A stretch of 64,000 nt of DNA from Acidimicrobiales bacterium (GTDB lineage: Bacteria > Actinomycetota > Acidimicrobiia > Acidimicrobiales > MedAcidi-G1), in assembly GCA_014237715.1 (NCBI GenBank), contig JAAZZG010000006.1, forward strand, positions 1 to 64,000, read 5' to 3'. This document shows positions 1-64,000 of this stretch, in pieces. The notes under the pieces are model-generated. The model saw only the letters and a list, made by a program, of their open reading frames with translations, searched no databases and was not told the origin of the DNA. A program made the translations under genes and the position numbers. The first letter of the stretch is position 1. Each line of letters opens with the position of its first letter.

Positions 1-284
1 ACCGGAGAGGAAGAACGCCATAATCGGCCCGTTATCCGATGCTCTGGCCGCCGCCGCTGGTCGCCCACCAGGCCGAGACGGACTTGTTCGGCATCACCTT
101 GCCCCGGGAGTGGGGTGGCCTGGGTTGAACCACAGAACAGCAGGTCCGCCTGACCCTCGAGTTCATCCGGGCCGCGCCCGTCTACCGCTCGCGGTTCTCC
201 GGGACCCTCGCGGTTCTCCAGGACCATCGGGCTCTGCTCGCAGATCCGCCGCCCATCGTCATGTCGTCTCCGCTTCGTGACTAG
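1..284 (+). pseudogene. Acyl-CoA dehydrogenase N-terminal relic
   Basis: One frame (codons beginning at positions divisible by 3) reads ETDLFGITLPREWGGLG, then a stop at 126-128, then TTEQQVRLTLEFIRAAPVYRSRF, running to a TAG at 282-284. The first string matches the 'LFGItiPeeyGGLG' signature of acyl-CoA dehydrogenase N-domains and the second resembles the helix that follows it. A further in-frame stop lies at 21-23, and the FAD-binding and catalytic parts are absent. This is seen in the sequence; calling it a decayed fragment is inference. It may continue left of the window. No intact gene was found in this stretch. Confidence 0.4.
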
Positions 285-1001
285 TCAGGTCAGGGCCCCC
301 ACGATGGTGGCCAGACCACCAAGACCACAGATCCCCAGGAGCACCGGTCGGAACCACTCGCTGTCCACCCATCGGCGAACCGGGGGTGCCAACACCAGGC
401 CGATGACGGCGGAACCCATGACGAGCGCGATCCGTCCCACCTCGGCACCGTCGATCGCCCCACCGACCAATAGGCGCACGGTCACCACCGCGCTCAGCAC
501 CATGACGAACCCCGCAAGGTTGGGCCTCAGGACCTGGGGAGGGTCATCGTGGTGGAGGATGGCGTAGGGCGGTCCCGGAAGGGCGGCCACCCGAAGCGTG
601 AACGCCGTCAGCACGCCGGCCAGCACGGACATCCATCGTCGTCTCGGGGGTTTCCAGCCGGACCCCACGGCCACCACCGACAGCACGACCAGCACCCCCA
701 CAGCCAGCGTCAGACCCCGCTCCGAGAGGCCGGCCAGCGCCAGCTCGCCCAAAACCAGTCCAACCGGTGCCCCCAGAAGGCACTTCCGCCATCGCTTCGC
801 ATCAAAACCCGAGAACTCCATCGTGAGATTGCGGATACCGACGACCGTTCCACCCAGGATGAGGGGAAGGGGAACGAACGCCGGATCTACGGCCATGAGC
901 ACCGGGCTGGCCACTAGGGCAATGCCGATGCCCGCCGAGGCCTGGACGAGGGAACCCGCAGCGACGGCGACCACCACGAGGACGATCTCGATCGGGGCCA
1001 C
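285..1001 (-). CDS. TauE/SafE (TSUP) family membrane permease
   Basis: A 238-residue, strongly hydrophobic protein with about eight predicted membrane segments. It opens with IVLVVVAVAAGSLVQASAG and carries GIGIALVASPVLMAVDPAFVPLPLI, the small-residue-rich N-terminal repeat typical of the TSUP/TauE-SafE family (PF01925). The length of about 240-260 residues is usual for the family. Members export or import sulfite, sulfoacetate or other small organic anions across the cytoplasmic membrane; the substrate cannot be read from sequence. It is transcribed away from the alcohol dehydrogenase at 1093, and the 91-bp gap between them carries a 20-bp palindrome that could control both. Confidence 0.85.
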   Translation of the reverse strand: MAPIEIVLVVVAVAAGSLVQASAGIGIALVASPVLMAVDPAFVPLPLILGGTVVGIRNLTMEFSGFDAKRWRKCLLGAPVGLVLGELALAGLSERGLTLAVGVLVVLSVVAVGSGWKPPRRRWMSVLAGVLTAFTLRVAALPGPPYAILHHDDPPQVLRPNLAGFVMVLSAVVTVRLLVGGAIDGAEVGRIALVMGSAVIGLVLAPPVRRWVDSEWFRPVLLGICGLGGLATIVGALT

Positions 1002-1029
1002 TGATCGACCCTAACCCGAACCGGCGGAT

Positions 1030-1049
1030 GGTTAGCCAAGCGGCTAACC
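1030..1049. promoter_or_regulatory. Palindromic operator candidate between TSUP permease and alcohol dehydrogenase
   Basis: GGTTAGCC-AAGC-GGCTAACC is a perfect 8-bp inverted repeat with a 4-bp spacer, about 29 bp from the permease start and 44 bp from the alcohol dehydrogenase start. Its size suits a TetR-type dimeric repressor. No regulator gene is adjacent, so the protein is unknown. Confidence 0.55.
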
Positions 1050-1092
1050 TCCTAATCTTTCCTAATCGAACCCTGACCACCACCGGAGCCCT

Positions 1093-2184
1093 ATGCGTGC
1101 CGCCGTCCTCCACGAAGCCCCCGGCGACCTCGTCGTCGAAGATCTGACCATCGCCGAGCCGATCGGCCGCGAGGTCCTGATCCGAACGAAGGCGTCAGGC
1201 CTTTGCCACAGTGACCTCCACGTGATCGAGGGGCTGCTCCCTCTGCCATCGCTGCCCGCTGCGCTCGGCCACGAGGCCTCGGGCATCGTGGAAGCGGTCG
1301 GACCTGACGTGACGGCCTTCGCTCCAGGCGACCACGTGATCACCTGTCTGACCCAGTTCTGCGGCGTGTGCCCCGAGTGTCACGTGGGTCGCGTGTTCAT
1401 CTGCTCGAACCGTCACGACCTGGCCCGCGGGCCCGAACTGGAACCGACACTGTCGCTGAGCGGCACTCCCGTGCTCCCCATGGCCGGGCTGGGGGCGTTC
1501 GCCGAGCAGATGCTGGTGCACGAGAATGGCGTGGTCGCCGTCGACCCGGCCGTGCCCTTCGACGTGGCCGCCCTCATCGGTTGTGCCGTGATGACCGGTG
1601 TGGGCTCAGCCACCAACGGCGCGCAGATCCGGCCGGGCGAAACGGTGGCCGTCATCGGCTGCGGCGGCATCGGTCTGAACATCGTGCAGGGTTGTCGGCT
1701 GGCCGGCGCCAGTCGGATTATCGCGGTGGACCTCAACGCCGAGAAGCTCGAGGCGGCCCGCGGGTTCGGAGCAACCGACGTGGTCGATGCCTCGACGGAC
1801 GACCCGGTCGCTGCAGTACAAGTCCTGACTGGCGGCGGAGTCGATGCCGCCTTTGAGGCCATCGGGCTCACGGCAACCGGCGAACAGGCGCTGGCCATGA
1901 TCCGCCCGGGGCGTACCGCCTACCTGGTCGGAGTCCCGCCGGTCACCAGCACCATGACCGTGCCTGGCGCGCTCATGGTGCTCCAAGCCAAGGGCCTCAG
2001 GGGCCTGTTCATGGGCAACTCCAACTTCAAGGTAGAGATGCCCAATCTGGCCCGCCACTACCTGGAGGGTCGTCTCGAACTGGACCGGCTGGTCTCGGCC
2101 CACATCACCCTCGACGAGGTGAACGATGGTTACGCCGAGCTCAAGGCGGGGGCCACCTTGCGTTCCGTCATCGTGTTCGACTGA
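1093..2184 (+). CDS. Zinc-dependent medium-chain alcohol dehydrogenase
   Basis: A 363-residue MDR-family NAD(P)-dependent alcohol dehydrogenase. The catalytic zinc site is visible as GLCHSDLHV (Cys about 37) and GHEASG (His about 60). The structural zinc lobe is CGVCPECHVGRVFIC. The Rossmann nucleotide loop is VAVIGCGGIGLNIVQG, followed by IIAVDLNAEKLEAA, where the Asp suggests NAD preference. The overall pattern is the class III / mycothiol-dependent formaldehyde dehydrogenase-like subgroup, but the substrate is not determined. It stands alone, divergent from the TSUP permease and convergent with the HAD gene. The start follows the palindrome at 1030-1049, consistent with repressor control. 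Confidence 0.88.
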   Translation: MRAAVLHEAPGDLVVEDLTIAEPIGREVLIRTKASGLCHSDLHVIEGLLPLPSLPAALGHEASGIVEAVGPDVTAFAPGDHVITCLTQFCGVCPECHVGRVFICSNRHDLARGPELEPTLSLSGTPVLPMAGLGAFAEQMLVHENGVVAVDPAVPFDVAALIGCAVMTGVGSATNGAQIRPGETVAVIGCGGIGLNIVQGCRLAGASRIIAVDLNAEKLEAARGFGATDVVDASTDDPVAAVQVLTGGGVDAAFEAIGLTATGEQALAMIRPGRTAYLVGVPPVTSTMTVPGALMVLQAKGLRGLFMGNSNFKVEMPNLARHYLEGRLELDRLVSAHITLDEVNDGYAELKAGATLRSVIVFD

Positions 2185-2205
2185 GATCCGGAACCGCCGG
2201 GCCGA

Positions 2206-2937
2206 TCAGGGCCCAGCAACCAGCTCGGGGAACAGCCCAGACAAGTCGGCCAGGCAGTCGATGACGTGGTCGGCCTCGGCACCATCTTCCAGATCGTCCA
2301 GCGCCCCCCGAAACCGCACCGTTCCCATGCCCATGGCGCGGGCCCCAGCTACATCGGTCCGCTTCAGGTCGCCCACGTGGACGATGGTCGTCGGGTCGTC
2401 GATGCCCAGACCATTCATGGCGGCCCGGAAGATGGTCGGGTCGGGCTTGTAGACGCCCACCTCGTCGGAGAAGGCGGCGAACGCCACGTGCTCCAAAATG
2501 CCATGTTCGTCGAGGTATGTCCTCAAATGCCGTCCGATGGCCAGATTCGTGTCCGAGATGATCCCGACAGCTACACCGCTTCTCGCCACGGCGGACAAGA
2601 CGTCCGCCGCGTCCGGCACTGACCTCACCCGTAGTTGGTACGACGCGAAATCAAACGCGTCGGCGAGGGCCTGGTGGTCTCCACCTTCCAGCCGATCACC
2701 GAATGCGACGAAGCACTCCTCGAGCGCACGCTCCGGCCCGTAGTGCCTACCCGCCCGCCACTCGGTCTCAAACCGGTCGGGCAGTATCGACAGCACCCCC
2801 CACAGAAGCTCGGCCGGGATGTCGAGCTTTCGCTCGTCGATGACCTCCTGCCAGTGCCGACGACGGATCTCCAGACCCCCCGGGACGCTGGTGAGGAGGG
2901 TGTTCCAGAGGTCGAAGGTGACGGCGCGGATCAGCAC
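2206..2937 (-). CDS. HAD-superfamily hydrolase (subfamily IA)
   Basis: A 243-residue cytosolic HAD-like hydrolase. Motif I is AVTFDLWNTLL: the nucleophile Asp is present, but the usual acid/base Asp two residues later is Trp, as in dehalogenase-like and some other divergent HADs. Motif II is GIISDTN, motif III is the Lys in YKPDP, and motif IV is VHVGDLKRTDVAGARAMGM. An alpha-helical cap lies between motifs I and II. It may be a phosphatase or a dehalogenase; the substrate is unknown. It is the last gene of the minus-strand run headed by the purine genes, 37 bp after malic enzyme, and may be co-transcribed. Confidence 0.85.
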   Translation of the reverse strand: MLIRAVTFDLWNTLLTSVPGGLEIRRRHWQEVIDERKLDIPAELLWGVLSILPDRFETEWRAGRHYGPERALEECFVAFGDRLEGGDHQALADAFDFASYQLRVRSVPDAADVLSAVARSGVAVGIISDTNLAIGRHLRTYLDEHGILEHVAFAAFSDEVGVYKPDPTIFRAAMNGLGIDDPTTIVHVGDLKRTDVAGARAMGMGTVRFRGALDDLEDGAEADHVIDCLADLSGLFPELVAGP

Positions 2938-2974
2938 GGTCGGACGAACGGGTTGGCTCGGGGTTCAGGCGTGG

Positions 2975-4378
2975 TCAGGTCCGGCAGACGCCGTCGGCGA
3001 CCGCGGCGGCGGCCACGGCCTCGGCAACCCGGTAGGGCACCGACTTGTCAAACACCGACGGCACCACGAACGAGGGCTTCAGGTCGGCTTCCGACACCGA
3101 GTCGGCAATGGCCCGGGCGGCGGCCAGCTTCATGTTCTCGGTGATGTCGGTGGCGCCGACATCCAACGCTCCACGGAAGATCCCGGGGAAGGCCAGCACG
3201 TTGTTGATCTGGTTCGGATAGTCACTTCGCCCCGTGGCCATCACCGCGGCGAGCCCGTCGGCCTCCTCAGGGTGGATCTCGGGCTCGGGGTTAGCCATGG
3301 CGAACACGATCGGATCGGGATTCATGGTCCGCAGGTCGGCAGCGTCGATCAGGCCGGGACCGCTCACACCAACGAACACGTCGGTGCCGACCAGTACATC
3401 CTTCAGGCTTCCCATCTTCCGGTCAGGATTGGTGTGGTCGGCGAACCACTCCTTGGCGACGTTCAGGTTGTCGCGCCCCGAGTAGACGGCACCCATCCGG
3501 TCCACCCCGACGATCTCGCCCACCCCAGCGTCCAACAAGATCTTGCCCACCGCTACCCCAGCGGCTCCCATGCCGGCGATCACCACCGACAGGTCGCCCA
3601 TGTCGCGGCCGGTGAGTCGGCAGGCATTCCACAAGGCGGCCAGGGTGACCACGGCCGTGCCGTGCTGATCGTCATGGAACACCGGGATGTCTAGGGCGGC
3701 TCGTAGGGCCTCCTCCACGTGGAAAGCGGCAGGAGCCGCGATGTCCTCCAGGTTGATGCCACCGAAGGTAGGGGCCATCCGAATCACGGTGTCGATGATC
3801 TCCTGCGGGTCGGTTACGTCCAGGCAGATCGGGAAGGCGTCGACGCCCGCGAACTCCTTGAACAGCAGTGCCTTGCCCTCCATGACTGGCATGGCGGCCG
3901 CCGGACCGATGTCGCCGAGGCCCAGCACGGCGGTGCCGTCGGTGACCACGGCGACCGTGTTCTTTTTGATGGTCAGTTCGTGGGCCCGAGCTGGTTCATC
4001 GTGGATGGCAATGCAGACCCGGGCCACGCCAGGCGTGTACGCCATCGACAGATCGTGCCGATCGTTCACCTTGGCCAGGGACACGACCTCGATCTTGCCG
4101 CCCTCGTGCATGTCGAAGGTGCGGTCGTACCAGTGGAGGATCTCCACCCCAGGCTGGTTCTCGATGGCCGTGACGACCGCCGCCGCGTGGTCTTCGTCAC
4201 GACAGTTGGCCACCACGTCGTTGACCAGGAGATCGCCACGGACGTCGAACCCGCCCATCGACATGATGTTGGCGCCGGCCTCACCAATGGCGGTGGCCAG
4301 GCGACCCAGTGTGTTGGGCACATTGTCCAGTGCCACCTGGAGGTGGATGGAATAGGCCGCAGTGGGGAGGAAGGGCAT
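2975..4378 (-). CDS. NAD(P)-dependent malic enzyme with N-terminal ACT domain
   Basis: A 467-residue protein. Residues about 8-85 form an ACT-like domain ([28 protein letters not shown]), the ligand-binding regulatory fold common in actinobacterial malic enzymes. The malic N-domain follows with [11 protein letters not shown] and [18 protein letters not shown], including the catalytic Lys in [11 protein letters not shown] and the metal-site LEDIAAP and FHDDQHGTA. The NAD-binding domain has [15 protein letters not shown]. It catalyses oxidative decarboxylation of malate to pyruvate. It follows pyrE by 60 bp on the same strand, so it is probably at the end of the purine/pyrimidine transcript. 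ACT control by an amino acid or nucleotide is inferred. Confidence 0.92.
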
Positions 4379-4438
4379 CGGACGATCCTAGGAGTGACCC
4401 ACAGAAACGCCCCGATCAGGAAATCCCCAATCAGAGAA

Positions 4439-5017
4439 TCAGGGCCCCTCGTAGGGAAAGCCGAGGTCCAGGGCGGTCACCAGTGGTCGGAAGGCGATGC
4501 CCGTCTCAGCAGCTGCCGCCCCACACGTGCCACCCCGATCGACGATGGGCAGCACGGCCACCGGTTCGGCACCCAATGCCCGAACTGCCGCTGCCGCCTC
4601 CAGCGGGGATGTCCCCCGGGTGACGGTGTCCTCGGTGATGACCACCCGGTCGCCGGGCAGTAGGGCACCGGCCAATCGACCCTGGACCCCGTGGTCCTTG
4701 GACTCCTTGCGGATGCTGAACGACCGGAGATGTCGACCACGGGTAGCAGCCACGGCGGCGATCCCGAAGGCAACCGGGTCCGCCCCGGCGGTAAGACCGC
4801 CGATGGCCGTGATCGGGCCGGCACCTTCGGCGGCGGCATCCAAGGCATCGATTTCAGCCAGCGCGGCATCGGCCACCAGCAGGATCCCCTCGGCCCGACA
4901 GGCCGTCTGTTTGGCGTCGCAGAACCACGTGCTCTTTCGGCCCGACTTGAGGGTGAAGTCCCCGGTGCGGATGGAGTGCTCCAGTAGATGGGCGATCAAC
5001 GCCGCACGGTCGCTCAC
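4439..5017 (-). CDS. pyrE: Orotate phosphoribosyltransferase
   Basis: A 192-residue enzyme that converts orotate and PRPP to orotidine monophosphate in pyrimidine synthesis. The N-terminal substrate motif is FTLKSGRKSTWFCDAK. The PRPP-binding loop is DRVVITEDTVTRGTSPLEAAAAVRALGA, and the flexible catalytic region is SIRKESKDHGVQGRLAG. Length matches the family. Its ATG overlaps the purM stop codon by 4 bp, so the two are translationally coupled. A pyrimidine gene sits at the tail of a purine operon here. Confidence 0.95.
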   Translation of the reverse strand: MSDRAALIAHLLEHSIRTGDFTLKSGRKSTWFCDAKQTACRAEGILLVADAALAEIDALDAAAEGAGPITAIGGLTAGADPVAFGIAAVAATRGRHLRSFSIRKESKDHGVQGRLAGALLPGDRVVITEDTVTRGTSPLEAAAAVRALGAEPVAVLPIVDRGGTCGAAAAETGIAFRPLVTALDLGFPYEGP

Positions 5018-6096
5018 GATCCGACGCCCCCTTGCCTCGTCCCACTCATCCGTACCTGACCGCTACCTGCCGTCAGTTCACCGACCACCCGGGCCGGTCG
5101 ATCGTGGGAGGCAAGCATCGCCACCACCGCGTCGGAGTCACGATCAGGCACGGCCAACACCATCCCGAGGCCCATGTTAAACACCCGTTCCATCTCGTCG
5201 TCGGATACGTCGCCCATGTTCTGCAGTTCGCAAAAGAACCGCGGCACTTCCCACGTGGAGCGGTCCACCACCGCATCGAGCGTATTATCCATGACCCGCG
5301 GCAGGTTGCCGGGCAGGCCCCCGCCGGTTACATGGGCCACGGCATGGATCTCGTGGGCAGCCAGGGCGGCCACCACCGCCGGGGCGTAGATCACGCTCGG
5401 AGCGAGCATCTCGTCAGCCAAGGTGGTCGACGCGCCCTCCCATGCAGGATCGTCGAGCGACCGGCCGGCCACGTCGAAGGCCAGGCGGCGAGCCAGCGAG
5501 AACCCGTTGGACCGAAGGTTGGGCGATTCAATGCCGACCAGAACGTCGCCGGCCACCGCCGCAGTCCCGTCCAGCAGGGCATCGCGCTCGACGGCCCCCA
5601 CAGCGAAGCCCACCAGGTCGAACTGGTCGGCAGCCATGACGCCTGGATGCTCAGCCATCTCGCCGCCGATAAGTGCACAGCCCGCCTCGGCGCACCCATC
5701 GGCGATACCGGCCACCAGGGACTCGGCGGCGTCCGGGTCGAGACGGCCGACGGCCAGATAGTCCAGGAAGAAGAGCGGCGCAGCGCCTGCGCAAACGAGG
5801 TCGTCCACGCACATGGCCACCAGGTCGCGACCAATGGAGTCGAGTCGACCGGTCTCGCGCGCGATCTCGGACTTGGTACCCACCCCGTCGGTGGCCGACA
5901 CCAGTAACGGATCCCGGTAGCCCGAGCGACCGATGTCGAACAGGCCACCGAAGCCGCCGATGTCACCCATGACCTCGGGCCGGTAGGTGCTCCGCACCAG
6001 CGGACCGATGCGTTTTACGGCCTCCTCGCCGGCATCGATGTCAACCCCGGCTGCCCGATAGCTCTCTCCCGCTCCACTTCCCACTGACGAAGTCAT
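5014..6096 (-). CDS. purM: Phosphoribosylformylglycinamidine cyclo-ligase (AIR synthetase)
   Basis: Step 5 of purine synthesis: FGAM + ATP gives AIR. A 360-residue protein from the chosen ATG (MTSSVGSGAGESYRAAGVDID). An upstream in-frame ATG at 6141 would extend into the purF 3' end and adds residues that are only the out-of-frame purF tail. Motifs visible are YRAAGVDIDAGEEAV, the glycine-rich DPLLVSATDGVGTK, AMCVDDLVCAGAAPLFFLDY, GCALIGGEMAEHPGV and the HVTGGGLPGNLPRV segment. It starts 13 bp after the purF stop and its own stop overlaps the pyrE start. Confidence 0.95.
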   Translation of the reverse strand: MTSSVGSGAGESYRAAGVDIDAGEEAVKRIGPLVRSTYRPEVMGDIGGFGGLFDIGRSGYRDPLLVSATDGVGTKSEIARETGRLDSIGRDLVAMCVDDLVCAGAAPLFFLDYLAVGRLDPDAAESLVAGIADGCAEAGCALIGGEMAEHPGVMAADQFDLVGFAVGAVERDALLDGTAAVAGDVLVGIESPNLRSNGFSLARRLAFDVAGRSLDDPAWEGASTTLADEMLAPSVIYAPAVVAALAAHEIHAVAHVTGGGLPGNLPRVMDNTLDAVVDRSTWEVPRFFCELQNMGDVSDDEMERVFNMGLGMVLAVPDRDSDAVVAMLASHDRPARVVGELTAGSGQVRMSGTRQGGVGS

Positions 6097-6109
6097 CAGA
6101 CTGGGCCCA

Positions 6110-7678
6110 TCAACTGCGCCCGAATAGACGGTTGGCGGCATCGGTCGGGAGTTCGCCCTTCACGTCCCCATCGAGGATCGGCATGGCCCGCTCGGGAGCG
6201 GGGGCGCCGGCCGCCCCCTCGAGTACCGCCTTGGAAAGGTTCACCGGAATCTCGATCGGATAGGTCCCAGTCAGACAGGCGTCACAGAACCCGGCGCCCA
6301 CCGCGCCGGTGGCCTCCAGAAGGTGGTCCAACTTCAGATAAGTGAGGCTGTCCACCTCGAGGTACTCACGGATCTCGTCCACGGTGAGATTGGCGGCCAG
6401 GAGTTCGCCCCGGGTGCCGGTGTCCATGCCGTAGAAGCAAGGCCAGCGGTAGGGCGGCGACGAGACCCGCATGTGGACCTCCGCCGCGCCGGCGTCGCGA
6501 AGCATCCGCACCATGGCCCTCGTCGTGGTACCCCGCACGATCGAATCGTCGACCACCACCAGGCGTTGCCCCTCAATGCTGTCGCGCAGCGGGTTGAGCT
6601 TCATGCGCACCGCCGCGGACCGGAGGGCCTGGGTGGGGGCGATGAAGGTTCGGCCGATGTAGCGGTTCTTGACCAGACCCTGGCCGTACGGGATGCCGCT
6701 GGCCCGGGCGTAGCCCTCGGCAGCCGGCATCCCCGACTCAGGCACACCCATTACCAGGTCGGCCTCCACCGGTGCCTGGTCAGCCAACATCTCGCCCATG
6801 CGGACCCTGGCGTGATGCACGCTCTGTCCGTACAGGACGGCGTCGGGGCGAGCGAAGTAGACGAACTCGAACAGGCAGAGCTTCGGATCGATGGCGTCGT
6901 CGTCGAACGGTCGGAGCGAACGCCAACCCGTATCGTCGATGATCACCACCTCGCCGGGATCCAGCTCACGAACCATGTGGGCCCCGATCACGTCCAACGC
7001 CGGCGACTCGGACGCGAGTACCCAACCACCGTCCAGACGCCCCAGGCAGAGGGGCCGGAAGCCGTTCGGGTCACGAACGCCGATGACCCGCTCGTGGTCG
7101 GCAATGACCAGCGAGAACGCGCCGGTGAGCCGAGGAAGTACGGCAGTCAGGGCAGCGTCCATGGCCTCAGCCTGTGGCAGGTCACAGTGGCTGGCCAGTT
7201 CGGTGGCCAAAAGCTCGGCCATGAGGTCGGTGTCAGACGTGATGGCTCCGGGGAGCATCCCGGCCTCGGCGGCCAGGTCCTCGGTGTTGACCAGATTGCC
7301 GTTGTGGCCCAACGCGAACTCGACGCGGTCGATACCCCGGTAGACCGGTTGGGCGTTTCGCCACGTGCTGGATCCGGTGGTCGAATATCGGGTCTGACCA
7401 ATGGCCAGGTCGCCGGTGAGGGCGGCCAGCGTCCGGTCGTCGAAGGCGTTGGACACCAGGCCCATGTCCTTGACGACCGTGAGGGCCTCGCCGTCGCTAA
7501 CCGCCATGCCGGCCGACTCCTGACCACGGTGCTGCAAGGCGTAGAGGCCGAGGTACGTCAGGTGGGCGACGGGTTGGCCAGGCGCATAGACACCGAAGAC
7601 CCCACACGCCTCACGGGGGGTGTCGTCGTCCGCACCGGCCGCCAGAAGGTTCTCCTGGTCGACGGCTGCTGTGCTCAT
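6110..7678 (-). CDS. purF: Amidophosphoribosyltransferase
   Basis: First committed step of purine synthesis: PRPP + glutamine gives 5-phosphoribosylamine. A 522-residue protein. A short propeptide precedes the N-terminal nucleophile Cys in [13 protein letters not shown], followed by the class-II glutaminase domain ([26 protein letters not shown]). The C-terminal phosphoribosyltransferase domain has the PRPP loop [32 protein letters not shown] supplies conserved Cys residues that in related PurFs bind a 4Fe-4S cluster. Its ATG overlaps the purL stop by 4 bp. Feedback inhibition by AMP/GMP is known for the family, not read from sequence. Confidence 0.97.
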
Positions 7679-9882
7679 CGGTTCGTAGTTCCGGCGCCCA
7701 GGGCCTCGGGCAACCGATCCTCGTGGGCGTGTCGCACGTCGTCGACGGCCACGTCCAGAAGGCCCTTCACGATGAGGCGGTCGCCAGTGGCCAGACCGAT
7801 CCGGGTAGTCGGTACGGCGACAGCCTCAGCGGCAGCCAGGACATCGGTGAGGCGTTCCGGATCGACACAGCACAGGACCCGACTGGGACCCTCGCCGAAT
7901 AACGCACGATGGTCGGGCACCCGTGCCAGATGGGCACCCACGCCGGAGCGGGCCACCATCTCAGCCACCGCCACCCCCAGCCCACCAGCCGACAAGTCGT
8001 GTACGCCGTCGACCATGCCGTCGGCAACCAGAGCACGGATCAGGTCAGCCACCCGCTGGTGCAGGCCGAAGTCCAGAGGCGCCAAGATGCCGCCGGGGGC
8101 GTCGTGCGCCGATCCCCAGAGTGAACCACCGAGCGAGACGTCGTCGGGCCCGATCAGGACCAGACGATGGCCGTCCACGAGGGTGGCGCCGGGGGGTCGC
8201 CGGTCCAGGTCGTCGACCATGCCGAGCAGGCCGATGACCGGAGTGGGATCGATGTCGGTGCCGGCCGACTCGTTGTAGAGGCTGACGTTGCCGCCGATCA
8301 CCGGAGCACCGAAGGCCTCACAAGCCTCCGCCAGTCCGTCGATGGCTTCAGACAGTTGCCACATGACCTCGGGATGTTCGGGGTTACCGAAGTTGAGACA
8401 GTTCACGACAGCCAGCGGGCGGGCGCCCACACAGGCCAGGTTCAACACCGATTCGGCGACCACTCGGGCCGTGCCACCACGGGGATCCACGGCACACCAC
8501 CGGTGGTTGCCGTCGGTGGTCATGGCCAGAGCCCGTCCGGTCTCGGCTCCCGTGGTGGGGTGGCGAAGCTTCAGCACCGAAGCGTCATCTCCCGGGCCAA
8601 CCACCGTATTCAGGAAGAGTTGGTGGTCGTACTGGCGATACACCCAGGCTGGACCGATCAGCAAGTCGAGTAGGTCGGCCCCCGTGTCGACCGGCGGGGC
8701 AAGCCCGTCGGCCATCGGGCCCCGAGGCTCGGCCGGAGCGGTCCGAGGTCGGTCGTAGAGGGGAGCATCCTCATGGAGCGAGGCGGCCGGCACGTCAGCC
8801 AGTACCTCGCCGTCGAAGCCGTCCAAAATGCGCAGGGCGCCGCCGGCGGTGACCCGGCCGATCACCGTGGATGCCACCTCCCACCGCTCACAGATAGCCA
8901 GAACCCGGTCGAGGCCTTCGGGCTCGACAATGGCCAGCATCCGCTCCTGGGATTCGCTGGTCATGACCTCGTGGGCCGCCATGCCGGGCTCACGCCGGTG
9001 CACAGCCGAGACGTCGACGTCCATGCCAACACCGCCACGCGACGCGGTTTCACTCGTGGCGCAGGTCAGGCCGGCCCCACCCAGGTCCTGGATGCCGACC
9101 ACCAGGCCTTCGTCCAACAACTGGAGACAGGCCTCAATAAGGCGCTTCTCCTCGTATGGGTCGCCGACCTGGACGCTGGGGCGCTTGTCGCCGTCGTCCT
9201 CGGCCGAGAAGCCCGCCGAGGCCAGCACGCTGACCCCGCCGATACCGTCCCGTCCGGTGCTGGAACCCAGCAGCACGGCCAGGTTGCCCACGCCAGAGGC
9301 CTGACCGAGGACAAGACGCTCGGTGGGCAGGATGCCCAGGCAAAGCACGTTGACCAGCGGGTTTCCCTGGTAGGTCCGATCGAAAACGACCTCGCCGCCG
9401 ACGGTGGGGACGCCCACCGCGTTGCCGTAGCCCGATACGCCCGACACCACTCCCTCGGCAATCCAGCGGCTGCGAGCGTCGTCGAGTGGGCCGAACCGTA
9501 GGGGGTCCATGAGGGCAATGGGGCGGGCGCCCATGGTGAAGATGTCGCGAAGGATGCCGCCCACGCCGGTAGCCGCGCCCTGGTAGGGCTCAATGGCCGA
9601 AGGGTGGTTGTGCGACTCGATCCGGATGGCGGCCGCGATGCCGTCGCCCACGTCGACCACGCCGGCGTTCTCGCCCGGGCCGACCAATACCCACGGCGCT
9701 TCTGTCGGCAGGCGTTTCAGATGGATGCGGCTGCTCTTGTAGGAACAGTGCTCAGACCACATAACCGAGTACATGGCCAACTCGAGTCCGTTGGCCTGAC
9801 GGCCCAGAATCGAGTCGATCTGTTCAGCCTCATCATCGGTGAGTCCGAGGGCTCGATGGAGGGGCTCGCTCACGTCGGGCAC
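7675..9882 (-). CDS. purL: Phosphoribosylformylglycinamidine synthase large subunit
   Basis: Step 4 of purine synthesis (FGAR to FGAM). At 735 residues this is the small, Gram-positive/actinobacterial type that needs separate PurQ (glutaminase) and PurS; both are encoded at 10590-11527. Visible motifs are [56 protein letters not shown] and [10 protein letters not shown]. It is translationally coupled to purF. Unlike most such operons, purL is cut off from purSQ by an intervening plus-strand gene, so it must have its own promoter in the AT-rich 9883-10147 interval. Confidence 0.97.
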
Positions 9883-9929
9883 CGTACTCCCCCATGGTCA
9901 CTAGTCGGAGATCCGTCTGAGACCCGTCA

Positions 9930-9949
9930 GAGGGTATGTCAATACCCTC
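9930..9949. promoter_or_regulatory. Perfect palindrome upstream of purL
   Basis: GAGGGTAT-GTCA-ATACCCTC has 8-bp perfect arms and a 4-bp spacer, and begins 48 bp upstream of the purL ATG. It lies in the divergent region between purL and the small gene at 10148. It could be a repressor operator for the purLFM-pyrE transcript or a leader hairpin; the sequence does not decide. Confidence 0.5.
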
Positions 9950-9973
9950 CTAAATCACACGGTTTTCATAGTG

Positions 9974-9989
9974 ATAGAACATGTTCTAT
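9974..9989. promoter_or_regulatory. 16-bp perfect palindrome in AT-rich divergent promoter region
   Basis: ATAGAACATGTTCTAT is its own reverse complement. It lies in the most AT-rich stretch of this part of the window (about 9950-10050), between purL and the plus-strand small gene. The GAAC-N2-GTTC spacing differs from the GAAC-N4-GTTC of Gram-positive LexA boxes, so another regulator is more likely. Confidence 0.5.
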
Positions 9990-10147
9990 TCTGTAAAAGA
10001 ACCACGTTGTTTCCTAGAACTAACTCGGAGTATTTTGCGGTAATACTGTATTCTTCGCAGGCCAACTCGATACCGGCCCGTGCACTACAGGGCGGGTCAA
10101 CGCAGTACGGGCCTGACGGATCGACGGACAAGAAAGAGGTGGTGGCG

Positions 10148-10534
10148 ATGACACGCCCCAAGATGACCGAAGCTGAGAAGTCCGAGGTGGCTGGGGTACG
10201 CGAGTACCTCAAGGCCCTGGAACAGAACGCTCCCCGTCGGGGACGCAAGCGGACCCCGGAGAGCGTGGCACGACAGATCGCCGCCGTGGACGCTCAGATG
10301 GCCGAGGCCACCGTTACCAAACGCCTGGGCCTGATCCAGCAGCGCATCGACCTCGAGACCGAGCGGGAAGCGCTGGCCGCCGCCGAAACCGTCGACATGA
10401 CGGCCCTCGAAGCCGAGTTCGTGCAGCACGCCGCGGCCTATGGGGGTCGCCGGGGTATCTCCTACGGTGCCTGGCGCGAGATCGGCGTCTTGTCGGACAC
10501 CCTTAAGTCAGCCGGTATCCGACGCAGTAGCTGA
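10148..10534 (+). CDS. Small conserved-type protein of unknown function, possible DNA-binding C-terminus
   Basis: A 128-residue protein from the ATG at 10148, preceded by the purine-rich AAGAAAGAGGTGGTGG. A longer reading from 9971 has no support and runs through the palindrome region. The N-terminal half is charged and helical (EYLKALEQNAPRRGRKRTPESVARQI), with a predicted coiled coil through IDLETEREALAAAETVD. The C-terminus reads GISYGAWREIGV followed by LKSAGI, a short helix-turn-helix-like segment reminiscent of the Lsr2 C-terminal domain. No known enzyme motif is present. It is the only plus-strand gene in the purine cluster and sits between purQ and purL. A role in controlling the flanking purine genes is speculation. 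Confidence 0.8.
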   Translation: MTRPKMTEAEKSEVAGVREYLKALEQNAPRRGRKRTPESVARQIAAVDAQMAEATVTKRLGLIQQRIDLETEREALAAAETVDMTALEAEFVQHAAAYGGRRGISYGAWREIGVLSDTLKSAGIRRSS

Positions 10535-10589
10535 GAGACCGGTAACTCAGAGACCGGTAGGTGAGCAGCGGGTCGCTGGGCAACGGGTT

Positions 10590-11252
10590 TCAGGCGGCGT
10601 CAAGCAGCGAACTGATCAGCACCGCACCGTCAGCGCTACCCAGCAGTTCGTCACAGGCCCGCTCCGGGTGGGGCATGAGTCCGACCACATTGCGACCTTC
10701 GTTGCACACGCCGGCAATGTCGTCCACCGACCCGTTGGGATTATCCACGTAACGAAGGATGATCCGGTCCTCGTCGCGTAATCGGGCCAATGTCTCGGCG
10801 TCACACGTGTAATTGCCCTCAAAGTGGTTGATGGGCACCAACAATTCCGACCCCACCGCCGCCCGACGGGTCAGGGAAGAATCCGAGGACTCCACCCGCA
10901 GCACCGTGGGCTGGCACAGGAACTTCAGGCCACTGTTCTTCTGCAGCGCGCCGGGTAGCAGCCCGGCCTCGGTCAACACCTGAAAGCCGTTGCAGATGCC
11001 AACCACCGACCCACCGTCCGCGGCAAACCGAGCAATGGCGCCCATCATCGGCGAAAAGCGGGCAATGGCCCCCGGCCGCAGGTAGTCGCCATGGGCGAAC
11101 CCACCGGGAACGATCACCGCGTCTACGCCGGTCAGATCCTGATCGCCATGCCAAAGCAGACGACCATCACCGCCGAGCCCCTCCACGGCAGCAACCGCAT
11201 CCATCTCACAGTTTGTGCCGGGAAAGACCACGACACCCACGGCAGTCGCCAT
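10590..11252 (-). CDS. purQ: Phosphoribosylformylglycinamidine synthase glutaminase subunit
   Basis: A 220-residue class-I glutamine amidotransferase that supplies ammonia to PurL. It opens GVVVFPGTNCEMDAVAAVEGL and has VIVPGGFAHGDYLRPGAIA. The nucleophile-elbow Cys is in VVGICNGFQVLTEAGLLPGAL and the catalytic His/Glu are in GLMPHPERACDELLG. Its start shares one base with the purS stop (TGATG), so the two are coupled. It ends 55 bp from the convergent small gene. Confidence 0.96.
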   Translation of the reverse strand: MATAVGVVVFPGTNCEMDAVAAVEGLGGDGRLLWHGDQDLTGVDAVIVPGGFAHGDYLRPGAIARFSPMMGAIARFAADGGSVVGICNGFQVLTEAGLLPGALQKNSGLKFLCQPTVLRVESSDSSLTRRAAVGSELLVPINHFEGNYTCDAETLARLRDEDRIILRYVDNPNGSVDDIAGVCNEGRNVVGLMPHPERACDELLGSADGAVLISSLLDAA

Positions 11253-11527
11253 CAGGCATGGTCTCCGGTCGGGCCATCGGCCGGGGTCACCATCACCGTG
11301 GCGTCCTCAATGACCGGGTTGGTCAGAAACGAGGCACTCAGGTCCTCGGACCGGCGCGTCGCCTCAGCCTCGTCGGTCGCCTCGATGGCGAACCGGACCG
11401 TCTTGCCCACCGTCACGCCGGCCACACCGTCGTAGCCCAGAGCGGGCAGAGCCCGCTCGATCGTCGCTCCGGCCGGATCGGCAATGCCGCCCCGCAACCT
11501 GACGTCCACCATTACGTCGAACTTCAT
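11252..11527 (-). CDS. purS: Phosphoribosylformylglycinamidine synthase PurS subunit
   Basis: A 91-residue protein beginning MKFDVMVDVRLRGGIADPAG, with GVTVGKTVRFAIEATDEAEA and the C-terminal FLTNPVIEDATVMV, the standard PurS pattern. PurS forms the structural bridge of the PurLQS complex. The start at 11527 follows the GAGAGGAGACG ribosome binding site; longer readings upstream are only the antisense-frame shadow of purC. Confidence 0.95.
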   Translation of the reverse strand: MKFDVMVDVRLRGGIADPAGATIERALPALGYDGVAGVTVGKTVRFAIEATDEAEATRRSEDLSASFLTNPVIEDATVMVTPADGPTGDHA

Positions 11528-11564
11528 CGTCGTCTCCTCTCGGGATGCACTCTCATCAGACCGG

Positions 11565-12488
11565 TCAGCCACCCACGCCAGGCCAGTCGGCAAACGACCG
11601 GCCGGTGATCCGCTCGTAGGCCTCCACGTAACGCGACGAGGTGGCCGAGATGACCTCGTCGGGCAGCAGCGGCGGCGGCGACTGTTTGTCCCAGTCCAGG
11701 CCATCGAGGTGGTCGCGGACGGGCTGCTTGTCAAACGACGGTGGCGTGGCGCCCGGCTTCCATGCCTCGGCGGGCCAGAACCGGGACGAATCCGGAGTGA
11801 GGACCTCGTCAGCCAGCACCAGACGGCCGTCAACCATGCCGAACTCGAACTTGGTGTCGGCGATGATGAGGCCCCGTTCCGCAGCCCACTCGGCGCCCCG
11901 CAGGTAACAGGTAATCGACGCCTCACGGGCTGCTTCGGCCATCTCGGTACCCACCAGGTCGACGGACTCGGAATACGAGATGTTGACGTCGTGGCCCTCG
12001 TCGGCCTTGGTCGACGGGGTAAACACCGGTTCGGAAAGGCGGCTGGCCTCCAGTAGGTCGTCAGGCATCAGGGTGCCGTGCATGGTTCCCGAGGCTCGGT
12101 ACTCCTTCCACGCCGAACCGGTGATGTAGCCCCGGACGATGCACTCGATGGGCAACATCTCGGCCCGGTGGCAAAGCATCGTCCGCCCGGCTAGTTCTGC
12201 GAGAACTTCCGGTGGCGCACCATCCGGCTGACCGACGCTCAGGATCTGGTCAAGGTCCGCTGTGTCCGTCGAGATGAGATGGCCGTCGACAAGGTCGGCA
12301 AACTGCTCAAACCAGAAGGCGGTCATAGCGGTGAGCACCCGACCCTTGTCGGCAATGGGCTCAGCCATCACCACGTCGAAGGCCGAGATCCGGTCCGAGG
12401 TGACCATCAATAGGCGGTCGTCACCGGCGTCATAGACGTCCCGCACCTTCCCCGAGTGCAGATGGGGCAGCGGGATCTGTGGACTCAT
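11565..12488 (-). CDS. purC: Phosphoribosylaminoimidazole-succinocarboxamide synthase
   Basis: SAICAR synthetase, 307 residues, condensing CAIR with aspartate at the cost of ATP. Motifs: SGKVRDVYDAGDDRLLMVTSDRISAFDVVM at the N-terminus (the first ATP-binding loop), LPIECIVRGYITGSAWKEY, and the catalytic/metal region IADTKFEFGMVDGRLVLADEVLTPDSSRFW. It lies 14 bp after purB on the same strand and 37 bp before purS. Confidence 0.96.
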   Translation of the reverse strand: MSPQIPLPHLHSGKVRDVYDAGDDRLLMVTSDRISAFDVVMAEPIADKGRVLTAMTAFWFEQFADLVDGHLISTDTADLDQILSVGQPDGAPPEVLAELAGRTMLCHRAEMLPIECIVRGYITGSAWKEYRASGTMHGTLMPDDLLEASRLSEPVFTPSTKADEGHDVNISYSESVDLVGTEMAEAAREASITCYLRGAEWAAERGLIIADTKFEFGMVDGRLVLADEVLTPDSSRFWPAEAWKPGATPPSFDKQPVRDHLDGLDWDKQSPPPLLPDEVISATSSRYVEAYERITGRSFADWPGVGG

Positions 12489-12502
12489 GTCTCTCCGGGT
12501 GT

Positions 12503-13927
12503 TTACAGGATCGGTTCCGGATCGTAGGCCGCGGCATGCGGGTGGGCGGCCACCACCTCGGCGACCCGTTCGATCACCGCCGCGACCTGGGCCGAGGCGT
12601 TTCCGACGAAGGCCGACGGATCATCCAACAGGGCTTCCAGCGCGGCACGATCCAGGGGCAGGCGATCGTCGGCAGCCAGTCGGTCCAGGAGGTCGGTCTC
12701 CGACACCCCCTCTTCGCGACGGGCCAGCGCTGCACCGACGGCATGGGCCTTGATGACCTCGTGGGCTTCCTCCCGACCCATGCCGGCCTGTACGGCTGCA
12801 ACCAGCACCCGGGTGGTGGCCAGAAACGGCAGGTACTGCCGGAGCTCGCGTTCGACGACTGCCGGGTAGGCACCGAACTCATCGAGCACGGTGAGGAACG
12901 TCTGGAACAGGCCATCGGCGGCAAGGAAAGCGTCGGGGAGGGCGATGCGACGCACCACCGAGCAACTCACGTCACCCTCGTTCCACTGGTCTCCAACCAG
13001 CCCGCCGACCATGGCCAAGTGGCCTCGCAGGACCACGGCTAGGCCGCCGACCCGTTCGCACGACCGGGCGTTCATCTTGTGGGGCATGGCCGACGACCCG
13101 ACCTGCCCGGGGCGAAAGCCCTCAGTGGCCAACTCATTGCCGGCCATGAGCCGGACGGTACGAGCTAGGTTCGCCGGCCCACCGGATGCCTGGACGAGGG
13201 CCGACACCACGTCAAAGTCCAACGACCGTGGGTACACCTGCCCCACAGAGTCCAGTACCCGGTCGAATCCGAGGTGCCCGGCCACCAGCGACTCGAGGCG
13301 GTCCAACTTTGAGGCATCACCGTCGAACAGGTCGAGCTGGTCCTGCTGGGTACCGACCGGGCCCTTGAGGCCCCGTAGCGGGTAGCCGGCCAGCAGGTCG
13401 GTCACCCGACGAAGGGAGACCAACAGCTCCTCGGCTGCCGTGGCGAACCGCTTGCCCAGAGTGGTGGCCTGAGCGGCCACGTTGTGGCTACGACCGACCA
13501 TGACGAGCCCGTCGTGCTCGGCGGCCAGACGGGCCAGACGGGCCAGAGCGGCCACCATCCGGTCGCGCACCACTTCGAGGCTGCGACGTACCTGGAGTTG
13601 CTCGACATTCTCGGTGAGGTCACGCGACGTCATGCCCTTATGGATGTGCTCGTGGCCGGCCAGCGCGCAGAACTCCTCTATGCGGGCCTTGACGTCGTGA
13701 CGGGTCACCCGTTCACGATTACGGATCGAGTCCAAGTCGACCTGGTCGACTACCGCCCGGTGATCGTCGACCACAGTGTCGCCGATGGCCACGCCGAGTT
13801 CCTGCTGCGCTTCCAGCACGGCGATCCAGAGCTCACGCTCCATGACCACCTTGGCTTCTGGCGTCCAAAGGTCGACCATCGGTCGGCTGGCGTAGCGGGA
13901 GGCGAGGACGTTTTCCATGAGTGGCAT
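12503..13927 (-). CDS. purB: Adenylosuccinate lyase
   Basis: A 474-residue fumarase/aspartase-superfamily enzyme that cleaves SAICAR and adenylosuccinate, releasing fumarate. The start is set at MPLMENVLASRYASR, since actinobacterial PurB begins '..NVLATRYAS'; the second Met at 13918 is an alternative. Upstream reading is the other frame of purE. The catalytic signature is VGSSAMPHKMNARSCERVGGL and the first conserved block is KGMTSRDLTENVEQ. It starts 38 bp after the purE stop. Confidence 0.95.
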   Translation of the reverse strand: MPLMENVLASRYASRPMVDLWTPEAKVVMERELWIAVLEAQQELGVAIGDTVVDDHRAVVDQVDLDSIRNRERVTRHDVKARIEEFCALAGHEHIHKGMTSRDLTENVEQLQVRRSLEVVRDRMVAALARLARLAAEHDGLVMVGRSHNVAAQATTLGKRFATAAEELLVSLRRVTDLLAGYPLRGLKGPVGTQQDQLDLFDGDASKLDRLESLVAGHLGFDRVLDSVGQVYPRSLDFDVVSALVQASGGPANLARTVRLMAGNELATEGFRPGQVGSSAMPHKMNARSCERVGGLAVVLRGHLAMVGGLVGDQWNEGDVSCSVVRRIALPDAFLAADGLFQTFLTVLDEFGAYPAVVERELRQYLPFLATTRVLVAAVQAGMGREEAHEVIKAHAVGAALARREEGVSETDLLDRLAADDRLPLDRAALEALLDDPSAFVGNASAQVAAVIERVAEVVAAHPHAAAYDPEPIL

Positions 13928-13965
13928 GAGTGGCAGGTTCGGAGTTCGGCGGTTGACGGGTCTGA

Positions 13966-14421
13966 CTACTTCGGGACCATCTCGGCGCGGTGTGCCTCTA
14001 GTTCGGCCACCAGTGCCGGATCGGAGATGCCCAACATCTGGACGACCAGGAGGGCAGCGTTCATCGCGCCGTCGACTGCCACGGTGGCCACCGGGATTCC
14101 CTTCGGCATCTGGACGGTGGCCAGCAACGAATCCCATCCGTTGATGGCGCCGCCGGACAGGGGCACGCCGATCACTGGAAGCGTGGTCTGGGCCGCAACC
14201 GCTCCAGCTAGGTGGGCTGCCATGCCAGCTCCGCAGATGATGGCCTGGTACCCGGCCTCGCGGGCACCCGAGACGAACTCGGAGACCAGCTTCGGGCTTC
14301 GGTGGGCCGACATGACCCGCACGTCGGCGTCGATCCCGTACCGCTCGAGGGTCGCCGCGGCGGGCGCCATCTTGTCGCCGTCGTTCGGTGAACCCATCAG
14401 CACCGCTACTCGGTAACCCAT
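13966..14421 (-). CDS. purE: 5-(Carboxyamino)imidazole ribonucleotide mutase
   Basis: A 151-residue class-I PurE converting N5-CAIR to CAIR. It begins YRVAVLMGSPNDGDKM and has DVRVMSAHRSPKLVSEFV, IICGAGMAAHLAGAVAAQT and GVPLSGGAINGWDSLLATVQMP. Class-I PurE normally needs PurK for N5-CAIR; no purK lies in the window. It sits between purD and purB. Confidence 0.95.
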   Translation of the reverse strand: MGYRVAVLMGSPNDGDKMAPAAATLERYGIDADVRVMSAHRSPKLVSEFVSGAREAGYQAIICGAGMAAHLAGAVAAQTTLPVIGVPLSGGAINGWDSLLATVQMPKGIPVATVAVDGAMNAALLVVQMLGISDPALVAELEAHRAEMVPK

Positions 14422-14487
14422 ACTTTTGCTCCTGTTCTCCGGGCCCGTATCAGGTCCCCTCTGGTTCCGGATTGATTCTGACCGAGA

Positions 14488-15714
14488 TCAGCGGGTCGGA
14501 TCCGCCGCTATGTCGGTCCGGTACTGCATACCGGGCCACGAGATCACTGACACCGCCTCGTAGGCACGTCGGCGAGCTTCGCTGACTGTCGGCCCCTGAC
14601 CGGTGACGGTCAACACTCGTCCTCCAGTCGTGACCAGGCATCCGTCTCGATCACCCACTCCGGCGGCGAACACGCTCACCCCGTCGATCGCCGAGGCGTC
14701 GGCCAGACCCTGGATCGGGTCGCCGGTGCGCGGTGCGGTCGGATAGTTCTCAGACGCGCAGACCACGGTGACCGCCGCTCCGTCATCGAACGTCGGTTGG
14801 TCGGCCCGTCCGGCCAAGTCGCCGGTCGCCGCGGCGGCCAACAGGACACCGAGGTCACTGGTGAGTCGGGGCAACACCACCTGGGTCTCCGGATCACCGA
14901 ATCGCACGTTGTACTCAAGCACCCGGGGTCCAGTCGGGGTGTACATCAACCCGCAGTACAGGACGCCCCGGTAGTCGATGCCCCGTGCCCGCAGGGCAGC
15001 CAGGGTGGGTCGCACCGCAGTGTCCATGAGATCGTTGACCGTCGCACTGGTGGCCAACGGGACCGGCGAATAGGCGCCCATCCCCCCGGTGTTCGGGCCG
15101 GCGTCGCCGTCACCTAGTCGCTTGAAATCCTGAGCGGGGGCCAGGGCCACCGCGTCATGTCCGTCGCAGATAGCCAGCACTGAAAGTTCGGGCCCAGTCA
15201 GGCCCTCCTCGATGACCAACGTGCGGCCGGCGTCGCCGAAGGCGTCCCCGGAGAGGTACGACCGAACGGCATCGACAGCTTCGGCGCGATCGGTGGTGAC
15301 CACCACGCCCTTACCGGCCGCCAAGCCGTCGGTCTTGACCACGAAGAGACCGTCCATGGTGTCCAGGAAGGCCAGGGCGGCGGCTTCGTCGGAGAACGTC
15401 CCGTGAGCCGCGGTCGACACGCCAGCCTCGACCAGGACCTCCTTCATCCACGCCTTGGAGCCCTCCAGGCGGGCACCGTCGGCGCCCGGTCCGAAGACCA
15501 GCTGGCCGGCGGCCCTCAGGCGGTCGGCCAGCCCGTCGACCAGTGGCGCCTCGGGGCCGATCACGAAGAGGTCGGCGTCGATTTCGCTGGGCGGCATGTC
15601 CACCGACCCGGGGATACCCGGGTTGCCGGGAGCCACCACCACGTCGTGGTGGTGGCCCAGTACGTGGGCTAGCGCGTGTTCCCGCCCTCCGGAACCGACC
15701 ACACAGACCCTCAT
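14488..15714 (-). CDS. purD: Phosphoribosylamine-glycine ligase
   Basis: GAR synthetase, a 408-residue ATP-grasp ligase. It starts MRVCVVGSGGREHALAHVL, followed by VVAPGNPGIPG, DLFVIGPEAPLVDGLADRL, the ATP-grasp loop VKTDGLAAGKGVVVTTD, GGMGAYSPVP and the metal-site VLEYNVRFGDPETQVVLPRL. It lies between purA (28-bp gap) and purE (66-bp gap) on the same strand. Confidence 0.96.
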   Translation of the reverse strand: MRVCVVGSGGREHALAHVLGHHHDVVVAPGNPGIPGSVDMPPSEIDADLFVIGPEAPLVDGLADRLRAAGQLVFGPGADGARLEGSKAWMKEVLVEAGVSTAAHGTFSDEAAALAFLDTMDGLFVVKTDGLAAGKGVVVTTDRAEAVDAVRSYLSGDAFGDAGRTLVIEEGLTGPELSVLAICDGHDAVALAPAQDFKRLGDGDAGPNTGGMGAYSPVPLATSATVNDLMDTAVRPTLAALRARGIDYRGVLYCGLMYTPTGPRVLEYNVRFGDPETQVVLPRLTSDLGVLLAAAATGDLAGRADQPTFDDGAAVTVVCASENYPTAPRTGDPIQGLADASAIDGVSVFAAGVGDRDGCLVTTGGRVLTVTGQGPTVSEARRRAYEAVSVISWPGMQYRTDIAADPTR

Positions 15715-15742
15715 CCGTCCCCCCGCCCCGTGACCGGCCGGC

Positions 15743-17306
<1,564 letters not shown>

Positions 17307-17699
17307 TCAGCGGGTCCGGCGGCCCCGGTAGATGGTGACGCTCTGATCCACCGGGACGAGGTCTCGGCGGTACTGGCGGTGCACGTTGGCGACCGCCCGA
17401 TCACCCTCCACTTGCGTGGTGGCCAACTCGGTCTCGAGACGAGCCACCTCGGCTTCGAGGGCCAGCACCCGCTTCACCCCGGCGAGGTTCAGGCCCTCCT
17501 CGGTGAGCTGAGCGATCCGCAGCAGCATGACGATGTCAGTCTCGCTGTACCGACGGTTGCCGCCGGTTGTGCGGGCCGGGTCCACCAGGCCACGGCGCTC
17601 GTAGATCCGCAGCGTCTGGGGATGCATGCCGGCCAGCTCGGCAGCCACCGAGATGACGTAGACGGCCTGATCGGGTCCGGGGCGGGGCAGGGGGCTCAT
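17307..17699 (-). CDS. hspR: MerR-family heat-shock repressor HspR
   Basis: A 130-residue MerR-type regulator. The winged-helix region reads VYVISVAAELAGMHPQTLRIYERRGLVDPART, followed by GGNRRYSETDIVMLLRIAQLT, then a coiled coil (VKRVLALEAEVARLETELA). In Streptomyces and Mycobacterium HspR represses the dnaK operon together with DnaK. Its ATG overlaps the dnaJ stop by 4 bp, giving the classical dnaK-grpE-dnaJ-hspR order. No HspR (HAIR) site was found upstream of dnaK here; a CIRCE-like repeat is there instead. Confidence 0.93.
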   Translation of the reverse strand: MSPLPRPGPDQAVYVISVAAELAGMHPQTLRIYERRGLVDPARTTGGNRRYSETDIVMLLRIAQLTEEGLNLAGVKRVLALEAEVARLETELATTQVEGDRAVANVHRQYRRDLVPVDQSVTIYRGRRTR

Positions 17700-18865
17700 G
17701 GGGTCTCACCGTTGAGTCTGTCAGGTGGCGGATCGTCATGTTCTTGAGGTTCCTGTCCCTGAGGTTCCTGCGGATTCGTCCGGGCAGCCATCGCCTCGGC
17801 CAGGACCTCGACGGCTTCAAGTTCCGCCTCGGTGGGATCGGTGGGCACCTCGACCTCGACGCTGACCAGCAGATCGCCGGTCCCGCCCCTCTCCGGGACG
17901 CCCCGCTTCTTCACCCTGAAGGTCTGGCCGCTGCGGGTCCCAGCCGGCACCTTGAGCGTCACCGTGCCACCGTCCAGGAGGGGCACCTCGATCTCGGAAC
18001 CCAAAACCGCCTGGGGGTAGGTCACCGGGACAGACACCGTGAGGTGCCGTCCTCGCCGACCGAACCGGACATCGGGTTCGACGGCCACCACGATGAACAG
18101 GTCGCCATCGGGTCCGCCTCGACCCGGCTCGCCGCGCCTCTTCAGGCGAATGCGTTGTCCCTCATCCACGCCGGCGGGGATCCGGACCTTGACCTCCCGG
18201 GGGCGTCGCTCGACCCCACTCGCCTGGCACGACCCACACGGGTCGTCAATCTGGCTACCCCGACCACCGCACTGGCCACAGGGCCGGCTGAACGAGAACG
18301 GGCCCTGGTCCTCGGCCTGGACGCCGCGGCCACCGCAGGCCCCACAGGCCGTCGGCCGGGTTCCTGGGCGGGCGCCGCTTCCCGAACAGGTGCTGCAAAC
18401 CGTGTCGCTGACCAAATGAACTGAGGTGGTGGCGCCATTAACCGCTTCGGTGAACGAGAGAGTGAGGCGGGTCTCGAGGTCGGCGCCGCGCTGGCCCCGA
18501 CCACCACCTCGACCACCGCTGAACGCGCCACCGAACAGGTCACCCAGGTCGAATCCGCCCATGCCGCCGGCACCTGGGAAGCCACCCCCCATGCCTCCAC
18601 CCGGGCCAGAACCGAATCCACCCATGGGGCCCATCTGTCGAATCTGGTCGTACTCGGCCCGGCGAGACTCGTCGCCCACCACGTCGTAGGCAGCCGAGAC
18701 CTCCTTGAACCGGGCCTCTGAGGTCTCATCGCCCGGATTGGCGTCGGGGTGCAACTGGCGGGCCAGTTTTCGGTAGGCCTTGGTGACCTCCTTGGCCGAC
18801 GCCTGCTTCGAGACGCCCAGCGTGGCGTAGAAGTCCTTCTCGAACCACTCGCGCTGGGCGGTCAT
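17696..18865 (-). CDS. dnaJ: Chaperone DnaJ
   Basis: A 389-residue DnaK co-chaperone. The J-domain is DFYATLGVSKQASAKEVTKAYRKLARQLHPDANPG with the HPD triad. A Gly/Phe-rich linker follows, then four CxxCxGxG-type zinc repeats (CSTCSGSGARPG, CGACGGRGVQ, CGQCGGRGSQ, CGSCQASGVE; the last lacks the second Gly). C-terminal substrate-binding domains end in a QEPQGQEPQEH-rich tail. The ATG at 18865 is preceded by GAGGAG; residues upstream in the same frame are not part of the protein. Confidence 0.95.
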   Translation of the reverse strand: MTAQREWFEKDFYATLGVSKQASAKEVTKAYRKLARQLHPDANPGDETSEARFKEVSAAYDVVGDESRRAEYDQIRQMGPMGGFGSGPGGGMGGGFPGAGGMGGFDLGDLFGGAFSGGRGGGRGQRGADLETRLTLSFTEAVNGATTSVHLVSDTVCSTCSGSGARPGTRPTACGACGGRGVQAEDQGPFSFSRPCGQCGGRGSQIDDPCGSCQASGVERRPREVKVRIPAGVDEGQRIRLKRRGEPGRGGPDGDLFIVVAVEPDVRFGRRGRHLTVSVPVTYPQAVLGSEIEVPLLDGGTVTLKVPAGTRSGQTFRVKKRGVPERGGTGDLLVSVEVEVPTDPTEAELEAVEVLAEAMAARTNPQEPQGQEPQEHDDPPPDRLNGETP

Positions 18866-18903
18866 CGGATGGGCTCCTCGTCCGGTTCGGTTCGGATCGC
18901 GGT

Positions 18904-19541
18904 TCAGCCGCGCACTCGGACCATGGCCGGGCGCAGCACGCGTCCTTCCCACGCATAGCCGCGCCGAAGGACCTCGACGACTACCTGTCCGGCATCATCT
19001 CCATCGGCGGCCGGCTCGTGGAGGACGGCATCGTGTCGGTTGGGGTCGAACGGCTCATCGACCGGATCGAGCACTTCGAGTCCGACAGGCTCCAAGGCCT
19101 GGACCAGCGACGCCCGGATGGGGGCCACGTCGTCAGCGCCGTGCTCAAGGGCAAGATCGCAGGCGTCGAACACCACCAGAAGCTTCTCGGCTAGATCACC
19201 ACGGGCCCGACCACTCACCTCGGTGGTGCGACGGTCGGCCTGCTTTCGGTAGTTGGCGAACTCGGCTGTCACCCGTTGGAGGTCCGACAGGTACCCGTCC
19301 CGCTCAGCTTCCAGAACAGCCATCAATTCTAGAACCGGGTCACCGGTCCCCTCAGCCTCGTCCACCGGCAGACCATCAACCGGGATCTCATCGGAAGCTG
19401 TCGGATCGACGGGGTTGTCGACCTCTTCGGTCGGCGGAGCGTCGGACACCGACCCGGAAACGTCTGTCAAAGGGTCTGTGGACGGGAATCCGGCGTGCAC
19501 ATCGTCGGGTGACTGGCTTTCCGAGGACGCGCCCTCGTCGC

Positions 19542-19545
<4 letters not shown>
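18904..19545 (-). CDS. grpE: Nucleotide exchange factor GrpE
   Basis: A 213-residue DnaK nucleotide exchange factor. An acidic N-terminal region of about 75 residues precedes the dimerising helix ([27 protein letters not shown], the GrpE signature). The C-terminal beta domain has [19 protein letters not shown] and [23 protein letters not shown]. Its ATG overlaps the dnaK stop by 4 bp. Confidence 0.95.
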
Positions 19546-21365
<1,820 letters not shown>

Positions 21366-21581
21366 GATTGGTGCTCCTATTTCCTTTTGAGGATTTTCTG
21401 TTGCGATTGTTCTGTTGCAGTTTTTCTGTGGCGGCCCGGACCCATTGCGGGTCAGGTCCGACGGAGAAGATCTGTCGAAGGGGCGGATGGGCCCCGTCGG
21501 CCCGGGTTGGGGGAGGGATCCCGGTACCGACGGTGCAGGCTATGGACTGCCTGCCATGGCACCACCCTTTATTACTATTTC

Positions 21582-21602
21582 ACACTCTAGTTAGTTGAGT
21601 GT
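21582..21602. promoter_or_regulatory. CIRCE-like inverted repeat between dnaK and gpmA
   Basis: ACACTC-N9-GAGTGT is a perfect 6-bp inverted repeat with the exact 9-bp spacer of the HrcA operator CIRCE (TTAGCACTC-N9-GAGTGCTAA). It matches 7 of 9 and 6 of 9 consensus arm positions. It lies 217 bp upstream of dnaK and 66 bp upstream of gpmA in an AT-rich stretch, so either gene could be the target. The remaining 21366-21581 holds only the dnaK leader; no gene was seen. Confidence 0.5.
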
Positions 21603-21668
21603 CTTCATAGCAACTTCTGAGGCCAGATTTCTCCTGACCGTCGAAAAGCCATCCGATACGGTGGTCTG

Positions 21669-22412
21669 ATGCCCACATTGATCCTGCTCAGGCACGGCCA
21701 GAGCACTTGGAATGCCACCAACCAGTTCACCGGCTGGTACGACTGCGACCTGACCCCACAGGGCGAGGCCGAAGCGCAGGCCGGGGCCCGACTACTGGCC
21801 GGGGCCGGGCTCCTTCCCGACGTGGTCCATACTTCGCTGCAGATCCGGGCCATACGGACCGCCGAGCTTGCCCTGGCCGAACTCGGGCGGTCATGGATCC
21901 CGGTGCATCGGGACTGGCGGCTCAACGAACGCCACTACGGCGACCTCACAGGCCTCGACAAGGCCGAGACCAGGCAACGTCACGGCGACGAACAACTCCA
22001 GGCCTGGCGTCGCGGCTATGCGACCCCGCCGCCACCCATCGCCGATGACAACCCGTTCAACCCCAACGACGACGAGCGCTACGCCGGCATCGAACCGCCG
22101 CTGGCCGAATGCCTGGCCGACGTCGTGGTCCGGATGCTCCCCTACTGGGACGAGGCCATTGCCCCCGACCTTCGGGCTGGTCGGATCGTCCTGGTAGCCG
22201 CCCACGGCAACAGCCTCCGTGCCCTGTGCAAGGAACTGGACGGGATCTCCGACGAGGACATCGCGGAACTCAACATCCCGACCGGCATGCCACTGCGCTA
22301 CGACCTCGACGACGACCTTCGACCGCTGGAGACCAAGGCCGTCTTGGAGCGCTCACTGGACCCCGAGGCTGCCCGGGCCGCCGCCGAGGCCGTGGCCCGC
22401 CAGGCCGGCTGA
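21669..22412 (+). CDS. gpmA: 2,3-Bisphosphoglycerate-dependent phosphoglycerate mutase
   Basis: A 247-residue glycolytic/gluconeogenic enzyme interconverting 3- and 2-phosphoglycerate. The phospho-His motif is [26 protein letters not shown]. The substrate loops [20 protein letters not shown] and GYATPPPP follow, and the second catalytic His is in [19 protein letters not shown]. Length matches the dPGM class. It stands alone downstream of the CIRCE-like region. Confidence 0.96.
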
Positions 22413-22581
22413 CCCCGGACCCTTTCTTAAGCGTCCGGTCCCAGGGCTGCATCCTGGCCGCCGGCTGGTCCGACCCATTTTCAACCGTCCCGTTTCCAAC
22501 CGGGTTGGGCCGGCCGACCAGAGTTCGCGAAGGCCAGCGGAAGCGACCGTGATAACCCGTGACAGATAGTCTCCGGTCGCC

Positions 22582-24816
22582 ATGACTGACACTTCTGCAC
22601 CTGACGAGGCCACCCGGCGGTTCCGCCCCAACCACGCCGTCATCGGGCTGGGCGTCCTGGTCGCCCTGTTCACCGCTGCGTCCGGCGTTGCCTCACTAGT
22701 CAACGATTTCCACGACGACTCCCCGATCACCCGCGAAGTCTTCGCCAACATTCCGGGACCGTTGAAGTTGGCCTTCTACTCCGTCATCCCGATGCTGATT
22801 GTCTACGGGGCCGTCCTGTTCTCCTACCGAGTCCAGAACTGGCAGCGGGGCGCCCCCGACGACCGGTCCACGAAGCCGGCCAACGCCAAGCGGCGATTCG
22901 GTGATTTCCGGTCCGGCGTCTACATGCAGACCCTGCTTCGGGAGCCCGCAGCAGGCGTCATGCACGCCCTCATCTACTTCCCGTTCCTGATCCTGCTGGC
23001 CGTGACCACGGTGCTGGAAATCAACCACCAGGTCCCGGAGGGCATGAAGTTCCTACACGGCGACGTGTACCGGGCCTACACCGCGGTGGGCGACATCGCC
23101 GGTGTGCTCTACCTCATCGGCGTGACGTGGGCGGTGCTGCGGCGCTACGGACCCCGCCGGTTCCGGCCCTATCGCATCCGCATCAAGTCCAAGCCGGAGC
23201 ACGCCGCGGTGCTGCTCATCTTCCTGGCCATCGGTGTCACCGGCTTCGGCGCCGAGGCGTTCCGCATCGCCCTGCAGGACACCGCCCCCGGCGGGCACGG
23301 TGCCGATCCCGAGACGTGGTCGGTGGTCGGCTACCCATTGGCCATGGCCATCGGCGAGGCCGAGTGGCTGGTCGACGACGTGGCCGGCTGGCACCAGGGC
23401 TGGTGGATCGCCCACGTGGCCTCGTTCATGGCCTTCCTGGCCCTGCTCCCCATCACGATGATCCGTCACATGTTCACGTCGCCGTTGAACATGTACCTGA
23501 AGGACCGGTCCCGCCCCAAGGGCGCCATGAAACCAATGCCCAACCTCATGGAGACCGAGTTGGAGAGCTTCGGTGCATCGACCATCGAGGACTTCACCTG
23601 GAAGCAGCTGCTGGACACCGACTCGTGCACCATGTGTGGCCGCTGCACCAGCGTCTGCCCGGCGCATGCCACCGGCAAGCCGCTGGACCCCCGAGAGATC
23701 GTGCTCAAAACCGGTGAGGTCATGGCAGCCACCGGCCAGACGGCAGTGTCTCCCCCCATCGGGACCGATGCCGAGGTCACCGTTCCGGCCAACTGGATGT
23801 TCGACCGCATCACCAACGATGAGCTCTGGTCGTGTACGTCGTGTCGGGCGTGTGACGAGATCTGCCCAGTCAACATCGAAATCCTGGACAAAATCCTGGA
23901 CATGCGGCGCTACCTGTCGCTTATGGAGTCTGACTTCCCTAGCGAGTTGGGAGCGGCCTACCGGTCAATGGAGAACTCGGGCAACCCGTGGGGCCTGTCC
24001 CAGAGCGAGCGGGCTGACTGGGTGGGCGATCTGGAGGGCATCGAGGTGCTCGACGGCGGCGATCCCTTCGAGGCCGAGTACCTCTACTGGGTGGGTTGCG
24101 CCGGATCGTTCGACGACAAGAACAAGAAGGTCTCACGGGCGATGGCCACGCTCATGCAGCGGGCCGGTGTGTCGTTCTCAATCCTCGGCCCGTCCGAGAT
24201 GTGCACCGGCGACCCGGCCCGACGATCAGGCAACGAGTACATCTTTCAGATGCTGGCCATGCAGAACGTCGAGACGCTCGACGGCATGGGCGTCAAGAAG
24301 ATCATCACCCAGTGCCCGCACTGCTTCAACACGCTGGCCAACGAGTACCCGCAGATGGGCGGTCATTACGAGGTGGTGCACCACAGCCAGTTCCTCGAGT
24401 GGTTGATCGCCGAGGGAAAGCTGGATATGAGCGATGCCCGACTCGACGAGCGAGTCGTGTACCACGACTCCTGCTACCTGGGTCGCCACAACGACGTCTA
24501 CTCAGCGCCCCGCAACGTGATCGGAAGCCTGGCCGGCATCGATCTGGTGGAAGCCGAGCGCCAGGGCACCAAGGGGATGTGCTGCGGTGCGGGTGGCGGC
24601 CGCATGTTCATGGAGGAGCACATCGGCAAGAACATCAACGTCGAGCGCTCACAGGAACTACTGGCCACCGGCGCGACACGCATCGCCACAGCGTGTCCGT
24701 TCTGCTTCATCATGATCGACGACGGCGTGAAGGGTGAAGGCGTCGACGAGTCCGACGTGAAGGTGGGCGACATCGCCCTACACCTCCTCGAAGCACTCGA
24801 CGCCGGCTCCGAGTAG
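22582..24816 (+). CDS. Membrane-anchored heterodisulfide reductase-like Fe-S oxidoreductase
   Basis: A 744-residue protein. The N-terminal ~290 residues carry membrane helices resembling a nitrate-reductase-gamma/HdrE-type haem domain. Two 4Fe-4S motifs follow: CTMCGRCTSVCPAHATGKP and CTSCRACDEICPVNIEIL. The C-terminal half holds two CCG (cysteine-rich) domains, including WVGCAGSFDD, TQCPHCFNTLANEY, HDSCYLGRHNDVY, GMCCGAGGGRMFMEEHIG and ACPFCFIMIDDG. The family (Mycobacterium Rv0338c-like) probably moves electrons between quinones and thiols or flavoproteins; the partners are unknown. The gene stands alone, with a 168-bp upstream gap in which nothing was recognised. Confidence 0.88.
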   Translation: MTDTSAPDEATRRFRPNHAVIGLGVLVALFTAASGVASLVNDFHDDSPITREVFANIPGPLKLAFYSVIPMLIVYGAVLFSYRVQNWQRGAPDDRSTKPANAKRRFGDFRSGVYMQTLLREPAAGVMHALIYFPFLILLAVTTVLEINHQVPEGMKFLHGDVYRAYTAVGDIAGVLYLIGVTWAVLRRYGPRRFRPYRIRIKSKPEHAAVLLIFLAIGVTGFGAEAFRIALQDTAPGGHGADPETWSVVGYPLAMAIGEAEWLVDDVAGWHQGWWIAHVASFMAFLALLPITMIRHMFTSPLNMYLKDRSRPKGAMKPMPNLMETELESFGASTIEDFTWKQLLDTDSCTMCGRCTSVCPAHATGKPLDPREIVLKTGEVMAATGQTAVSPPIGTDAEVTVPANWMFDRITNDELWSCTSCRACDEICPVNIEILDKILDMRRYLSLMESDFPSELGAAYRSMENSGNPWGLSQSERADWVGDLEGIEVLDGGDPFEAEYLYWVGCAGSFDDKNKKVSRAMATLMQRAGVSFSILGPSEMCTGDPARRSGNEYIFQMLAMQNVETLDGMGVKKIITQCPHCFNTLANEYPQMGGHYEVVHHSQFLEWLIAEGKLDMSDARLDERVVYHDSCYLGRHNDVYSAPRNVIGSLAGIDLVEAERQGTKGMCCGAGGGRMFMEEHIGKNINVERSQELLATGATRIATACPFCFIMIDDGVKGEGVDESDVKVGDIALHLLEALDAGSE

Positions 24817-24864
24817 CGGGTTCCCCAACGGCAAGCTCCCTGATCACGAGCGCCCGCCGGCGAA

Positions 24865-25431
24865 TCAGCGGTTGAAGTTTTCCCAGTAGCGACTGGGTCG
24901 CGGGCCTTCCTGGCCCCGGTACTTCGACCCGAGCTCGCTTGACCCATAGGGCCGATCAGCCGCCGTGGTCATCCGGACGAACGAGATCTGTCCGATCTTC
25001 ATGCCCGGGTAGAGGGTGATGGGGAGGCTGGCCACGTTGGACAGCTCAAGGGTGAGCTGCCCGTCCCAGCCGGCGTCCACATAACCGGCCGTCGAGTGGA
25101 TGAGCAGCCCCAGCCGTCCGAGGCTCGACTTGCCCTCCAGGCGGGCCACCAGATCATCGGGTACGGCGACGCGCTCCGAAGTGGAGCCGAGCACGAACTC
25201 ACCCGGGTGGAGGATGAACGGATCGTCCTCGTCGGCCTCAACCTGCTCGGTGAGCTCGGTGAGATCTTTGCGAACGTCGATGTGGCCCATGGTGTGGTTG
25301 CGGAACACGAGGAACCGGTGGTCAAGGTGGAGGTCGATCGACGACGGCTGCACGCAGGAGTCGTCGAACGGCTCGACCACGATGCGGCCCGCGGCGATCT
25401 CCTCACGGAGAGTTCGGTCGGAGAGGATCAT
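24865..25431 (-). CDS. dcd: dCTP deaminase (bifunctional dCTP deaminase/dUTPase type)
   Basis: A 188-residue trimeric enzyme. It opens [40 protein letters not shown] and carries the nucleotide-binding [36 protein letters not shown]. Actinobacterial and archaeal Dcd proteins of this type convert dCTP directly to dUMP; assignment to the bifunctional class is by taxonomic context and is an inference. It is the last of a minus-strand run from RimK. Confidence 0.94.
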
Positions 25432-25477
25432 GGCCCACCGATGCTAGGCCGGGTCGGGCGACGCTGCAGCCGGCGTC

Positions 25478-26074
25478 CTAGGCGTCGGGGCTGCCGACAG
25501 TCCGGCCGGTCCAGGGGTTGGTACCGAAGAACTGGCGGATCAGCGCCTCGTAGTGCCCGAGCGGGTTTGAGTCGTAGCCGGGGTCGAAGGCTGGCGAATC
25601 GTACTCGGAGCAGAACTCCTCGGTGAGCGCGTAGTGAGGTGAGTCGGCATAACGGTCGCGGGTGTTGCGGTCCATACCGAGGTGGTGCCAGAAGTAGTAC
25701 CCCTGGAAGATGCCGTGATGCTCCACCATCCAGTGGTTGGCTTCGGACACGAACGGCTTGAGGATCGCTGCCCCCACATCAGGATGGTTGTACGGAGTGA
25801 GCGGATCGCCCAGGTCGTGGAGCAAGGCGCACAACACGTACTCGTCGTCCTGACCATCGCGTTCGGCCCGGGTGGCGGTCTGGAGGCTGTGCTCGAGGCG
25901 ATCGACTGGAAAGCCGCCATAGTCATCGCGTAGGTGTTCGAACTGCTCGAGGATTCGGCTGGCGAGGACAGCTTCGAGTTCGCCGCGCTGTTCCATGATC
26001 AACATCCAGTCATCCTGCGTGGACTCCTGGAACGAACGGAACGATGCCCGAGGGGGAGTGGCCTGGTCGGTCAT
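25478..26074 (-). CDS. HD-domain protein, candidate mixed-valent diiron oxygenase
   Basis: A 198-residue HD-superfamily protein. Metal-ligand candidates in order: His in DRLEHSLQTA, His-Asp in CALLHDLGD, His in PYNHPDVGAA, and the pair in NHWMVEHHGIFQGYYFWHHLG, ending with Asp in EYDSPAFDPGYDSNPL. That C-terminal segment and the Lys in ILKPF resemble the PhnZ/TmpB group, HD proteins that oxidatively cleave organophosphonates with a diiron site, rather than nucleotidases. It has no phosphonate genes beside it. It could equally be an ordinary phosphohydrolase. It lies 46 bp upstream of dcd on the same strand. Confidence 0.75.
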   Translation of the reverse strand: MTDQATPPRASFRSFQESTQDDWMLIMEQRGELEAVLASRILEQFEHLRDDYGGFPVDRLEHSLQTATRAERDGQDDEYVLCALLHDLGDPLTPYNHPDVGAAILKPFVSEANHWMVEHHGIFQGYYFWHHLGMDRNTRDRYADSPHYALTEEFCSEYDSPAFDPGYDSNPLGHYEALIRQFFGTNPWTGRTVGSPDA

Positions 26075-26131
26075 GGTGCTTCCTCCTTAGGTCTCGAACC
26101 TAGCCGGCCCCGGTCGGACGCCTGTCGGGGA

Positions 26132-26311
26132 TCAGTCGAAGTGCAGGGCCTCCTGGGCCCTGAGTCGCTCGAAGAGCCCGCAAAGTTTCCGGTGGCTCCC
26201 AGGGTCGCCGGCCGGGTTGACCATCTCGTGGGGATCCTCCCCATGGTCGTACTTCTCATGCTCCTGTTCGCCGGAGACCACGAACAGGACGTTGGGGCGA
26301 CCGTCGCTCAT
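26132..26311 (-). CDS. 59-residue sulfatase-like mini-ORF (probable remnant)
   Basis: It starts MSDGRPNVLFVVSGEQEHEKY, and RPNVLFVVS is the N-terminal metal-binding strand of sulfatases (normally RPNvLfIvsDD). It then runs straight into DHGEDPHEMVNPAGDPGS, which matches the C-terminal 'LYDLeaDPHEMvNLa.DP' of the same family. About 350-450 residues, including the active-site CxPxR, are missing, so it looks like an internally deleted sulfatase in which both ends remain in frame. Its ATG overlaps the RimK stop by 4 bp, so it could still be translated. The identification rests on two short motifs. Confidence 0.45.
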   Translation of the reverse strand: MSDGRPNVLFVVSGEQEHEKYDHGEDPHEMVNPAGDPGSHRKLCGLFERLRAQEALHFD

Positions 26312-27522
26312 ACCTCGATTTCGTCATCCACGGGTCGGCCCGACTCGGGGTCGATGGGCAGGGGACGGACCTTCGAACGGCGGCGACGACGGTCCGGGAT
26401 CATGTCCCGCATCTCTTCCAGGCGACCGAAGCAGAGCAGCCGGTCGTTGGCCTCCAGCATGCGCTGGCCACGTGGGTTGGGGATGACCTGAGCCCCCCGA
26501 TGGAGGGTCAGCACCGAGATGTCGCGGTCCAGAAGCCCGCTCTCGCCAATGGTCTGGCCGACCCACAAACCGTCCTCCCGTACCAGCATCTCAGCTACCC
26601 CGTAGCCGGTGCTCACCGACAGGCGCTGGCGAACGTCCAGTTCCGGGAACGCCACCTGGTTGTCGACGAAGTCCACGACCTCCCCGGCGATGTCCAACCC
26701 CGTGGCCTCCTCGATGCCCTCGAGGCCCGGTGAGGAGTTGACCTCCATGACCAGCGGTCCGTCCGTCCCCTCCAGCATGTCCACCCCTGCCACCCGAAGT
26801 CCCATGATCTGGGCGGCCCTCACGGCCGTTGCCTCGTACTCCTCGTCCAGGTCCACTGCCTCGACGGTGCCACCCCTGTGCACGTTGGAACGAAACTCGT
26901 CTCCGGCTGCGGTCCGGCGCATGGCGCCCACCACTCGGTCACCGACCACCAGCGCCCGTACGTCCCGCCCCCTCGATTCCTCCACGAAGGCCTGTATAAG
27001 CACGTTCTGCTTTGCGCTCTGCAGGGTCTCGATGATGGCCGAGGCGACCCGAGTGTCCGGGGCGAGGATCACCCCGATCCCCTGGGTCCCCTCCAGCAGC
27101 TTGATGACCACCGGCGCACCGCCGACCCGTTCGATGGCCGGCAGCACGTCGTCTCGGTTGCGGGCGAAGGCCGTCGCCGGGATGCCGATCTCGTGTCGGG
27201 ACATGATCTGGATGGCCCGGAGCTTGTCCCTCGAGTTGGCGATGCCATTGGAGGTGTTCGGCGTGTAAACGTCCATCTGTTCGAACTGGCGCACCACAGC
27301 CGTTCCGAAGTAGGTGATGGATGCGCCGATACGTGGGATCACGGCGTCGTAGTCGTCAATCGGTCGGCCCCTGTACTGAAGGTCAGGGTCGTCGCTGGCC
27401 AGGTCGATGGCGAACCTGAGCGTGTCCAGCACGTCGACCTCGTGGCCCCGGTCTAGCGCCGCGAGGTGCAACCGCATCGTCGAGTACGAATCGGGCTGTC
27501 GGGAGAGGATCGCGAGCTTCAC
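26308..27522 (-). CDS. RimK-type ATP-grasp ligase fused to an RCK_C domain
   Basis: A 404-residue protein. Residues about 1-290 are a RimK/LysX-type ATP-grasp: KLAILSRQPDSYSTMRL, DAVIPRIGASITYFG, VVIKLLEGTQGIGVILAP and the Mg-binding LVMEVNSSPGLEGIEEATG. Residues about 310-385 form a TrkA-C/RCK_C domain: VAEMLVREDGLWVGQTIGESG, ISVLTLHRGAQVIPNP, MLEANDRLLCFGRLEEM. RimK enzymes add glutamates to a protein or peptide C-terminus; RCK_C domains bind small ligands. The GTG start at 27522 follows CCCGGAG; an ATG at 27549 is possible. It is divergent from a retropepsin and an AstE-like hydrolase. Confidence 0.85.
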   Translation of the reverse strand: MKLAILSRQPDSYSTMRLHLAALDRGHEVDVLDTLRFAIDLASDDPDLQYRGRPIDDYDAVIPRIGASITYFGTAVVRQFEQMDVYTPNTSNGIANSRDKLRAIQIMSRHEIGIPATAFARNRDDVLPAIERVGGAPVVIKLLEGTQGIGVILAPDTRVASAIIETLQSAKQNVLIQAFVEESRGRDVRALVVGDRVVGAMRRTAAGDEFRSNVHRGGTVEAVDLDEEYEATAVRAAQIMGLRVAGVDMLEGTDGPLVMEVNSSPGLEGIEEATGLDIAGEVVDFVDNQVAFPELDVRQRLSVSTGYGVAEMLVREDGLWVGQTIGESGLLDRDISVLTLHRGAQVIPNPRGQRMLEANDRLLCFGRLEEMRDMIPDRRRRRSKVRPLPIDPESGRPVDDEIEV

Positions 27523-27615
27523 GCCGGCTCCGGGATCGGGTGGGGACATTCTGGTGGCACCATTATGGGGCGAATCGGTGGGTGGACGCCCGCCGAACCG
27601 CTAGGAGACGACCTC

Positions 27616-28215
27616 GTGCCCGAGAAGAAGCGGAAGCGTTCACCAAAGAAGCCGCCGCCCGCGCTCGGGTGGCGTGAGTGGGTGGGCCTGCCCGACCAGG
27701 GCGTGGACTGGCTGAAGGCCAAGGTCGACACCGGGGCCCGGACGTCGTCGTTGCATGCACCGGGCCTGCACACCTTCGAGGTGGAAAATCGGGAGTGGGT
27801 GCGCTTCTCGATCTATCCGTGGCAACGTTCGACGGCAGATGCCGTCCAGGTTGAGGCCCGGGTCCTGGACCGTCGGCTCGTGCGATCGTCCAGTGGGATC
27901 ACCGAGCGTCGCCCCGTGGTGATCCTCCCTTTGCAGTTCGGATCCACGGTGGTCGACGTCGAGTTCACCCTCACCAGACGGGACCAAATGGGGTTCCGGA
28001 TGCTGCTGGGTCGTCAGGCGCTGCGGGGCCGGTTCCTGGTCGACACCGGACGGTCCTACCTGCTGGGCCAGCCGCCTCGCACCGAACGACAGGCCAACCG
28101 GGCCCCCGATTCTGTGGCGGGTTCCGGTACTGGTTCCAAGACAGGTTCCAAGGCGCGTGAGCACCCCGAAGCGGTCCCCGATCCAGAGCCGGGACAGACT
28201 CCGACCAATGGCTGA
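27616..28215 (+). CDS. RimB-like retropepsin (PF05618 'ATP-dependent zinc protease')
   Basis: A 199-residue protein. The aspartic-protease motif is WLKAKVDTGARTSSLHAPGL, followed by RRPVVILPLQFGSTVVDVEFTLTRRDQMGFRMLLGRQALRGRFLVD. These mark PF05618, whose Pseudomonas member RimB removes glutamates added by RimK. The GTG at 27616 is chosen because TAGGAG lies 8 bp upstream; a longer reading from 27466 overlaps the divergent RimK start. A low-complexity Gly/Ser/Thr tail (about 176-199) ends in PTNG. The stop overlaps the next gene by 8 bp. Confidence 0.85.
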   Translation: MPEKKRKRSPKKPPPALGWREWVGLPDQGVDWLKAKVDTGARTSSLHAPGLHTFEVENREWVRFSIYPWQRSTADAVQVEARVLDRRLVRSSSGITERRPVVILPLQFGSTVVDVEFTLTRRDQMGFRMLLGRQALRGRFLVDTGRSYLLGQPPRTERQANRAPDSVAGSGTGSKTGSKAREHPEAVPDPEPGQTPTNG

Positions 28216-29161
28216 ACACGGATCGATCATCGTCGGCGGGCACGAGGTCCGACAGGGCACCACCGACCACTTCGAATTGCCCATCGGTCGTCTGGTAACC
28301 GGAACCGACATGGCCCTACCCGTCCGGGTGGTCCACGGGGCCGAGCCCGGGCCGACCGCCTGGCTGAACGCGGCCATCCACGGCGACGAGGTGGGTGGCG
28401 TGGAGGTCATTACCCGGGTGCTTCGGGATCTCGACCCGATGGCCATGCGGGGAACGGTGCTAGCCGTGCCGGTGGTCAACGTGTGGGGCTTCGTGGGCGG
28501 AGACCGGTTCCTGCCCGACCGCCGCGACCTCAACCGCTCGTTTCCGGGGTCACCATCGGGTTCGCTGGCCGCCCAGATCGCCCACCTTTTCATGACCGAG
28601 GTGGTGGGCCGCTCAGTGGTGGGCATCGACCTCCACACGGCGAGCGACCACCGGTCGAACCTGCCTCAGATCCGGGCTGATCTGGACGACCCGGAGACCC
28701 GGCGTCTGGCCGAGGCCTTCAGTGCTCCTGTGATGGTGCACGCCCGAAACCGGGCCGGGACACTGCGGCAGGCCGCCACGCGACGTGGGGCCACCGTGTT
28801 GCTCTACGAGGCCGGTGAGGCGCTGAGATTCGACGAGACGGCCATCGCCACCGGAGTGGACGGGGTACGACGGGTGCTGGCCGCCATCGAGATGATCGAC
28901 GGGCCGACCGCTGCGGATGACCCGTCTGCCGAGTCCCGGGCCACCGGCTGGGTCCGGGCCGGGCGCAGCGGCATCCTCCACCTGAGCGTCGACCTGGGTG
29001 ACCGGGTCGAGCACCGACAGGTGCTGGGCACCATCGACGACGCCTTCGGTAACGCGGTGGCCGCCGTCCGGGCGTCGAGGGGCGGCATGGTCATTGGGGT
29101 GACCCGCTCGCCGCTGGTAAACCGCGGCGACGCGGTGGCCCACCTGGCCGAAATCACCTGA
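28208..29161 (+). CDS. Succinylglutamate desuccinylase/aspartoacylase family (M14-like) hydrolase
   Basis: A 317-residue zinc hydrolase of the AstE/AspA family. Zinc ligands are visible in LNAAIHGDEVGGVEV (HxxE) and VVGIDLHTASDHR (His). A substrate Arg region is FLPDRRDLNRSFPGS and the catalytic Glu lies in TVLLYEAGEALRFD. The C-terminal beta domain ends in RGDAVAHLAEIT. The ATG at 28208 overlaps the retropepsin gene by 8 bp, so the two are coupled. Together with the divergent RimK ligase it suggests removal of an acyl-amino-acid or peptide tag; the true substrate is unknown. Confidence 0.87.
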   Translation: MAEHGSIIVGGHEVRQGTTDHFELPIGRLVTGTDMALPVRVVHGAEPGPTAWLNAAIHGDEVGGVEVITRVLRDLDPMAMRGTVLAVPVVNVWGFVGGDRFLPDRRDLNRSFPGSPSGSLAAQIAHLFMTEVVGRSVVGIDLHTASDHRSNLPQIRADLDDPETRRLAEAFSAPVMVHARNRAGTLRQAATRRGATVLLYEAGEALRFDETAIATGVDGVRRVLAAIEMIDGPTAADDPSAESRATGWVRAGRSGILHLSVDLGDRVEHRQVLGTIDDAFGNAVAAVRASRGGMVIGVTRSPLVNRGDAVAHLAEIT

Positions 29162-29227
29162 ACGAGGTCTACGGGAGCAGCCGGGCGGAAGGGAACCCGA
29201 TGGACGTCGCTACGCTGGCGGCTCTCC

Positions 29228-29298
29228 GCGGGTGTAGTTCAATGGTAGAACCCCAGCTTCCCAAGCTGATGACGGGAGTTCGATTCTCCTCACCCGCT
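29228..29298 (+). tRNA. tRNA-Gly (anticodon CCC)
   Basis: The acceptor stem GCGGGTG pairs with CACCCGC. The D-arm is GTTC-AATGGTA-GAAC. The anticodon loop TTCCCAA gives anticodon CCC, and the T-arm is GGGAG-TTCGATT-CTCCT. The outermost anticodon-stem pair (27-43) is a C/A mismatch; otherwise it parallels E. coli tRNA-Gly(CCC). The 3' CCA is not encoded, so the CCA-adding enzyme is needed (see 50068). Confidence 0.93.
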
Positions 29299-29336
29299 CG
29301 CCGTCCCCGATCCTCATGCCCCCGGCCATTCGCACA

Positions 29337-29570
29337 TCATTGAACTGGTTGACGCCACACTGATCTCATCGGCACCGCCCAGATCCGGTCGTCGATCTAA
29401 AACGGAATCCCTCCGCTGTAGAGGAAGGCGCCGTACCGGAAGTTGTCCTAGAGCTTGTCCAGAGCCAGATAAGACCCCGAGCATCAGTTCGGTCCACGCT
29501 CATCGACGCCTTGATCTCGAGTCCGGCGACCTCGCCATGGACCACCAAGACCCCGTGGAACCCCTTGCCA
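29337..29570 (-). pseudogene. C-terminal remnant of a DUF4143-type ATPase
   Basis: The minus strand reads VVHGEVAGLEIKASMSVDRTDARGLIWL, matching the 'GiEvKas.tv...DfrGLr.L' PD-(D/E)xK-like C-terminus of DUF4143 AAA proteins. The match then shifts frame and continues DNFRYGAFLYSGG and DDRIWAVPMRSVWRQPVQ, with in-frame stops, ending at the TGA at 29337-29339. The ATPase core is missing. It lies directly downstream of tRNA-Gly, a common landing site for mobile DNA. Between it and the tRNA nothing else was recognised. Confidence 0.5.
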
Positions 29571-29594
29571 ACTAGTCAAAGGTTTGACTAGATT
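29565..29594 (+). promoter_or_regulatory. paaZ promoter, probably leaderless
   Basis: TTGCCA at 29565-29570 (5 of 6 to the -35 consensus) is 18 bp from TAGATT at 29589-29594 (-10). The predicted transcript start falls near 29598-29601, on the ATG-ATG pair, and no ribosome binding site is visible. This suggests a leaderless message. The palindromic operator 29572-29591 fills the spacer and overlaps the -10. Confidence 0.55.
29572..29591. promoter_or_regulatory. paa operator palindrome (paaZ copy)
   Basis: CTAGTCAAA-GG-TTTGACTAG has perfect 9-bp arms. A second copy lies before paaK (36209-36224; 13 of the 16 core bases identical). The position inside the promoter suits a repressor, as PaaR or PaaX does in other phenylacetate clusters. 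The regulator gene is not in the window. Confidence 0.7.
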
Positions 29595-29597
29595 ACG

Positions 29598-31655
29598 ATG
29601 ATGCGAACCCTCGAAAGCCATGTCTGCGGGTTCTGGCACTCTCCGGCCGCCGACGGCACGGTGACCCACCACGCCGTCACCGGCGTACCGGTGGCGTCGG
29701 TGTCCAGTACGGGAATCGACTTCAGCGCGACAACCGCCTACGCCCGCGATGTCGGTGGCCCCACCCTCCGCTCGATGAGCTTCCATGAGCGGGCCGCTCT
29801 CCTCAAGGCCGTGGGCCAACTCCTGCTGGCCGAGAAGGAATCGCTGTACATCCTCTCCACAGCCACCGGTGCCACCCGAGCCGACTCGTGGATCGACATC
29901 GAGGGTGGGGCCGGGGTATTGCTGGGTTACGCGTCCAAGGGTCGCCGCGAACTGCCCAACGGGACCGTGCTGCTGGAGGGTGAGCCCGAGGTTCTAGCCC
30001 GAGACGGTTCGTTCCTGGCCGCCCACGTGGCTACCTCGCGCCTCGGTGTGGCCGTGCAGGTCAACGCCTTCAACTTCCCCATCTGGGGGGCACTCGAGAA
30101 GCTGGCCCCGGCGTGGCTGGCTGGCGTGCCGGCCATCATCAAGCCGGCCACCCCCACCGCCTTCCTGACCGAGGCCATGGTCCGCCTCATCGTCGATTCC
30201 GGGCTGGTGCCCGACGGTGCACTCCAGTTGGTGTGTGGAAGCGTCAGCGGCCTGCTCGACCACCTTGACGGTCAGGATCACGTGGCCTTCACCGGCTCGG
30301 CCGACACGGCAGCGGTCCTTCGGGCCCACCCGACACTGGTGGCCCGCTCGGTCCGATTCAATGCCGAAGCCGACTCGCTGAACGCGGCAATCCTCGGCAT
30401 AGCCGCCACACCAGGCACCACCGAGTTCGACCTCTTCACCTCCGAAGTGGTTCGGGAAATGACCGTCAAGGCCGGACAGAAGTGCACGGCCATCCGGCGG
30501 GCACTCGTCCCCGCGACGCAGCTCGACGCTGTGGCCGACGCGCTAGCCACCGCGTTGGCCGACGTGCGGGTCGGCGACCCCGCCGATGAATCCACCCAAA
30601 TGGGGGCCCTCGTCGGCACCACGCAGCGCGAGGAAGTACGCGGCGCGGTCATGAGCCTGCGATCGGCCACCGACGTGGTTGTCGACGCCTGCACCTTTCA
30701 TGACGTCGACCCATCGGTCGGCGCCTTTCTGGCCCCCACCGTGCTTCGAGCCACCGATCCCACCGCCCGGTCTATCCACGCCACCGAGGCATTCGGTCCG
30801 GTCTGCACGCTCATTGGCTACGACGGTCCCGACGACGCCATCCGGCTGGCCGCTCTTGGCGCCGGCAGCCTGGTGGCCTCAGTGGTCACCCCCGACGTTG
30901 ACGAGGCCGCGACCCTCACCCTGGGCATCGCTGCCCACCACGGACGAGTCCACGTGCTGGACGCCTCGACGGCCGCCACCTCCACCGGCCACGGCTCGCC
31001 GCTGCCCACCCTCGTGCACGGCGGCCCCGGACGGGCCGGCGGCGGCGAGGAGATGGGTGGCCTTCGGGGCATCCGCCACCACATGCAGACCTCGGCGATT
31101 CAGGGCTCGCCCGACGTGCTCACCGCGGTGACCGGCCAATGGATGCCCGGCGCCACCCGCCACGTCGATCGGGGCCACCCGTTCAAACTCCACTTCGACG
31201 ACCTGGAACTCGGTACGGCCATCCGGACCGACAGTCGCACGGTCACTCTGGAGGACATCGAGGACTTCGCCCACAGCACCGGCGACCACTTCTACGCCCA
31301 CATGGATGAACAGGCCGCAGCAGCCAGCCCGATCTTCGGCGGGCGGGTGGCCCACGGTTACCTCGTGCTGTCCTTGGCCGCCGGCCTGTTCGTGTGGCCT
31401 GATCCGGGGCCAGTGCTGGCCAACTACGGCATCGACCGGTGTCGCTTCGCCAAACCCACCTACCCGGGCGACACCCTGACCGTCTGGCTGACCGCCAAGC
31501 GAAAGACCCTGCGAACCGGTGCCGGCTACGGCGAGGTGGCATGGGACGCCCAGGTGGTCAACCAGGCCGCCGAGGTGGTGGCCGCCTATGACGTGTTGAC
31601 CATGGTGGCCAATCGTCCCGGCGTGAACGGCGCGGCCGAGTCGAAACCAGCCTGA
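29598..31655 (+). CDS. paaZ: Bifunctional oxepin-CoA hydrolase / 3-oxo-5,6-dehydrosuberyl-CoA semialdehyde dehydrogenase
   Basis: A 685-residue ring-cleavage enzyme of phenylacetate degradation. The N-terminal aldehyde dehydrogenase domain (about 1-510) has VQVNAFNFPIWGALEKLAPAWLAG, AFTGSADTAAVLR, RFNAEADSLNAAIL (general-base Glu) and the nucleophile Cys in VKAGQKCTAIRRALVP. The C-terminal MaoC-like hydratase domain (about 535-680) has DIEDFAHSTGDHFYAHMDEQAAAASPIFGGRVAHGY, with the Asp/His catalytic pair. Both halves are intact, so it should both hydrolyse oxepin-CoA and oxidise the aldehyde. The stop shares a base with the paaA start. Confidence 0.95.
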   Translation: MMRTLESHVCGFWHSPAADGTVTHHAVTGVPVASVSSTGIDFSATTAYARDVGGPTLRSMSFHERAALLKAVGQLLLAEKESLYILSTATGATRADSWIDIEGGAGVLLGYASKGRRELPNGTVLLEGEPEVLARDGSFLAAHVATSRLGVAVQVNAFNFPIWGALEKLAPAWLAGVPAIIKPATPTAFLTEAMVRLIVDSGLVPDGALQLVCGSVSGLLDHLDGQDHVAFTGSADTAAVLRAHPTLVARSVRFNAEADSLNAAILGIAATPGTTEFDLFTSEVVREMTVKAGQKCTAIRRALVPATQLDAVADALATALADVRVGDPADESTQMGALVGTTQREEVRGAVMSLRSATDVVVDACTFHDVDPSVGAFLAPTVLRATDPTARSIHATEAFGPVCTLIGYDGPDDAIRLAALGAGSLVASVVTPDVDEAATLTLGIAAHHGRVHVLDASTAATSTGHGSPLPTLVHGGPGRAGGGEEMGGLRGIRHHMQTSAIQGSPDVLTAVTGQWMPGATRHVDRGHPFKLHFDDLELGTAIRTDSRTVTLEDIEDFAHSTGDHFYAHMDEQAAAASPIFGGRVAHGYLVLSLAAGLFVWPDPGPVLANYGIDRCRFAKPTYPGDTLTVWLTAKRKTLRTGAGYGEVAWDAQVVNQAAEVVAAYDVLTMVANRPGVNGAAESKPA

Positions 31656-32590
31656 TGGGACGTACCTGGGCATCGATGGACGAGTTCGAGGCGTTCCTCG
31701 ACGACGGCGGCACCGTCGAGGTCGACGACGAGATGCCCGACGACTACCGGCAGGCGGTGTTCGCCTTCATCGAGATGCACGCCAACTCCGAACTCATGGG
31801 TGGTCTCACCGAACGAGACTGGATTCCCCGTACCCCCGGGCTTCGCCACAAGATGGCCGTCCTGGCCAAGACCCAAGATGAGATCGGCCACGGCCACCTG
31901 CTCTACATGGTGGCTGCCGACATGGGACTCAAGACCCGCCGCGAGATGCTGGAGGACCTGTTTGCCGGGCGGTCCAAATTCCACAACGTCTTCCACTACC
32001 GGGCCGCCACGTGGGGCGACCAGGTTGCCATCTCGTTCCTGGTCGATGCCGCGGCACTGGCCAGCCAGCAGGCCGTGTTCAAGAACTGCTCCTACGGCCC
32101 CTACCGGCGGATCCTGAAGCGGATCATTGCCGAGGAGGGGTTCCACATGCGGATGGGCGAGGAGCGGATGATGCTCATCGCCGAGGGCACCGACTTCCAG
32201 CAGGTCATGTTCCAGCAGTCGCTGAACAACTGGTGGTGGCCGGCCCTGCAGTTGTTCGGGCCTGATTCCAAGCCCGACGACGTGCTGCTGCGGTGGCACA
32301 TCAAGTCAGAACGCAACGAGGTGCTACGGGCCCGTTGGGTACAGAAGTTCGCACCGATGCTTATCTCGTACGGATTCACCATTCCCGATCCAGGCCTCGT
32401 CCACGATGCCGAGGCCGATACGTGGACTGCCGGTCCCATTGACTGGGAACCGCTGAAGCGCACCCTGGCCATGGGCGGGCCCGACTCGGCCCGACGCATC
32501 GGCGAGGCAGCCGCCAACTGGGCCGACACCCGCTGGGTGCGCGAGGCCATGGACAACGCACCCGACCGGGCCGCCGGAGCCCCAGCATGA
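31655..32590 (+). CDS. paaA: 1,2-Phenylacetyl-CoA epoxidase catalytic subunit A
   Basis: A 311-residue diiron oxygenase subunit that epoxidises the aromatic ring of phenylacetyl-CoA. Diiron ligands are visible as FIEMHANSE, KTQDEIGHGHLLYM (ExxH) and RIIAEEGFHMRMGEERMM (EExxH). KNCSYGPYRRILKRII and NNWWWPALQLFGPDS are conserved around the active site. It is coupled to paaZ upstream and overlaps paaD by 4 bp. Confidence 0.97.
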   Translation: MGRTWASMDEFEAFLDDGGTVEVDDEMPDDYRQAVFAFIEMHANSELMGGLTERDWIPRTPGLRHKMAVLAKTQDEIGHGHLLYMVAADMGLKTRREMLEDLFAGRSKFHNVFHYRAATWGDQVAISFLVDAAALASQQAVFKNCSYGPYRRILKRIIAEEGFHMRMGEERMMLIAEGTDFQQVMFQQSLNNWWWPALQLFGPDSKPDDVLLRWHIKSERNEVLRARWVQKFAPMLISYGFTIPDPGLVHDAEADTWTAGPIDWEPLKRTLAMGGPDSARRIGEAAANWADTRWVREAMDNAPDRAAGAPA

Positions 32591-33057
32591 CGTCGATCCC
32601 GACCGTGGAGGCCGTGCGAGCCGCGGTGGCCACAGTGGATGACCCGGAGTACCCGGGCATCTCCATTGTCGACCTCGGCCTTCTGGAGTCGGTCGAGGTG
32701 CGGCCAGACGGCGACGTGGTGGTCGGCCTGGTGCCGACCTTTTCGGGTTGCCCCGCACTGGCCATGATCGCCGAGGACGTCCACGCGGCCGTCGCCGCCG
32801 TTGGCGGGGTGACCGGCCCCCGGGTGGACATCCGCTGGCTCAGCGGTCCGGTGTGGACCGTGGAACGCCTGACCGGTACCGCCCGACGGACCATGGCTGA
32901 AGAGTTCACGGTTGCCGTCCGCATCGGTGCCGGCCCCGTGCCGTGCCCTCGCTGCGGCGGCGATACCGCCGAAGAGTCGATGTTCGGCCCCAGTCGGTGT
33001 CGGGCTGTCCACGTGTGCCATTCGTGTACCGAGGTCGTGGAGGTGATGCGGGCCTAG
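32587..33057 (+). CDS. paaD: 1,2-Phenylacetyl-CoA epoxidase subunit PaaD (DUF59)
   Basis: A 156-residue Fe-S assembly-type protein for the epoxidase. The N-terminal DUF59 domain has VDDPEYPGISIVDLGLLESVEV and PTFSGCPALAMIAEDV. The C-terminal zinc-ribbon-like part carries CPRCGGDT and CHSC. Gene order here is A-D-B-C rather than the enterobacterial A-B-C-D-E. It overlaps paaA and is followed 13 bp later by paaB. Confidence 0.93.
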   Translation: MTSIPTVEAVRAAVATVDDPEYPGISIVDLGLLESVEVRPDGDVVVGLVPTFSGCPALAMIAEDVHAAVAAVGGVTGPRVDIRWLSGPVWTVERLTGTARRTMAEEFTVAVRIGAGPVPCPRCGGDTAEESMFGPSRCRAVHVCHSCTEVVEVMRA

Positions 33058-33070
33058 ACCCGCCAACACC

Positions 33071-33367
33071 ATGAAGCGCTACGAGGTGTTCCTCAAAAAG
33101 GACGGTCGGGACGAGTACCGCCATGCCGGGTCGCTGGACGCACCCGACGACGAGTTGGCCCTCGTGTTGGCCCGCGAGTCCTACCTGCGCCGAGCCGAGG
33201 CCGACCGGTTGTGGTTGGTCGACCGGGAGCATCTGGTGGTGGGCAATACCGACTTCGTTGCCCCCAACGCAGACAAGCCCCACCGCCACAACGACGGCGA
33301 ACGCATCGCCGAACGGCGGAAGCGCCTCCGCGAGGCACAGAAATACACCGGAGAGGATGCATCATGA
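33071..33367 (+). CDS. paaB: 1,2-Phenylacetyl-CoA epoxidase subunit B
   Basis: A 98-residue PaaB. It begins KRYEVFLKKDGRDEYRHAGSLDAPDDELALVLARESYLRR, the classical PaaB opening, and continues LWLVDREHLVVGN. PaaB bridges PaaAC heterodimers in the multicomponent epoxidase. The stop overlaps the paaC ATG by 4 bp. Confidence 0.95.
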   Translation: MKRYEVFLKKDGRDEYRHAGSLDAPDDELALVLARESYLRRAEADRLWLVDREHLVVGNTDFVAPNADKPHRHNDGERIAERRKRLREAQKYTGEDAS

Positions 33368-34152
33368 CCGGCCCGTGGAACGCCGACATCCGGGAGTTCG
33401 TCCTGGCCTTCGCCGACGACGAGCACCTGATGGGCCAGCAGCACACCGAGTGGATCGGCGTGGCCCCGTTCCTCGAGGAGGATCTGGCCTTCAGCTCCAT
33501 CGGGCAGGATGAGTTAGGTCACGCCGCCACGCTGTACGCCATCGTGGCCGGCGAAGGAGACCCCAACCGTGAGGGAGGCATCGACGACCGGCGACTCGAC
33601 GCTTTGGCCTTCGACCCCGACCCCTCACGGTGGCGCTCGGCACATCTGGTAGAGGCCACCACTGACGACTGGGCCCATGCGCTAGTTCGGCACTGGCTCT
33701 ACGACACCGCCGAACAACTCCGATGGGAGCTCGTTGCCGAGTCCACACTCGAACCACTCGCCGGCGCAGCTGCCCGTGCTGAACGCGAGGAGTGGTTCCA
33801 CCGTCGCCACGCCGACGGCCTGCTAGACGTGCTGCTACCGGCACCCGGTGCTGGCGACCGGCTCCGGGCGGCGTTGACCGACCTGCTCCCCCTCGCCGTG
33901 GGCCTCTTCGACCCGGTGGCCGGCGAGGTCCAGGCGGTGGCGTCAGGCGTGACGATCGCACCGTTCGATTCCAGAATGCCCGAGTGGGCTGACCGAGTCC
34001 GAGCCCGCTTCGACGGCGACCTCTCATCGATCGACCTGTCACCGTCCGACCGGGCGACCCCAACCGGTCGGACGACTCGCAGTAATGCCTTTGGTCCACT
34101 GTTGTCGAGGATGCGCGAGGTACTCGACCTCGACCCCGCCGCTATCTGGTAG
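33364..34152 (+). CDS. paaC: 1,2-Phenylacetyl-CoA epoxidase structural subunit C
   Basis: A 262-residue inactive ferritin-like partner of PaaA. It starts MTGPWNADIREFVLAFADDEH, where a longer upstream reading is the out-of-frame paaB region. Helix motifs are EDLAFSSIGQDELGHAATLYAIV and AEREEWFHRRHADGLLD. PaaE, the reductase that normally completes the complex, is not encoded downstream; the next gene is a proline racemase homologue 59 bp away. Confidence 0.94.
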   Translation: MTGPWNADIREFVLAFADDEHLMGQQHTEWIGVAPFLEEDLAFSSIGQDELGHAATLYAIVAGEGDPNREGGIDDRRLDALAFDPDPSRWRSAHLVEATTDDWAHALVRHWLYDTAEQLRWELVAESTLEPLAGAAARAEREEWFHRRHADGLLDVLLPAPGAGDRLRAALTDLLPLAVGLFDPVAGEVQAVASGVTIAPFDSRMPEWADRVRARFDGDLSSIDLSPSDRATPTGRTTRSNAFGPLLSRMREVLDLDPAAIW

Positions 34153-34211
34153 TTGCTGCCACCGACCTGCCCACCCGACGACCCCTCCCGTCCGCGTTAC
34201 GGTTCGCGACC

Positions 34212-35225
34212 ATGGTGCTGGGCCCCGACGAGGTGATCGTCGCCGACGATTACCACACGGCCGGCGAGCCGTTCCGCATCGTCGACCTGGGCCCGATGGA
34301 GGGCACCACTGTGCTGGACCGTCGGTCGTGGGCCATGGCCAACCTCGACGACTACCGACGATTCCTGATCCACGAACCACGCGGGCACGCCGACATGTAC
34401 GGCGGCATGGTCGTACCTCCCAACGAACCCGCTGGTGGAGCGGCCGGCGATCTCGGCGTGGTGTTCTTCCACAAGGACGGCTTCTCGACGGCATGTGGCC
34501 ACGGCACCATCGCCATGGCCACTTGGGGCATCGACACCGGACGCCTCCAGGTACCTACCGACGGCGAGGCACCGGTGGTGGTCGACGTTCCGTCGGGACG
34601 CCTGCACACCGTCGCCAGAATGGAGGCGGGCCGGGTGGCCTCGGTGCGATTCACCAACGTCGAGTCCTTCGTGACAGCCCGCGACCTCACCGTGCAAACC
34701 AATCTCGGACCGGTGACCGCCCACGTGTCGTTCGGCGGCGCGTTCTACGCCTCGGTGTCCATTGACAAGCTGTCCGTCTCCTGTTGCCCCTCTGACGTAG
34801 ACCAACTGATCGTCCTCGGTCGGGAGATCAAGGCGGAGCTGGCCGATCACCCGTCAGTCGTCCATCCGACCGACAACCGGCTGTCCGGCCTCTACGGCAC
34901 GATTCTCCACGAGACGGTCATGTCGAACTGCGGGTCGCTCCATCAGCGAAACGTGACGATCTTCGCCGACGGTCAGGTCGACCGGTCGCCCTGCGGGTCA
35001 GGAACCTGTGCCCGACTGGCTCTGCTCCACGATGCCGGTGACCTCGATGTCGGCGCCACCTTCCTAAACGAGGGTGTGGCCGGTGGCGTGTTCGACGCCC
35101 GGGTCGAGGCAGCTACCAGCACCGGGATCATCCCGAGCGTGGAGGGCTCGGCCCATCGGCACGCCACCACGACCTTCCACCTCGACCCACATGATCCCAT
35201 GAACCTGGGATTCTTGTTCCGATGA
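34212..35225 (+). CDS. Proline racemase / hydroxyproline 2-epimerase family protein
   Basis: A 337-residue PLP-independent racemase family member. The first catalytic Cys is in GFSTACGHGTIAMA and the second in DRSPCGSGTCARLALL. Keeping both Cys favours a racemase/epimerase over trans-3-hydroxyproline dehydratases, in which the second Cys is Thr. NEPAGGAAGD and GTILHETVMSN fit the family. The substrate is undetermined. It is followed 25 bp later by an ornithine cyclodeaminase homologue, a pairing seen in hydroxyproline or D-proline catabolism, yet it sits between paaC and paaK. Confidence 0.88.
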   Translation: MVLGPDEVIVADDYHTAGEPFRIVDLGPMEGTTVLDRRSWAMANLDDYRRFLIHEPRGHADMYGGMVVPPNEPAGGAAGDLGVVFFHKDGFSTACGHGTIAMATWGIDTGRLQVPTDGEAPVVVDVPSGRLHTVARMEAGRVASVRFTNVESFVTARDLTVQTNLGPVTAHVSFGGAFYASVSIDKLSVSCCPSDVDQLIVLGREIKAELADHPSVVHPTDNRLSGLYGTILHETVMSNCGSLHQRNVTIFADGQVDRSPCGSGTCARLALLHDAGDLDVGATFLNEGVAGGVFDARVEAATSTGIIPSVEGSAHRHATTTFHLDPHDPMNLGFLFR

Positions 35226-35250
35226 CCCGTCGCTCAATACCGGCCCCGCT

Positions 35251-36186
35251 ATGACAGGCCTCCCCCATTTCGATGCCAAGGCCATCCGAGCGGTGGTCGA
35301 CATGCCGACCTGCATCGAGGCCCTCCGGGAGGGCAGCCGGGAGTTGGGCAAGCTCCACCCCCGGGCTCAGGTACCGCTCGGCCCGGGCGACGACTTCCTG
35401 ATGATGCCGGCGGTGTCACCAGCCGGGATCGGAGTGAAGATCGTCAACGTCGTCTCGGGCAACCGCGACCGGGGACTACCCCTCATCCACGGCTTCTACC
35501 TCTACTGCGATCGGGAGACCGGGGTGCCGGCGGCCACGCTGGACGGCTCGGCGCTGACCACCCTGCGTACTCCGGCGGCTTCGGCTCTGGCTGCAGACCT
35601 CCTGGCTAGTCGAGATGCGACGACGCTCGGTGTGTTCGGCACCGGTATCCAAGCCCGAGGCCACATCGAGGCGATGCTGGTGGTGCGACCAGGCATCGAC
35701 CGCATCGTGGTGTCCGGTCGAACTGCCGCTTCGGCGGTCGGCTTCGTGGCCGACCCCGACGTGCAGGCGTTGGCTGGCGATCGGGAACTGGTGAGCGGAA
35801 CGCCCGAGGAGACCGCGGGGTGTGCCCTGGTGTGCGGTTGCACCTCGTCGACCGAGCCGGTGATTCCCACGACCGCCGTCCGTCCGGGCGCCCACGTGGG
35901 GTTGGTCGGCAGTTACTCGACGGCCCGCCGGGAGGTCGAGGCCGAGCTGCTGGCCAGGGCCACGGTCTTCGTCGATGACCGCCATGCCGCAGCCCACGAG
36001 GCCGGTGACCTGATGGTGCCCGCCGAGGCCGGCGACTGGTCATTCGATGCGGTGGCCGGTGACCTCGCCGAACTCTGCCTTGGAACCGCTGGGCGACGAG
36101 ACGATGACGAGATCACCTTGTTCAAGTCAGTCGGCCTGGCCGTCTGGGACCTGATCGTGGCCGGAGCAATCGTCCGGGCTGACTGA
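35251..36186 (+). CDS. Ornithine cyclodeaminase / mu-crystallin family protein
   Basis: A 311-residue NAD(P)-dependent protein. Markers are GFYLYCDRETGVPAATLDGSALTTLRTPAASALAADLLA and the Rossmann motif TLGVFGTGIQARGHIEAML. Family members include ornithine cyclodeaminase, ketimine reductases and delta1-pyrroline-2-carboxylate reductase. Next to a proline racemase homologue, the pyrroline-2-carboxylate reductase option is most plausible, but this is inference. It ends 22 bp before the paaK operator. Confidence 0.87.
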   Translation: MTGLPHFDAKAIRAVVDMPTCIEALREGSRELGKLHPRAQVPLGPGDDFLMMPAVSPAGIGVKIVNVVSGNRDRGLPLIHGFYLYCDRETGVPAATLDGSALTTLRTPAASALAADLLASRDATTLGVFGTGIQARGHIEAMLVVRPGIDRIVVSGRTAASAVGFVADPDVQALAGDRELVSGTPEETAGCALVCGCTSSTEPVIPTTAVRPGAHVGLVGSYSTARREVEAELLARATVFVDDRHAAAHEAGDLMVPAEAGDWSFDAVAGDLAELCLGTAGRRDDDEITLFKSVGLAVWDLIVAGAIVRAD

Positions 36187-36208
36187 ACACACCGCCCAGA
36201 CGGCAAGC

Positions 36209-36224
36209 AGTCAAACCTTTGATT
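36209..36224. promoter_or_regulatory. paa operator palindrome (paaK copy)
   Basis: AGTCAAA-CC-TTTGATT has 7-bp arms with one mismatch, and matches 13 of 16 bases of the core at paaZ (AGTCAAA-GG-TTTGACT). It lies 30 bp upstream of the paaK ATG. This implies paaZ and paaK answer to the same regulator. Confidence 0.65.
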
Positions 36225-36254
36225 ATCTAGGAGACCGATCGTTAGGATCCCCTG

Positions 36255-37589
36255 ATGCCCCTCCCCTTCGACCCCGTGGACACCATCGGTCTTCCCGCAG
36301 AGCAGAAGCGCTCACTGCAGGGCGAACGCCTGTCCGCGCTGGTGGACCGACTGGCCACCGGCGACAACGCCTTCTGGTCCGAACGTCTGGCTGACATCGC
36401 CCCGGCGTCGATCACCTCGGTGGACGATCTCACCCGCCTGCCGTTCACCGTCAAGCAGGACCTCCGCGACCAGTACCCGTTGGGCATGGTCACAATCCCG
36501 GTGGAGGCCACCACCCGTCTCCACGCCAGTTCCGGCACCAGCGGGAAGCCGACGATTGTCGTCTACACCCCCGCTGACCTCGCCATCTGGGCGGAGGTGA
36601 ATGCCCGGGCCCTTGCCCTGGCCGGCACCCGATCCGACGACATCCTCCACAACGGCTACGGCTACGGCCTGTTCACCGGTGGCCTCGGCCTTCACTACGG
36701 CGGGGAGCGCCTCGGCTGCACCGTCGTGCCCGTGTCGGGTGGCAACACCGCCCTCCAACTCCAGCTCCTCGAAGACCTGGGCAGTCGGGTGCTGTCGGCC
36801 ACGCCCTCGTTCTGCCTCGTTCTGGCCGAACGGGCCCATGCCCTGGGCATCCGGGACCGACTCGGCGTCGAGATCGGCATCTTGGGCGCCGAACCGTGGT
36901 CCGAGGGCATGCGCGAGCGCATCCACGAGGCATGGGGCGGCAACTTCACCGCACTGGACATCTACGGCCTATCGGAGATCATCGGCCCCGGCGTAGCCAT
37001 GGAGGCCCCCGATGACCTCGGTGCCCTGAACGTCTTCGACGACCACTTCCTACCCGAGATTGTGGATCCGGCCACCGGTCAGCCCCTACCCGATGGCGAG
37101 TTCGGCGAATTGGTTATCACCACGCTCACCAAGGAAGCCATGCCGATGCTTCGGTACCGCACCGGCGACATCACCCGGATCCTCCCCGATACGGGTGACA
37201 CGGCCGGGCCCGGCACCCGCCACTGGACCCGGATGGCCCGCCTCACCGGGCGGGCCGACGACATGCTCATCATCCGGGGCATCAACGTGTACCCGCGCGA
37301 GATCGAGGCCGTCCTGATGGACGATCCAGACGTGGGTGCCAACTACGCCATCGTCGTGGACCGCCGGGGTCCCATGGTCGAACTCCGGGTTCGCGCCGAG
37401 GCCACGACAGCGGCCAGCTCGGCCACCAACCTGGTCGCCGGCGCCGAACGCCTGGCCAGGATGATCACGGAACGCATCCGAATCCGAGCCGACGTCGAGA
37501 TGGTGCCCGAGGGCTCTATGCCGCGCACCGAGGTCGGCAAGGTCAAGCGGGTCTTCGAGCAAGTCGACGACACCGATCCCTTGGAATGA
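36255..37589 (+). CDS. paaK: Phenylacetate-CoA ligase
   Basis: A 444-residue AMP-forming ligase that activates phenylacetate, the entry step of the paa pathway. The P-loop-like motif is LHASSGTSGKPTIVVYT. It also has YGLSEIIGPGVAMEAPDD, ELVITTLTKEAMPMLRYRTGDI, the hinge-region DDMLIIRGINVYPREIEAVLM and the C-terminal MPRTEVGKVKRV lysine. The ATG at 36255 follows TTAGGAT by 6-8 bp. Its own operator at 36209-36224 suggests it can be transcribed separately from paaZADBC. Confidence 0.95.
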   Translation: MPLPFDPVDTIGLPAEQKRSLQGERLSALVDRLATGDNAFWSERLADIAPASITSVDDLTRLPFTVKQDLRDQYPLGMVTIPVEATTRLHASSGTSGKPTIVVYTPADLAIWAEVNARALALAGTRSDDILHNGYGYGLFTGGLGLHYGGERLGCTVVPVSGGNTALQLQLLEDLGSRVLSATPSFCLVLAERAHALGIRDRLGVEIGILGAEPWSEGMRERIHEAWGGNFTALDIYGLSEIIGPGVAMEAPDDLGALNVFDDHFLPEIVDPATGQPLPDGEFGELVITTLTKEAMPMLRYRTGDITRILPDTGDTAGPGTRHWTRMARLTGRADDMLIIRGINVYPREIEAVLMDDPDVGANYAIVVDRRGPMVELRVRAEATTAASSATNLVAGAERLARMITERIRIRADVEMVPEGSMPRTEVGKVKRVFEQVDDTDPLE

Positions 37590-37636
37590 CTGGCCCACTG
37601 GCCTGAGGGCCCGAACACCAGCAAAAAACCTTCATT

Positions 37637-37653
37637 TCTGATGATCCGTCAGA
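37637..37653. promoter_or_regulatory. Imperfect palindrome upstream of acyl-CoA dehydrogenase
   Basis: TCTGATGATCCGTCAGA has 5-bp perfect outer arms around a partly symmetric centre, 27 bp before the GTG start. It differs from the paaZ/paaK operator, so the acyl-CoA dehydrogenase and the downstream transporters may be under a different TetR- or FadR-type regulator. Confidence 0.4.
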
Positions 37654-37680
37654 TTTCAGACGGGAGTAGCGTTACCCAAC

Positions 37681-38913
37681 GTGTCGGACCGCCCCGAGGA
37701 CACTCCTGAACAGGCCGAATTTCGCTCCGCGTCGCGCTCCTTCCTAGCTGAACACGCCGAACCCCGTACCCAGATCGACCCCTGGCAGGTGTCCGGCTTC
37801 CCCGACGACGCCGAGGCGAAGGTGTACTTCGAACATGGTCGTGCCTGGCAGCGGACTCTGGCCGACCACGGATGGGCCGGTCTGACCTGGCCTGCCGAGT
37901 TCGGCGGCGGTGGCCGCCCACCATGGACCGACCGCATCCTTAGAGAAGAATCCGCGGACTACGGCTCCCACCCCGGCTTCATCGGCGCCACCATCGCCAT
38001 GCTCGGACCCACCTTGCTGGCCCACGCATCAGATGAACTCAAGGCCCGGTTCCTCCCGTCTCTGCTCAGCGGCGAGGTGGCCTGGTGCCAGTTATTCAGT
38101 GAACCGGGCGCCGGTTCGGACCTGGCCAGCCTCTCCACCCGGGCTGTACGGGACGGCGACCACTGGGTGGTCCACGGCCAGAAGGTCTGGAACTCATGTG
38201 CCCAGTTCACCGACTGGGGCTTCCTGCTGGTCCGCACCGATCCCGATGCCCCCAAGCACCGTGGCATCACCTTCCTACTGGTCGACATGACCTCGCCGGG
38301 CATCGAGGTCCGACCCCTCGTGCAGGCCAACGGGTCGTCGCACTTCAACGAGGTCTTCCTCTCCAGCGTCCGGATCCCCACCGACCAGATGGTGGGCGAG
38401 GTTCACGGAGGCTGGACTCCAACCCGCACCGTGCTGGCCAACGAGGCGGCGTTCATCGGTCGCGGCGGAGGTGCTCCAGCCTCGGACCGCCTCCGTGACC
38501 TCGCCGCCCGACACGGTGGACTCGACGATCCCACCGTCCGCCAACGCCTGGCCCTGATCATCAGCCGGGAACGCCTCCAGAGCCTGATGGGCCAACGGAT
38601 CCAGTCTGCGGTCCGAGACGGACAACGACCCCCCTTCGATCCAGCACTCACCAAGTTGCTGGCCGCCGGCACCAAGGTTCTGACTGGTGACCTGGCCGCC
38701 GACCTGGCCGGCCCATCAGCCATTGCCGGTCCGGTCACCGACGACCGGGAAGGCACGTGGGTCAGAGCCGAGGTCCTGAACCGCTTCGCCATTTCCATCG
38801 GCGGAGGCACCACCGAGGTCCAGAAGAACAATCTGGCCGAACGGTCACTGGGGCTCCCACGGGAACCGGCCAACGACCGAGAAGCCGCATGGAAGGATGT
38901 CCTCCGCAGCTGA
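37681..38913 (+). CDS. Acyl-CoA dehydrogenase
   Basis: A 410-residue FAD-dependent acyl-CoA dehydrogenase starting at GTG. FAD-binding motifs are QLFSEPGAGSDLASL and WNSCAQFTDWGFLLVRTD; the C-terminal FAD/dimer motif is ISIGGGTTEVQKNNLAERSLGLPREP. This is the longer-chain or unusual-substrate actinobacterial subgroup, and the substrate is not assigned. It sits between paaK and a fused transporter, so it may act on products of aromatic or side-chain degradation. Confidence 0.9.
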   Translation: MSDRPEDTPEQAEFRSASRSFLAEHAEPRTQIDPWQVSGFPDDAEAKVYFEHGRAWQRTLADHGWAGLTWPAEFGGGGRPPWTDRILREESADYGSHPGFIGATIAMLGPTLLAHASDELKARFLPSLLSGEVAWCQLFSEPGAGSDLASLSTRAVRDGDHWVVHGQKVWNSCAQFTDWGFLLVRTDPDAPKHRGITFLLVDMTSPGIEVRPLVQANGSSHFNEVFLSSVRIPTDQMVGEVHGGWTPTRTVLANEAAFIGRGGGAPASDRLRDLAARHGGLDDPTVRQRLALIISRERLQSLMGQRIQSAVRDGQRPPFDPALTKLLAAGTKVLTGDLAADLAGPSAIAGPVTDDREGTWVRAEVLNRFAISIGGGTTEVQKNNLAERSLGLPREPANDREAAWKDVLRS

Positions 38914-38938
38914 GCGGGAACCGGGGGATGCGAACACC

Positions 38939-41191
38939 GTGACCGAAGAACACACCGAGGAGTCAATGTCCTCCGGGGAAACCCCCGGCGAGACAGGCGA
39001 GGGCAGCAACGCCGCGTCTCTCGCGGCATCTGTACTGGCCGAAGAGGCCGCTCGCCACGCCGAGCAGGAAGCCAACCAGATCATGTTCCCCGATGAGCTG
39101 CTGCCAGGGGTCAACAGCGCCGGTCTGTCGCTGAAGAAGGGGCTCGCTATGGGTGGCGGCGCAGCGACCTTCGTCGTACTGGCCATCCTTAACTCGCTGG
39201 ACGAACTCCAGATGGCCGCCATCTCCGTGCTGGCCCCCGACATCCGCGACACCTTCGGGGTCAGCGACGGCACCATCACATTCATCGCCAGCTCATCCGG
39301 TGCCTTTGTGGTACTGGGCGCCATCCCCATGGGCTGGGCGGCCGACCGGTTCCGACGGATCCCCATCATCGGCTGGTCCAGCATCATCTTCGGCGCCATG
39401 GTGGCCATGTCAGGTTGGGCGGTGAACGCCTTCACCTTCTTCTGGGCCCGGTTCGGCGTCGGGATCGCCAAGGCCAACACCATCCCGGTCCACTCGTCGG
39501 TCATTGCCGATACCTACCCCATCGGCATCCGTGGCCGCATCGGCGCCATCGACAAGGGCACCGGTCGCCTCCTGGCCGTGACCAGCCCAATCCTCGTAGG
39601 CGCCATTGCAGCAGCAGCCAATGGCCCAGGCGAGATCGACGGCTGGCGCTGGGCCTACTACCTCCTTGGGATTCCAGTGGCCGTGGCCGCCATCGCAGCC
39701 TTCTTCCTGAAGGAGCCCCTGCGGGGACGCTGGGAAAAGGAGGACGTGCTTGACGAATCGTTTACCGAGGACGACCCCCTCCCCGTCTCCATGGACGCCG
39801 CCTTCTCCCGCCTCATGCAGATCAAGACCATCAAGACGGTGGTCGTCGGCTTTAGCGCACTGGGCTTCGGCCTGTTCACCGCCCCGGTGCTGGAGAACCT
39901 CTGGCTAGAGGACGAGTTCGGACTCGAATCGTTCGAACGGGGAGCATGGGGCACCGTGGCCGGCCTGGCCACCGTCGGCGCCCTGATCTACGTGGGCCCC
40001 AAGTTCGACCGGATGTGGCGTGAGAACCCGACCCGGACCCTGCACCTGGTGGGCGCACTCATCGGCTTTTCAGCCATCTTCAAACCCATCCAGTGGGCCA
40101 TGCCAACCGTTCCGCTGTTCATCGGCTTCTCGATCCCCACGCTGGTCATGCTGAGCACGGCGTTCGCCATGGTCGGTCCGCTCATGCAGGCCATCGTCCC
40201 CTATCGCCTTCGGGGCACCGGCACGGCGCTCATCACCCTCTACATCTTCTTCATCGGCGGCACGGGCGGCGGCCTCATCTCGTTCATGTTCGCCGATTCC
40301 TGGGGGCCTCGCGTCACCACGCTGGTACTGACCGTGCCCAGCGCCCTCATCGGCGGCTGGATCATGTACCGGGGCGCTCGCCACATCCGCGGCGACCTCT
40401 CCCTGAACGTCCAGGAACTGCTCGACGAACAGGACGAACAGCGCCGGGCCGATGGCGACGGCGAGGTGCCCGCACTGCAGGTCAACAACCTGGACTTCTC
40501 CTACGGGTCGGTCCAGGTCCTTTTCGACGTGGCCTTCGAGGTAAAGAAGGGCGAGACTCTGGCCCTGCTGGGCACCAACGGTGCAGGCAAGTCCACCATC
40601 CTCCGGGTCATCAGTGGCCTAGGCGTCCCCCAGCGGGGCGTGGTGCGACTGCACGGCCGCACGGTCACCTACTCGTCGCCCCAACTGCGGTCCCGACTCG
40701 GCATTCAGCAGCTGCCGGGAGGCAAGGGCGTGTTCGGCGACATGACCGTCCGCCAAAACCTGGTCATGGGCGCCTACGTCCATCGGGCCGACAAGGCTGA
40801 CGTGGAACGGCGCATCGCCGACGTGCTCGACCTCTTCCCGGATCTGGCCAACCGCCAGAGCCAGCGTGCCGTGTCGATGTCCGGTGGCCAGCAGCAGATG
40901 CTGGCCCTGGCCCGTGTTTTGCTCCATGAGCCCGAGGTCCTGCTCATCGACGAGCTGTCCCTCGGCCTGGCCCCCACCGTCGTCCAGGACCTCCTGATTC
41001 TCATCGAACGCCTCCAGGAACGCGGTCAGACCATCGTCGTCGTCGAGCAGTCGCTGAACGTGGCCCTGGCCATTGCCGACCGGGCCATCTTCCTCGAAAA
41101 GGGCCAGGTTCGGTTCGAGGGCGCGGCCTCCGAGCTGGCCGAGCGCGACGACCTGGCCAGAGCCGTCTTCCTCGGAACGGACGGTGGCTGA
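38939..41191 (+). CDS. MFS permease fused to a LivF-type ABC ATPase
   Basis: A 750-residue single polypeptide. After an acidic N-terminal ~45 residues, about 50-450 form an MFS transporter (ILNSLDELQMAAISVLAPDIRDTFGV, GWAADRFRRIPIIG after TM2, ARFGVGIAKANTIPVHSSVIADTYP, then a second six-helix bundle). Residues about 480-750 are a LivF-like ATPase: Walker A ALLGTNGAGKSTIL, signature VSMSGGQQQMLALARVL, Walker B EVLLIDELSLGLAP, H-region VVVEQSLN. GTG at 38939 is preferred (GGGGGA 8 bp upstream); an in-frame ATG at 38897 overlaps the upstream gene. No frameshift separates the domains. Confidence 0.9.
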   Translation: MTEEHTEESMSSGETPGETGEGSNAASLAASVLAEEAARHAEQEANQIMFPDELLPGVNSAGLSLKKGLAMGGGAATFVVLAILNSLDELQMAAISVLAPDIRDTFGVSDGTITFIASSSGAFVVLGAIPMGWAADRFRRIPIIGWSSIIFGAMVAMSGWAVNAFTFFWARFGVGIAKANTIPVHSSVIADTYPIGIRGRIGAIDKGTGRLLAVTSPILVGAIAAAANGPGEIDGWRWAYYLLGIPVAVAAIAAFFLKEPLRGRWEKEDVLDESFTEDDPLPVSMDAAFSRLMQIKTIKTVVVGFSALGFGLFTAPVLENLWLEDEFGLESFERGAWGTVAGLATVGALIYVGPKFDRMWRENPTRTLHLVGALIGFSAIFKPIQWAMPTVPLFIGFSIPTLVMLSTAFAMVGPLMQAIVPYRLRGTGTALITLYIFFIGGTGGGLISFMFADSWGPRVTTLVLTVPSALIGGWIMYRGARHIRGDLSLNVQELLDEQDEQRRADGDGEVPALQVNNLDFSYGSVQVLFDVAFEVKKGETLALLGTNGAGKSTILRVISGLGVPQRGVVRLHGRTVTYSSPQLRSRLGIQQLPGGKGVFGDMTVRQNLVMGAYVHRADKADVERRIADVLDLFPDLANRQSQRAVSMSGGQQQMLALARVLLHEPEVLLIDELSLGLAPTVVQDLLILIERLQERGQTIVVVEQSLNVALAIADRAIFLEKGQVRFEGAASELAERDDLARAVFLGTDGG

Positions 41192-41192
41192 A

Positions 41193-44060
41193 ATGGACGT
41201 GCTTGCCTCGGAACTGGTCGCCTCCCCCGTGGTTCTGGCCGTCTGGACCACCCGTCAGCTCTGGTTCGACGGCCTCGTCAATGGCATGGTCTTCGGTCTG
41301 CTGGCCCTCGGGGTGGTGCTCATCTACCGCTCCACCAGGGTCATCAATCTGGCCGTCGGCAACATGGGCCTGCCTGCCTCAGGCCTCATGGGCGTCATGG
41401 TCATCAACTACGGATTCCCGTACTGGGCGGCCCTGGCCCTGGCCCTGCTGGTCGGAATTTCGGTGGGCGCCATCGTCGAACGGGCGATCATCCGTCGCCT
41501 GTTCGACGCTCCCCGGGTCATCGTGCTGGTGGCCACCATTGGTGTGGCCCAGCTCATGCAGGCCGTCCTGGCCTCGTTCCCCGACATCGAGAAGGTCCGG
41601 GGCCAGCGTTACCCGGTGCCCCTTGGATTCAAGTGGAACGACGTCTTCGGCCTGCGGATAACCGGACCGAAACTCACCATCCTCGTCCTCGTTCCCCTTC
41701 TAGCCCTTGGCCTGTCGTGGTTTCTGAACCGGACGGTGTTCGGCCAGACGGTGCAAGCCTCGGCATCGAACGCCGACCTGGCACGGATCTCGGGCATCGA
41801 TCCCAAGACGGTTCAACTCTTCGTCTGGACGGTGGCCGGCCTGCTCTCGAGCGTGTCGCTGCTGCTGCTCTCGGGCAACCGTGGCTCGATCACCGGCATG
41901 GCCAACCTGGGACCCAACACCATGTCGAGGGCCCTGGTCGCCGCGGTGATCGCGGGCATGGTCTCGTTTCCCCGCGCCATCATCGCCGGCCTGTTGATCG
42001 GCGTGGCCCAGGCCCACGTGCAGTTCCTGTTTCTCGAACAGGGCGGGCTGATCGACTTCATTCTCTTCATCGTGGTGGCCGTCGCCGTGGCCTTCCAAAG
42101 CCGGGGTGCCGCCGAGTCCGAAGGATCGTTCTCCTTCTCGGCCCGACGTCGACCCATCCCGGAACGACTCCGGGAAATCTGGTGGGTCCGGCGGATGTCA
42201 ACCATCGCCCTGGGCCTTCTGCTGGCCATCGCCGTCGTACTGCCCCTCCTGGTGACCCGCCCGTCCCGGCATCTGCTGTACGCCAGCATCATCGCTTTCG
42301 CCGTGTGTGCCGTGTCGATGACCATCGTGACCGGCTGGGCCGGACAGCTCTCGCTCGGTCAGATGACGTTCGCCGGCGTCGGCGCTCTCATGGCTGCCGG
42401 ATTCAACCGGGGCCTCGAAGTCGGCATCGGCATCGGCGACTGGCACTTCTTCACGATCAGCTTTCCCCGGGTTCCGTACCTGATCTCGATGCTGCTGGCG
42501 TCTCTCGTCGCCGCCGCGGTAGCGGCCCTCATCGGACTCGGCGCGCTCCGCGTCAAGGGTCTACTGCTTGCCGTGACCACCTTCGCCTTCGCCCTGGCCG
42601 CCCAGCAGTACGTGTTCCGACGTCCCGCCTTCAACGGTGGTTTCACCCAGAGCATCCCGTTCCGTCGGGGCAGCATCGGACCGATCAACCTGGACAGCCA
42701 GCGTTCGTACTACTACCTGTGCCTCGCCGTCCTGATCCTCGTGCTCGTCGTCGTGCGGGCCCTGCGAGCCAGCGGTGTCGGGCGATCAATCATCGGCGTA
42801 CGAGAGAACGAATACACCGCGGCGGCCTACACGGTCGGTCCGTCACGTACGAAGCTCACGGCGTTCGCACTTGCCGGTGGGATCGCCGGGCTAGGCGGTG
42901 CCCTGCTCGGCGGCCTCGTGCAGAACATTCCCTACACCGAGCGCCTGTTCCAGATTGGCGACTCGTTGCGCCTGGTCTCCATGGTGGTAATCGGTGGCCT
43001 GGGCACCCTGATGGGTCCGGTCATTGGAGCCATGTGGGTGGTCGGCCTGCCTGCCTTCTGGCCTGACAACGACCTCGTTCCGCTGTTCACCTCCAGCATC
43101 GGCCTGCTGATCTTGCTGCTCTACTTCCCAGGCGGCCTGATCCAGATCGCCTACGCGGCGCGCGATGCCGCGCTCCGACTTGCCGAGGCGCGTCTCGGTG
43201 AGGCTTCCACGGAGCGGACGACGGTACCCCCGGCGGTGGTCTTCAACCGAAGCGCCGCACGTCCGGTGCTGACCGGCCCGGCCCTCGCGGTCACCGACGT
43301 ATCGGTCACCTTCGGTGGCCTCCGGGCTGTGGACAAGGCCTCCGTGTTCGCCCAACCGGGCGAGGTCGTGGGCCTTATCGGTACCAACGGCGCCGGCAAG
43401 TCGACGCTCATGAACGCCATCGGTGGATTCGCCCCGTCTGAGGGCACCATCGAGATCCTCTGCCGGGATGCCTCACAAATGAACTCAGCCAACCGGGCGC
43501 GTCTGGGTCTAGGACGGACCTTTCAGGCAGCCCGCCTGTTCCCCGACCTCACCGTTCGCGAGACCGTGCAGGTCGCCCTCGAAGCACGGGGACGTACCGG
43601 TCTGTTGTCGACCGCCCTCCACCTCCCCTCGGCCACCCGGGCAGAACGGTCCAAGCGGTCCGACGCCGACGACCTGATCGGCTTCCTGGGCCTTGGCCGC
43701 TACTCCGATGCTTTCGTGGCCGACCTCTCGACCGGGACCCGACGTATCGTGGAACTGGCCGGTCTACTGGCGCTCGATGCACAGGTTCTCTGTCTGGACG
43801 AACCAACCGCCGGCATTGCCCAGCGGGAGACCGAGGCATTCGGACCACTGCTCAAGCAGATCCAGCAGGAACTGGACGCCACTCTGATCGTGATCGAACA
43901 CGACATGCCCATGATTATGGCCCTATCCGACCGGGTCTACTGCCTGGAGGCCGGACAGGTCATCGCACAGGGCACTCCGGATGAGGTGCGAAACGATCCA
44001 CAGGTGTTGGCCAGTTATCTGGGTACCGACCAGCGGGCCATCGACCGCTCCGACTCCTAA
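41193..44060 (+). CDS. LivH-LivM-LivG triple fusion (branched-chain amino acid-type ABC transporter)
   Basis: A 955-residue protein starting 1 bp after the previous stop. Residues about 20-300 are a LivH permease (FDGLVNGMVFGLLALGVVLIYRSTRVINLAVGNMG). About 335-640 are a LivM permease (AVSMTIVTGWAGQLSLGQMTFAGVGALMAAG, FALAGGIAGLGGALLGGL). About 690-955 are a LivG ATPase (Walker A GLIGTNGAGKSTLMNAIGGF, LGRTFQAARLF, degenerate signature DLSTGTRRIVELAG, Walker B VLCLDEPTAGIA, IVIEHDM). With the LivF half on the neighbouring MFS fusion, two genes encode all four cytoplasmic-membrane components. No periplasmic binding protein is nearby. Confidence 0.92.
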   Translation: MDVLASELVASPVVLAVWTTRQLWFDGLVNGMVFGLLALGVVLIYRSTRVINLAVGNMGLPASGLMGVMVINYGFPYWAALALALLVGISVGAIVERAIIRRLFDAPRVIVLVATIGVAQLMQAVLASFPDIEKVRGQRYPVPLGFKWNDVFGLRITGPKLTILVLVPLLALGLSWFLNRTVFGQTVQASASNADLARISGIDPKTVQLFVWTVAGLLSSVSLLLLSGNRGSITGMANLGPNTMSRALVAAVIAGMVSFPRAIIAGLLIGVAQAHVQFLFLEQGGLIDFILFIVVAVAVAFQSRGAAESEGSFSFSARRRPIPERLREIWWVRRMSTIALGLLLAIAVVLPLLVTRPSRHLLYASIIAFAVCAVSMTIVTGWAGQLSLGQMTFAGVGALMAAGFNRGLEVGIGIGDWHFFTISFPRVPYLISMLLASLVAAAVAALIGLGALRVKGLLLAVTTFAFALAAQQYVFRRPAFNGGFTQSIPFRRGSIGPINLDSQRSYYYLCLAVLILVLVVVRALRASGVGRSIIGVRENEYTAAAYTVGPSRTKLTAFALAGGIAGLGGALLGGLVQNIPYTERLFQIGDSLRLVSMVVIGGLGTLMGPVIGAMWVVGLPAFWPDNDLVPLFTSSIGLLILLLYFPGGLIQIAYAARDAALRLAEARLGEASTERTTVPPAVVFNRSAARPVLTGPALAVTDVSVTFGGLRAVDKASVFAQPGEVVGLIGTNGAGKSTLMNAIGGFAPSEGTIEILCRDASQMNSANRARLGLGRTFQAARLFPDLTVRETVQVALEARGRTGLLSTALHLPSATRAERSKRSDADDLIGFLGLGRYSDAFVADLSTGTRRIVELAGLLALDAQVLCLDEPTAGIAQRETEAFGPLLKQIQQELDATLIVIEHDMPMIMALSDRVYCLEAGQVIAQGTPDEVRNDPQVLASYLGTDQRAIDRSDS

Positions 44061-44117
44061 TCTCCGGGGCCCCGTCCACCGGGGAGCCCTCCCAACAGAG
44101 ATCCTGACGGCAGGCCG

Positions 44118-45230
44118 TTACTCCTCGCCGTCGCTCCCTGAGCGGTTCTCTAGCAGGTCGTCACGGATCTGGGTGGTTTCGACGGCTGCCGCCGGTCGCT
44201 CCGACACCTGGTTGACCCAAACGGTCCGCTGAGGGAACGGAATCTCGATTCCGTTGGTGTCGAATGCCTTCTTCAGGCGAGCCCGGATGAGGCGACCAGT
44301 GGCCCACTGCTCGCCCGGCTCGGTTTTGACGGCGAGGCGGATGGAGATGGCGTCGGCTCCGAAGTTCTGCACGCCCCAGATCTCTGGTTCCTCGATGATG
44401 GTCGCCGACTCGATTTCCTCTCGCCAGACGCTGTCGGCCACCTCCTTGATGACGCTGGCCGCTAGGTCGATGTCGGTGTCGTAGGCCACGTCGACGTCGA
44501 GCACCGTGCGGGCCCAGAGTTGCGACGAATTGCCTACTCGGCGGATCTCGCCATTGGGCACCACCCAGAGCGCCCCGTGGACGTCTCGCAGCACCGTGGT
44601 CCGCAGGGTGACCCGCTCGACGGTGCCTGAAGCGGCACCAACGTCGACGTAGTCGCCGACTCCGTACTGGTCCTCGATGATGATGAAGATCCCGGCGATG
44701 AAGTCGGCGACCAGTGACTGGGCGCCGAAGCCCACGGCCAGGCCGACGATGCCCGCGCCAGCGATTAACGGACCTAGGTCGAGGCCCAATTCGCCGAGAG
44801 CCACCATGAACGCCAGGGCGTACACCGAGAAGCCAGCGAGGCTTCGGAGCACCGCACCGAGGGTCATGGCCCGCTGGCGGGACCGCTCGGCCTGTTCATG
44901 GATCTTGGTGAGCTTTCCGCGTGCCCGCCGGCCGAGACGGGACAGTGTGGCCGATGCCGAGCCCTCGGCCTCGGTCTCCTCCTGGGTGCGGGTCTCGACC
45001 AGGCGATTGACCATACGGTCGATGGCTCGCTTGACCAGCCGGTTCACTATCAACGCGCCGATCAGGATCACCACGACCTTCAAGGGTCGCTCGATCAGCC
45101 AGTCGACGAGCGAGGCGAGCGCCTCGTTGCCGGTGGTATCCCAGATCCATTCGCAGGTGTATCCCGGCTCAAGTCCACAGGCTTCCTCCAGCCCCTGATC
45201 CAGTCCCATGGTCGTCTCCGTTCCAGACAT
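44118..45230 (-). CDS. MscS-family mechanosensitive channel
   Basis: A 370-residue protein. A short extracytoplasmic N-terminus carries two Cys (EEACGLEPGYTCEWIW). TM1 is VVVILIGALIVNRLV and a charged coiled-coil insert follows (about 80-130). The pore-lining helix is AGAGIVGLAVGFGAQSLVADFIAGIFIIIEDQYGVGDYV, the MscS signature. The beta domain has VERVTLRTTVLRDVHGALWVVPNGEI. Family members open on membrane tension to release solutes. The start at 45230 has AGAGG upstream; a longer reading to 45293 is less likely. Confidence 0.9.
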   Translation of the reverse strand: MSGTETTMGLDQGLEEACGLEPGYTCEWIWDTTGNEALASLVDWLIERPLKVVVILIGALIVNRLVKRAIDRMVNRLVETRTQEETEAEGSASATLSRLGRRARGKLTKIHEQAERSRQRAMTLGAVLRSLAGFSVYALAFMVALGELGLDLGPLIAGAGIVGLAVGFGAQSLVADFIAGIFIIIEDQYGVGDYVDVGAASGTVERVTLRTTVLRDVHGALWVVPNGEIRRVGNSSQLWARTVLDVDVAYDTDIDLAASVIKEVADSVWREEIESATIIEEPEIWGVQNFGADAISIRLAVKTEPGEQWATGRLIRARLKKAFDTNGIEIPFPQRTVWVNQVSERPAAAVETTQIRDDLLENRSGSDGEE

Positions 45231-45306
45231 CGCCGTCGCCTCTGGCCCGGACGGTAGTGGACCGGGCCTACGACCAGCCGGAGCCGTTGGCAACCGTCCC
45301 GGTGGT

Positions 45307-45510
45307 TCAGCCAGCGAGAGTGGCCACGGCCCATAGGGCGGCGGCCGTACCCAGGACGATGTAGAGCAGGCTGCGCCACAACGGCGCCCGCTCCAGGTCG
45401 CCCTCTTCTCGTCCGACTGGTGGTCGGATTAATGCCATGGCGTTGCCGACGGCCATTGCCGCGCCGAGGGCCAACAGCAGCCAGCTCAACAGATTTTCGC
45501 CCAGAAACAC
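45307..45510 (-). CDS. Small two-helix membrane protein
   Basis: A 67-residue protein from a GTG start 4 bp after the dnaB stop: VFLGENLLSWLLLALGAAMAVGNAMALIRPP, then a charged loop (GREEGDLERAPL), then LLYIVLGTAAALWAVATLAG. Two membrane spans with the loop on one side. No family was recognised. The start is inferred, because upstream sequence in this frame overlaps dnaB out of frame. Confidence 0.6.
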   Translation of the reverse strand: MFLGENLLSWLLLALGAAMAVGNAMALIRPPVGREEGDLERAPLWRSLLYIVLGTAAALWAVATLAG

Positions 45511-45514
45511 TCTG

Positions 45515-47101
45515 TCACCCGGCCCGGGACATGTTGGCAAAGCGCGTGTACCTGGGAAGCCAAGCCAGCCGGACGGTGCCGGTCGGGCCGTTACGGTGCT
45601 TGGCCACGATGACCTCGCACATGCCCACATCGGCCGTGTCCGGGTTGTACACCTCATCGCGGTACAGGAAGATCACCACGTCGGCGTCCTGTTCGATCGA
45701 ACCCGACTCACGCAGGTCAGCCAGCATCGGGCGCTTGTCCTGGCGGGCTTCGAGACCACGGGAGAGCTGGGATAACCCGATCACCGGGCACTGCAACTCA
45801 CGGGCCAGGATCTTGAGTCCACGGCTGATCTCGGCAACCTCAACCTGGCGACTCTCCGCTGACGAGCGACCGGTCATGAGCTGGATGTAGTCCACGACCA
45901 CCACGCCCAGATTGCCGACCCGGCTCTTGAGACGCCTCGCCTTGGCTCGGATCTCCATCACCGAGATATTGGGATTGTCGTCGATCCAGATGTGCGCGTC
46001 GCCCAGCTTTCCGGTGGCGCGGTTGATCTTCGACCAGTCCTCGCCAGAAAGCTGTCCGTTGCGGATGTTGGTGGCGTCGACCCGGGCTTCCGAGCAGAGA
46101 ATCCGCTGGCTGAGCTCCAACTGGCTCATCTCGAGCGAGAACACCACGGCCGGAAGCGCCTTGCGGATGCCGACGTGCGCGGCGATACCCAGGGCGAACG
46201 AGGTCTTGCCCATGGCCGGACGCGCTCCGACAATGGTCAACGTCTCGTCCTGGAGACCGGACAACAGCCGATCCAGATCGTCATAGCCACTGGGCGTGCC
46301 GGTGATCTCCTCACCCCGCTCGTACAAGTCCTCCAACCGATCAAGGTTGGAGCTCAGGAGGTCGCGCATCTGGGCCATCGAGTCAGTGACCCGACCCTGC
46401 CCTACCTGAAAGACGAGGTTCTCCGCTTCGTCCACGGCCTTGACCACATCGTCGGGACGGCCGTAGCCGATTTCCGCGATCTCGTTGGCTGCTCCGATCA
46501 GCCCGCGAAGGGTGGCGTGCTCCTGGATGATGCCGGCGTACTTGGATGCGCTTGAGGTGGCCGGGGTCGAAGCCTGGAGCTCCAGGAGGAGCCCCGTCCC
46601 GCCCATCTGTTCGAGTAGTCCCGAACGGGTGAGGGCCTCGGCCACCGTGACCGAGTCGGCTGGTTCTCCTGAGGAATAGAGACCACAGATGGCCTCGAAG
46701 ACATGCGAGTGGGACGGCTTGTAGAAATGCTCAGCAGCCACTACCTCGAGCGCATCGGCGATGGCGTCGCGCGAGAGGAGCATGGCCCCCAACAGGGAAG
46801 CCTCGGCATCGAGGTTGTGTGGCGGAACACGCGAGGCCAACGATCCGCTGACTCGACGAGTCGGGGACTGGCCTCCAGATCGCGATCCACTCGAGGATCC
46901 CACCGGGGAGGGCTCCCAACGCGGTGGCTCGTCGTACTCGGGGGGTTCGACGGGCGGCGGCTCACCGAGGGCCGGCGGCGGTTCGAGGGTAGGCGACGCC
47001 CCGAGCGAATCGGGCTGCATATCAGTCCCATCCGGCGACTGTTCCGATGCTTCTTCCAGGCGTTCCGAGGGCTCCGGAATTTCAGACGACGGCGCGTTCA
47101 C
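45515..47101 (-). CDS. dnaB: Replicative DNA helicase DnaB
   Basis: A 528-residue hexameric helicase. The N-domain begins RVPPHNLDAEASLLGAMLLSRDAIADAL and the RecA core has Walker A IVGARPAMGKTSFALGIA, VVFSLEMSQLELSQRI, VGNLGVVVVDYIQLMTG and VIGLSQLSRGLEARQDKRP. An extra Pro/Glu-rich N-terminal extension of about 90 residues precedes the N-domain. No intein is present. The GTG at 47101 is chosen; an ATG-type start at 47146 is also open. It is last in the rpsF-ssb-rpsR-rplI-dnaB run; 47102-47299 shows no gene. Confidence 0.93.
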   Translation of the reverse strand: MNAPSSEIPEPSERLEEASEQSPDGTDMQPDSLGASPTLEPPPALGEPPPVEPPEYDEPPRWEPSPVGSSSGSRSGGQSPTRRVSGSLASRVPPHNLDAEASLLGAMLLSRDAIADALEVVAAEHFYKPSHSHVFEAICGLYSSGEPADSVTVAEALTRSGLLEQMGGTGLLLELQASTPATSSASKYAGIIQEHATLRGLIGAANEIAEIGYGRPDDVVKAVDEAENLVFQVGQGRVTDSMAQMRDLLSSNLDRLEDLYERGEEITGTPSGYDDLDRLLSGLQDETLTIVGARPAMGKTSFALGIAAHVGIRKALPAVVFSLEMSQLELSQRILCSEARVDATNIRNGQLSGEDWSKINRATGKLGDAHIWIDDNPNISVMEIRAKARRLKSRVGNLGVVVVDYIQLMTGRSSAESRQVEVAEISRGLKILARELQCPVIGLSQLSRGLEARQDKRPMLADLRESGSIEQDADVVIFLYRDEVYNPDTADVGMCEVIVAKHRNGPTGTVRLAWLPRYTRFANMSRAG

Positions 47102-47299
47102 GCCACGCTGCCGATCGCTACCCCACCCATGGGGACAAGCATGCACGCGATGCCCTGTGGGGAACCAGAAGGAAAAGCACCGAACTTCTCCCCATAGTGC
47201 GGTAACTCACCGGGGAAAACCGGAGCCTTTCTGTGGACGACCGTCTGGCCGGTCCGAGCCTTCGCCCTGGACCGGCCGACGTTCGTCATTACCGGGGGA

Positions 47300-47746
47300 T
47301 CAGGCCTCGGCCTGCACCTCGACGGTGACCGGAACGGCCACGTCGCTATAGAGGTCGACGGTGAACTCATACGAGCCCACCTCCTTGATCACCTCACCGA
47401 TGAGCTGCCGCCGATCGACCTCGAGCCCGACCTGCACGGTTAGAGCCTCGGCCACCTCGACAGTGCCGACCGAGCCGAACAAACGACCCTCATCGGAGGC
47501 CTTGGCGGTCACCTGGACCACCACACCGGCGATCCGAGCAGCCGTTGCCTCCGCCTCGGTCCGGTCGGACGCTGCCTTGAGCGCACGCTTGCGCCGCATG
47601 GACTCGGCCTGCGCGGTCACGCCGGCCACGGCCTCAATGGCCAGGCCCTTGGGCACCAGGTAGTTGCGCGCATAGCCGCGAGCCACGTCGACAACGTCGC
47701 CGGTCCGGCCCAGACCATCCACGTCGGAACGCAGGAGAACCTTCAC
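47300..47746 (-). CDS. rplI: 50S ribosomal protein L9
   Basis: 148 residues, full length. The N-terminal rRNA-binding domain reads [40 protein letters not shown] (L9 signature), followed by the long connecting helix and a C-terminal domain with [14 protein letters not shown] and [19 protein letters not shown]. It is coupled to rpsR by a 4-bp overlap. Confidence 0.96.
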
Positions 47747-48225
47747 GACTGGGTCTCCTCGTCCACCGCAACCACGTCATCGATCGCCTCGACAGCAACC
47801 ACGTCGTCGATCGCCTCGACAGCAACCACGTCGTCGATCGCCTCGACGGTCTCGTCGGTACCGGCCTCATCATCCGAGCCGGGCGGCGGACCTGACGGAC
47901 GCGGCGGCGGGCCATCGGCCCGGGCACCCCGGTCGTCATTACGACGCTCACGACGCTGGGTCGTGACGCGGTTGGTATAGGGGATCAGTGCCATCTCACG
48001 GGCGTTCTTGACCGCCCGGGCGACCTCGCGCTGCTGCTGCTCGGTATTACCGGTGATCCGACGTGCCTTGAGCTTCGACCGCTCCGACACGAACTTCTTG
48101 AGAAGCTCGGTGTCTTTGTAATCGACGTACTCAATCTTGCCGATGACGAGTGCGCTGATCTTCTTCTTGCCCCGCCTGCCCGCATCGCGGGGCTTGGATC
48201 GGCGGGGAGGGGTACGACGTGCCAT
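47743..48225 (-). CDS. rpsR: 30S ribosomal protein S18 with repetitive acidic C-terminal extension
   Basis: 160 residues, about twice the usual length. The S18 core spans about 20-90: [64 protein letters not shown]. It is followed by an Arg-rich stretch, a Pro/Gly segment and an acidic tail with three tandem copies of EAIDDVVAV encoded by a perfect-length 27-bp repeat. The core looks functional; the tail has no known counterpart in S18. Its start shares one base with the ssb stop. Confidence 0.93.
47768..47848. repeat. Three 27-bp tandem repeats inside rpsR
   Basis: Units at 47768-47794, 47795-47821 and 47822-47848 differ from one another at only one or two bases, and each encodes nine residues (EAIDDVVAV) of the S18 tail. 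The in-frame unit length means copy-number change would not disrupt rpsR. Confidence 0.95.
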
Positions 48226-48656
48226 CAGAAAGGCTCCTCATCGGTCGGGTGGGTGGGAGCGGTCTGGCCGCCACCACCGGTCGGGGCGACAGATCCGCCG
48301 TCGCCGCGGAACTCGGTCCTGGTCACCTCGGCGGTTGCCCACCGGAGGCTGGGGGCCACCTCATCGGCTACCAATTCCACCTTCGAGCGACGCTCTCCCT
48401 CCTGGGATTCCCAGGAGCGCTGATCAAGCCGCCCGTAGATGACGACGCGCATGCCCTTGGTGATGGACTCGGCCACGTTCTCAGCCAGGTCACGCCAACA
48501 GGCGACGTCGAAAAAGGAGACGCTCTCCTCCCCGGTCTTGGACTTCGTGTTCCAGGCCACACCGAAGTTGCACACGGGGGCGCCGCTCGGGGTGAACCGG
48601 AGTTCGGGATCACGGGTCACATTGCCCACGATGGTCACAGTGTTGTCGAATGCCAT
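48225..48656 (-). CDS. ssb: Single-stranded DNA-binding protein
   Basis: A 143-residue SSB. The OB-fold starts [34 protein letters not shown], with [30 protein letters not shown]. The Gly-rich linker ends in the acidic PTDEEPF tail that recruits replication partners. The ATG at 48656 follows GGAGAG; upstream reading is antisense-frame rpsF. Confidence 0.96.
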
Positions 48657-48672
48657 TTGTTCTCTCCGGTGC

Positions 48673-49029
48673 TCAACCGGCCTCAGCCGGCTCCGCCTCA
48701 CCCAGGAAACCGCGTCGTGCGACCTCCGCATCGGGCAGGCGAATGATCTTGTGGCGGACCACTTCACTGCGGTCCGCAAGTCTGAGGATGCGATCCGTGG
48801 AGTCCAGGTTGCCCGCATCGGTCACCACGTCGAGGACGACGTAGACGCCCTCCCACTTGTGGTTGATCCGGTAGGCGAAACGCCGACGGCCCCAGGGTTC
48901 GGAATCCTTAAGAGACGCGATGCGTCCACCCTCGGATTCGATGTTTGCGGTGACCTTCGACAGGCTGGCCTCCAAGGCTTCAGCCTCGAGGTCTCCGTCG
49001 AAGATGATCATGAGTTCGTACACCCGCAT
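48673..49029 (-). CDS. rpsF: 30S ribosomal protein S6
   Basis: 118 residues beginning MRVYELMIIFDGDLEAEALE, with PWGRRRFAYRINHKWEGVYVVLDVV (S6 pattern) and a short acidic tail. It is preceded by AGGAGGTGAG, a near-perfect complement of the 16S 3' end. It heads the rpsF-ssb-rpsR-rplI-dnaB operon. The 133 bp upstream (49030-49162) show no gene. Confidence 0.96.
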   Translation of the reverse strand: MRVYELMIIFDGDLEAEALEASLSKVTANIESEGGRIASLKDSEPWGRRRFAYRINHKWEGVYVVLDVVTDAGNLDSTDRILRLADRSEVVRHKIIRLPDAEVARRGFLGEAEPAEAG

Positions 49030-49162
49030 GGCGGGGACTCACCTCCTCTGGTCTCGGACATCGCCCGCGGCGTGCCCGGGGCCCCACGGTGGGGCAGGGG
49101 TAACGGATTGTCAGAGCCGCCGTGGACACCGGCAGACCGGCATCCACAAGGGCGAGAGCAGG

Positions 49163-49594
49163 TTACCGGCCTTCGGTTCGCATCCACGCAGACACCATGG
49201 CAGAAGCCTGTGACAGGGCTTCTGGTACGGCTTCTAAAATGGGGCAGGTTGCGCCGTAGAGCCCTAACGCCTCGACCTCGTCATCAGCCATCCAGTAACT
49301 CTCGTCGACCGACGGGAACGCTCCGGACCGGACATCGGCGGCGAACGCCGGCATGGCGTCAACCCCGACAACATGGAGATCGGCGTAGCGACGCACGAAC
49401 TTCGGCGCCACCCGGTGCTCGAGGCCCAGCACGTCGTGGAAGACCAGCACCTGCCCGTCGCAGTCCGGCCCGGCACCGATGCCGATGCCGATGGTCGGTA
49501 CGTCAACGGCCTCGGTGATCTGCGCGGCCACCGGCGAAGGCACGCCTTCGAGCACGATGGCGAAGCAGCCGCCGCCGCCAGAAAACCGAAGGGT
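49163..49594 (-). pseudogene. panB: Truncated ketopantoate hydroxymethyltransferase (PanB C-terminal half)
   Basis: This encodes only the C-terminal half of Pan[51 protein letters not shown], with the catalytic Glu in VLEGVP and the family GAGPxCDGQVLV signature. The N-terminal ~150 residues with the metal-binding Asp residues are absent. The reading frame is continuous with the upstream DUF5318 gene, separated only by its TGA, and no good start codon precedes the PanB part except an internal GTG at 49555. It is probably a non-functional remnant. Confidence 0.75.
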
Positions 49595-50008
49595 TCAGCC
49601 GCGGCCCAAGGAGGTGACCCGCACCAGATGATTCCACCCACAGGCCGCACAGACCTCAACCACGTACCCGGTGAGATGGGCCTTCCGGGCATCCAGCCGT
49701 TCCAGTTCGCCCGGGGTGGAGATACACCGCCCGAAGGCCGGCAACCGGGGCCCGAACACGTAGGTCACGTGCGCCACCTCGTAGTCCTCGCACACCGGAC
49801 AGATCTCCGAGGTGGGCGTGCCGCACTCCACGGCGTTACGGCGCAGCATGGGCTGGGCATCACACAACACGTCCCGCCCTAACGAACCACGGCGCCAACC
49901 ATTCAGGGTGGTCTGACGAGCCAGGCGGTAGTCGACGTCGGCCGGACGTCGTCCAGGGAGCAGGCCCTCTCTGACCTGTCTCGCCTCGCCGGTTCGCCGA
50001 CCTGTCAC
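49595..50008 (-). CDS. DUF5318 family protein
   Basis: A 137-residue cytosolic protein. Zinc-ribbon Cys pairs are in SEICPVCEDYEVAHVTYVFG and GYVVEVCAACGWNHLVRV, the signature of actinobacterial DUF5318. The N-terminus reads DVDYRLARQTTLNGWRRG. The function is unknown; in other actinobacteria the gene lies near cell-wall genes and rpsF. Its stop is followed in frame by the panB remnant. Confidence 0.8.
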   Translation of the reverse strand: MTGRRTGEARQVREGLLPGRRPADVDYRLARQTTLNGWRRGSLGRDVLCDAQPMLRRNAVECGTPTSEICPVCEDYEVAHVTYVFGPRLPAFGRCISTPGELERLDARKAHLTGYVVEVCAACGWNHLVRVTSLGRG

Positions 50009-50067
50009 GCCGTCACCCTAGGCCACCCGTTCGACGGGCTTCCCTCGAAAGGCTGTCCAACCAATGA

Positions 50068-51351
50068 TCAGCCGTTGCCGCTCCCCCAGTGGTCAAGCAG
50101 ACGGCGTCGGATCTCGGCATCGTCGAGGCGTCCCCCGCTGAGCCTAAGTTCGCCCAACCAGGCCATTACCTCGCCCACCCCGGGGCCTGCCTCCAGATTC
50201 AACAGCCGCATCACCGTGGCGCCGTCCATACCCGGTCCGAGATCGTCGAGTTCGCCCAGGCCCCGAAGCCGGGCCACCGCGCGATCCAACGCCGGACCGT
50301 CGGGTCCCACCCCGACGAGAGCAGCGAAGGCCAGCACCTCGTCCAGCTGGTCTCCCACACGTGCCGCCAGTCGACGGACCTCTTCATCCGACGGCGACCC
50401 ATCGGGTGCCGATTCGGCCAACATCGCGGCACCATCTAGCAGGGTTCCGATACGGCCAGCCTCGCGCCCCGACAATCGGAACGCCGAACTCCACCTCCCA
50501 AGGGACTCCCGCCCCCCGGCACCGTGGACGAGAAGGCCGAGACGGAGCACCGCGTCCCCAGGATCCGCCGCGGCCACCCGACGCTCGAGCACTTCACGAA
50601 CTGGCGGGGTCAGTGCCGCCACCTCCGGCAGTACGACGGGCAGCAGGCCCATGTCGTCCAACAAGGCGAACCCGGCGGTCGGATCCTCGACCTGCAACAA
50701 CCGGAACAGTTCATCGCGGATGCGCTCGCCCGCTACGATCTCCATTCGATCCACCAAGGCCCGAGCGGCGTCCACCAGGCCATCGGCGGGCGTCAACCCA
50801 TACCGGGCCAGGAACCTGGCAGCCCGCAACATCCGCAGCGGGTCGTCGGAGAACGACTCCACCGGATCCAACGGAGTCCGCAGGGTCCGGGTCTCCAGGT
50901 CGGCGCGACCACCGAACGGATCGTGCAACATTCCGTCAGCCACGTCGACAGCCATTGCATTGACCGTGAAATCCCGACGAGCCAGATCCTCGAACAGCTC
51001 GCTGGAGAATCGCACCACCGGCTTACGGGAGTCGCTCACGTATGCCTCGGCTCGATGAGTGGTGATCTCCATGGTGACGTCGCCCACCCGCAGCCCGACC
51101 GTGCCGAACCGCTCGCCCTGTAACCACACGGCGTCAGCCACTTCGGCCACCAGTTCCCGGATCCGATCAGGGGTGGCGTCAGTGGTCAGGTCGTGATCGG
51201 GCGTCCGGTCATCGCGCAGGAGCCGGTCACGGACCAGTCCGCCGACCAGATAGAGACCGTGCCCGGCCGCGTGGAATGGCCCGGCCACCGACGCCACCGC
51301 AGCGCGGATGTCGTCAAACGTCCCATCAGGAATCGCGGAGAGTTCGTCCAC
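50068..51351 (-). CDS. cca: CCA tRNA nucleotidyltransferase
   Basis: A 427-residue class-II nucleotidyltransferase that adds CCA to tRNA 3' ends. The catalytic motif is LYLVGGLVRDRLLRDDRTPDHDLTTDA. It also has LARRDFTVNAMAVDV and the neck-domain DDPLRMLRAARFLARYGL and AGERIRDELFRLL. Actinobacterial homologues usually carry an HD domain; here only GLLVHGAGG remains at that place, so the HD metal site seems lost. The tRNA-Gly in this window lacks an encoded CCA. It starts 3 bp after the HDAC-like gene. Confidence 0.93.
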   Translation of the reverse strand: MDELSAIPDGTFDDIRAAVASVAGPFHAAGHGLYLVGGLVRDRLLRDDRTPDHDLTTDATPDRIRELVAEVADAVWLQGERFGTVGLRVGDVTMEITTHRAEAYVSDSRKPVVRFSSELFEDLARRDFTVNAMAVDVADGMLHDPFGGRADLETRTLRTPLDPVESFSDDPLRMLRAARFLARYGLTPADGLVDAARALVDRMEIVAGERIRDELFRLLQVEDPTAGFALLDDMGLLPVVLPEVAALTPPVREVLERRVAAADPGDAVLRLGLLVHGAGGRESLGRWSSAFRLSGREAGRIGTLLDGAAMLAESAPDGSPSDEEVRRLAARVGDQLDEVLAFAALVGVGPDGPALDRAVARLRGLGELDDLGPGMDGATVMRLLNLEAGPGVGEVMAWLGELRLSGGRLDDAEIRRRLLDHWGSGNG

Positions 51352-51354
51352 CGT

Positions 51355-52380
51355 TCAGCCCTCCAAGCCGTGGCGTCGAACCAAATCCACCACAAGGGCA
51401 TCAACCTCGCCGACCACACCGCCGCGCCCTCGACCTGTGACCTGTTCGGGCCGATAATCCATGCCGACGATGGCCGCCACGGTGGCTCCGGCCGAATCGG
51501 CGAGTGCACCAAGGTCGTACCCGCCCTCCAGGAACAACACCACCCGGCCCGTCGGGACCAGCCCCACCAGTTCGACAACCAGGTCTGCGTAGTCGGCCGA
51601 GGTCAAACCCATGTCCGTCAGCGGATCGGCCCGGTGGGCGTCGAAACCTGCGGAGACCAGCAACCAATCGGGAGCAAAACGCTCAACGGCGGGAACCACC
51701 ACCGACCCCATGACGTGGCGGTAGTCATCGCCGGCCGCACCAGGGGGAAGGGGAACGTTGATCGTGGTGCCGACTCCCACACCTGTACCGACCTCATCGA
51801 CCGCGCCGGTACCCGGATACAGCGGCCACTGGTGGCACGACACGAACAGCACCCGGTCATCGCCGTAGAAGACGTCCTGGGTGCCGTTGCCGTGGTGGGC
51901 GTCCACGTCGACTATGGCCACCCGTTGACCGACTCCGGCCAGAGCAGAGGCGGCCACCGCCACGTTGTTGAGAAGACAGAACCCCATGGACCGGTCGGGC
52001 GTGGCGTGGTGCCCCGGAGGTCGTACCGCACAGAAGGCCAGGTCAGCGTGACCGGCACGAAGCCCATCGACCGCTACCAGGCCCGCGCCGGCCGCCAGTC
52101 GGGCCGCCATCCAGGAATTCGGACCCATGACTGTGTCGGGATCACACCGGCCACCACCCTCGGCATCGATCTCAGCCAGCTTCTCGAGGTACGCCGGCGG
52201 ATGGACGCCCATCAGGTCCGCATCATCGGCCAGGCGTGGCGCGCGACGGATGACCGCCTCATCGACACCCGCGGCATCCAGCCCCTCCCACACGGCCGTC
52301 AGGCGAGCAGGCTGCTCTGGGTGTCGGGATCCCGCCCGGTGGTCCAGGAACCGCTCGTCGGTCACCAAGAGGAGCGACAT
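51355..52380 (-). CDS. Histone deacetylase / AcuC-like deacetylase
   Basis: A 341-residue zinc deacetylase. Catalytic motifs are RPPGHHATPDRSMGFCLLNNVAVAA (His-His), VAIVDVDAHHGNGTQDVFYGDD (Asp/His zinc site), LVSAGFDAHRADPLTDMGLT (Asp zinc ligand) and the transition-state Tyr in FLEGGYDLGAL. Family roles include protein-lysine or polyamine deacetylation; the substrate is not known. Downstream is the CCA enzyme. The 185-bp gap before the divergent GNAT gene shows no recognised element. Confidence 0.93.
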   Translation of the reverse strand: MSLLLVTDERFLDHRAGSRHPEQPARLTAVWEGLDAAGVDEAVIRRAPRLADDADLMGVHPPAYLEKLAEIDAEGGGRCDPDTVMGPNSWMAARLAAGAGLVAVDGLRAGHADLAFCAVRPPGHHATPDRSMGFCLLNNVAVAASALAGVGQRVAIVDVDAHHGNGTQDVFYGDDRVLFVSCHQWPLYPGTGAVDEVGTGVGVGTTINVPLPPGAAGDDYRHVMGSVVVPAVERFAPDWLLVSAGFDAHRADPLTDMGLTSADYADLVVELVGLVPTGRVVLFLEGGYDLGALADSAGATVAAIVGMDYRPEQVTGRGRGGVVGEVDALVVDLVRRHGLEG

Positions 52381-52565
52381 CTAGCGAGCGTAACCCCCGT
52401 GCCCCCGGAGGTTCCGACCCCTCTGGCCAGTCGGACAAGTCATACCCTGTCGGGATCGACGTCCGGACCGAACGAACCTCCGTCGACGAACCCTTCCCCT
52501 CGGGTCGCGTCGCCCAGCCGCCTGTCGGGCTGCCGGGTTCCGGTGTTCCCTGTATCCAACGGTTC

Positions 52566-53336
52566 ATGACCAGCGGAGGCACCATCTTCCGTCTGAGTCC
52601 ATGGCGTGGCAACTCCCGGACCACCCAGGTGGTGGCCGTGGACGGGCCACCACCACGTCCCGACGACGTGTCCGACCTCATCGACTACCTCGGCTCCCTA
52701 GGCGTCCGAGAGGTCATGACCACCGCGCTGGGACCAATCGACCAACGATCATTCACAGCACGTGGATTCAATCCTCAGGAACACCTCCTGCTCATGGGTC
52801 GACCTGTCGACCCGACGAACCCATCCTCCCGCTGGAGATCACGCTGGACTGGGCGTACCCCCGGCCGTCCCCGGACCCGACCGGCCCGTCGGCATCACCG
52901 TGACGCCGTGCTGGAACTGGACAACCGAGCATTCACCCCGTTCTCACCCTTCTGGCACTTCGACAGGGCTGCCCTCGACGAGGTTGGGCAGGCCACCGCA
53001 TCTCATCGTCGACGTGTGGTCCGACAGCGGGCCACCCGATGGACGGGTTCCACGGTGATAGGTCACGCCATCACCGGACGAACGACCACCATCGGATTCA
53101 TCCAGCGTCTGGCCGTCGATCCAACGGCCGAGGGCCAAGGTGTCGGCTCGGCCCTGGTCGTCGACGCACTTCGCTGGCTACGCCAGACGGGGGCCCATGA
53201 GGTCTTGGTGAACACCCAGCCCGACAATGACCGCGCACGTGCCCTCTACCTCCGTCACGGATTCACTGAGCGGGAGGGGGGCCTCGACATCCTCCACAGG
53301 GTGATCGACGACCCGGCCGGAGACCCGGTTCGATGA
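52566..53336 (+). CDS. GNAT-family N-acetyltransferase
   Basis: A 256-residue protein. The C-terminal GNAT domain (about 120-250) has LELDNRAFTPFSPFWHFDRAALDE, VIGHAITGRTTTIGFIQRLAVDPTAEGQGVGSALV (acetyl-CoA loop) and VNTQPDNDRARALYLRHGF. The N-terminal part is a weaker, possibly degenerate GNAT-like half. The middle (about 80-115) is Arg/Pro-rich. The substrate is unknown. Its stop overlaps the DUF6049 start by 4 bp. Confidence 0.85.
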   Translation: MTSGGTIFRLSPWRGNSRTTQVVAVDGPPPRPDDVSDLIDYLGSLGVREVMTTALGPIDQRSFTARGFNPQEHLLLMGRPVDPTNPSSRWRSRWTGRTPGRPRTRPARRHHRDAVLELDNRAFTPFSPFWHFDRAALDEVGQATASHRRRVVRQRATRWTGSTVIGHAITGRTTTIGFIQRLAVDPTAEGQGVGSALVVDALRWLRQTGAHEVLVNTQPDNDRARALYLRHGFTEREGGLDILHRVIDDPAGDPVR

Positions 53337-55384
53337 GCCGGCGACGAACAACCACAGCCGTCTCGTCCAACCCCACGAGGTGGCTCAAGCAGCCCCTCCA
53401 CCCGACCAGTCGGCAGAAGGTCCTGATAACGATCCTGCTCACAGCCCTGCTGGTGGCTGCATCCACGGGGGCGACGGCCGGTCAGGCTCGGGCCGACGGT
53501 GACTCGGCCAGCCTCGGTCTCATTGCCCAGTCGCCATGGATCGATGACGACGGTGATCTGGCCCTCCAGTTGCGGATCACCGGAGATGCCACCGGCGCCG
53601 GCCTCCGCCTCGGCCTCCACCACCCGGTGGATCGTCGTGGTCTTCTAGCCCTCCGGGACGATCCGGTACTCGGAGCCCCGGAGTCCACCCTCACCATCGA
53701 CGTCTCCGACGTCATCAACTCGGCCGGCGTGGCCTCGCTCACCCTGCCGGTTGGTCCCAACGGGATCCTTCGCTCGCGACCCGGCGAGGTCTCCCCATTG
53801 ACCGTCGAACTAGTGGCCGCCAACGGCCACCTACTGGACCGACTAGTTACCCCGGTGATCCATCTTCCGATCGTGCCCGCTGGCGAAGCAGCCGCCCAAC
53901 GACCACTCCTCGTCGGTATCTCGCTGGACATCGACGGCCCGCCACCGCTTCGCCCCGACGGGCGAATCGAACTGGACGAGGCGACGGTGCGACACCTCGG
54001 CGCGGTGGCCAACGCCGTTCTCGACCATCCCGGCGCACCGGTGGACGTACGGCTGCCGCCAGCCACCATGGCCGGTCTGGCCCGCTCCGATGACCTGGCC
54101 CACGCCCGCCTCCTGGCCCATCTAGCAACAGCCGTACAGTCCGGCGGCCTTCATCTCCGGTCATCGCCGTTTGTGACCGCCGATCCCGAGGCATGGCGAC
54201 AGGCCGGACGCTCCGACGTCCACCGGGATCTACTCGACCACGGCGACCAGGTTCTGACCGAACACCTCGGCGCCGCCCCCGACCGATCAGTCGCCGTGCT
54301 CGAACCCACCGCGGTTCCCTCCACCCTCAATCTTTTAAGCCGACTGGGAACCGTTTACCACGTTGTCTCAGCTGATCACCTCGACCCCCGTCCGATCACC
54401 GCGTCACACGGCTCCACCCATCCCGCCCGACTCCTTGATGCGTCCGGGGTCGCCTACCCGGCGCTGGTATCCGATCCCGATCTGGCCCGGCACCTGGTCG
54501 ACCCCCGGGGATCGGTATCTGCCGCCCAGCAACTGGTGGCCGACCTAGCTCTACTGGCCTGGTCGGACCCCACGGTGACCCGGACGGCCATCATCACCAT
54601 GCCCGACGATCTGGCCATCGACGCCCTCACTCTGGGCCTGGTGCTCGGAGTTCTGAAGAACGCGCCCTTCCTCCACCTGCAGCCGCTCCCAGACCTGTTC
54701 GAGGCGTCGTTGACCGCTGATGCAGCGGCCGCCATCAATTACGACCTCTGGCCGGACCCCGTCACATCGGTCTCACGGCGGGCCACCGACCGAAGCCTCG
54801 CCGAGACCACGGTTGCGGCCTACACCGCCATGTTGGGTGGCCCCCACCCCGACGCCACGGCTCTCAATGACCTTCTGGAGGTCACCGCGGCTGCCGAACT
54901 CGACGGAGATGCGATGGGCGCGTACCTCGCGGCCGTGTACGCCACGGTGTCCGGTGTCCTCGACGCATTCACCACCCCATCGGACCAGAGCGTCCGGCTC
55001 ACGGCACACCGGGCCGACCTGCCGTTCACCATTCACAACGGCCTGAACACCGACGCACGGGTGGTGCTCGTCCTCCAGAGCGACGGTCGGATCGACTTCC
55101 CCGACGGTGACGTCATCGAGGCCGTGCTGGTCCCCGGTCGCAACCGGATCGCCGTGCCCGTCCGGGCCAGGACGTCAGGTGACGCCCGCCTCCAGGTCAC
55201 CGTCCGATCCCCCGACGACGCCCGACTCCTCCAGCTCCGGTCGACACAACTCATGGTGCGTACCACCAGCCTCCCGGGCGTCGGTGTTGCGTTGTTCGTC
55301 GGTGCACTCGCCGTCCTGGCCATCTGGTGGGTTCGCTCAGCCCGACTACGCTCGGCGCGCACCAGACCTGGAGAGAGCCCATGA
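53333..55384 (+). CDS. DUF6049-type secreted, membrane-anchored protein
   Basis: A 683-residue protein. A signal-anchor-like segment (VLITILLTALLVAASTGATAGQARA) is followed by an extracytoplasmic region beginning SLGLIAQSPWIDDDGDLALQLRI. A C-terminal membrane helix is GVALFVGALAVLAIWWV, followed by a basic tail. This layout and the position between cca and trxB match the actinobacterial DUF6049 family, a cell-envelope protein of unknown function usually next to murJ. The next gene here is instead DegV, coupled by a 4-bp overlap. Confidence 0.75.
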   Translation: MSRRRTTTAVSSNPTRWLKQPLHPTSRQKVLITILLTALLVAASTGATAGQARADGDSASLGLIAQSPWIDDDGDLALQLRITGDATGAGLRLGLHHPVDRRGLLALRDDPVLGAPESTLTIDVSDVINSAGVASLTLPVGPNGILRSRPGEVSPLTVELVAANGHLLDRLVTPVIHLPIVPAGEAAAQRPLLVGISLDIDGPPPLRPDGRIELDEATVRHLGAVANAVLDHPGAPVDVRLPPATMAGLARSDDLAHARLLAHLATAVQSGGLHLRSSPFVTADPEAWRQAGRSDVHRDLLDHGDQVLTEHLGAAPDRSVAVLEPTAVPSTLNLLSRLGTVYHVVSADHLDPRPITASHGSTHPARLLDASGVAYPALVSDPDLARHLVDPRGSVSAAQQLVADLALLAWSDPTVTRTAIITMPDDLAIDALTLGLVLGVLKNAPFLHLQPLPDLFEASLTADAAAAINYDLWPDPVTSVSRRATDRSLAETTVAAYTAMLGGPHPDATALNDLLEVTAAAELDGDAMGAYLAAVYATVSGVLDAFTTPSDQSVRLTAHRADLPFTIHNGLNTDARVVLVLQSDGRIDFPDGDVIEAVLVPGRNRIAVPVRARTSGDARLQVTVRSPDDARLLQLRSTQLMVRTTSLPGVGVALFVGALAVLAIWWVRSARLRSARTRPGESP

Positions 55385-56217
55385 CCGTCCGCATCGTCAC
55401 TGACAGCGCCTGCGACCTCACCGAGGCCGAGATCGAAGCCCACGGCATCGACCTGGTTCCGTTGAGCATCCGATTCGGCGAAGACGTCCAACTGGACCGC
55501 GAAGAGCTGTCCGTCGACGACTTCTACCGCCGCATGGCGTCGTCCGATGAGCTTCCCCAGACCGCCGCACCGTCTCCCGGTGCATTCGCCGCAGTGTTCC
55601 GACGTCGCCTCGACGAGGGTGCTGACGCCATCGTGTGCATCAACCTCTCCAGTGGAATGTCGGCCACCATGGAATCCTCGGAACTAGGCGCCCGCGAGGT
55701 AGACGGCGACGTTCGCATCGTGGACAGCCGATCGGTCACCGCCGGACAGGGTGTCATGGTCCTTGCGGCCGCCATCGCAGCTGCCGGCGGCGCGTCAGCC
55801 GACGAGGTAGTGGCCCTGGCGGAAGACATTCGGGACCGCACACGGGTGTTCGCCGCTATCGATACCTTGGAGAATCTCAAGAAGGGTGGTCGAATCGGCA
55901 ACGCTCAGGCCCTGCTGGGGAGCATGCTCTCCATCAAGCCCCTCATCGACGTCAGTTCCGGCGTCGTCGAGGAGGCCGGCCGCCAACGCACCCGGAAGAA
56001 GTCCCTGGCATGGTTGCGTGACCGGGTAGCCGATCATGTCGACGAGATCGAGACCCTGTCCGTCATGCATGCCCAGGCTGACGACGTGGACGACCTAGTG
56101 ACCATGCTGTCCGACCTGGTGGACCCTTCGATCATCCGGGTGGGAGTGATCGGACCGGTAGTGGCCAGTCACGGAGGACCCGGCGTGGTCGGTCTCTGCT
56201 TCACGCTCCGTCCCTGA
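55381..56217 (+). CDS. DegV family fatty acid-binding protein
   Basis: A 278-residue DegV/FakB-like protein. It starts MTVRIVTDSACDLTEAEIEAHGIDLVPLSIRFG and has PQTAAPSPGAFAAVFRRRLDEGADAIVCINLSSGMSATM, DSRSVTAGQGVMVLAAA and IDTLENLKKGGRIGNAQALLGSMLSIKPL, all family hallmarks. FakB proteins present fatty acids to a FakA kinase, which is not in the window. The ATG at 55381 overlaps the DUF6049 stop. Confidence 0.93.
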   Translation: MTVRIVTDSACDLTEAEIEAHGIDLVPLSIRFGEDVQLDREELSVDDFYRRMASSDELPQTAAPSPGAFAAVFRRRLDEGADAIVCINLSSGMSATMESSELGAREVDGDVRIVDSRSVTAGQGVMVLAAAIAAAGGASADEVVALAEDIRDRTRVFAAIDTLENLKKGGRIGNAQALLGSMLSIKPLIDVSSGVVEEAGRQRTRKKSLAWLRDRVADHVDEIETLSVMHAQADDVDDLVTMLSDLVDPSIIRVGVIGPVVASHGGPGVVGLCFTLRP

Positions 56218-56311
56218 TCGACCTGTTTCCCGTCCCATTCCCCTGTTCCGGACTGGTCGTCTGCAACCAGCGCCGACGGCGGCCCAGAAGGTGATCGGTA
56301 GGCTCGCCGCC

Positions 56312-56644
56312 ATGGTTACACCGGTTGACCCCCACTCCACGGAGGACCCCACCCCCGGGACCCCCGTTCGGGACGATTGGGCCTCGTCGCTCGTCGACCG
56401 GTTCGTCAAGGTGGTCGACCAGGTTCGAAACGTCACCACACGGCCGATCATCACCCTCGCCCGGGGCCTGGTGTTTGGACTCGTCATGGTGTGTTGTGCC
56501 GTCGCTGCGGCCGTCCTGGCCGGCATCGGCCTGTTCCGCCTCCTCGACATCGCCCTTCCCGGTGAAAGCTGGTCGGCCCATCTCGTCCTCGGTGCAACCT
56601 GCTGCGCACTCGGTGGACTCCTCTGGTCCCGCCGGAGTCCCTGA
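56312..56644 (+). CDS. Small two-helix membrane protein upstream of trxB
   Basis: A 110-residue protein. A hydrophilic N-terminus (MVTPVDPHSTEDPTPGTP) is followed by an amphipathic WASSLVDRFVKVVDQVRNVTTRP. Two membrane spans come next: ITLARGLVFGLVMVCCAVAAAVLAGIGLF and AHLVLGATCCALGGLLW. The start at 56312 has GGTAGG upstream. No family was assigned. It lies between degV and trxB on the same strand. Confidence 0.75.
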   Translation: MVTPVDPHSTEDPTPGTPVRDDWASSLVDRFVKVVDQVRNVTTRPIITLARGLVFGLVMVCCAVAAAVLAGIGLFRLLDIALPGESWSAHLVLGATCCALGGLLWSRRSP

Positions 56645-56674
56645 CCCCGAATCTCTCTCCCTTCTGGAGTACCC

Positions 56675-57685
56675 GTGTCTGAACCCGTATCTGAACCCGT
56701 ATCTGGACCCGTATCTGGACAGGTCGCGTCCCACCGCGAGATCGTGATCATCGGATCCGGGCCCGCTGGCCTGACCGCAGCCATTTACGCCGCCAGAGCC
56801 AACCTCGCTCCCCTGGTCATCGAGGGCGAACCTTCGTCGAATAGTGATCAACCCGGTGGTCAATTGATGCTCACCACCGAGGTCGAGAACTTTCCCGGCT
56901 TCCCAGAAGGGGTGATGGGGCCCCAACTCATGGGCGACATGCGGGCCCAGGCCGCCCGATTCGGTGCCGAGATCGTGACGGCCAAGGTTTCCCGGGTCGA
57001 CTTTGCCGAACGGCCATTCCGAGTCTGGATCGGTGACCCCGACGCTGCTGAACCCACTCACACCGCCGATGCCGTCATCGTCTCGACCGGAGCCCGGTCG
57101 GTCATGCTGGGGCTGGAGGCCGAGCAACGGCTGATCGGCCACGGGCTCTCCACGTGTGCTACCTGTGACGGCTTCTTCTTCCGTGATCAGGAAATCGCCG
57201 TTGTCGGTGGCGGGGACTCCGCGCTCGAAGAAGCCGGATTCCTCACCAAGTTCGCCTCCAAGGTGACGCTGATCCATCGTCGCGACGAGCTGCGGGCGTC
57301 AAAGATCATGCAGCAGCGAGCCATAGACAACCCCAGGATCGAGTTCGCCTGGAACTCCACGGTCGACGACGTCCTTGGAGAGTCCAAGGTCGAGGGCCTG
57401 GCCCTACGGGACACGGTGACCGACGAGAAACGCGTGCTACCGGTGACCGGTGTGTTCATTGCCATTGGCCACCGCCCCAATACCGACCTGTTCAGCGGGA
57501 TTCTGGACATGGACGAGGCGGGCTACCTGGTGACCGGTGCAGACCGTTCGACCACCAACGTCGATGGCGTGTTCGCCTGTGGTGACGTCCAGGACCACAC
57601 CTACCGGCAGGCCATCACCGCTGCGGCCTCGGGATGCATGGCCGCCATCGATGCTGAGCGTTGGCTGGAGAGCCGAACCGACTGA
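56675..57685 (+). CDS. trxB: Thioredoxin reductase
   Basis: A 336-residue FAD/NADPH enzyme. The FAD motif is REIVIIGSGPAGLTAAIYAARA. The redox-active pair is CATC in GLSTCATCDGFFFRDQ and the NADPH motif is IAVVGGGDSALEEAGFL. The C-terminus has GVFACGDVQDHTYRQAITAAASGCMAAIDAERWL. Starts at GTG with CTGGAGT 5 bp upstream. The first 16 residues (VSEPVSEPVSGPVSG) come from a 12-bp tandem repeat and precede the normal start of the fold. Confidence 0.96.
   Translation: MSEPVSEPVSGPVSGQVASHREIVIIGSGPAGLTAAIYAARANLAPLVIEGEPSSNSDQPGGQLMLTTEVENFPGFPEGVMGPQLMGDMRAQAARFGAEIVTAKVSRVDFAERPFRVWIGDPDAAEPTHTADAVIVSTGARSVMLGLEAEQRLIGHGLSTCATCDGFFFRDQEIAVVGGGDSALEEAGFLTKFASKVTLIHRRDELRASKIMQQRAIDNPRIEFAWNSTVDDVLGESKVEGLALRDTVTDEKRVLPVTGVFIAIGHRPNTDLFSGILDMDEAGYLVTGADRSTTNVDGVFACGDVQDHTYRQAITAAASGCMAAIDAERWLESRTD
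56678..56722 (+). repeat. 12-bp tandem repeat at the trxB 5' end
   Basis: About 3.7 copies of TCTGAACCCGTA / TCTGGACCCGTA encode S-E/G-P-V repeats directly after the GTG start. The in-frame unit length allows copy-number drift without loss of trxB. Confidence 0.9.
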
Positions 57686-57802
57686 TCACCCCTCGACGGC
57701 CTACGCTCCTCGAGAGGCCTTTCCTTGACCGTCACCGATCGACGACCTACGGCAGAGGCAACGACCAACTTGTCCTCCGGGACCCGAGGGAAGCGAGACC
57801 CC

Positions 57803-58129
57803 ATGGCCGGCACCATCACCAACCTGTCAGAAACCACGTTCGACGAGGAGATCGGCTCCGCCACCGAACCGGTGCTGGTCGACTTCTGGGCTGAGTGGTG
57901 CGGCCCATGCAAGATGATCGCCCCCATCCTGGAGGAGATTGCCATCGAACAGAGCAGCTCGATCCGGATCGCCAAGGTGAACGTCGACGAAGCGCCGGAT
58001 CTGGCTCGACGCTTCGAGGTGATGAGTATCCCGACGCTGATCCTGTTCGCTGATGGCCAGCCGGCCACTCGGATCGTGGGAGCCAAGGGCAAGCCCCAAC
58101 TGCTCGAGGAACTGGCCCCCCACCTCTAG
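57803..58129 (+). CDS. trxA: Thioredoxin
   Basis: A 108-residue thioredoxin with LVDFWAEWCGPCKMIAPILEEIA (active-site WCGPC), VNVDEAPDLARRFEVMSIPTLILFADG with the cis-Pro, and a C-terminal amphipathic helix. The ATG at 57803 is chosen; an upstream reading from 57725 would add 26 residues lacking family similarity. It pairs with trxB 117 bp upstream. Confidence 0.96.
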   Translation: MAGTITNLSETTFDEEIGSATEPVLVDFWAEWCGPCKMIAPILEEIAIEQSSSIRIAKVNVDEAPDLARRFEVMSIPTLILFADGQPATRIVGAKGKPQLLEELAPHL

Positions 58130-58186
58130 GTCTCGGCTCGGCGCACAGACCACCGGCTGCAACCGACCACGGATCCGGTCCTGACC

Positions 58187-59188
58187 GTGACCGGATCCAA
58201 TGATCCGACGATCCACGACCTGCACCACCGTCTGGCCGACGTCGGCCATCCGGTCGATCACCACGAGGTGGTTGCCGGCTCGTTCGGACCCGACACCACC
58301 AGGGCACTGCTTGCCTTCCAGGCCGAGCGGGGCCTCGACGAACACGGAACGGTCGACGACGCGACACATGCCGCCCTCGTCGAGGCCGGCCACCGCCTCG
58401 GTGACCGCCACCTCTACCTCCACACTCCGATGTTCCGGGGCGATGACGTCGCTGACCTGCAGTTACGCCTCGGAAGCCTGGGTTTCGACGCCGGCCGGAT
58501 CGACGGCATTCTCGGACCGGACACCACGTCAGCAGTGTCTGAGTTCCAACGGAACATCGGCCTCGCCGCGGACGGGATCGCCGGGCCGCTTACCGTGGAC
58601 GGACTCCGACGCCTTCTGGGACGGACCGCAGGGCGGCAACCAGTGGCCCAGGTGCGGGAACTGGACCGTCTCCGTCGAAGTCGACCCGATCTCGTCGACC
58701 AACGAATCGCCATTGGTGAGTTTGGCGGAACCGCCGCTCTGGCCGGGGCACTAACCCGCCTCCTTCGGGCCCGTGGCGCCCATGTTCTGGAGTTGGATCA
58801 GCCCGACGCGTCCCTTCAGGCGGAAACTGCCAACGAATTCGACGCCGGAATCTACCTTGGCCTCCGTCTTGAGAATCATTCCCAATGTAGAACAGACTAC
58901 TTTTCCACAGTTGGATTCCATTCCGAAGGGGGCTTTCGCCTGGCTCATCGTTGTGCCGATGCACTGGACCGGGCGCTGCGGATCCATCTGGAAGCAGCTA
59001 CCGATGAGATCGTGAGCACCACCTGTACGGGTCGACGACTACCAATCCTCCGTCAGACGCGGATGCCAGCCGTGCTCTGCACCCTCGCACCCGCGTCCAC
59101 CATCGTCCTCGCCACCGCGGAGATTGCCGACTGTCTGGCTTCGGCCGTTACCGACTGGCTGGCTGATCCGACCGCGAGTCCTATCTAA
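58187..59188 (+). CDS. CwlM-like peptidoglycan-binding pseudo-amidase
   Basis: A 333-residue protein with a GTG start. Two peptidoglycan-binding type-1 domains lie at about 5-65 and 85-145 (GSFGPDTTRALLAFQAERGLD and GILGPDTTSAVSEFQRNIGLAADGIAGP). A C-terminal amidase_3-like domain (about 170-325) follows, in which the zinc-site DPGHGG is IAIGEFGG and the later His position (normally ISIHAN) reads IYLGLR. The metal ligands therefore seem lost. Position between trxA and parB matches M. tuberculosis cwlM, a non-enzymatic activator of MurA. A regulatory role is inferred. Confidence 0.8.
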   Translation: MTGSNDPTIHDLHHRLADVGHPVDHHEVVAGSFGPDTTRALLAFQAERGLDEHGTVDDATHAALVEAGHRLGDRHLYLHTPMFRGDDVADLQLRLGSLGFDAGRIDGILGPDTTSAVSEFQRNIGLAADGIAGPLTVDGLRRLLGRTAGRQPVAQVRELDRLRRSRPDLVDQRIAIGEFGGTAALAGALTRLLRARGAHVLELDQPDASLQAETANEFDAGIYLGLRLENHSQCRTDYFSTVGFHSEGGFRLAHRCADALDRALRIHLEAATDEIVSTTCTGRRLPILRQTRMPAVLCTLAPASTIVLATAEIADCLASAVTDWLADPTASPI

Positions 59189-59221
59189 TCCCATCCGCAG
59201 GATATGACATATCAGTGCAGG

Positions 59222-60202
59222 TCAGCCACCCAAAAGCTCGAACAAGCGCTGCAGATCGTCCCGATCGGCATACTCGACGACGATCCGCCCCTTGCGCCCC
59301 CGCGTAAGCACCCGAACCTTGGTATCGAACCGGTCTCCGAGGATCCGTTCGACCTCCAGGAGTGCTGCATCAGGCGTAGGCACGGGATACACGATCGGAT
59401 CCACAACCGGCTCTTCGACCTCGTCGAGAGCCCGCACCAGATCCTCGACCTGGCGAACCGAGAGGCCGTCGTCGACCACTCGGGAGGCCAGACGCTCCAA
59501 GAGGTGATGGTCACCCAGCCCAGCCAGGGTTCGAGCGTGCCCAGCAGTGAGGAGACCCTCCATGATCATCTGCTGGACGGTGTCGGGCAGATGGAGCAAC
59601 CGAAGCGCATTGGCCACCGCCGGTCGGCTACGACCCACCCGTACCGCCACCTGGTGCTGTGTAAGCCCGAATTCGTCCATCAAACGATGGAAGGCCGAGG
59701 CCTCCTCCAGTGGATTGAGGTCATCTCGGTGGACGTTCTCGACAATGGCCTGCTCGAGACTGTCCCGATCACCGACATCCCGGACCAGCGCGGGTATGGC
59801 CGACAACCCGGCCCGCCGAGCCGCTCGCCAGCGACGCTCCCCAGCCACCAGTTCAAGGCCGTCCTCGGTCCGGCGCACGAGAACCGGCTGGAGAACACCG
59901 ATCTCCTGGATGGATAACGTCAGTTCGGCCATCTTTTCATCATCGAAGACCCTCCGGGGCTGGTAGCGATTTGGCTCGATGGCTGACACGGCCACCATTT
60001 CAAGATGCAGGTCATCAGCAACGCCACTCGCCTCCACAGGGACCGATGGCGCTGCGGTGGCCTCACCGGGGGCGGAAGGGGTCCCCCCCCGAGGTACCTC
60101 TTCAATCGGCGGGTCGGCCTGAGTCCCAGAGGGTCCGGGGCTCGTGGCCCCTCCTTCGGGAATCAGTGCGGAAAGGCCTCTTCCCAATCCACCCTTCTTC
60201 AT
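59222..60202 (-). CDS. parB: Chromosome partitioning protein ParB
   Basis: A 326-residue CTP-dependent parS-binding clamp. The CTP-binding motifs are LVAGERRWRAARRAGL and AIVENVHRDDLNPLEEASAFHRL. The HTH is LTQHQVAVRVGRSRPAVANALRLL. A C-terminal dimerisation domain follows a flexible, Pro-rich N-terminus beginning KKGGLGRGLSALIPEGG (the ParA-interacting peptide). It overlaps parA by 4 bp. parS sites lie at 61148 and 61220. Confidence 0.97.
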   Translation of the reverse strand: MKKGGLGRGLSALIPEGGATSPGPSGTQADPPIEEVPRGGTPSAPGEATAAPSVPVEASGVADDLHLEMVAVSAIEPNRYQPRRVFDDEKMAELTLSIQEIGVLQPVLVRRTEDGLELVAGERRWRAARRAGLSAIPALVRDVGDRDSLEQAIVENVHRDDLNPLEEASAFHRLMDEFGLTQHQVAVRVGRSRPAVANALRLLHLPDTVQQMIMEGLLTAGHARTLAGLGDHHLLERLASRVVDDGLSVRQVEDLVRALDEVEEPVVDPIVYPVPTPDAALLEVERILGDRFDTKVRVLTRGRKGRIVVEYADRDDLQRLFELLGG

Positions 60203-61056
60203 GCCTGGACCTCCTCTGAGCCGGCCTCCGACTCACCATTCTCATCGTTATCAATAATTTGGCCGGAAACGGGCTTCGCTGGCCCTCTGAGGACCTCACG
60301 CGCCAGTTCCCGATACGCCACGGCACCACGACTGGTCGGGTCATACATGTTGATGGGCTGGCCAAAAGACGGCGCCTCAGACAACCGGACCGATCGGGGA
60401 ATTATCTGACGGCATACCTTGGTGCCGAAGAAGGTTCGAACTTCGTCCGCCACCTGTTCGGAGAGTTTGGTCCGTGCGTCATACATGACCAGCGCAATGG
60501 TCGACACCTCAAGATCAGGATTGAGGTTCGCCTTGACCAGGTCCACGTTGCCGATGAGCTGTCCTAGACCCTCGAGGGCGTAGTACTCACACTGAATTGG
60601 TACCAAAACTTCACGAGCAGCCACTAGGGCGTTGATCGTCAAGAGACCCAGCGCCGGTGGGCAGTCGATCAAGACGATGTCGTAGTCGTCGACGATCTCC
60701 GCAAGCGCCCGTTCCAGCCGGTATTCCCGGCTGAAGGCCGCCACCAACTCGATTTCCGCGCCAGCGAGGGCCAGGCTAGAGGGGAGCAGGTCGAGGTTGG
60801 GGATATCCGTCGAACAACGCACGTCAGCCGCCGACGCTTGTTGCAAGATCACGTCATAGATCGACTGCTCGAGATCCCGAGAAGGCACGCCGACACCCGT
60901 GGTGGCGTTCGCCTGAGGATCTAGGTCGACTATCAGTACGTTCCTGCCCTCGTCAGCCATGGACGCACCGAGGTTGATGGTCGTCGTGGTCTTCCCGACC
61001 CCACCCTTCTGGTTTGCGACAGCGATGATGCGTGGGCGACGGGTTTCTTGGGACAT
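60199..61056 (-). CDS. parA: Chromosome partitioning ATPase ParA
   Basis: A 285-residue Walker-type ATPase. The deviant Walker A is IIAVANQKGGVGKTTTTINLGA, with VLIVDLDPQANATTG and YDIVLIDCPPALGLLTINAL. The start is set at ATG 61056 (MSQETRRPR); ATGs at 61065 and 61068 are equally open, and the reading frame to 61164 runs back into parS, which is unlikely to be coding. It is the first gene of parAB and faces the parS pair. Confidence 0.96.
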   Translation of the reverse strand: MSQETRRPRIIAVANQKGGVGKTTTTINLGASMADEGRNVLIVDLDPQANATTGVGVPSRDLEQSIYDVILQQASAADVRCSTDIPNLDLLPSSLALAGAEIELVAAFSREYRLERALAEIVDDYDIVLIDCPPALGLLTINALVAAREVLVPIQCEYYALEGLGQLIGNVDLVKANLNPDLEVSTIALVMYDARTKLSEQVADEVRTFFGTKVCRQIIPRSVRLSEAPSFGQPINMYDPTSRGAVAYRELAREVLRGPAKPVSGQIIDNDENGESEAGSEEVQA

Positions 61057-61108
61057 CCCAGGCATCATGGCCAGAACGGTGGGAAAAGACAAGCATCCTG
61101 TGGAAAAC

Positions 61109-61124
61109 CTCGTTCTAGAACGAG
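61109..61124. promoter_or_regulatory. Palindrome upstream of parA
   Basis: CTCGTTCTAGAACGAG is a perfect 16-bp palindrome, flanked by near-symmetric AAAAC and TTTT. It lies 53 bp upstream of the parA start and beside a DnaA-box-like TGTGGAAAA (61099-61107). No cognate regulator is known. Confidence 0.45.
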
Positions 61125-61147
61125 TTTTCGTGCCGCAACCGTCCAAG

Positions 61148-61163
61148 TGTTTCACGTGAAACA
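61148..61163. promoter_or_regulatory. parS site 1 (perfect)
   Basis: TGTTTCACGTGAAACA is the exact 16-bp ParB-binding parS consensus, extended by one symmetric G/C base pair. It lies between parA and rsmG, about 90 bp upstream of parA. Confidence 0.97.
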
Positions 61164-61219
61164 CCTACTTCCCGGCCGGATTGCGGAATGCCGACCCAAG
61201 CAACCTGCTCGCTCCGAGA

Positions 61220-61235
61220 TGTTTCACGTGAATCA
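61220..61235. promoter_or_regulatory. parS site 2 (one mismatch)
   Basis: TGTTTCACGTGAATCA matches parS at 15 of 16 bases. It is 72 bp from site 1 and 19 bp past the rsmG stop. Paired parS sites close to parAB are usual near oriC. Confidence 0.9.
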
Positions 61236-61254
61236 TCGCTCGTCAAGGCGGTGC

Positions 61255-61836
61255 TCAGAACAGGGGATCCGCCATCTGTCGGGCGAAACGCCGGGGAAAA
61301 CGATCTGGGCAAGCCCCGATTCGGACCATGGCCCGGTAACCCGCTGGACCAGCCACCTGATGGCTGGTCCAACCTCCGAGATCCTGCAATCCGAGCTTAG
61401 ACAGCCCTCCAGCCGGCCATCGATGTGCCTCACCGCCCCCGCCGGTGGTCTCTGGAGGCTCGCTGACCACCAGTACTCCCTGTTTAACCAGGAGAGGGGC
61501 CGCACATTCCGCCGTGATCCCGGGAGGAGCAAACCCGCGGGCAGTCACCAGGGACACCGTGCCTCGAAGCTCACCACTGGCGATATCAACGGCATCGGCC
61601 AACTGCACATCCACTCGATCCTCCAGTCCAAGTTGGCGAACCGCCCATCGGAGAAAAGTCACGCGACGACCTCCCCGGTCAACCAGAATCCACCGCCAAG
61701 GCGTCAGTGTGGCCAAAACCAGCCCGGGTACGCCACCCCCTGTTCCGAGGTCCACAGCGAGCTCGTTGTCGCCCATTTCCGGAATCGAAAGACCGTCACC
61801 TTCCCGGACTACTAGACCACCATCCAGAAAACCCAA
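61255..61836 (-). CDS. rsmG: 16S rRNA (guanine527-N7)-methyltransferase RsmG
   Basis: The SAM-binding core is clear: NELAVDLGTGGGVPGLVLATLTPWRWILVDRGGRRVTFLRW, then LVTARGFAPP. The annotated TTG (193 residues) is the first canonical start in frame, but it follows a GC hairpin with no ribosome binding site. In-frame, RsmG-like sequence (KVLDQILDEAVAEGYLTSSAASEGPAHSAGFL) continues upstream to the jag TGA at 61942 with only ATC, ATT or CTG as possible starts. A full-length protein may therefore begin at a rare start or the gene may be impaired. Confidence 0.75.
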   Translation of the reverse strand: MGFLDGGLVVREGDGLSIPEMGDNELAVDLGTGGGVPGLVLATLTPWRWILVDRGGRRVTFLRWAVRQLGLEDRVDVQLADAVDIASGELRGTVSLVTARGFAPPGITAECAAPLLVKQGVLVVSEPPETTGGGGEAHRWPAGGLSKLGLQDLGGWTSHQVAGPAGYRAMVRIGACPDRFPRRFARQMADPLF

Positions 61837-61839
61837 GAA

Positions 61840-61858
61840 GCCCGCGCTATGCGCGGGC
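61840..61858 (-). terminator. GC-rich hairpin between jag and rsmG core
   Basis: GCCCGCGC-TAT-GCGCGGGC is a perfect 8-bp stem with a 3-base loop; on the minus strand it is followed by TTCTTGGGTTTT. It resembles an intrinsic terminator, but the T run is broken. If rsmG starts upstream, it is simply coding. Confidence 0.35.
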
Positions 61859-61941
61859 CCCTCGGACGCCGCCGATGAGGTGAGATACCCCTCGGCAACA
61901 GCCTCGTCCAGAATCTGGTCGAGGACCTTCTCGACGATGGT

Positions 61942-63021
61942 TCAGCCGTCGATCAGCGAGATCACCACTCGCCGATCAGCGTCACTGCCCTCAGAGAAGG
62001 TGGCGAGGCCATCGATCTCGCCCACGGTGTCATGTACGACCTTGCGATCCGCCGCTCCCATGGGCTCCAGCGCCCGGGGACGACCGTCATCAAGCACAGC
62101 CTCGCCCTGGTTCCGAGCGAAGTCCGCCAGGAAGGTCCGACGACGCTCGCGGTACCCACCAATGTCAACAGTCAGAGACCCATCCGCCTGACCATCGGAG
62201 CTCCTCTGCACGAGGGTCCGTGACAGTTCGGTGATGGCACGTACCGTTTCACCTCGCTGACCAATGGCCAGACCAAGGTTCAGGCCCTGAGCCTCGACGG
62301 TCAGACGATCCTCTTCGATTCGGCTGGCCACCCGAGCCTCGAGGCCCATCCGGTCCAGGAGTCCCTGGACGAACTCTTCAGTGATTCGTGCCTGCGTCTG
62401 CAGATCCATGGACTCCACGTCAGTCCTCTCCCGGTCGCTTCCACGACCGTTTCCATCGGTCGACGACTTCGCCGACTCTCCATTCCGACCTCGACGATCG
62501 GCATTCCTCTCACTACCCCGGTCCCGTCCACGTCCAGAATCGCCCACAGGCTCCCGTGACGCGCGCTTTTCCGAAGTTACTGACTCCTGCTGCGAATGGC
62601 CCTGCCCATCGCCACGACCCTCGCCCCCCCTGCGGCGACGGTTACCACCACGGGAACCCTCGCCCTGACGCTCATCATCACGATCCTGTCGACGATCACC
62701 ACCCTGGGTGGTACTCCGGCTCCGGTCTTGATCCCCGCCCTTGGATTGTCCATTCTGTCGCCCACCGCCCTTGCCAGAACCGCCACGACCGCCGCCGCGG
62801 TCATTTCGCCGATTCCGATCACGTCGCTCCACCTTGGGACGGGGGCTGGTCGGCCGAACACGGGCCCGAAGACGGGCCTCGGTCTTCTTCAGACCAAACA
62901 TCGATCGAGAGGCCTCAACCAGCACCTCCACCTCGAGTTCGTCTTCTGCCACACCAAGCCGATCCAAGGCTCGTTCTTTTGCTTCATCTAGTGAGATACC
63001 GGTGGTTTCAATCCACTCCAT
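61942..63021 (-). CDS. jag: Jag/KhpB RNA-binding protein with long RG-rich linker
   Basis: A 359-residue protein. The Jag-N domain (about 1-55) reads MEWIETTGISLDEAKERALDRLGVAEDELEVEVLVEASRSMFGLKKTEARLRARV. A disordered Arg/Gly/Asp/Ser-rich linker of about 145 residues (60-205) follows. The KH domain has GLNLGLAIGQRGETVRAITELSRTL and the C-terminal R3H domain has EPMGAADRKVVHDTV. The linker is much longer than in typical Jag. It is coupled to yidC upstream (3-bp gap) and is a regulator of RNA and cell-wall processes by family knowledge. Confidence 0.92.
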   Translation of the reverse strand: MEWIETTGISLDEAKERALDRLGVAEDELEVEVLVEASRSMFGLKKTEARLRARVRPTSPRPKVERRDRNRRNDRGGGRGGSGKGGGRQNGQSKGGDQDRSRSTTQGGDRRQDRDDERQGEGSRGGNRRRRGGEGRGDGQGHSQQESVTSEKRASREPVGDSGRGRDRGSERNADRRGRNGESAKSSTDGNGRGSDRERTDVESMDLQTQARITEEFVQGLLDRMGLEARVASRIEEDRLTVEAQGLNLGLAIGQRGETVRAITELSRTLVQRSSDGQADGSLTVDIGGYRERRRTFLADFARNQGEAVLDDGRPRALEPMGAADRKVVHDTVGEIDGLATFSEGSDADRRVVISLIDG

Positions 63022-63024
63022 GGC

Positions 63025-64000
63025 TCACTTCCTCCTTTTCTTGGCACTACGCGCACGGGCTGTTCCGGGAGGAGTCGTCCGACCCCCACCAGACCGCCCG
63101 GCCGGCGGCCTCTTGTCGGTTGTTTTGATGTCATCAGACGCATCACTGCGTCCGCGACGACTCGCCTTCTTCTTCGCCGGGGAAGTCGAGGACCTGGATT
63201 TCCGAGCACGCTTCTTGCGTGAACGGGAATCATCCTCAGAGGACACTCCATCGTCGATCTTTTGAGAACTGTTCTCAATCTTGCCAGCTGTCGTTCGCCC
63301 TGATCGGACAGAACCGCTGGTTGAAGACCTATTTTCGGGCTTACCACCAGAACTTTTTTCGGGCTTACCACCGGCCTTGGTGCCGGATTTGGAACTGCCG
63401 GACTTGCCACCACCGGACTTCTTGGTCGACTCTGCACTCGTCGGAACCACAACCTCGGGATGATCCCGCCCAGGTCCGTACAACGTCTGGGTGATGTAGG
63501 CCTGCTGGGCGATCCGATACAGGTTCGAGACCACGAAATACATGACCAACGCCGCATCCAAGTTGAACGAGATAACCGGCAAGAAGAACGGCATGACCTT
63601 CATCAGCATCTGCTGCTGAGGATTCACCGTGGCATCGGGGTTCCGACCCCTGATCTGTCGCTGCTGGATCCATGAGCTGGCGAACACGATCAGGATCAGG
63701 AAGAGATAGGGGAGGGACGACATCAGGCCTTGCGACAACGCCGTTCCCGCTGATCGGGAGAGATCGAAGCCCAGGAAGAGCATTTCAGTCTCACTAGACA
63801 GGTCGATGAAAAGATCTGAACTCGAATCGACGTAGGCCGGATAGAAGGCCTGAGGATCGTTGGATGCCCCGGTCAACACCGCATTCGACCCGTCGGCCAA
63901 CCGTCCGGCCACCCATCCCACACTGTCCCCGATGTCAGACAACCGCCTGGTCATACCCCGCAGCACGTTGTACAGGACCATGAACACCGGCGCCTGGATC
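63025..64000 (-). CDS. yidC: Membrane protein insertase YidC (partial, cut by window edge)
   Basis: The frame runs off the right edge; the visible part begins IQAPVFMVLYNVLRGMTRRL, within the first conserved YidC/Oxa1 helix. It continues with FLGFDLSRSAGTALSQGL, LPYLFLILIVFASSWIQQRQIRG, MLMKVMPFFLPVISFNLDAALVMYFVVSNLYRIAQQAYI. The C-terminal tail after the last helix is about 150 residues of Lys/Arg/Ser/Gly-rich sequence. Basic tails bind ribosomes in Oxa1 and some actinobacterial YidC, but this one is unusually long. The 5' end (likely with rnpA and rpmH) is outside. Confidence 0.93.
   Translation of the reverse strand, partial: IQAPVFMVLYNVLRGMTRRLSDIGDSVGWVAGRLADGSNAVLTGASNDPQAFYPAYVDSSSDLFIDLSSETEMLFLGFDLSRSAGTALSQGLMSSLPYLFLILIVFASSWIQQRQIRGRNPDATVNPQQQMLMKVMPFFLPVISFNLDAALVMYFVVSNLYRIAQQAYITQTLYGPGRDHPEVVVPTSAESTKKSGGGKSGSSKSGTKAGGKPEKSSGGKPENRSSTSGSVRSGRTTAGKIENSSQKIDDGVSSEDDSRSRKKRARKSRSSTSPAKKKASRRGRSDASDDIKTTDKRPPAGRSGGGRTTPPGTARARSAKKRRK

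Follow-up and report, generated by a model that had tools for sequence, protein, structure and literature searches.

The two fusion genes

The stretch of DNA analysed here, referred to as the window, is 64,000 nucleotides long and carries two adjoining genes, together termed the cassette, whose features are listed below with the evidence for each.

38939..41191, + strand: MFS-LivF fusion gene; GTG start, an ATG at 38966 being possible (Pfam and 20 near-full-length homologues)
39146..40435, + strand: MFS domain, residues 70-499, complete fold (Pfam MFS_1; model against solved structures)
39470..39472, + strand: Lys178 in TM4, where Spns has its proton-switch glutamate (aligned fusions against the part of PMC9440201 consulted)
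40388..40468, + strand: linker helix between MFS and LivF, residues 484-510 (model; Asp486 invariant in 33 of 33 aligned fusions)
40469..41188, + strand: LivF-type ATPase, Walker A (GTNGAGKS) and signature (SMSGGQQQ) intact (Pfam, NCBIfam)
41193..44060, + strand: LivH-LivM-LivG fusion gene, 1 bp downstream of MFS-LivF (Pfam, NCBIfam)
41193..42152, + strand: LivH-like permease (BPD_transp_2; UrtB model)
42210..43262, + strand: LivM-like permease (second BPD_transp_2 stretch; UrtC model)
43281..44057, + strand: LivG-like ATPase, signature LSTGTRR (Pfam ABC_tran; NCBIfam)

It had been proposed in the initial annotation that an MFS transporter is covalently joined to a LivF-type ATPase and that the adjoining gene supplies both permeases and the partner ATPase, and both descriptions hold. 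Translation of the MFS-LivF gene gives a single, stop-free open frame in which Pfam finds MFS_1 at residues 82-441 (2.6e-32) and then ABC_tran at 530-672; the LivH-LivM-LivG gene (LivHMG) is also an intact single frame, with two BPD_transp_2 stretches, ABC_tran and a BCA_ABC_TP_C tail, and its ATG (41193) is separated by 1 bp from the TGA (41189-41191) of the first gene. The NCBIfam models nearest to the two ATPases are UrtE/LivF and LivG/UrtD respectively, all scores falling below the curated cut-offs. The LivG signature had been called degenerate, and this is ruled out by its conservation, LSTGTRRI being present in 18 of 19 cassette LivGs and LSTGSRRI in the other; the comparison group of other LivG-like stretches is a weak one, since the signature pattern matched nothing in 41 of 62.

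Residues 70-499 of the predicted model align to whole solved MFS transporters, so the doubt previously raised, that the MFS part might lack a complete set of helices, does not apply. Structure comparison gives Spns as the top match of the MFS part, tied with OxlT; against the sequences of solved structures the matches are only weak (EmrB, 3.9e-5), and the best 50 listed Foldseek matches are ABC proteins, found via the ATPase part. Motif A (between TM2 and TM3), the TM1 acid and the TM4 arginine are nearly invariant in 33 aligned fusions, with Asp136 of motif A in 32 of these and Arg137 and Arg140 in all, and a glycine follows four residues after R171 (TM4 RxxxG) in 28. The motif A Asp-Arg, the TM4 Asp relay and the spacing of the TM4 RxxxG are shared with HnSpns as presented in the part of PMC9440201 consulted, where D87, R91, D142 and R122 correspond to D136, R140, D191 and R171 of the fusion at a constant offset of 49. 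Furthermore, dN/dS for the MFS part is 0.03–0.15, no looser than for LivH/LivM; it is under strong purifying selection. The MFS subunit looks transport-competent and Spns-like. It is nevertheless not a member of Spns: it is joined to an ABC ATPase, and the glutamate switch (Glu129 of HnSpns in the same extract) is missing, the corresponding position 178 being Lys in 24 of the 33 fusions, Arg in three, other residues in six and Glu in none. Spns-like proton coupling is therefore doubtful, and the pair of TM4 residues Arg171 and Lys178 would suggest an anionic ligand.

Distribution and arrangement of the modules

The window comes from a 75-contig draft assembly, and the initial annotation allowed for a frameshift or sequencing error that had joined separate genes. 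Such an artefact, whether of sequencing, assembly or frame, is ruled out by the homologues. A genome scan found at least 78 loci; in all 20 near-full-length matches (L016–L035, each from a different genome other than the window's, and three from cultured isolates with RefSeq records) MFS and LivF share one frame. The MFS matches within the isolate genomes (five in Yinghuangia seranimata, three in Y. soli and two in Embleya scabrispora) are fused to LivF in ten cases out of ten. The count of both fusions suggested at the outset also came out in favour of the pairing, with LivHMG directly downstream in 19 of the 20 loci among the matches listed, the contig ending at the twentieth (L020). The MFS-LivF and LivHMG pair is conserved across many actinobacteria.

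In the window's own genome there are 59 matches to the whole-protein query, and the MFS part is covered by the window copy alone. At 1e-60 the whole protein finds matches in 92 of the 296 genomes of the class, a figure that counts those to LivF alone, and across the phylum the MFS part is matched in 12 of 396 genomes at 1e-30. Manual reading of the class-scan rows gave 50 cassette genomes, a number that includes the contig-cut G020, G064 and G146 (the last counted on its LivF and LivHMG) and leaves out the diverged cassettes of G051 and G285. The gene caller used, which is based on GC frame, overlooks some genes; it gave no MFS gene for L035, L147 or L152.

A set of twenty loci was also fetched, and in four of these (L153, L154, L155 and L157, termed type B) MFS, LivF and LivG form a single protein, while L158 has MFS-F, HM and G; the same modules thus recur, with MFS placed before LivF. 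The triple fusions lie at L153:8880-11891, L155:8264-11254 and L157:3736-6639 and in L154, and LivH-LivM adjoins three of the four. A separate observation is L156:9373-11571, an MFS-LivF accompanied by a binding protein; the 18 kb read contain no LivHMG, and this partner may be encoded elsewhere.

Relatives without the MFS domain are common. A plain LivHMG fusion is itself ordinary, a Nocardioides locus (L068) having HMG and a separate LivF with no MFS, and the same Liv modules, partly fused, are found as H-M-F-G proteins or as HM with F-G; the profile finds no MFS domain before LivF in these, and a type-B binding protein lies beside many. Among 19 loci behind weaker class-scan rows, 17 have no MFS before LivF (H-M-F-G, HM + F-G or F-G); of the other two L220 is a contig-cut MFS-F-G of type B and L231 is ambiguous, and the 19 include no further type A cassette. 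The type-B binding protein is beside 17 of the 19. One Frankiales MAG carries H-M-F-G in one protein twice (L037:7090-10881 and L039:2717-6604), each beside a type-B binding protein, and the same one-protein arrangement, again with that binding protein adjoining and no MFS, was seen in L232, L233 and L235-L238; as called, these proteins have roughly 1,250-1,470 residues. L191 has a binding protein, a separate LivF and HMG. Comparison of type B with its MFS-less kin places the type-B MFS at the junction of H-M and F-G, and the existence of related Liv systems lacking it (the 17 of 19 loci, L037, L039 and L191) indicates that the MFS is an addition that the ABC core does not require. At L231:3648-5864 a LivF-LivG protein has around 200 residues before LivF that contain about four hydrophobic stretches and are not matched by the MFS profile; this segment is possibly an MFS remnant.

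In three loci a diverged membrane part remains fused to LivF. That of L185 has a weak Pfam MFS match, and those of L190:6749-8716 and L193:4884-7121, of around 400 residues, have none and are possibly a decayed MFS. Their retention would suit a structural role and, together with the missing Spns proton switch and the fact that a few MFS carriers have gained receptor functions (PMC7778945, part consulted), favours the idea that the MFS part does not transport but acts on or for the ATPase as a receptor, scaffold or regulator. We consider this unlikely, however, as motif A, the TM1 acid and the TM4 Arg are kept nearly invariant and a pure scaffold needs none of them.

The MFS tree was built from 46 of 55 rows, six near-copies or partial rows and three contig-cut rows having been dropped. 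The 30 type A/C MFS domains form one clade (98/90), and those of type B group with the free-standing MFS of L200 and L210 (100/99). The MFS of L188 falls among free-standing MFS (99/97) and its LivF among fused LivFs (group support 87/90), a conflict of placement that points to a partner swap; it is likely that L188 exchanged its MFS, seemingly once. The AU test rejects a single clade of all fused MFS (lnL 176 lower, p 5.4e-6; still 170 lower when L185 is removed) and also one of type A/C with L188 (lnL 43 lower, p 9e-5); the groups for these tests were chosen after inspection of the tree, and the conclusions are weakened by the long branches of L185 and L188. On this tree types A and B may reflect two gains, or alternatively a single gain with several losses.

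These observations bear on a further possibility, that two independent transporters reside in one polypeptide, the fusion only fixing their expression and stoichiometry while they serve different compounds of one pathway, for instance a conjugate inwards and an aglycone or by-product outwards. The retained transporter motifs and strong constraint of the MFS part, the related Liv systems without it and the apparent swap in L188 are all consistent with this. On the other hand, the linker helix is conserved beyond the needs of a passive tether, and among the loci read no unfused cassette clearly has this MFS encoded separately next to it; at the loci where a lone MFS adjoins Liv genes or a binding protein (L196, L199, L201, L208) the sequence is broken off by an N gap or by the end of the contig. 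We regard independent transporters as a possible, though doubtful, explanation.

Binding proteins and gene context

The absence of a nearby binding protein, recorded in the initial annotation, is correct for the window, since in the neighbour scan neither it nor its close kin has one beside the cassette; as a property of the system it is not supported, either by the cassettes of relatives or by class-wide co-occurrence. The survey took in 41 loci (the window, L016–L035 and L139–L158, L139 being the same place as L023; L152 was left out of the neighbour scan, no cassette gene having been called in it), and in 17 of the 41 a gene resembling a Liv-type lipoprotein is found no more than four genes away from the cassette. 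The four type-B loci have another binding protein, of around 600 residues, one copy being cut by the end of the stretch. Pfam recognises the L028 copy (Peripla_BP_6, 2e-15) and neither the L145 nor the L153 copy; it names only the first of those tried, so the identity of the others rests on profile A1. L184:8969-12358 is a 1,130-residue frame, seemingly of two tandem Liv-type binding proteins, and L175 and L183 hold apparent cut copies at contig ends.

In the window's genome PF13458 is matched on contigs C5, C22, C30 and C3 and not on the window's own contig (C66). Profile A1 finds three strong proteins there (contigs C74, C22 and C11), with no Liv permease near them in the stretches of 9.7–19.5 kb read, the C74 copy being at a contig end, and it has matches in all ten of the close genomes searched, with best E values from 5e-84 to 1e-32. 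At 1e-40 A1 is found in 55 of the 296 class genomes: in 50 of 50 with a type A or C cassette against 5 of 246 others, and in 41 of 41 cassette genomes when the nine that fed the profile are removed; the Fisher test on this co-occurrence treats genomes without regard to their kinship. Of the five outside the 50, G051 carries HMG next to a diverged MFS-LivF, G087 an unfused LivF, G071 and G294 a LivF fused to a diverged membrane part, and G111 a short contig. G285, with a very diverged cassette and a weak A1 match (113 bits), is in neither the 1e-40 list nor the 50.

The cassette forms the end of a same-strand gene run, the upstream members of which are as follows.

29598..34152, + strand: PaaZ, PaaA, PaaD-like (just below cut-off) and PaaC (NCBIfam)
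36255..37589, + strand: PaaK-like phenylacetate-CoA ligase (NCBIfam TIGR02155, 4.8e-140, 466.8 bits against a cut-off of 646.3)
37681..38913, + strand: acyl-CoA dehydrogenase directly upstream of the cassette (Pfam; also adjoins the cassette in most members of the window's clade)

The acyl-CoA dehydrogenase is probably in an operon with the cassette, and the paa genes bear out the aromatic or acyl setting first proposed. Between PaaC and the PaaK-like ligase (window 34212-36186) lie genes of the proline-racemase and ornithine-cyclodeaminase families. Seven of the ten cassettes in the three isolates are near genes for rhamnosidase (L026, L030, L217, L219), GH3 or GH1 (L213, L216) or sulfatase (L212); for the remaining three (L214, L215, L218) few of the adjoining genes were among those tested. 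Genes near other type A cassettes encode a rhamnosidase (L143), sulfatases (L025, L146), P450s (L027, L142), a CoA-transferase (L146), or a CoA ligase and flavin oxidoreductase (L147). The neighbours tested were hand-picked, so these counts are no enrichment test. Also near the L027 cassette is a 677-residue frame (L027:4265-6295) without a Pfam match at 1e-8. From gene context, the substrates are probably bulky or aromatic organic acids and conjugates, and no particular substrate such as phenylacetate is singled out.

A proposed scheme and its relation to known systems

The reading that we prefer, with a probability of about one in two, is that the cassette encodes a Liv-type (HAAT) ABC importer to which an MFS transporter is permanently added as a further membrane subunit that shares its substrate flow. 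MFS-LivF and LivHMG would form a complex, its ABC arm working in the direction of uptake. A lipid-anchored binding protein, as co-occurrence suggests, would capture the solute outside and, by analogy with the family, hand it to LivH-LivM, powered by the LivF/LivG pair; in the window's clade a single core probably works with several binding proteins whose genes lie elsewhere. The conserved cytoplasmic helix would tether LivF to the C-terminal end of the complete, Spns-like carrier, and from this fusion we infer that the carrier adjoins the ABC core. The compound moved by the MFS would most likely be the importer's own amphipathic organic acid or conjugate, or a product of its breakdown, such that ATP-driven uptake and the secondary carrier act on one substrate flow.

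More tentatively, importer and secondary carrier could be a hybrid machine in one complex, with cross-talk via the LivF linker helix and the MFS an exchangeable cartridge; the ABC arm might, for example, bring in an aromatic or conjugated acid as the MFS arm exports or exchanges a product. The cartridge would have been gained or replaced more than once, always just before LivF, on a related Liv chassis. Transporters driven by ATP (primary) and by gradients (secondary) are usually regarded as distinct machines; with a conserved polypeptide of MFS carrier and ABC ATPase, whether the two energy sources can serve one substrate within one complex would become directly testable, and the link would also offer a design for specificity by swapping and a rule for annotating many genes of Acidimicrobiia.

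The LivHMGF/HAAT importers, which we take to be TC 3.A.1.4, likewise have two permeases, LivF and LivG ATPases and, within the family, a Liv-type binding protein; the cassette differs in its MFS before LivF and in having H, M and G in one protein, and the window's clade also in that its binding protein is not beside the cassette. No description of the MFS-LivF/LivHMG fusion was found in the open-access literature (TCDB and subscription papers being outside the scope of the search), and the cassette is a variant of the Liv-type importer undescribed in the literature so searched. MFS fusions as such are already known, as the portion consulted of a TCDB-based survey (PMC3924187) includes a Sensor Kinase-MFS Fusion family (2.A.1.34), in which the MFS is joined to another functional domain as here, in that case a sensor kinase instead of an ABC ATPase. 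The nearest functional parallel known to us would be in R. jostii RHA1, where, according to the part of PMC8399759 consulted, CamABCD (ABC) and CamM (MFS) take up related bulky metabolites; these are two separate transporters for different cholate metabolites, a division of labour that also favours the explanation by independent transporters.
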